Source: a virus
Length of the DNA: 23,496 bases
Reading direction: 5' to 3' (one strand)
Virus record (IMG/VR): IMGVR_UViG_3300033155_001149
Span: 1-23,496 of that record
Shown here: positions 1-23,496 of the stretch, piece after piece
Layout: each line of letters starts with the position of its first letter
How positions within the stretch are numbered: the first letter of the stretch is position 1
Made by a program: the position numbers and the translations under genes
Notes under the pieces: generated by a model
Told to the model about the DNA's origin: nothing
Database searches by the model: none
Seen by the model: the letters and a program-made list of their open reading frames with translations, nothing else

Positions 1-96
1 AACAGGGGCGACACTGCACCAGAAGAAAAAACGGGAATGCCGAAGATGATTGAAACACTGTTCAAGCGTTTCAGGATTTTAAACACTTTGGGTTGA
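1..96 (+). CDS. C-terminal end of a neck/connector-like protein (partial)
   Basis: An open frame enters from the left edge and stops at TGA 94-96, giving the last 31 residues of a protein that ends in a basic helix (LFKRFRILNTLG). It ends 4 bases before the next start. Its position just before a head-closure gene fits a head-tail connector (gp6-like) or another neck protein, and the basic C-terminal helix is compatible with that, but 31 residues are too few to assign a family. The frame is clean and the spacing tight, so that this is coding is likely; the identity is inference from order only. Confidence 0.55.
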   Translation, partial: NRGDTAPEEKTGMPKMIETLFKRFRILNTLG

Positions 97-100
97 CATT

Positions 101-499
101 ATGTCCAGACGAAAAGTCGCACACAGACCGTTGAAACAATATGCGGGCGGGGACATGAACAAAAGAATCAAGATTCATGTCCGTTCACTGAAAGCACCAG
201 ACTATGATTCCCCGTCAATGAAACAGAACTATGACGCAGGACTTTCAGTGTGGGCGTCTGTGTTCACACTTGGTTTTCAGGGTGCGGGACAAAAGTTGTT
301 TGACGACGTGGATGTCGGGGATCAACCGACGAACAAATTTGTGATCAGATACAGACCGAACATCACGAAGGAAAACGTGGTTTCGTGGCGTGGTAATTAT
401 TATAAACTTGTAAAATGCATTGACCCAGAAGAACGAAACGAATGGTGGGAACTGTTCGGGAAGTTGTTGGGCGACAAAACAAAGAAGGCGAACACATGA
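101..499 (+). CDS. Head closure / head-tail joining protein
   Basis: A 132-residue protein resembling the SPP1 gp16 / phage head-tail joining family, which seals the portal-connector and receives the tail. The visible hallmarks are the C-terminal segment VVSWRGNYYKLVKCID (residues about 90-105), matching the 'i.w.g..y.I..i.d' strand pattern of that family, followed by a short acidic/basic helix. The length is usual for the family. The start at 101 lies 4 bases after the previous stop and has only a weak Shine-Dalgarno; an internal ATG at 155 is closely preceded by GGGG and would remove 18 residues, so the N-terminus is uncertain. The stop overlaps the next start (ATGA), giving translational coupling with the neck gene that follows. 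Confidence 0.72.
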   Translation: MSRRKVAHRPLKQYAGGDMNKRIKIHVRSLKAPDYDSPSMKQNYDAGLSVWASVFTLGFQGAGQKLFDDVDVGDQPTNKFVIRYRPNITKENVVSWRGNYYKLVKCIDPEERNEWWELFGKLLGDKTKKANT

Positions 500-954
500 T
501 CATTTCAGTGACGACATCAAAGCGTGTCAAACAGACGATGCGGAACATCTATCACGGAAACATCAAGGGTGTCCAGATAGGAATTCGTCATGGTCTGTTT
601 GAAATGGGTCGTGAAAACGTCAAGCATGTTCGCAAATTGATTCGTGACAAAAACAAGAACGGTCGAATCTATATGTTCAGGGGAAGACCGCATCAAGCGT
701 CTGCGCCGGATGAAGCGCCCGCAAACATGACGGGGAATCTTGCGAAGTCTTCTGACTATGATGTCAGGGGTCACGTTGAAATGACATTCGGTGAACGTGC
801 TTTTTATGCTGATTTTTTAGACAAGGGAACAACAAAGATGAAACCCCGTCCGCATCTGAAACGAACGGTTGATGAACGGGGCGAACAGAATGCATCGATC
901 TTGATGGAATCGGTGAACACATCAATTCATAAACGTGCGGGGAAAAGTCTGTGA
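496..954 (+). CDS. Tail completion protein, HK97 gp10-like
   Basis: A 152-residue neck/tail completion protein of the HK97 gp10-like type. The diagnostic stretch is HQASAPDEAPANMTGNLAKS (residues about 72-91), the usual 'h.aSapGe.Pa..tG.L..s' motif, followed by FYADFLDKGTTKMKPRPHL, the usual 'Ya.flE.GT.k...rPfl' motif. A longer reading from 442 is open, but the start at 496 is preferred because ATG 496-498 overlaps the previous stop (ATGA) and is preceded by AAGGCG. These proteins sit between head closure and the tail terminator, as here. The stop overlaps the GTG start of the next gene (GTGA), continuing the coupled chain. Confidence 0.8.
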   Translation: MIISVTTSKRVKQTMRNIYHGNIKGVQIGIRHGLFEMGRENVKHVRKLIRDKNKNGRIYMFRGRPHQASAPDEAPANMTGNLAKSSDYDVRGHVEMTFGERAFYADFLDKGTTKMKPRPHLKRTVDERGEQNASILMESVNTSIHKRAGKSL

Positions 955-2036
955 GATTAAAAGACATCGTCAATCAACTGGGTCTGATCCTGCCGAAATA
1001 CACGGACAGGTTCAGCACGTTGATATCAATTACAAGTATCAATGCGTCTGGTGGTGTTGCAACCATCGTCACAGATGATGTGCACGGACTGGTGACAGGG
1101 AATGCAGTGACGTTGTCAAATGTCAACACCCGCACACCGATTGATGCCGTTTCACAGGATGGATTGATGTTCACGTTCGAAACGTCTTCTGATCATGATC
1201 TGACATTCGGATGGTTCGATCAGGTCACTGTCGCACTTGAAGGATTCACAGACGGCGACTGGAACGATTCGTTCACCCTTCTGGATGTCCAGAATCGTGA
1301 AACATTCAAGGTCAGGTCGACGAATTCACTTCCGTCACTGAACGGCAACGAAAAACTTCTGGAAAACAGGATCGACGGTGTGAACGGCAGATATTCCGTC
1401 ACTGTAATTGACACAACCACGTTCACGATCACGGGCACATTCAATGATGGTGTCTACACTGGCGGAACGGTCAGTGGAAACGTCAGGGTTGCGGGCACGG
1501 TTGACGTCGAACGTGCGATTCAGGAATATACAAAGCAGGAAACAAATGATCTGTGGATGTTTGTCGGGATGCACGATGTTGAAACATCAAAAAATCGGGA
1601 AGCATTGTCGGACGCAATTGCGACACCGACAACAGGCGAAGACATCAGGTTGCGCCTGATCGACGGGTTCACCCTGTTCATTTGTGTGAATGTATCAGAT
1701 GAAATTGCGGGTGCAGTAGCAGTCGACGTCGTGCGTGACGAATTGTTGTCCCCTATATTGAACAGCGTTTTCGGGGTTAAGTTCAACAACAATCTGTCGG
1801 CAAGTCCTGATTTCCGATCTGTCCCGAAGGGACACGGGTTGATTTCTTATGATCGGGCGGTTCTGGTTTATGCATATGAATTTGAAGTTTCAATGGACAT
1901 TGTCGAAGCGGATGCAGTTGCACCACTTGACACCCGTGCATTTCGTGATGTGGACTACACGCACGAACTGGGAACGGATGACACTGACGATGCAGAAGTC
2001 ACGATTCCACTTGATGATGAAATCATTGTGACGTGA
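951..2036 (+). CDS. Tail terminator-like protein with inserted FCCH-like beta repeats
   Basis: A 361-residue protein starting at GTG 951, overlapping the previous stop and preceded by GCGGGGAAAAG. The first about 23 residues and residues from about 184 onward look like a tail terminator/gp37-type protein (helix, then VDVERAIQEYTKQ, an alpha/beta body, and a strand-rich end with VLVYAYEFEVSMDI). Between them, residues about 24-182 are a beta-rich insert with repeated features: DVHGLVTGNAVTL, a second DHDLTFGW...GDWNDSF...ETFKV unit, and NGRYSVTVIDTTTFTITG. This pattern matches the FCCH-type beta domains seen in phage structural proteins, and a similar unit lies in the baseplate J protein of this window. 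A terminator caps the tail tube and joins it to the neck. The role is inferred from position between tail completion and sheath plus the C-terminal pattern; the insert is directly visible. Confidence 0.6.
   Translation: MRLKDIVNQLGLILPKYTDRFSTLISITSINASGGVATIVTDDVHGLVTGNAVTLSNVNTRTPIDAVSQDGLMFTFETSSDHDLTFGWFDQVTVALEGFTDGDWNDSFTLLDVQNRETFKVRSTNSLPSLNGNEKLLENRIDGVNGRYSVTVIDTTTFTITGTFNDGVYTGGTVSGNVRVAGTVDVERAIQEYTKQETNDLWMFVGMHDVETSKNREALSDAIATPTTGEDIRLRLIDGFTLFICVNVSDEIAGAVAVDVVRDELLSPILNSVFGVKFNNNLSASPDFRSVPKGHGLISYDRAVLVYAYEFEVSMDIVEADAVAPLDTRAFRDVDYTHELGTDDTDDAEVTIPLDDEIIVT
1020..1496 (+). other. FCCH-like beta-repeat insert (protein domain)
   Basis: Codons about 24-182 of the tail terminator-like gene encode two to three degenerate copies of a beta unit with the signature 'H-G-L...G..V.L' then 'N-G-x-Y/F...V...TTF'. 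It interrupts an otherwise ordinary neck protein and is related in pattern to the segment at 10721-10945. Confidence 0.5.
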
Positions 2037-2059
2037 ATTTATAAAAAAGGAAAAATAAA

Positions 2060-2275
2060 ATGATGAAAAATTACAAAAACAAACAGTTGCAAATTGATGT
2101 TGATGGTGTTCTGGGGCACAAAGCAGGAATAGTCATCAATATCAAAACAGACAAAAAAGGAATCCCATTGAACGCAGATGTGCGAAGACATTTGCGGGAT
2201 GCGAAGTTTGACAATGGTTGTCAAATCATGAAAGCAGGGAAGAAAAAAACCACAACGGACAAGGGGGAAAAATAA
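2060..2275 (+). CDS. Small protein upstream of sheath, DUF2635-like (Mu gp38-like position)
   Basis: A 71-residue basic protein lying directly before the sheath gene, the place held in Mu-like phages by the small gp38/DUF2635 protein. The centre GIPLNADVRRHLRDAKF (residues about 35-51) resembles the 'g.pLp....WrRrL.dG.v' core of that family, though the tryptophan is absent. The C-terminus is a lysine-rich tail (KAGKKKTTTDKGEK). The start ATG at 2060 follows AAGGAAAAATAAA; a second ATG at 2063 is in the same frame. The last codons carry the AAGGGGG ribosome site (2261-2267) for the sheath gene, which begins immediately after the stop. Function is unknown; the family link is tentative. Confidence 0.55.
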   Translation: MMKNYKNKQLQIDVDGVLGHKAGIVINIKTDKKGIPLNADVRRHLRDAKFDNGCQIMKAGKKKTTTDKGEK

Positions 2276-3817
2276 ATGACTGCTATTTTAAAACCGAAAC
2301 AGCAATGGTCAATCATCCCTGCTTCACTTCTTGCAGGGGTAGCAGGACAGAACGTGTTGATCGTGGGACAGATGTTGCCCGCAGGAACAGCAACCGCAGA
2401 TGCGCTGTTGACTGAATTGACAAACGACACATCAGTGAACAATGCGTTGTTCGGAAGAACATCACACATTGCGGGAATGGTCAGAAATTTCAAACGTGAA
2501 AACGGAATCAGTCGCCTTGATGCGATTCCGCTTGCCGATGATGGTGGTGCGACGCAGGGAACTGCGGTCATTGCTTTTGTCGGGGGCGGGGGTGCGGGTG
2601 AAGCAGGAACACTGACCGTTGCAATCGGGTCTGAAAATGATCATCAGTATGAAATCGATGTGGAAGACGCCGACACCATCACGGAAATCGGTGACAAACT
2701 GGTTGCCTTGACTGATGCAGACCTTGACGCACCGTTCACGGGTGTCAATGCGGCAGGGACGGTCACATATACGGCGGAAAACGGCGGGACACTGTGCAAC
2801 GACTGGGACATTCGTGTGTCAGGAAGCGTTTCAGGGATCACGATCACACTGACAGGATGGACAGGTGGTGCAACCGATCCGTCACTGACCGGCATTCTGG
2901 ATGTGATTGGAAATATCAGATATCAAACAATCATATGGGCGTCTGCGTATTCACTTGCAACAGTTCAAACCCTGCTTGATGCACGCTTCAATGCAGACAA
3001 TCAGATTCTGGACGGCGTTGCAATCCAGTTGAAAAAAGGAACATCCACGGAAGTCAAAGCATATGCGGATCAGAACAGTCAGTCCGTTGTCGTGGTTGCG
3101 AACAAAACCATTTCTGAAACCGACCGCAAAGGAACTGCCGTTCCTGAAATGCCCGACACACTTGCATCACAGATCGGTGCAATCAGGGCACTGCGCAGGA
3201 CAGAAGGTGCAAGTTTGACGCAGTATCTGACGACCGTTGCACCGAAGGATCAGTTCGGCGGAATCGCACAGGCATCACTTCCTTATTTCAACACCGCACT
3301 TCCGAATTGTGCGCCCGCACTTGAACAGGACATGTTCACGGAAACGGAACAGAATTCAATGGAAGCAAGCGGGGTGTCAATGATCGGTTCAAACCGTGCG
3401 TTCAATGCCTGTATATTCGGCGCATTCGTGACAACTTATCTGACCGACACTGCGGGGAATCCTGATCTGTCATATAAGTATTTGAACACGGTTGACACAA
3501 TATCTGTGATCCGTGAATTCTTTTATGAAAATTTCCGTTCGAATTATGCGCAGACCAGATTGACCGACGGTGATCTGGTTCAGAGTTATGACATGGCGAA
3601 CGCAGGAAGCATTCGTGCGTTTTCGAATGAACTGTATGATGAACTTGCGGATGATGTTCTGGTTCAGAAGGGACGTGTTGCGAAACAGGATTTCAATGAC
3701 AACATGTCTGTGGAAACTGAAATCAGCACAGGGACGGCACTTGTCGACATCGCACCACTTCTGGTGACGCAGTTGCGTGTTGTACTGGGAACGATTCAGG
3801 TCAATTTCAGTTCATGA
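2276..3817 (+). CDS. Contractile tail sheath protein
   Basis: A 513-residue sheath protein of the Mu gpL type (gpL is about 495 residues). It polymerises around the tail tube and contracts to drive the tube through the cell envelope. The N-terminus (PASLLAGVAGQNVLIVGQ) is the usual start of this family, with strands that precede the first domain. Residues about 90-205 are a glycine/threonine-rich insertion domain, followed by the conserved alpha/beta core (DILGDV-like region from about 210, QSVVVVANKTISE at about 270) and a C-terminal domain with VLGTIQVNFSS at the end, where sheath subunits exchange strands. The start is set by AAGGGGG at 2261-2267 and directly follows the previous stop. The tube gene lies downstream, the standard sheath-tube order. 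Confidence 0.9.
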   Translation: MTAILKPKQQWSIIPASLLAGVAGQNVLIVGQMLPAGTATADALLTELTNDTSVNNALFGRTSHIAGMVRNFKRENGISRLDAIPLADDGGATQGTAVIAFVGGGGAGEAGTLTVAIGSENDHQYEIDVEDADTITEIGDKLVALTDADLDAPFTGVNAAGTVTYTAENGGTLCNDWDIRVSGSVSGITITLTGWTGGATDPSLTGILDVIGNIRYQTIIWASAYSLATVQTLLDARFNADNQILDGVAIQLKKGTSTEVKAYADQNSQSVVVVANKTISETDRKGTAVPEMPDTLASQIGAIRALRRTEGASLTQYLTTVAPKDQFGGIAQASLPYFNTALPNCAPALEQDMFTETEQNSMEASGVSMIGSNRAFNACIFGAFVTTYLTDTAGNPDLSYKYLNTVDTISVIREFFYENFRSNYAQTRLTDGDLVQSYDMANAGSIRAFSNELYDELADDVLVQKGRVAKQDFNDNMSVETEISTGTALVDIAPLLVTQLRVVLGTIQVNFSS

Positions 3818-3874
3818 TCTGACTTGATAAAAGAAACTATATTTTTTTAAAAATAAAAATGAAGGGGGAAGATC

Positions 3875-4255
3875 ATGTCTGATCAATTAGGTGCACCGAC
3901 CATTCAAATCAACAACGTGACAGTTGCGGTCAAACCGAACAGTGTTTCATATACGAAGGGATACGGCGACAAGAATTTTCGTTCTGAATCGACGGGTGGT
4001 GATGAAGTTGATGTCATCATGACGGAAGACGCCGAAACAAAGAAGTCAATGTTCAAAGCAACATTCATCATGAAAAAATCACTGGATGCAACCCTTGACG
4101 CATGGCAGGACAACGGAAATGCAAATTCAATCCTGATGTCACAGGGTGACTTTTCAATCCCGTTTCGCAAAATGGGTGTTGTCGGTGATCCCGAACGTAA
4201 CACTGGCGCAGACGGTGAAGTCGAAGTCGAATTCTGCGGACTACCTGTCAGATAG
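3875..4255 (+). CDS. Tail tube protein
   Basis: A 126-residue protein of the Mu gpM-like tail tube family (about 118 residues in Mu), which forms the hexameric-ring tube inside the sheath. Visible features are the N-terminal 'APTIQINNVTVAVKPNSV' strand pair, the central GGDEVDVIMTEDAETKKSMFKATF strand-turn-strand, and the C-terminal VEVEFCGLPVR strand. Start at ATG 3875 is supported by AAGGGGG at 3862-3868. The 57-base gap upstream holds TTGATA at 3824-3829 and an AT-rich stretch, which could be a weak internal promoter, but the -10 match is poor. A strong hairpin follows the gene, in keeping with tube and sheath being made in greater amounts than the chaperone downstream. Confidence 0.85.
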   Translation: MSDQLGAPTIQINNVTVAVKPNSVSYTKGYGDKNFRSESTGGDEVDVIMTEDAETKKSMFKATFIMKKSLDATLDAWQDNGNANSILMSQGDFSIPFRKMGVVGDPERNTGADGEVEVEFCGLPVR

Positions 4256-4276
4256 CAACTGACGTTTCGGACAATT

Positions 4277-4307
4277 CGGGCGGGCGGGTGTTCCCGTCTG
4301 CCCGTTT
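4277..4307 (+). terminator. Rho-independent-type hairpin after the tube gene
   Basis: Left arm CGGGCGGGCGGG (4277-4288), four-base loop TGTT, right arm CCCGTCTGCCCG (4293-4304): a 12-bp stem with two G-U pairs in RNA, followed by a short TTTAATAAT run. The short U tract suggests partial termination, which would lower expression of the genes after the major sheath and tube proteins. Confidence 0.65.
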
Positions 4308-4330
4308 AATAATAACGGCACGAAAAAAAA

Positions 4331-4339
4331 GGGCACGAA
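4331..4339 (+). promoter_or_regulatory. GGGCACGAA block upstream of the tail chaperone
   Basis: This plus-strand copy of the GGGCACGA block also occurs as part of four minus-strand ribosome sites. Here it lies about 18 bases before the start at 4358, with a second SD-like CGAAGGAAAA nearer the start. Confidence 0.35.
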
Positions 4340-4357
4340 CCCGAAGGAAAACACGTC

Positions 4358-4819
4358 ATGAAAGAACCGATGGTTTTTAAATTATCAAAGAACTTGTCAT
4401 ATGGAAAAGAAGGCGACTTCGAAGAAACAGGGGAAGTCACGATCGATGCGCCGTCAATGAAATGTTTCGCACAATTGAATCGACTGTCGCAACTGGCAAT
4501 GCACGCAATTTCAGACAACAATCATCGAAGTGCAAAAATGCGTGCAGAACTGGGACTCAAAGAACTTCCCGAAGTTGATGAATCTGATGACGCCGAAGAC
4601 GACATGAAACCGGATGTTGCGAAGATCATTTTGATGTCTTCCACAACAGTTGATTTCAATGACGTTGTTGCAGAGTTCAAAAACATTTTGAAGGTTTCTG
4701 GATGGGTCGGTGAAAAAACAAAATTCCCGATTGATCTTTTTAATCAGCTTGAAATTGAAGACATTCAGGACATGGTCAGTGGGTACATTTCAAATTTTAT
4801 TTATCCGTCAATCTTGTAG
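4358..4819 (+). CDS. Tail assembly chaperone, short (zero-frame) form
   Basis: A 153-residue acidic protein in the position of the tail assembly chaperone 'G' gene, between tube and tape measure. It begins with a beta-rich part (MVFKLSKNLSYGKEGDFEE, VTIDAPSMKC) and has helices and an acidic linker (about residues 70-88). It is not related by obvious motif to the lambda protein, but gene order and the overlapping -1 frame downstream make the assignment strong. Such proteins bind the tape measure protein and guide tube assembly without being in the virion. Start ATG 4358 follows GAAGGAAAACACGTC. The reading ends at TAG 4817-4819, 20 bases after a slippery heptamer that diverts some ribosomes into the -1 frame. 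Confidence 0.78.
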   Translation: MKEPMVFKLSKNLSYGKEGDFEETGEVTIDAPSMKCFAQLNRLSQLAMHAISDNNHRSAKMRAELGLKELPEVDESDDAEDDMKPDVAKIILMSSTTVDFNDVVAEFKNILKVSGWVGEKTKFPIDLFNQLEIEDIQDMVSGYISNFIYPSIL

Positions 4820-5007
4820 GTTCAGGAGATTTGACGGAAGAACAACTGTTCAAAAAAATCGTTCAGGTCTGTGCATGGATGAACGGTTCTGTGCAGTATG
4901 AACTTGCAAAGGAATATCCGATCGAAGAAATTTTCGATCTGTTGATTGAAGCAAACACGATCAACACGGAAATCAAAAACGCAACCGCAACAGGGGCGGA
5001 AAAATAA
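4358..5007 (+). CDS. Tail assembly chaperone, -1 frameshift fusion (G-GT type)
   Basis: Reading the zero frame to TTT 4796-4798 (147 residues) and then slipping back one base gives a continuous 216-residue product ending at TAA 5005-5007. The -1 frame is open from 4759. Its translated end (LTEEQLFKKIVQVCAWMNGS, then VQYELAKEYPIEEIFDLLIE) is a clearly protein-like helical domain with no good start of its own. The only SD-like AGGAG (4824-4828) sits 2 bases from a TTG, too close to be convincing, and the first in-frame ATG is far inside at 4879. This long form would correspond to GT in lambda, the chaperone part that recruits the tube protein. TAA overlaps the tape measure start (TAATG), so frameshifted ribosomes deliver directly to that gene. 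Confidence 0.75.
4792..4837 (+). promoter_or_regulatory. Programmed -1 frameshift signal (slippery site plus stem-loop)
   Basis: Slippery heptamer A AAT TTT (4792-4798) is in the correct zero-frame phase (X XXY YYZ). After a 6-base spacer, CCGTCAA (4805-4811) pairs exactly with TTGACGG (4831-4837). TCT (4812-4814) can also pair with AGA (4827-4829), leaving T4830 bulged and a 12-base loop. Phase, spacing and stem all match known -1 frameshift sites, and the signal lies inside the overlap between the two frames. Confidence 0.8.
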
Positions 5008-6800
5008 TGTCATATAAAATTTCATATGTTTATAGCATTATCGACAAATATTCCGTCCCGCTTGCACGCATAGCACGCAAGACAAAAGCGTTCGAACGGC
5101 AGATGCAAGTGACGAACGCATCACTGCGGATGTTCGCAACCACGACAAAAGTTTCAAAAAAATCCCTTGACAAATATTCAAAAGGACTGACGACTGCCGC
5201 CGCAAAAAAATTCACTTATGGTCAAGCAGTCGATGCGACGAATCGAAAAATCACAGAGTCCGCAAACAAATTCGGCAAACTGAAACGGAAGGTTGACAGC
5301 ACTTCCCGATCATACGAAAAGTTCAACAATAAAGTAAAAGCGGCGGCGGCATCCCTGACAAGACGACTTGCAATGTCCATGACTGCAATCGGCATCGCAT
5401 CCTTGAAAATGTCAATGGACATGAACAAAGGAATGGCAAATGTCGCAACCCTGATCCCGAAGGCAACTGAACGGATTGTCTCATTGAAAACCGAAGTTCA
5501 AAAAATGGCAATTGAAACAGGGACGTCAACAACTGTCATGTCTGGTGGATTGTATCAGGTCATTTCTGCATTCGGTGATACCGCAGATACAACAAAAATT
5601 CTGGAAATAAATGCAAAGGCGGCAAAGGCGGGTATCGCATCAGTTACAGATTCCGTGAATTTAACATCCGCCGTAATGAAGGGATACAACGTCGTTAATG
5701 CGGAAGGTGCGCAAAAAGCGTCTGACCTTGCATTTCAAACGGTCAAACTGGGACAGACGACATTCCCTGAACTTGCGTCATCAATGGGTCGTGTGATTCC
5801 ACTTGCAGGACAACTGGGAATGACACAGGAAGAACTATTCGCAAGTTTTGCAACCCTGACAGGTGTGACAGGTAATGCGGCGGAAGTCAGCACGCAAATG
5901 GCGGGTGCGTTGCGTGCGATGATGAAACCGACCGACAACATGAAAAAAGCAATCAAATATCTGGGATATGATTCTGCGAAGGCGTTAGTTTCTGAAAAAG
6001 GTCTGATCCCGACAATGCAAGCACTGGTCGACATCACGGGCGGAAGTGAAGAAAAACTGACATCAATGTTCGGACGCATGGAACCGTTGGTCGCATTGTT
6101 TTCCCTGACAGGATCACAGGCGGACACGTTCACGCAGAAAATGAAGAAGATGGGTGAAGCCGCAGGGGCGACAGATGAAGCATTCAAAGTCCAGACACAG
6201 GGAATCAACAGGGCGGGATTCAAATGGGATCAGTTCAAAATAAAACTGATGGTCGGTGCACAACAAATCGGTGACAGACTGATCCCGACATTTGAGCGAA
6301 TCCTGGGATCTGCGGAAGACACTGCACTTTCAATCGAAGGAATCGCAGATTCAATTGAAATAATGTTGAAACCGTTGGAAGGGATCATCTGGATTGCAAA
6401 AAAATCGCAGGACTTTGGGGAGAGTCAAGCGAAACTTCATGAAAAAAATATACAAAAATTTAGAATTGAATCATCACAATATTATAAAAGATATTCAGTT
6501 ATGAAAGACGTCGAAGGTGTTGCGGGTATGGGTGCAAAACCGTTGCCGGACTTCATGATGGGTCGGGGATTAAAAGAATTGCCCGATTTCTTGAAGGATC
6601 GGGGATCAAAACCGTTGCCCGATTCCATGATGGACAGGGGTGCAACTGAAAATCCGATGGTCGGTCGTCAACAAACACTTGCAGGAATTATCAGTGGAGA
6701 AATTAAAGTCGGTGCGGAATTTCCCGCAACCGTTGAAAGTGCAGAAATGGAAACAAGCGGGTTCGACGGGAATCTGGGTTTGAATATGGGGTCATTGTAA
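5007..6800 (+). CDS. Tail tape measure protein
   Basis: A 597-residue tape measure protein, which sets tail length and is held inside the tube before DNA ejection. Residues about 1-115 are basic and helical. They are followed by a hydrophobic region (RRLAMSMTAIGIASLKMSMDMN) and the PhageMin_Tail-type core (MANVATLIPK, ETGTSTTVMSGGLYQVISAFGD, PELASSMGRVIPLAGQLGMTQEELFASFATLTG, residues about 140-300), which is typical of this family. Near the C-terminus are three tandem 12-residue repeats (residues 510-545). The protein is short for a myovirus tape measure, implying a fairly short tail. The start overlaps the chaperone fusion stop (TAATG), and the end overlaps the next start in the same way. 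Confidence 0.88.
   Translation: MSYKISYVYSIIDKYSVPLARIARKTKAFERQMQVTNASLRMFATTTKVSKKSLDKYSKGLTTAAAKKFTYGQAVDATNRKITESANKFGKLKRKVDSTSRSYEKFNNKVKAAAASLTRRLAMSMTAIGIASLKMSMDMNKGMANVATLIPKATERIVSLKTEVQKMAIETGTSTTVMSGGLYQVISAFGDTADTTKILEINAKAAKAGIASVTDSVNLTSAVMKGYNVVNAEGAQKASDLAFQTVKLGQTTFPELASSMGRVIPLAGQLGMTQEELFASFATLTGVTGNAAEVSTQMAGALRAMMKPTDNMKKAIKYLGYDSAKALVSEKGLIPTMQALVDITGGSEEKLTSMFGRMEPLVALFSLTGSQADTFTQKMKKMGEAAGATDEAFKVQTQGINRAGFKWDQFKIKLMVGAQQIGDRLIPTFERILGSAEDTALSIEGIADSIEIMLKPLEGIIWIAKKSQDFGESQAKLHEKNIQKFRIESSQYYKRYSVMKDVEGVAGMGAKPLPDFMMGRGLKELPDFLKDRGSKPLPDSMMDRGATENPMVGRQQTLAGIISGEIKVGAEFPATVESAEMETSGFDGNLGLNMGSL
6534..6641 (+). repeat. Three 36-bp tandem coding repeats in the tape measure gene
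   Basis: Three consecutive 12-codon units at 6534-6569, 6570-6605 and 6606-6641 encode AKPLPDFMMGRG, LKELPDFLKDRG and SKPLPDSMMDRG. The consensus is K-x-LPD-F/S-M/L-M/K-x-RG. They form a distinct proline/glycine-containing linker near the C-terminus. Confidence 0.85.
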
Positions 6801-8116
6801 TGACAAGCGTTTTCACAGAAATGCAGTCTGCGTCGTTTCGGGGCGTGCCGTTTTTGATGGAAAAAGAATCAAAGACAGGCGGGGCACGGGGCGTCGTTCA
6901 CGAATATCCAGACAGCACAAAACGGGATGTTGAAAGCATCGGTGAAATCCCCCCGACTTTTCAGATGGACTGTGTCATTCATGGTGACAATGCAATCGAC
7001 GATCGCATTGCGTTTGAAACAGCACTGAACGATCAGACGATCGGGACACTGGTGCATCCGATATATGGTGAAGTCGATGTCAAGGTTCTTGCACCGTACA
7101 CCGTCGCATCAAATCCGACTGCAATCGGCGAATTCAGATTCAATGTCAAGTTTGCAACAACACGCAAAAAACGAACGTCCGCAGACACTGCGGTTGATGC
7201 GGGTCAAGTTTCTGCGGATGCAAACATGGCAACATCGGCAGTGAATGACGCACTGGAAGATTCATACAAAGACCCGTCGTTCGCAGATTCACTGACGGCG
7301 GCGGCAGACAAAATCACGTCCGTCACACAGGCGGTCAACAAACAGATCGTGAAGGTGGTTGAACCCATCCAGAAGAACGTCGCATCGTTCAACAGGGTAG
7401 TTAATGCAATTGATTCGGGCGCATTGACTATCATGTCACAGGCATTCACTGTCAAACAGACGGTCGAAGATTTGTTCGATGGGTTTCGAAATCTGACGGA
7501 ACTTCCACAGGATTTGACCGAATCGTGGAAGTCATTGACTGATTTTAATTTGTTCAGGGATGCACCGTCGACAAACACCACAAAACAGGCAGAGATTGCG
7601 AACAACACCCGCAATCTGGACACGACCGCACGACTGAACGCACTTGCGTTTGCGTTTGAGTCGTTCGCATATACAGATTTTGAAACAGATGTTGAAATAA
7701 ATGACGCACGCAAATTTCTTGATGAAAAATTTTCTGATCTGATATCACGGACGGGTCAGGATGTCAGGGAAGGATCAGTCATCGATCCTGAAACGGGCGA
7801 CACGGTGACGGGGACGATTCCAATTCCTGCACTAGAAACGACATCGGCGTCAACATATGTCGACGTGAAGGACATTGCGGGTGATTCAAATGTTCGATCA
7901 GCATTTGCGACACTGCGTGTGAATACGTTCAGCGTTCTGGACACGAAGGAACAGAATGTGTTCAGGATCAAAGACGTCAATGTCTACAAGTCGTCAATGC
8001 CTTTGTTGACATATCAATATTTTGGAGACATGGAAAATCTGACAGCACTGGAAAACCTGAACCCTTCAAAGAATCATGCGTGCGTGAAGGGTGAAACGAA
8101 GATGGTGACAGAATGA
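6800..8116 (+). CDS. Mu gpN-like tail/DNA circularisation protein (baseplate hub side)
   Basis: A 438-residue protein whose N-terminal about 120 residues match the DNA_circ_N pattern of Mu gpN: ASFRGVPFLMEKESKTGGARGVVHEYP, then DVESIGEIPPTFQMDCVI and AFETALNDQTIGTLVHPIYGEV. These beta-rich segments bind the distal tube end. The middle (residues about 145-260) is helical and the rest is mixed, with a LTYQYFGDMENLTALENLNP segment at the end that is usual in the family. In Mu the gene lies between tape measure and gpP, as here. The name 'DNA circulation' is historical; in the virion the protein acts as a distal-tail/baseplate component. It starts by TAATG overlap with the tape measure and ends by ATGA overlap with the next gene. 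Confidence 0.85.
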   Translation: MTSVFTEMQSASFRGVPFLMEKESKTGGARGVVHEYPDSTKRDVESIGEIPPTFQMDCVIHGDNAIDDRIAFETALNDQTIGTLVHPIYGEVDVKVLAPYTVASNPTAIGEFRFNVKFATTRKKRTSADTAVDAGQVSADANMATSAVNDALEDSYKDPSFADSLTAAADKITSVTQAVNKQIVKVVEPIQKNVASFNRVVNAIDSGALTIMSQAFTVKQTVEDLFDGFRNLTELPQDLTESWKSLTDFNLFRDAPSTNTTKQAEIANNTRNLDTTARLNALAFAFESFAYTDFETDVEINDARKFLDEKFSDLISRTGQDVREGSVIDPETGDTVTGTIPIPALETTSASTYVDVKDIAGDSNVRSAFATLRVNTFSVLDTKEQNVFRIKDVNVYKSSMPLLTYQYFGDMENLTALENLNPSKNHACVKGETKMVTE

Positions 8117-9243
8117 GTTTATCAATAAGAGTCAACGGAAAACCGTTCACACATTTTCAAAACGCAACCGTGATGCGTTCCATTGAAAGTCTGTGCGGTC
8201 GTTTCACGTTGACATCATCGGCGGACGACAACGAACTGTTTCCAGTCCTTGCCGGTGATGCAGTCGAAATCCTTGCGGATGACGTGACGATCCTGACAGG
8301 ATTTGTTGACAAGTCGGGGGGATCATATGATGACAAATCACATCAGATCACCGTCAACGGACGTGACAGACTTTCAGACCTTGTCGACAGCACGGTTGCG
8401 AGGGCAGTTGAATTTTCCCCGAACATCGGACTGGAATCAATCGTCAAACACGTTCTGCGTGATCTGGGAATTGATGTCGAAGTCATAAACAATGCAGGAA
8501 AGATTGAAAATTTCACCGAAACAGAAATTCAATCCGAAGGGATCGGGCAAAATGCATTTCAGTTCCTTGAATCGCTTGCACGAAAACGTCAGGTTCTACT
8601 GACATCTGATTTCAAAAGTAACATTGTCTTGATCCGTGGCAATACAGGAAAAATCAAAACGCCCCTGAAACATATCAAAGGCGGACAACGCACTGGACAA
8701 CGTGGAAGACTGACGACAAGTGGTGACGACAACAACATCAAGTCCGCACAATGGGACTATGATCTGTCAAACCGTTTCAACAAATACACTGTTCAGGCGC
8801 AACTTGTCACGACTTTTTTGGGTGCGGGAACAACGCCGGAAGACGCTGTGACGCAATCGGGATCGGCAACTGATGACCAGATCAGAAAAACCCGTGTTCT
8901 GGAAATCAATTCCGAAGAAAATGCGGACGCATCAACTGCGGGTCTGCGTGCAATCTGGGAAGCAAACATTCGCAGAGCACGTTCTTTTTCATATTTCTGC
9001 ACCGTGCAGGGTCATTCGGTTGACGGCGCACCGTGGGATTTCAACAAACTGGTTCACGTTTCAGATGTCTTCGCCGATTTAAGTTCAGAATTTTTAATAA
9101 AACAGGTTGATTTTTCATATAATAAAACGAAGGGAAGTTCTTCAAAAATAGGTATCACATATAAAGATGCATTCACATTGCAAGCGGAACAGGATGCACG
9201 GGAATCATCACAGGGTGATCAAGGGGATAGTTTTTTCGTATGA
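8113..9243 (+). CDS. Baseplate hub protein, Mu gpP-like (T4 gp27 family)
   Basis: A 376-residue protein close in length to Mu gpP (about 379). It forms the trimeric hub that adapts the six-fold tube to the three-fold spike. The N-terminal beta barrel shows the usual pattern (LSIRVNGKPFTHF, IESLCGRFTLTSS, PVLAGDAVEILADDVTILTGFVD, residues 3-70), then ITVNGRDRLSDLVDS and the helical LESIVKHVLRDLGIDVEV. After these come AFQFLESLARKRQVLL (about 150) and the second barrel. The gene is coupled at both ends by ATGA overlaps, to gpN-like and gp45-like genes. The order N-P-45 is conserved in Mu-like tails. Confidence 0.88.
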   Translation: MSLSIRVNGKPFTHFQNATVMRSIESLCGRFTLTSSADDNELFPVLAGDAVEILADDVTILTGFVDKSGGSYDDKSHQITVNGRDRLSDLVDSTVARAVEFSPNIGLESIVKHVLRDLGIDVEVINNAGKIENFTETEIQSEGIGQNAFQFLESLARKRQVLLTSDFKSNIVLIRGNTGKIKTPLKHIKGGQRTGQRGRLTTSGDDNNIKSAQWDYDLSNRFNKYTVQAQLVTTFLGAGTTPEDAVTQSGSATDDQIRKTRVLEINSEENADASTAGLRAIWEANIRRARSFSYFCTVQGHSVDGAPWDFNKLVHVSDVFADLSSEFLIKQVDFSYNKTKGSSSKIGITYKDAFTLQAEQDARESSQGDQGDSFFV

Positions 9244-9902
9244 ACCAGACTTTCAACATAATTGCGACAATTAAAAAATGCACACAGATGATCAAACAGG
9301 CGTTTGTTTCAAAGGTGTCTGATGATTCGTCTGCATATCCGCAAGTGCAAGTCACGCACAACGGGAAGACTGGTGATGCAATACGGTTTTCACCATATGG
9401 TCTTTTTTCAAATGCGCCTGATGGAAGTTTTGTTTTATTATTAAATATTAACGGACAGGAATCAGTCAAGTTCGCAATCCCTGCATCGACAATAAATCGA
9501 TATAAGAATGCGAAGAAAGGTGAATGCGGACTGTATAATGAATTGACGAAAAGTTTTGTCTTGATGCATGAAGATGGTTCGATTCATGTTGATTCAAAAA
9601 AAGATTTGAACATCGATGTGGTCGGGAATGTGAATGCGAACATCGGCGGAAATCTGGATGCAAAGATCGAAGGGACTGCAACTGTTGAGTCGGTCGGGGT
9701 CATGACGCTGAAAGCTCCGACCATCAAACTTGAAGGTGCGATTCAGCTTCTGGGATCAGTCATAGGAAATGCAACTGGAAATTCAATCAATGCACCAGAC
9801 GGATTGAAAACTGGATCACTTGACTGGGAAACACATTATCACGCACAGGGAAATGATGACGACGGCGATGTCGAACAGGACACAGGACAACCACAATCAT
9901 GA
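9240..9902 (+). CDS. Baseplate central spike, Mu gp45-like
   Basis: A 220-residue spike protein (Mu gp45 is about 197). It trimerises under the hub and makes first contact with the outer membrane. The N-terminal OB-like part holds YPQVQVTHNGKTGDAIRFSPYGLFSNAPDGS (residues about 33-63), the family hallmark. A C-terminal beta-helix with short glycine-rich turns follows (DLNIDVVGNVNANIGGNLDAKIEG). Near the end is HYH (residues about 197-199), the H-x-H motif that binds a metal ion at the tip of such spikes. After it comes an unusually acidic and glutamine-rich tail (GNDDDGDVEQDTGQPQS) in place of the usual short proline/glycine end. The start overlaps the hub stop and the end overlaps the gp46-like start. 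Confidence 0.87.
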   Translation: MNQTFNIIATIKKCTQMIKQAFVSKVSDDSSAYPQVQVTHNGKTGDAIRFSPYGLFSNAPDGSFVLLLNINGQESVKFAIPASTINRYKNAKKGECGLYNELTKSFVLMHEDGSIHVDSKKDLNIDVVGNVNANIGGNLDAKIEGTATVESVGVMTLKAPTIKLEGAIQLLGSVIGNATGNSINAPDGLKTGSLDWETHYHAQGNDDDGDVEQDTGQPQS

Positions 9903-10348
9903 TTGATGTAAAATTAATAATTGATAGTGAAGGACGATTCGACATTTCGTTCACAGAAGGCGACTTCACACTGGAAGATGGTTTTGACACTGCGCTGTAT
10001 GTTTCTTTATTTACAGACGCCCGTGCGCCCGCAAACCTTGTCCCAGTTCCTGAACATCGACGGGGATGGATGGGTGACATCGTCAGTCCCGTGGAAGGTC
10101 GTTCACTGGGGGGTCTGTTGTGGTTAGTTGATCAAAGACGACTGACGCAGGACACGTTGAATGATTCGGTTTCCTATGCACGCAAATCAGTGAAATGGTT
10201 TGTGGAAGATAAATGGTTGAACGGAATCGACGTCAGTGGTATAATTGTTCCACGTTCGGGGATTCGATTGTTCGTTGTTCCGACAGCACTGAACGGGCAG
10301 GTTGAAACAACAAGAACGCTCGATCTGTGGAAATTAACAGGGAATTAA
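9899..10348 (+). CDS. Baseplate wedge protein, Mu gp46-like
   Basis: A 149-residue member of the phage GP46 family, functionally like T4 gp25 in attaching the wedge to the hub and starting sheath assembly. Diagnostic segments are EGDFTLEDGFDTALYVSLFTDARA (residues about 20-43), RRGWMGDIVSPVEGRSLGGLLWLVDQRRLTQDTL (about 54-87) and the helix YARKSVKWFVEDKWLNGIDV. The length is normal. The start overlaps the spike stop (ATGA) and only three bases separate its stop from the baseplate J start, in keeping with the conserved 45-46-47-48 order. Confidence 0.9.
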   Translation: MIDVKLIIDSEGRFDISFTEGDFTLEDGFDTALYVSLFTDARAPANLVPVPEHRRGWMGDIVSPVEGRSLGGLLWLVDQRRLTQDTLNDSVSYARKSVKWFVEDKWLNGIDVSGIIVPRSGIRLFVVPTALNGQVETTRTLDLWKLTGN

Positions 10349-10351
10349 AAA

Positions 10352-11671
10352 ATGACTTTACCGTATAAGACACAGCAACAGATCACTGATCGGGTTCGGG
10401 GCGACATCGGTGCAATTGACGGTCTTGACCCGACATTGTTTGCAACATTCATCAGACCCCTTGCGGAATCAGGCGGAAACAGAAGTTTTGATCTTCAAGA
10501 ACTTATCAGGCTACTTGAAAAAATGTCGTTCCCCCAGACTGCGATTGATACATATCTTGATCTGTGGTTGTCATATGAAGGACTGACGGGTGATCCCGCA
10601 ACTGGAAGTGAAGGTGCAATCACACTTGAAGGAACGATCGGGAAGACACTTGATGCAGATGACGAACTGAATTCGGAAGACAGTGTGGTCTATGCATTGA
10701 CGGCGGGCGTCACGTTTGCAAATCAATTGATCAATGTCACCAGTCTGACCAGATCAGGAACGACGGTCACGGCAACAACACCGTCGGCGCATAGCCTTGC
10801 GACAGGAATTGATATCGACATTCTGGGTGCAGTTGAAACCGACTATAATGGAACATATGAAATCATCGTGTTGTCTGCAACGACATTCACATATGAAATC
10901 ACAACAACACCGACAACCCCTGCAACTGGAACAATCACGGCAGATTTTGACGGGGCGTTCGGGGAAGTTGTTTCGACGGTCGTGAATGATTCTAAAAATG
11001 ATGTCAATGTCAATCTGGATAGTGGTGCAAAACTGACACTGTCAATTCCCGTGATCGGCATTGAATCAACTGCACGGGTTCAGTTCACAGGGATCACAGG
11101 CGGTGCGGACGCTGAATCAAATGAATCGAAGTTCAGTCGATTGATGCAGTCACGCACGAATCCTGTTGCGAATTTCAATCCCACTGCAATCACAAAAGAA
11201 TGTTTGAAGGTTTCAGGCGTCACACGGGTGAAGGTGAAAAGAATCACACCATATGTCGGCGCAGTCACGATCCTGTTTGTCAGAGACAATGACAGCAACA
11301 TCATTCCCGACGGCGGGGAAGTGCAGGACGTCAGGGATGTTCTTCTGGAAATTCTGCCCGCACAATCGTCAGAAGACGATCTATTTGTCACTGCGCCGAC
11401 ACCAGTTTCAACGAATTATGATTTCGCATCCATCAGTCCAGACACGCCGACAATGCGGGAAGCAGTTGACGCAAGTCTTGATGCATTTTACAGGGACAGT
11501 GTGACATTCGAACAGGACATCACGGAAGACAAATATCGCAGTGCAATCATTGACACGGTTGATCCTGAAACGGGTGAAATTTTACAATCGTTCACACTTA
11601 ATTTACCATCTGGGGACATTCCCGTCACAACAAATGAAATCGGAATCAAAGGGACGGTGACATTCGCATGA
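10352..11671 (+). CDS. Baseplate J-like protein (Mu gp47-like) with FCCH-like insert
   Basis: A 439-residue baseplate J protein that builds the wedges (T4 gp6-like). Its N-terminus shows the family pattern (LIRLLEKMSFPQTAIDTYLDLW, then LEGTIGKTLDADDELNSEDSVVYAL, residues about 51-117), and the C-terminal half shows GITGGADAESNESKFSRLMQ and VSGVTRVKVKRITPYVGAVTILFV. Between them, residues about 124-198 form a separate beta unit with SAHSLATGIDIDILG and DYNGTYEIIVLSATTFTYEI, the classic FCCH signature; many J proteins lack it. The insert is related in pattern to the one in the tail terminator-like gene. The start follows the gp46-like stop by three bases, and the end overlaps the next start (ATGA). 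Confidence 0.9.
   Translation: MTLPYKTQQQITDRVRGDIGAIDGLDPTLFATFIRPLAESGGNRSFDLQELIRLLEKMSFPQTAIDTYLDLWLSYEGLTGDPATGSEGAITLEGTIGKTLDADDELNSEDSVVYALTAGVTFANQLINVTSLTRSGTTVTATTPSAHSLATGIDIDILGAVETDYNGTYEIIVLSATTFTYEITTTPTTPATGTITADFDGAFGEVVSTVVNDSKNDVNVNLDSGAKLTLSIPVIGIESTARVQFTGITGGADAESNESKFSRLMQSRTNPVANFNPTAITKECLKVSGVTRVKVKRITPYVGAVTILFVRDNDSNIIPDGGEVQDVRDVLLEILPAQSSEDDLFVTAPTPVSTNYDFASISPDTPTMREAVDASLDAFYRDSVTFEQDITEDKYRSAIIDTVDPETGEILQSFTLNLPSGDIPVTTNEIGIKGTVTFA
10721..10945 (+). other. FCCH-like beta unit inserted in baseplate J (protein domain)
   Basis: Codons about 124-198 encode a single well-formed FCCH-type repeat: 'aHsLatG..i.i.G...DYNGTY.i.vlsaTTFtYei'. It splits the usual J-protein N-terminal domain and is the clearest copy of the unit also present in degenerate form at 1020-1496. 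Confidence 0.65.
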
Positions 11672-12285
11672 TGAATCGGTTTGACATATCAAAAGAAGAC
11701 AGTGCATTTTTGCTTGCGTCCCATCTTCCGAAGGGCAGAGTCTGGGAAGGCGGGTTTGATTCGTCAAAGAACTTCGGAATGTTGGTCGGCGCAATGGCTG
11801 TTGAATATTATCGGTTGACGGTTCTGTGCGAAACCCTGTCGAACGAACTGAACATTCGAAAAACAACCGATCTTCTTCCCGAATGGGAAAAGTCGGTCGC
11901 AATTCCGAACGACTACTTTTCAAACACAGAATCGATTGAACGACGCCGTGCACAGATTGAACAACTGTTTTCAAACTTCGGGGGCGTTCAAACGGCGGAT
12001 GATCTGGTTCGGGTTGCATTGTTCTTCGGTTTTGATATAACAGTGACTGCGGGAAGTGATTTTGATGAAACACCAGAAGTTTTCCCGCTGACGTTTCCAC
12101 TGCCTTTTTCAAAAAGCAGAAGGGAAACCGGACACACAATATATGTTCATATAATCGGTCAGGTTTTGGAAGGGACAGTCTTTCCACTTCCTTTTCCGAT
12201 TCCATTTGAAACACAGGCTGAACATTTTTTGCGGTTGATATTTGAAATTTTAATTCCCGCAAATGTTCAATTGATTTTTTATTAA
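11668..12285 (+). CDS. Baseplate protein, Mu gp48 / DUF2313-like
   Basis: A 205-residue protein of the DUF2313 family (Mu gp48, YmfQ), a tail-tube initiator/fibre-connection protein of the baseplate. The N-terminus has the expected ASHLPKGRVWEGGFDSSKNFGMLVGAMAVEY (residues about 17-47), followed by TTDLLPEWEKSVAIPNDYF and the RRRAQIEQLFSNFGG helix. The C-terminal part has two near-identical hydrophobic patches, FPLTFPLPF and FPLPFPIPF (residues about 139-180), a small internal duplication. It begins by ATGA overlap with baseplate J, and an AAGGGGG site for the fibre starts within its TAA. Confidence 0.85.
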   Translation: MMNRFDISKEDSAFLLASHLPKGRVWEGGFDSSKNFGMLVGAMAVEYYRLTVLCETLSNELNIRKTTDLLPEWEKSVAIPNDYFSNTESIERRRAQIEQLFSNFGGVQTADDLVRVALFFGFDITVTAGSDFDETPEVFPLTFPLPFSKSRRETGHTIYVHIIGQVLEGTVFPLPFPIPFETQAEHFLRLIFEILIPANVQLIFY

Positions 12286-12294
12286 GGGGGAAAT

Positions 12295-13530
12295 ATGCGA
12301 GATATACAAACAAAAACTGACGGCGTGTCAACGCTTCCTGCGAGTCAGTACAATGCAAACCTTTTGAACGAACTTCAAAACGCAGTTGAATCCGTGGGAA
12401 TCACACTTGATCCCGAAGGGGGCGCAGACACGAATCTGTTCATGTTAGCACAAACCCTTGCGACTTATGCGTTAGACGGTGGATTTTATCAGGATTCAGG
12501 GACTGCGAACACATACGTTCTGTCAAAAATCATTGCAACATTCAAATCACCAGAAGACTATTTCAACGGAATGTCTGTGTCGTTCGTTGTGGGAAACACA
12601 AACACAGGTGTGTCCACGATCAATGTCGCTGGACTGGGTGCTAAATCTTTAAAAAGTGCGGGCAGTCTTGCGCTGAAACTGGGTGATCTGCCGAAGGGCG
12701 CAGTCGTATCCGCAAGATACAATGGAACGGACTTCATCATTGAAAGCGTTGCAAGACCACAGACATCGGGTGACAATCTGTTGCTGAATTCAAAATTCAA
12801 TATCAATCAACGTGAAGTTTCGGGGGCGGTTGTTTTGGGTGCTGGCGTTTATGGTCACGATCGATGGAAGGGTGGTTCGGGTGGTTGTTCATATACGTTT
12901 GCGCAAGCACTGGGGGTCACTACTATCACAATATCGGCGGGAACACTTGTTCAAGAGGTTGACGGGGACAATGTTATTTCAGGTGATCACGTTTTGAGTT
13001 GGACAGGAACAGCACAGGCGCAAGTTGACGGGGGTGGTTATGGCGACACGGGCGAAGTCGTTGAAACGCTTGTCGGCGGAACAAACGCAGTCATTGAATT
13101 CGGGACTGGAACTGTTTTAAAAACACAGCTTGAATTCGGGACAATTCCATCATCATTTAAAAATTTATCGGGCGAAATCGATCTTGATAAATGTCAGGAT
13201 TATTTCGAAAGAATCAAGGCCGATGTTAATCAAATTTCATTTGGTGTGGGACAGACAAGAATTTCAACCATCGGTGACGTTAACATCAGTTATAGTGAAA
13301 AGCGAATCATACCATCTGTGTCATTGTCAAGCACTGCATCTGAATTTGCTATTTTTCACAGGCAGACACACACAGCATGCACGAATACAAGCGTCGTCGG
13401 AGGTTCAGTTGGGCGCAAGTCTTGTCGGGTTACTGGCACAACTGCGAGTGTATTGACTGCGGGTGAGGGTGTGCAACTTACTGCAAATACTACAACAAAT
13501 CCATATATCGACATTGATGCAGAAATTTAA
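12295..13530 (+). CDS. Tail fibre / receptor-binding protein
   Basis: A 411-residue fibre preceded by AAGGGGG (12284-12290). Residues about 1-60 form an attachment region (LPASQYNANLLNELQNAVES). Residues about 62-155 resemble collar domains found in many fibres (YVLSKI, YFNGMSVSFVVGNTNTGVSTINVAGLGAKSL, GAVVSARYNGTDFII). From about 161 a carbohydrate-binding-like domain begins with NLLLNSKFNINQREVS and AGVYGHDRWKGGSGGC, ending near CQDYFERI. A C-terminal head of unknown receptor follows. Base use differs from most of the window: six of the roughly 29 GAG triplets lie in this one gene, which fits more recent acquisition of host-range sequence. The exact receptor cannot be inferred. Confidence 0.8.
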   Translation: MRDIQTKTDGVSTLPASQYNANLLNELQNAVESVGITLDPEGGADTNLFMLAQTLATYALDGGFYQDSGTANTYVLSKIIATFKSPEDYFNGMSVSFVVGNTNTGVSTINVAGLGAKSLKSAGSLALKLGDLPKGAVVSARYNGTDFIIESVARPQTSGDNLLLNSKFNINQREVSGAVVLGAGVYGHDRWKGGSGGCSYTFAQALGVTTITISAGTLVQEVDGDNVISGDHVLSWTGTAQAQVDGGGYGDTGEVVETLVGGTNAVIEFGTGTVLKTQLEFGTIPSSFKNLSGEIDLDKCQDYFERIKADVNQISFGVGQTRISTIGDVNISYSEKRIIPSVSLSSTASEFAIFHRQTHTACTNTSVVGGSVGRKSCRVTGTTASVLTAGEGVQLTANTTTNPYIDIDAEI

Positions 13531-13539
13531 GGGGGGGGG
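13531..13539 (+). promoter_or_regulatory. Poly-G ribosome binding site
   Basis: Nine consecutive G residues directly after the fibre stop (TAA 13528-13530) and 8 bases before ATG 13548. It is an extreme form of the AGGGGG sites used elsewhere here; homopolymer slippage could change its length. Confidence 0.6.
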
Positions 13540-13547
13540 ATTTTATA

Positions 13548-13865
13548 ATGGTAAAAAAATATAAAAAAATGCCTGACGGCATGATCAAAGACATTGAAAC
13601 AAATACGTTTTTTTCAGAAGGCAACAATAATATTGCGTCGAAGCAATATGAAAAATGGAAGGCAGACGGAAACACGCCGTCGCCCGCACAGACAGCAACT
13701 GAAAAGACGAAGGAAAAAAACACAAACATTCTGAACATTCAGTTTGAAATTGTCGAATGTGTTCTTCGGAAAAACTGTGCGAAGGATGAAGGGTTCACCG
13801 ATGTTGAAACAAACTTTGACAACAGGATCACTGCACTGCGGGAAAAACTGGCGGACTTGGTATGA
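13548..13865 (+). CDS. Small fibre-associated protein (XkdW-like N-terminus)
   Basis: A 105-residue protein right after the fibre gene. The N-terminal half (KKMPDGMIKDIETNTFF, NNNIASKQYEKWKADGNTPSPA, residues about 6-47) has the 'I......Nrd...Y..Wla.GN.P.PA' pattern common in short proteins that follow phage fibres, including XkdW-type and fibre-assembly proteins. The second half is a predicted helix or coiled coil with two cysteines (VECVLRKNC, then NRITALREKLADL). A role in fibre assembly or attachment is inferred from pattern and position. The start is set by the nine-G tract, and the end overlaps the next ATG (ATGA). Confidence 0.65.
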   Translation: MVKKYKKMPDGMIKDIETNTFFSEGNNNIASKQYEKWKADGNTPSPAQTATEKTKEKNTNILNIQFEIVECVLRKNCAKDEGFTDVETNFDNRITALREKLADLV

Positions 13866-14461
13866 TAGCAGAATTCTTTCTTTGCGCATTTGTGTTCGCC
13901 CTGTTGAATCGTGTCAGGGGTTCGGAACTGAAAGTCTGGTTCATCAGACTTGATCCCGTTGCGACGTGGTTGATTGCGGGAATTATATCGTTGATGATTT
14001 ACATCCCGACACACAACAACTGGTACATCATCGGCGGTCTGCTTTATGTTGTCGGCGAACGTCCTGCATGGGGGAAGTGGATCGGGACATGCATTGACGG
14101 CGTCTGTCGGTTCAGTCAAAAAGGGGGAATCATCGGTGCGATTGCGAACATGATCGTTTCTGAAAAACAAAACTGTGTTTTGCACAGCAAAGTCGCACTG
14201 ACTATTCGGGGCGCATACTGGTTCGCACCGTGTCTTCTGTTCGCATATCACATCATGATTCTGGACATTCTGACTGTGTTGTCTGGGATCGCAGTGATTG
14301 CGATTTGTTTTCCGATCAGCGTTGCACTGGGGAAGGTTCTTCCCGTGCCCGCAATGTGGGTGACAAAGCCTGTGACATGGACAACAGTGGTCTGGTCGAA
14401 ATCTGAATTGATATATGGTTTTATACAGGGCGCAGTCCTGTGGACTTTACTTTTGAAATAA
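13862..14461 (+). CDS. Polytopic phage membrane protein of unknown function
   Basis: A 199-residue protein with several hydrophobic segments: residues about 2-16, 33-48 (ATWLIAGIISLMIYI), 53-65 (YIIGGLLYVVG), two between about 119 and 160, and 183-198. Between segments is a conserved-looking GERPAWGKWIG loop followed by a longer soluble stretch with SQKGGIIGAI. Similar 'R.aWGkW.G' membrane proteins occur in phage genomes near tail or lysis genes, but I do not know their role. It could act in lysis, superinfection exclusion or DNA entry. It begins by overlap with the preceding gene (ATGA) and its stop (14459-14461) runs into a short ATCTGA repeat. Confidence 0.65.
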   Translation: MIAEFFLCAFVFALLNRVRGSELKVWFIRLDPVATWLIAGIISLMIYIPTHNNWYIIGGLLYVVGERPAWGKWIGTCIDGVCRFSQKGGIIGAIANMIVSEKQNCVLHSKVALTIRGAYWFAPCLLFAYHIMILDILTVLSGIAVIAICFPISVALGKVLPVPAMWVTKPVTWTTVVWSKSELIYGFIQGAVLWTLLLK

Positions 14462-14483
14462 TCTGAATCTGAATCTGATCTGA
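14461..14483 (+). repeat. Short ATCTGA tandem repeat
   Basis: Three perfect ATCTGA units (14461-14478) plus TCTGA (14479-14483) lie between the membrane protein stop and the CGGGGG ribosome site of the next gene. They may be a replication-slippage tract in the spacer. Confidence 0.7.
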
Positions 14484-14496
14484 ACGGGGGTTGAAC

Positions 14497-14955
14497 ATGA
14501 AGTCAAAAGAGGTCATCGGCAAACTTGAATATCGGGATGTGATTCGTGCAATCGCAATCGGGTTGTTGTGTTGGTTAGCAGTCACCGTCCACAACAGGGA
14601 TCGGGACACGGCGGTGTCCATTGAAAGACTGACGGGAACATTGAACACAATTGATGGTCGTCATGAACGCACGCAACAGGATGTCGGGTCGGCGTTGATT
14701 CGAATCGGTCAACATTCTGCACAGATCGGAAAACTGGACACACGGGTTTCAAGACTTGAAATCAAAACCGATATGTTGTCACCGAATTTTTCATCACTGT
14801 TGTTGCCGAATTTTTCATCAATGATCGGTGAAGTCATAACAATCGACGATGATGAAATCTACAATCCCGATGATGACATCATCAAACCCAGTGATCTTGA
14901 AACGGTCTTCCCGATAGTGGGAAGAAACGAAGACGACACATCTGGTTCGGGATAA
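14497..14955 (+). CDS. Single-span membrane protein with coiled coil (possible i-spanin-like)
   Basis: A 152-residue protein with a short basic N-terminus, one membrane segment (VIRAIAIGLLCWLAVTV, residues about 15-31), and a long helix with heptad spacing (about 38-95; RLTGTLNTIDGRHERTQQDV, LDTRVSRLEIKTDML). A disordered acidic tail follows. ATG 14497 is chosen over an upstream TTG at 14491 because CGGGGG ends at 14490 with good spacing. The topology (N-in, coiled coil outside) and size resemble an inner-membrane spanin, and the last position in the late operon is a common lysis location. However, I saw no nested lipoprotein frame, so this is only a possibility. The tail contains a duplicated PNFSS motif. 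Confidence 0.6.
   Translation: MKSKEVIGKLEYRDVIRAIAIGLLCWLAVTVHNRDRDTAVSIERLTGTLNTIDGRHERTQQDVGSALIRIGQHSAQIGKLDTRVSRLEIKTDMLSPNFSSLLLPNFSSMIGEVITIDDDEIYNPDDDIIKPSDLETVFPIVGRNEDDTSGSG
14782..14820 (+). repeat. 24-bp-spaced direct repeat in coding sequence
   Basis: CCGAATTTTTCATCA occurs at 14782-14796 and again at 14806-14820, giving PNFSS twice at an 8-codon interval in the membrane-anchored coiled-coil protein. Confidence 0.8.
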
Positions 14956-14976
14956 AATTTTCCGTTAAAATCCCAT

Positions 14977-15017
14977 AAAAAAAACGCCCGATCTTTTCGA
15001 CTTTGATCAGGCGTTTT
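14977..15017. terminator. Bidirectional terminator between convergent operons
   Basis: CGCCCGATC (14985-14993) pairs with GATCAGGCG (15005-15013) with one mismatch across an 11-base loop. The stem is preceded by eight A and followed by TTTT, so it can stop transcription of the plus-strand late genes. On the other strand the same A run gives a U tract for the minus-strand genes. It sits exactly where the two operons meet. Confidence 0.85.
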
Positions 15018-15150
15018 CTGCTTTTGGGTCTTAATATATTTTAACATTTTATATCACACTGTCATTCCCCCTTTTTCTTTGTGGTTAATAACATTTTTTA
15101 AATCATTCTATAAAAGTATAATACAATAATATAATCGACCCGCACAAAAG
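15018..15150. other. AT-rich gap between the operons
   Basis: About 130 bases with no credible gene. The plus strand from about 15090 is rich in TATAAT-like words (TATAAAAG, TATAATAC, ATATAAT), but I see no matching -35 box at good spacing. Read on the minus strand, an AAAGGGGG ribosome-site-like sequence at about 15069-15076 is followed only by a three-codon frame, so it may be a relic of a deleted gene. Confidence 0.45.
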
Positions 15151-15450
15151 TCAAGATTCATTCGTTGACCTGATCAATTTCAGGACGTCCGTGATCTTGA
15201 TCGACTTGCAATCATACTGGACAATCTTTTTCTGATCATATATTCCCATGTGTTCAAGTGCGCATAATCGTTGCACGGCATCCCCTGATTTGCGTTCTGT
15301 GCCGTCTTCGTCGATTTCGTGCACAAACCCTTGTCGCAGGACGTAATATCGCACAGAAGACAAGATGCGGTCGTGTAGTTGCATAAAATAGACGAACCGG
15401 AACAGGTGGTTTTCGTATTTTTCCATGAACTTTGTGAGCCATGTTGACAT
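15151..15450 (-). CDS. Hypothetical phage protein, last gene of the minus operon
   Basis: A 99-residue protein of unknown family. It has an aromatic, helical N-terminus (MSTWLTKFMEKYENHLFRFVYFMQLHDRIL), a central RYYVLRQGFVHEIDEDGTERKSGDA that reads like a strand-turn-strand, and a helical end (TDVLKLIRSTNES). There are no membrane segments or recognised motifs; the layout of helix plus short hairpin could be a small DNA-binding or regulatory fold, but nothing proves it. ATG at 15450 is preceded on the minus strand by AAAAAAGGGTTGAAAC, a fair ribosome site. It is the most distal gene before the terminator, 37 bases after its neighbour. Confidence 0.6.
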   Translation of the reverse strand: MSTWLTKFMEKYENHLFRFVYFMQLHDRILSSVRYYVLRQGFVHEIDEDGTERKSGDAVQRLCALEHMGIYDQKKIVQYDCKSIKITDVLKLIRSTNES

Positions 15451-15487
15451 GTTTCAACCCTTTTTTGTTTGCATGTTCCTGTTTTTG

Positions 15488-15748
15488 TTATCGAATCCCC
15501 TTCATCAGACACGGTTGATCGACGAAGACAATCGGCAGACCGAACATTGTCGTCGTTCCAGATTCGTATTCCTTGAAAATATGACGTCCATTACTATCCG
15601 CAAGATGTATGATTGTGTCATACAGAATCCGATCCATGATCCAACAGTTTCCCGTTGTATGCATGTGCAGTTGTTTAAGCTCCACAGATGTGATCGGATA
15701 TTCTGCGACATAACCCTTGATTGTGATTTCTTTTTCACTGATGGTCAT
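15488..15748 (-). CDS. Small protein resembling part of an HK97-type capsid protein
   Basis: An 86-residue protein. Residues about 33-80 read GNCWIMDRILYDTIIHLADS, then NGRHIF and TTTMFGLPIVFVDQ. This follows the '.W.M.r.....i..L.D.nGr.i......g....lfG.PVv..d' pattern of the HK97-fold major capsid proteins. It is far too short to be a capsid subunit and lies in the early-type operon, away from the late genes. It might be a relic, a capsid-assembly modulator, or an unrelated protein with a chance likeness. Its ATG overlaps the stop of the DUF1643 gene (ATGA) and is preceded by AAGGAAAAAGAAA, so it is probably translated. Family assignment is by eye only. Confidence 0.5.
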   Translation of the reverse strand: MTISEKEITIKGYVAEYPITSVELKQLHMHTTGNCWIMDRILYDTIIHLADSNGRHIFKEYESGTTTMFGLPIVFVDQPCLMKGIR

Positions 15749-16254
15749 TTTCTTTTTCCTTTATAGCTGAAACGATGTTGAACCGACGCCCGTGTCCAGA
15801 CCTTCGGACGCAGAGACTTGTCTTGACCGATCACATTGACAGGAAATCCCTTGTCGGTCAGTTTCAGAACGTGCAGATTCGGGATCATTTTGATGACATG
15901 CACATCCCGTTGCAGATTCTTCCCGAACCGTCCCCAGACCGCAACGATCAGTCGTGCCCTGCTTGCGACGTTCCTGATTGCAATGTCGTTCAGTTCGCCG
16001 ACGGAATCATCGACATCGAACAGATTCGCAGGACGGGCGCATCGATATGCGAACAGATTCGTCAGGATCATCGAATGATATCCCCATGCGTCCGCATATT
16101 CGGCGCAACATCTGACTTCTGGGTCGTCCGTGTTTTCATCTGCCCGCACACTGGGTTTCAATCCGATGAACATGCACATCAGTTCTGGACGTGTCCCCCA
16201 TGTGCGGGTCAGTGAATATCTGAATTTCCTGTCACCTGAAAAGTCTGCATTCAT
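15745..16254 (-). CDS. DUF1643 family protein
   Basis: A 169-residue protein with the DUF1643 signature: FRYSLTRTWG (residues 11-20), MCMFIGLKPSVRADENTDDPEVRC (26-49), GYHSMILTNLFAYR (58-71) and RLIVAVWGRFGK (101-112). The function of the family is not established; it occurs in bacteria and phages. The usual end 'G.P.HPl' is altered here (GFPVNVIGQDKSLRPKVW). A longer frame to 16608 is open, but it only overlaps SSB. The start at 16254 is chosen because it lies one base after the SSB stop and gives the normal family N-terminus; ATGs at 16275 and 16272 fall inside the SSB tip codons. There is no clear ribosome site, suggesting stop-restart coupling to SSB. Confidence 0.78.
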   Translation of the reverse strand: MNADFSGDRKFRYSLTRTWGTRPELMCMFIGLKPSVRADENTDDPEVRCCAEYADAWGYHSMILTNLFAYRCARPANLFDVDDSVGELNDIAIRNVASRARLIVAVWGRFGKNLQRDVHVIKMIPNLHVLKLTDKGFPVNVIGQDKSLRPKVWTRASVQHRFSYKGKRK

Positions 16255-16255
16255 A

Positions 16256-16651
16256 TCAGAACGGGTTTTCATCATCCTGTGGTTGACTGTTCGGTTCACT
16301 TGACGTGTTGGGTGCACCATCCCGTGATCCCAGAATCCGCATTTGATCCGCAACGATTTCTGTCGTGTATCTGGTGACACCATCTTTTTCCCATGATCGG
16401 GTTTGCAGTCTGCCTTCGATATAGACCTGTTTTCCTTTTGACAGAAGTTCCCCGCAGATTTCACCCAGTTTTCCGAATGCGACGATTTTGTGCCATTCGG
16501 TCTTTTCCTTTTTTTCGCCTGAATTTTTGTCCTTCCATTCCGTTGATGTTGCGATGCTGAAATTCGAAACCGCAACGCCTTCCTGCGTGTATCGAAGTTC
16601 AGGGTCACGACCCAGATTCCCGATCAAAATCACTTTGTTCACTGATGCCAT
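16256..16651 (-). CDS. ssb: Single-stranded DNA-binding protein
   Basis: A 131-residue SSB. It coats single-stranded DNA during replication and recombination and recruits partners by its tip. The OB fold begins with [20 protein letters not shown] (residues 2-21) and contains the classic [11 protein letters not shown] (31-41), [17 protein letters not shown] (50-66), [20 protein letters not shown] (73-92) and [13 protein letters not shown] segments. The short linker is followed by DDENPF, the canonical acidic tip with terminal Pro-Phe. The longer frame to 16765 is rejected: MASVNKV at 16651 is the family start and has AAGGAATC 8 bases before it. The gene is followed by the DUF1643 gene and preceded by the clamp-like gene, giving a replication cluster. 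Confidence 0.95.
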
Positions 16652-16677
16652 TGTTTGATTCCTTTTCCGGTTGTGGT

Positions 16678-17220
16678 TTATGTTCTTAAAGCCATGACGA
16701 CAGCCATGCACGAATCGTTCTTGAATATGATTCCAGATTCGGCGTTCTTGATCATCACTTCCCATTTCATTGAAAAAGAACTTCCGAAGTTCAAAACATC
16801 CCGAATGAAATCAAGACTGATTGTTTCAGTTTCTGGAAGTGCACGAACGATTTTTGCAAACGTCGCAAAAACCCCGATGTCATCTGCACCCGTCATCAAT
16901 GTTTTGTGCGCTGTGTCGTCCAGAACTTCTTCAAAATCTGGATATTCAGCAACCGAATCAGACTTGATCATGATGAAACTTGTCTTCATGTTTTTTACTA
17001 CTTCATAAAAACCAGATTCAATTTCGTATGCAGTCACAAACGTGTGAAGTCTTTTTCCGTCCGTCGCAAGAACCCGCTTGTCATCAGTTATGAATAAAAA
17101 TTTGATGTGTGATCGTCTTTCGGTTTTGTCTTTTGACAGTGCCCGTGCAACGAATCTGAAACATTCAAGTTCAAGACCGTCCTTGCCGATTTTTAAAAAT
17201 TGCGGTTTTGCTTTTTCCAT
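16678..17220 (-). CDS. Minimal beta-clamp-like protein (DNA polymerase processivity)
   Basis: A 180-residue protein with two parts that resemble DnaN clamp domains. [21 protein letters not shown] (residues 41-61) is the 'l.atDghRLa' segment, EYPDFEEVL (92-100) matches the 'YPdye.vip' segment, and the end AVVMALRT (173-180) matches the 'yvvMPmrl' terminus of the bacterial clamp. Bacterial clamps have three such domains in about 366 residues, so this phage version would have to form a higher oligomer or act as a monomeric mimic. Start is set by AGGGGGCACGAC (17232-17221) just before ATG 17220. Gene order with SSB supports a replication role. Assignment is by motif likeness and could be wrong. 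Confidence 0.55.
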
Positions 17221-17221
17221 G

Positions 17222-17232
17222 TCGTGCCCCCT
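17222..17232 (-). promoter_or_regulatory. AGGGGGCACGA ribosome site for the clamp-like gene
   Basis: Extended Shine-Dalgarno shared with the genes at 22008 and, as GGGGGCACGAA, 20325 and 22215. It places the start of the clamp-like gene at 17220. Confidence 0.6.
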
Positions 17233-17256
17233 ATTTTTATTATTGATTATTTGTTT

Positions 17257-17604
17257 TCACGTCGACACCTTCTTCCACTTCGTGACGATCGCAGTGTGTG
17301 CAATGGGGTCTGTGCGTTTCGCATATCCCAGACGGACGATCATCCCGATCCTGCGTGCAGTGCAGATCACCGATCCCCATGCACGATTATCAGGTGGTGC
17401 GGGAAGACCCTGCGTTTCTTCCGACCACTTGCGCACATCTTCCGTCAGAAATTCATTGTGCGGATATGCTTGCACGCATTGAAGCGCCCGCCCCGACCAT
17501 TCCGTGTTTTTTTCATTTGCGTGTTTCCGTGCCCGTTGCATTCCTTCGTCCCGTTTCTGTCGTGCCTTGTCTATGTCACCGAATTCCATTTGTTCATGAC
17601 ACAT
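17257..17604 (-). CDS. Phage hypothetical protein (possible winged-helix-like)
   Basis: A 115-residue protein. The N-terminal third is basic and helical (IDKARQKRDEGMQRARKHA). Residues about 49-95 read HNEFLTEDVRKWSEE, GLPAPPDNRAWGSVICTARRIGMIVRLGY. The pattern 'F...DvR.......PpDnRAWG.v...A...G.I...GY' recurs in many phage and prophage hypothetical proteins and would fit a winged helix binding nucleic acid; no function is proven. A frame extending to 17628 is open, but ATG 17604 is chosen because AGGGGG (17616-17611) lies 6 bases upstream. The start is one base after the preceding stop (TGACATG), so the two genes are coupled. Confidence 0.72.
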   Translation of the reverse strand: MCHEQMEFGDIDKARQKRDEGMQRARKHANEKNTEWSGRALQCVQAYPHNEFLTEDVRKWSEETQGLPAPPDNRAWGSVICTARRIGMIVRLGYAKRTDPIAHTAIVTKWKKVST

Positions 17605-17605
17605 G

Positions 17606-17809
17606 TCAGTCCCCCTGTTTTTTTTCACATATGTGTTTTTTGAATTTTGGTTTCAAAAACTTGGTGTCTGCGCATCTGAATTCATAACCGCACAGACGAC
17701 AAAATGCATCTGAATATCCGTTGTGACGTGATCCGTCTGGAAGAAAATCACCATCACCGTGCGCAATTTGAAAATCCCTGATGACACCATCTTCACATTT
17801 TAATTTCAC
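17606..17809 (-). CDS. Small zinc-ribbon protein, GTG start
   Basis: A 67-residue protein with CRLCGYEFRC (residues about 37-46) and a later HIC near the end (about 58-60), which together could bind zinc. The rest (DFQIAHGDGDFLPDGSRHNGYSDAF) has no recognised motif. The start is taken as GTG 17809, which overlaps the TGA of the SbcC-like gene (GTGA); AAGGGGG lies 12 bases upstream, rather far, so the start is only fairly sure. The longer frame to 17866 would overlap SbcC coding and lacks a ribosome site. The stop overlaps the ribosome region of the next gene. It may be a regulatory or adapter protein; function is unknown. Confidence 0.6.
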   Translation of the reverse strand: MKLKCEDGVIRDFQIAHGDGDFLPDGSRHNGYSDAFCRLCGYEFRCADTKFLKPKFKKHICEKKQGD

Positions 17810-20325
17810 GATATGGTCACGCCCCCTTCGTTGAACTGAATGATGTGATCCGCCATTGCAACGCAATCAGGTTTGTGCGTGATATACAGACATGTTTCGA
17901 ACCCGCCTGACTTCATGAATTCACGATATAAGCGGATGAAGTGACGTGCGTTTTCTGGGTCAAGTGCTCCATCTTCTTCGTCGGACAGTGCCGTCATGAA
18001 ATTTTTGTCGTTCTTTTCCTTTGAAATCAGAGTCATCGCAAGTCGCAACGCCTTCAATGACCAGACCTTTTGTCCGCCTGACAGAACGTCCAGAAGTTTT
18101 TCGTTGCCTTCTTCATCGATGACAATGATGTCCAGAACTTCACGTCCAGATTCAGGATCAACCGTGCGCAGTTTTACTGAATAGTTTGTCCCGAACGTGC
18201 CGTGCAACAATTGGTTCGCATATCCGGTGATGACTGGTGCGACACTGTCGATTTCCAGTGCCCGCAGTCCGTCTTTTGAACAGGCGTTCCGCAAAAAATT
18301 CCAGTCAGACAGTTCATTCGCAATCATTTTCTGTTTGTCTTTCAACTTCTTCATGGATGCGTCCACGGATTCCAGTTCGGTCAGGGCTTTTTCACCGACG
18401 GTGATGTCGGCGTTCAGAAGTGAAATGGTGTTCATCAATTCTTTTTCTTTGTTCACTGTGGTTTCAATTGCGGTTTTCTTGACTTCGATGTTCCTGTCCA
18501 TGTTCCAGACGTCGCCCGCATCCTTTTTCAAGTCTTCCACTTCGTTGATTGTGCACCGAACCTGATGTTCTTTTTCGTCGATCCGTTCAGTCCAGACCCT
18601 TTTCACTTCCAGACCCCGATCAAAATTTTCCGTCTTCATTTTTTCAAGACCTTCCAGTTTTGAGTTTGCGACATCCACGGAAGAAGACTTCTTCGCAAGT
18701 TCTGCGAAACTCTTTTTTTCTTCCCTTGAAAATTCCAGTTCCTTTTTCAGTTTGTTCCGTGGCGAATCCCAGTCAGTCAGTTTTTCTTTTTCATCTTCAC
18801 GGGACTTCAATTCATCATGCAGGGGTTTCAATGTCTTCCCTGTTTCTGTTTCAATGTCAAGTGCGACCTGTTCCGCTTTTTTCAGTTCTTTTTCCAGATC
18901 GATTTTGTCTGCTTCCGCCTTCAATTTTTTTGCTTGAAGTTCATTTCTTTTGTCGTGCAGAAATTTTTCACGGGTGTGAACTTTTTCTTCCTGTTCTGGG
19001 ATCAACTTCTGTGCGGTTTCCGCCGAATCGAATGCGGGACAATCGGGAATGTCTTTGCACGCATCTGGTCGGGTTTCAAGCGCCTTCGCAGATTCACGAT
19101 AGTGGTTCAGATCGTTGATTGCGATTTGCAATTGTGAATCACTGGACAGTTTGTCTGCTTCCGCATTGACTTCGGTGATTTCGTCGTCACAGTCCGAAAT
19201 CGAAGACTTGACACGTTCGATGTTCAACTGCACGTCATTCAATGTCTTCGTGCAATCTTCGTCCATCTGGTCGATCACGGACTGTTGTTTTGCAACATCT
19301 GCGGTGACGGTTTCAATTTGCTTGTCTGCTTCGTCGATTTCGCCCGTGATCCGGTCAATGTCTTCATCACATTTTATGGTCATTGCAACGGCGTGTGTGA
19401 TCTTGTCTGCATCCGCAATTGTTTCGTTGACGGTTTTGATTTCATCGATAATGGTTTGCGCATCTTCCCGCAGACTGTGCAGTTCGTTGTCCCGTGCGAC
19501 CTTTTGATCCTGAATGTCTTTTTCGGTTCGGGATTTTCCCTGTTCAATATCCTTGATGCGTTGCAGAATGATTTCGATTTTGGTTTTGCGTGATTTCAGT
19601 TCTTCCAGTTCGACGTTGATCTGTTTCAGTTCTTTTTCGATTGCGGTCAGTTCGACTTCTTTTGATGCGACTGTGTTTTTCTGTTCTGAAATTTCCTTCC
19701 GCAGTGAATCTTTTTCCCGCACCTTTTCATTCAGGGCGTCCAGTTCCTTTTCGATCTTTTCAGCGCCTTCGATCAGGATTGCGACACACTTTTTTGCAGT
19801 GTCTTCATGCGCAATCAATTCATCCAGACGCAGAAATTCGGAAAACAACTTCTTCAATTCCGCAGTGCGCATGTCCGAAATCTTTTCACTGTTCTGTGCG
19901 CAGAAAATTGAATTGAAGAACAGTTCGGGCGTGCCGAACAACTTCGTGATGTATGCGTCATATTCCTTTTTTTTACCTGTGACGCCGTCTTCCGATGTTT
20001 CACATCCGTTCTTATAGATGAACCCTTCCTGCTTGTCAGAATTGCAATCAATCTTGATCAATGTGCGATACACGTCACCGTTCATTTCGAACGTCAGTTC
20101 CTTGACACTATCCCGAAAAAACACATGTGCGTTCAATGATTTTTTTCTTGATACCAGACGACGGAACGGTTGCAGGTTTTCCAGAACAGTTGTTTTTCCG
20201 TGTCCGTTGTTTCCAGACAGTGCAATCAGTCCAGACAGATCAGACAAGTCCAGTGTCAGTTCGTCGATCCCAATTCCTTTTTTGATCCCTGTGAATCCCT
20301 TCAAATATAATTTAATCAGTTTCAT
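17806..20325 (-). CDS. sbcC: SbcC/Rad50-like ATPase subunit of recombination nuclease
   Basis: An 839-residue SMC-type ATPase like E. coli SbcC (about 1050) and T4 gp46. With the SbcD-like nuclease it resects and trims DNA ends in recombination-dependent replication. Walker A is GNNGHGKTT (residues 38-46). Long heptad coiled coils occupy about 185-420 and 435-670. The ABC signature is LSGGQ (748-752), Walker B/D-loop region ALSDEEDGALDPEN (779-792) and the H-loop histidine 817 (ITHKPD). The zinc hook at the coil apex is CKDIPDC (423-429), CX5C instead of CXXC. Start ATG 20325 has GGGGGCACGAATAAC upstream. All about 98 glutamates are GAA. The stop overlaps the following GTG start. A Lar-like gene lies between it and sbcD. 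Confidence 0.92.
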   Translation of the reverse strand: MKLIKLYLKGFTGIKKGIGIDELTLDLSDLSGLIALSGNNGHGKTTVLENLQPFRRLVSRKKSLNAHVFFRDSVKELTFEMNGDVYRTLIKIDCNSDKQEGFIYKNGCETSEDGVTGKKKEYDAYITKLFGTPELFFNSIFCAQNSEKISDMRTAELKKLFSEFLRLDELIAHEDTAKKCVAILIEGAEKIEKELDALNEKVREKDSLRKEISEQKNTVASKEVELTAIEKELKQINVELEELKSRKTKIEIILQRIKDIEQGKSRTEKDIQDQKVARDNELHSLREDAQTIIDEIKTVNETIADADKITHAVAMTIKCDEDIDRITGEIDEADKQIETVTADVAKQQSVIDQMDEDCTKTLNDVQLNIERVKSSISDCDDEITEVNAEADKLSSDSQLQIAINDLNHYRESAKALETRPDACKDIPDCPAFDSAETAQKLIPEQEEKVHTREKFLHDKRNELQAKKLKAEADKIDLEKELKKAEQVALDIETETGKTLKPLHDELKSREDEKEKLTDWDSPRNKLKKELEFSREEKKSFAELAKKSSSVDVANSKLEGLEKMKTENFDRGLEVKRVWTERIDEKEHQVRCTINEVEDLKKDAGDVWNMDRNIEVKKTAIETTVNKEKELMNTISLLNADITVGEKALTELESVDASMKKLKDKQKMIANELSDWNFLRNACSKDGLRALEIDSVAPVITGYANQLLHGTFGTNYSVKLRTVDPESGREVLDIIVIDEEGNEKLLDVLSGGQKVWSLKALRLAMTLISKEKNDKNFMTALSDEEDGALDPENARHFIRLYREFMKSGGFETCLYITHKPDCVAMADHIIQFNEGGVTIS

Positions 20326-20326
20326 G

Positions 20327-20746
20327 TTATTCGTGCCCCCGTTTTATATTTTCCCAGTTTTTTCTGGCGTCTTCTTCTGATGCATACGCATGATATGCAC
20401 TTGCATTGTGAAAAGCACAGTCCGCACATTTGATGTAATACAGACCTAAAATTTTTATATGTTTTAATACAGTCTTTTTGCTTCCACATTTAGGACATCC
20501 CGACAATCCTATGGTATATTTGATTGTTACTTTTCGCCGTTCTTCTTTTGCCTTTTTCCACAAATTAATGACTGCGTCCTGTGGTGTTTTTCCTTCTGAC
20601 CAGTTCCCGCTATGTCCGAAATCAAATTCCATAGGCATATCACACGCCGACCACGTCCCGTCCCATTCTGCAAGGGTATTGGAAACAACACGCATCACTG
20701 AATATTTTTTGACAATAATTAAATATAACATCATTATTGTTTTCAT
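20327..20746 (-). CDS. Lar-like zinc-ribbon protein (restriction alleviation family)
   Basis: A 139-residue protein. The C-terminal half carries CPKCGSKKTVLKHI (residues 84-97) and IKCADCAFHNASAYHAYASEEDARKNWENI (106-135): two CXXC pairs (84/87, 107/110) followed by the 'eeA...WN' helix, the pattern of Lar restriction-alleviation proteins. Lar modulates host type I restriction by favouring modification. The N-terminal half (MEFDFGHSGNWSEGKTPQDAVINLWKKA) is an additional domain not seen in Lar itself. The start is set by AGGGGG (20760-20755), and ATG 20746 overlaps the SbcD stop (ATGA). It ends one base before the SbcC-like start codon region. Anti-restriction is plausible but unproven; a general zinc-ribbon role is possible. 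Confidence 0.65.
   Translation of the reverse strand: MKTIMMLYLIIVKKYSVMRVVSNTLAEWDGTWSACDMPMEFDFGHSGNWSEGKTPQDAVINLWKKAKEERRKVTIKYTIGLSGCPKCGSKKTVLKHIKILGLYYIKCADCAFHNASAYHAYASEEDARKNWENIKRGHE
20330..20340 (-). promoter_or_regulatory. GGGGGCACGAA ribosome site for sbcC-like gene
   Basis: Same extended block as at 17222-17232, 22009-22020 and 22220-22231; here separated from ATG 20325 by TAAC. Confidence 0.6.
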
Positions 20747-22008
20747 GATGCAATCCCCCTAACCTGTTTGACGATGTCTTCCTGTGTGTCTGCTTCCAGA
20801 ATTTTTGCTTTTTCAATGATTGATTCATCAAGCGTTTCACCCTTCAAGTTTTCCATTTCAATCAACTTGTCGGGCAGTGTTTCCAGTTTCAGAAGATTTT
20901 CACTTCTGACATTTTCACGGGGAATGATGCTTGTTCTGATGTCAACATTTTCAATCCCGTGCCCTGCAAACCATTCCATGATAGCACGCTTGTCAATTTT
21001 TTCAACATCATTCTGATAAACTGTGAAAATAATTCTGACGAAGGTCTTCTGTTCGCCCGTTTCAGGATCACGACAGTTCCGCAGGGAATCAACAAATATT
21101 TTGACCAGATCATCATCGATTTCGGTCAGATCGGTTTCGGTCATATCGACTTCGATCTTGACCAGTCTGCGGGTTGGCGTCTTGATGAATTCTGAATCGG
21201 CAGTTTTTAAAAGTTCAAAATCAACGAATTCATGAATATAAAACCCCTTGTCTTCCAGTTCCCCGAAGTCCTTGCGATATATTGACCCCGAATAGAAAAT
21301 GTTTTTCCCGATCTTTTGATTCATGTGAATGTGCCCCAGACACACGACGTCGGCGTTTGCAAGTTCAATCTGTGCCCGTGAAATTTCAATGTCCTTCCCG
21401 ATCAGTTGTTGCGTTTCAGAAATGAACGCCCCGCCGACCTGAAAGTGTCCGACCATGACGTGCGGAACATCTGGAAAACGGGATGCCATTTCACCGAACC
21501 CCGCAAAGATTCCGTTCATTTCCTTTGCGATTTCTTCATCGGTCTTCGCAATGCTTGAATCATCGTTCCTGAAAAACTGTTTCGTCGGCGTCGGGATCAT
21601 TGAAATCAGTGCGTCGGGTTTATATTCTGGCGTGAATGTGCGGGTGTTACAATCAAAAATTTTTCCCCGTTCCAGAAGAAGCATTTCAGGACGGGTTGAA
21701 AACCAGATTTGATGTTTTGCATTGATCCGATTCAGTATTTCAACCGCAGTTCCTTCGTGTGACGGCGTGCCCTTCACGATCACCACGGGCGCAAAGTCTG
21801 CAAGCTGATTGAACACCCTGAAAATCAATTTCGCACTGGGACTGTCCATCTTGATGTTCTGTGAATCTGGAACATCCCCTGCGCAGACAATCACGTCGGG
21901 TTGTTCGGTTTCGGCGGATTCAATAATGGTGTCAAAACATTTTTCGATTTCCTGCAAATCCTTGTCCCGCACATGCGGGTCGGCAAAGTGTAAAATTTTA
22001 AATGACAT
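20743..22008 (-). CDS. sbcD: SbcD/Mre11-like nuclease subunit
   Basis: A 421-residue metallophosphoesterase like SbcD and T4 gp47, the nuclease partner of the SbcC-like ATPase. Motif I is FADPHV (Asp10, His12), motif II VCAGDVPD (Asp45), and later motifs are GHFQVGG (His188) and LGHIHMN (His226, His228). Motif III, usually GNH[D/E], reads KGTPSHEG (80-86): the histidine (84) and acid remain but the asparagine is replaced by a TPS insertion. The C-terminal region is the partner-binding cap. The start ATG 22008 has AGGGGGCACGAA immediately upstream (22020-22009). The stop overlaps the Lar-like start. The two nuclease genes thus flank the Lar-like gene in one operon. Confidence 0.9.
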   Translation of the reverse strand: MSFKILHFADPHVRDKDLQEIEKCFDTIIESAETEQPDVIVCAGDVPDSQNIKMDSPSAKLIFRVFNQLADFAPVVIVKGTPSHEGTAVEILNRINAKHQIWFSTRPEMLLLERGKIFDCNTRTFTPEYKPDALISMIPTPTKQFFRNDDSSIAKTDEEIAKEMNGIFAGFGEMASRFPDVPHVMVGHFQVGGAFISETQQLIGKDIEISRAQIELANADVVCLGHIHMNQKIGKNIFYSGSIYRKDFGELEDKGFYIHEFVDFELLKTADSEFIKTPTRRLVKIEVDMTETDLTEIDDDLVKIFVDSLRNCRDPETGEQKTFVRIIFTVYQNDVEKIDKRAIMEWFAGHGIENVDIRTSIIPRENVRSENLLKLETLPDKLIEMENLKGETLDESIIEKAKILEADTQEDIVKQVRGIAS

Positions 22009-22020
22009 TTCGTGCCCCCT
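22009..22020 (-). promoter_or_regulatory. AGGGGGCACGAA ribosome site for sbcD-like gene
   Basis: The clearest copy of the extended ribosome-site block; it abuts ATG 22008. Confidence 0.65.
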
Positions 22021-22026
22021 GTTTGA

Positions 22027-22215
22027 TTAAAATGGAATGTGATGCGTTTCTATTGATTCCCCAGTGCAGGACAGTCGTTTGACGGGTCTGTCTTTGACCT
22101 TTGACAACCCCTTCGTCCCGTGATCGCATAGGGTTTCACCGACAACCCCGATGTCGTCCCTGTCCACGTCTTTGACTTCAATTTCAATTATATATTTGAC
22201 TGTGCATTTTCCCAT
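22027..22215 (-). CDS. Small hypothetical protein
   Basis: A 62-residue protein: TVKYIIEIEVKDVDRDDIG (residues 5-23) forms a strand-turn, followed by GETLCDHGTKGLSKVKDRPV and an end with THHIPF. No family recognised. A frame open to 22248 exists, but ATG 22215 is chosen because AAAGGGGGCACGAA (22233-22220) sits 4 bases before it, the same extended site as sbcD and sbcC. The block of the upstream gene's stop (22232-22234) lies within this site, so the two genes are adjacent but not overlapping. It precedes sbcD by 18 bases and belongs to the same operon. Confidence 0.65.
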   Translation of the reverse strand: MGKCTVKYIIEIEVKDVDRDDIGVVGETLCDHGTKGLSKVKDRPVKRLSCTGESIETHHIPF

Positions 22216-22219
22216 GTTC

Positions 22220-22231
22220 TTCGTGCCCCCT
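22220..22231 (-). promoter_or_regulatory. AGGGGGCACGAA-type ribosome site
   Basis: Extended GGGGGCACGAA site of the 62-residue protein; overlaps the stop codon of the upstream 55-residue protein at its far end. Confidence 0.6.
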
Positions 22232-22399
22232 TTATTCTGAAAGTTCATTCAGTGTTTTTTCATCAAGTTCAAATTCTGTGTCAAGAATTGTGAAGTCAAG
22301 TGTTTCATTCAGGTTGAACCAGTTCGGGTCTTGAAGACGATGCAGTGCAGTCCGAACCTGTTGAATCAGTTGTTGTCGCTTTGTCTGTCGATCACACAT
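22232..22399 (-). CDS. 55-residue helical protein
   Basis: A short frame not recovered by a 60-residue cut-off. ATG 22399 follows AAGGGGG (22410-22404) at 4-base spacing and reads MCDRQTKRQQLIQQVRTALHR to an acidic end (FELDEKTLNELSE) and TAA 22232-22234. A basic helical N-half and acidic C-half suggest a small regulator or an adapter, but no family is recognised. Support comes from the strong ribosome site, exact packing between neighbours (stop of the preceding gene within its ribosome site), and GAA-only glutamate use as in the rest of the operon. Confidence 0.68.
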   Translation of the reverse strand: MCDRQTKRQQLIQQVRTALHRLQDPNWFNLNETLDFTILDTEFELDEKTLNELSE

Positions 22400-22409
22400 G
22401 TGTCCCCCT

Positions 22410-22589
22410 TCAATATAGATCAGAAAAATCCATGTTGTGTGTTCTGCGATTCAGAAAGCAAAGTGCAAGACCAGAAACCGCAATGACAATTCCGATCACT
22501 GCGGTGATCCACAATTCACAGTCTGATCCCGCAAACATTATTCCCGTAAAAAAAACAACTACCAGAAAACCGTTGATAATTTTTTTCAT
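22410..22589 (-). CDS. 59-residue membrane protein
   Basis: A short frame of 59 residues with two hydrophobic helices: IINGFLVVVFFTGIMFAG (residues about 4-21) and LWITAVIGIVIAVSGLALCFL (about 26-46), separated by a short SDCE turn, and a polar end (NRRTHNMDFSDLY). ATG 22589 overlaps the stop of the preceding gene (ATGA) and is preceded by AAGGATGCAAA. The hairpin layout resembles small phage holin/antiholin or superinfection-exclusion proteins, but location in an early operon makes a lysis role less likely. Function unknown. Confidence 0.65.
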   Translation of the reverse strand: MKKIINGFLVVVFFTGIMFAGSDCELWITAVIGIVIAVSGLALCFLNRRTHNMDFSDLY

Positions 22590-23496
22590 TTTGCATCCTT
22601 CATTGAATTAAGTTTGTTGAAAAATTTGATCATCTGATCAGGTGTGAATTTGTCCAGACCTTTTGTCATCTTCTTTTTGTCATACTTCTTTTTCTTGATC
22701 AACCCATTGATGACATCACACTGTTCACTGAATGAATGCGCCTTGAACACTTCTTCATCATCTGGGGGGATCGGCGGGGTTTCATCACTGTCCTGTTCTG
22801 GTGGTGCGGTGTTGTCGTCTGGGGGCGTGGTGTCGCCGTCTTCACCGTCTGCACTGTGCGGTTCTTCGGGTTTAACGTCGATGATTTCGGCGTCAGGGAT
22901 GCGTTTTTGTTCGCCGTACACACTGCGGGAAGAACCGATGAACTGCATCGCAAGCATTTGCTTGATGTCTTTGTCGGTGACATCCAGAATGAAACTGAAC
23001 CGCAGGATCACAAACGGATTTGTCAGTTCCCTTTTCGTGTATCCTTGCTTCACTGAAAACAGTGATCGAATGACACGGTTCTTCGCTTTGGTTTCGGTTT
23101 CAGGTAGCATGAACACACGTTTCTGACGGAAGTCACGTTCAATGCAATAATTGATATAATCGGGGGAAGGCTCGTCCCCGTTGTTGTATTTTTTATGATT
23201 GGTTTTGAATTGCTTCCCGTTGTATTTTTCGACAAGGTCTTCCCGAAATGCAAGGATGTCAAGATCGGCACAGTTCTTTTCCTGATACAGATTCCCGTCC
23301 GCCTTCCTGATTCCCCCGACCGCTTGAAAAGATACATAATCCTTCACACGATCAATCGGTGTGCACTTGTCAATGTTCCATTCCACGTTCCCGCAGATGC
23401 TGATCTTTTTCAAACCCTGACCCGTGATGCTGAACAACTTGATCGCCTTGTTATAATACACGTCTTTGTCGTCTGGTTCAGGTGACAACTGCACGG
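22586..23496 (-). CDS. Recombination/replication-associated phage protein (5' part outside window)
   Basis: At least 302 residues; the frame runs off the right edge, so the true start is not visible. Residues (numbered from the GTG at 23494) about 1-60 resemble a 'fsitgqGL.ki...gn.ew....' segment, and KAKNRVIRSLFSVKQGYTKRELTNPFVILRF (about 136-166) followed by MLAMQFIGSSRSVYG (about 180-194) recalls a family of phage proteins found beside recombination genes, where 'K...RaiR.l......y...El..PFvv.r' is conserved. A proline/acid-rich linker (about 210-250) leads to a small helical end domain with FTPDQMIKFFNKLNSM. A role with SbcCD and SSB in recombination is inferred. The stop overlaps the 59-residue protein's start. 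Confidence 0.55.
   Translation of the reverse strand, partial: VQLSPEPDDKDVYYNKAIKLFSITGQGLKKISICGNVEWNIDKCTPIDRVKDYVSFQAVGGIRKADGNLYQEKNCADLDILAFREDLVEKYNGKQFKTNHKKYNNGDEPSPDYINYCIERDFRQKRVFMLPETETKAKNRVIRSLFSVKQGYTKRELTNPFVILRFSFILDVTDKDIKQMLAMQFIGSSRSVYGEQKRIPDAEIIDVKPEEPHSADGEDGDTTPPDDNTAPPEQDSDETPPIPPDDEEVFKAHSFSEQCDVINGLIKKKKYDKKKMTKGLDKFTPDQMIKFFNKLNSMKDAK

Follow-up and report, generated by a model that had tools for sequence, protein, structure and literature searches.

Avoidance of GAG and the form of Shine-Dalgarno sites in a myophage with a Mu/P2-like tail

Spanning 23,496 bases, the window is an entire IMG/VR virus record, and it raises the question of why its ribosome sites read AGGGGG in place of AGGAGG. 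A sequence-only reading of this DNA had proposed that avoidance of the word GAG reshaped these translation signals. Judging by the gene content of both strands, the window represents a myophage with a Mu/P2-like tail. It encodes a tail sheath (2276-3817, plus strand, matching phrog_165), a tape measure (5007-6800) and baseplate proteins, and SbcC-, SbcD-, Lar- and SSB-like genes are located on its minus strand. At 99.98% identity, the first 16,315 bases of the window overlap the terminal part of another contig from this myophage, which is 43,531 bases (43.5 kb) long. Both sequences together, with a joint length of about 50.7 kb, are referred to as phage A. Elsewhere, phage A encodes a BspA-type leucine-rich repeat protein (L012 17199-19379), a peptide deformylase (L012 13181-13681) and a Ros/MucR regulator (L012 2913-3449).

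A relative of phage A, contig G002 (27.7 kb, referred to as phage B), served as a natural control. GAG is not depleted in phage B, and its aligned proteins are about 58 to 67% identical to those of phage A. It was the sole relative without GAG depletion that was recovered. Gene starts were called from codon scores alone, which kept Shine-Dalgarno (SD) motifs out of the choice of start. It should be noted that these calls placed the window starts 17604 and 22008 too far downstream, so that GGGGG sites are undercounted.

Ribosome sites in the window

The following ribosome sites and related elements were located in the window.

2034-2059, plus strand: leader with a shortened, GAG-free AAGGAAAA, before ATG 2060; phage B ortholog AAAGGAGG
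2261-2267, plus strand: AAGGGGG, 8 nt before ATG 2276 (tail sheath); phage B ortholog AGGAGG
3862-3868, plus strand: AAGGGGG, 6 nt before ATG 3875 (tail tube); phage B ortholog GAGGAGG
4332-4357, plus strand: leader with a shortened, GAG-free AAGGAAAA, before ATG 4358 (tail assembly chaperone); phage B ortholog AAGGAGG
4824-4828, plus strand: AGGAG, the only one in the window, just 3' of the stop of 4358-4819, in a place that is not ahead of an ATG start
12284-12290, plus strand: AAGGGGG, 4 nt before ATG 12295 (tail fibre); phage B ortholog TTAGGAGG
13529-13539, plus strand: AAGGGGGGGGG, ahead of ATG 13548
14485-14490, plus strand: CGGGGG, 6 nt before ATG 14497
17227-17232, minus strand: AGGGGG, 6 nt before ATG 17220
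17611-17616, minus strand: AGGGGG, 6 nt before ATG 17604
20336-20341, minus strand: CGGGGG, 10 nt before ATG 20325 (SbcC-like)
20755-20760, minus strand: AGGGGG, 8 nt before ATG 20746 (Lar-like)
22015-22020, minus strand: AGGGGG, 6 nt before ATG 22008 (SbcD-like)
22226-22233, minus strand: AAAGGGGG, 10 nt before ATG 22215
22404-22410, minus strand: AAGGGGG, 4 nt before ATG 22399

All ten G-run sites quoted by the sequence-only reading were found where it had placed them, each ahead of the ATG of a plausible gene, and their spacers of 4 to 10 nt fall within the range expected of SD sequences (about 4 to 12 nt upstream). Two further sites, at 13529 and 20336, had been overlooked. The assertion that most well-placed sites are of the A(A)GGGGG type was a little strong, as GGGGG precedes approximately 12 of the approximately 32 window starts; the remainder carry AAGGAAA-type, AGGG-type or weak sites. 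AGGAGG is absent from the window. The single AGGAG core, correctly picked out by the earlier reading, lies past the chaperone stop, and a candidate slip site, A AAT TTT, is located upstream of it. In this region (4793-4831), the -1 frame is open into 4831-5007, and the frameshift arrangement has an equivalent in phage B. Many of the G5 sites extend as GGGGGCAC(G) (window 17227-22410, minus strand, and L012), which is more than SD pairing explains.

Depletion of GAG and CTC

GAG/CTC was observed 91 times in phage A against approximately 1,026 expected occurrences, representing an approximately 11-fold depletion. With both strands counted, the window contained 39 GAG compared with approximately 498 expected. 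All flanking contexts were affected, and the depletion was uniform along the genome: counts per 2 kb were mostly 1 to 7 (maximum, 10) in phage A versus 24 to 45 in phage B. On the coding strand, GAG and CTC reached 0.098 and 0.053 of their expected frequencies, respectively, each being depleted in all three codon phases, and glutamate was encoded by 1,006 GAA and 25 GAG codons. The loss thus extends to both DNA strands independently of reading frame, as expected of word avoidance. Because GAG and CTC are both depleted in all phases, the pressure appears to act on double-stranded DNA. A cause at the mRNA level or in codon usage alone was rejected, since the coding strand is just as poor in CTC and both words are scarce in every phase. 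Most likely, the pressure stems from host restriction or a related defence.

CGCG, GGCC, CCGG and CCAA were also strongly depleted. In phage A (the whole window and G001, L012-L014), two CGCG were counted versus 285 expected and two GGCC versus 170. Phage A is poor in CCGG, CCAA, AGC, CCAGG and GGACC as well, and phage B is not. Several depleted words would fit a phage that faces several restriction systems. Marked depletion of short words from both strands is known from restriction-site avoidance in phages (Rusinov et al. 2018, PMC6286503), and the CGCG, GGCC and CCGG lost in phage A resemble Type II sites. The main word avoided by phage A differs in being a three-base non-palindrome. The gene products of phage A include a DNA adenine methylase of the MT-A70 type (L012 6639-7196). 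A Lar-like restriction alleviation protein (window 20327-20746, minus strand), whose weak profile match is just under the Pfam cut-off, is encoded between the SbcC- and SbcD-like genes.

Orthologous replacement and sequence context

Phage A has orthologs for five phage B starts whose core is GGAGG. These counterparts carry AAGGGGG at the sheath, tube and fibre genes and AAGGAAA at the chaperone gene and one small gene. A comparison with relatives that lack GAG depletion had been suggested by the sequence-only reading; phage B indeed uses AGGAGG where phage A has AAGGGGG or AAGGAAA. There are accordingly two exits from GAG, a central wobble or a shortened site, with those sites that did not take the G-U form being reduced to AAGGAAA. 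GAG-containing SDs were found at 3 of 69 phage A starts versus 13 of 32 phage B starts. The ratio of AGGGGG to AGGAGG before ATG was 17:1 in phage A and 0:9 in phage B. It was 48:114 in 80 other phage-like loci (30:23 with a non-start anchor), nearly all of which were found through terminase and which include phage B.

The earlier reading would have been contradicted by AGGAGG being common upstream of genes elsewhere in this genome. It occurs once in the approximately 50 kb of phage A (L012, near 13967), where AGGGAGGAGGAAAG (L012 13960-13980) precedes a small open reading frame at 13979. The 14- to 16-kb segment of L012 is the richest in residual GAGs and TTGG and was possibly acquired recently. 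GAG was about three times as frequent in the 24 bases before starts as in coding sequence (0.37 versus 0.125 per 100 nt). This excess, resting on approximately seven occurrences, hints at SD selection pulling against avoidance.

The best causal test is a contrast of contexts, in which the A-to-G flip is confined to positions where A would form GAG. For AGGN at starts with G as the next base, A:G was 1:15 in phage A versus 8:0 in phage B (P = 1.2e-5); with any other next base, it was 15:8 versus 8:3 (P = 1.0). The genome-wide ratios were 3:75 in phage A versus 58:9 in phage B before G and 271:161 versus 223:79 elsewhere. Since the pattern is the same genome-wide, the altered SDs form part of a general word avoidance, and conversion of AGGAG to AGGGG is not peculiar to translation signals. 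Starts are the places where GAG would otherwise be most needed.

The same contrast bears on the possibility that the phage follows a host lineage favouring G-run ribosome sites, GAG depletion being coincidental. A general preference for G-runs would alter both contexts, but only the GAG-forming one is altered; outside it, phage A favours A over G as phage B does. A host convention is not without precedent, as certain bacteria in which GAG is not depleted have more AAGGGGG than AAGGAGG sites (for instance, 56 versus 35 in G084, in which GAG is at 1.34 of expected). The motif alone is therefore not diagnostic. Among 87 cellular genomes of a single order, the one to which Novacetimonas belongs, the ratio of AAGGGGG to AAGGAGG showed no overall relation to GAG depletion (rho = -0.05; -0.20 with GC partialled out), with GAG frequency measured on one 9- to 20-kb stretch per genome. 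Only in the most GAG-depleted quartile was AAGGGGG ahead (439:363 net), compared with 378:647, 382:615 and 274:400 in the other quartiles. Novacetimonas stretches (L066, L067 and L107-L113) showed moderate GAG depletion beyond the prophage too (observed/expected of about 0.44 to 0.66), and AAGGGGG outnumbers AAGGAGG in them; this combination is suggestive only. Searches for the host yielded no match to the sheath profile among GTDB genomes, and the TerL profile gave only matches of up to 56%, scattered over diverse lineages. A sheath search in the sampled phyla of two TerL-bearing genomes, which had no positive control and is weak, found none. Among phage records, tblastn with the sheath returned no match, and portal and hub matches were remote only. 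In light of the contrast of contexts, we consider a host convention unlikely.

Enrichment at starts, predicted pairing and known systems

In phage A, GGGGG was present in the SD window of 20 of 69 ATG starts compared with 1.0% of 1,787 other ATGs, an approximately 29-fold enrichment at true starts such as SD sequences should display. It began at positions -17 to -9 relative to the start. AGGGGG preceded 14 of 79 starts versus 0.23% of non-starts (P = 6e-17). In phage B, GGGGG was found at none of 32 starts and at 0.2% of non-start ATGs. That G-runs are a by-product of base composition, phage A being richer in G (GC content of 45% versus 41%) and having more GGGGG at non-start ATGs, is contradicted by this non-start control and by the clustered positions within the same genome, and is highly improbable.

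Pairing was computed with RNAduplex against the standard 16S tail ACCUCCUUU, on the assumption that the host tail is standard, from which it may differ. AAGGAGG gave -10.7 kcal/mol and AAGGGGG -9.8 kcal/mol, in agreement with the earlier statement that AGGGGG still pairs through one G-U, whereas other single variants destroying GAG gave -4.2 to -6.3 kcal/mol. Nine single substitutions of AGGAGG remove GAG, and A to G alone leaves the pairing uninterrupted. AGGGGG was also the most enriched GAG-free single variant at phage A starts, followed by AGGAAG (4 of 79). Mean predicted SD strength was -6.0 in phage A versus -6.3 in phage B. A changed host 16S tail pairing best with GGGGG is very doubtful, given that altered CCUCC cores are rare and that AAGGAAA and AAGGA sites, which pair with the standard tail, persist; the host anti-SD is probably standard.

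We observed GAG depletion, SD-like site placement, replacement at orthologs, a flip limited to the GAG context and preserved predicted pairing. The last three support the proposal that GAG avoidance reshaped the SDs, with AAGGAAA as a second replacement. We favour the reading, at a probability of roughly 0.8, that A(A)GGGGG sites are ordinary SDs whose form was shifted by whole-genome avoidance of GAG/CTC. The avoided word falls inside the canonical AGGAGG; changing the central A to G would remove it and swap one A-U pair for a G-U wobble, so that pairing with the standard anti-SD (CCUCC) would be kept almost in full. The A(A)GGGGG sites presumably initiate translation. There is about an even chance that host defence against a three-base word made the phage rebuild its initiation signals around G-U wobble, a natural genome-wide SD mutagenesis in which almost every AGGAG core underwent conversion, solely where GAG was formed.

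As in canonical SDs, the phage A sites are located 4 to 10 nt before ATG and have a purine-rich core with predicted pairing of approximately -10 kcal/mol to the standard tail; they differ in the central G and its G-U wobble, almost throughout one genome. In Staphylococcus aureus, GGGGG is counted among GGGGG/GGGG-type SD motifs, and it was shown experimentally that, within an extended SD, G:U can take the place of A:U (PMC13009471). Given this precedent, the mechanism requires nothing new. Both GGAGG and GGGGG were considered in S. aureus, whereas GGAGG is almost absent from phage A alongside the loss of GAG. A consequence for translation signals is undiscussed by Rusinov et al. (2018, PMC6286503), in whose text "Shine" and "ribosome" are absent, and no paper tying word avoidance to SD form was found in the open-access literature. 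What is new is the coupling of word avoidance to SD form; its component parts are known and no new translation mechanism is involved.

These findings indicate that a constraint at the DNA level can propagate into signals at the RNA level, and phage A is an unusually clear case. It offers a natural experiment on SD sequence: an identical A-to-G substitution is carried by many sites of a single genome, and their predicted pairing strength is maintained. Stranger still is what underlies it, a three-base word reduced approximately 11-fold. Differences in SD motif among phages can reflect word avoidance and not a different ribosome, which is relevant to the prediction of gene starts.
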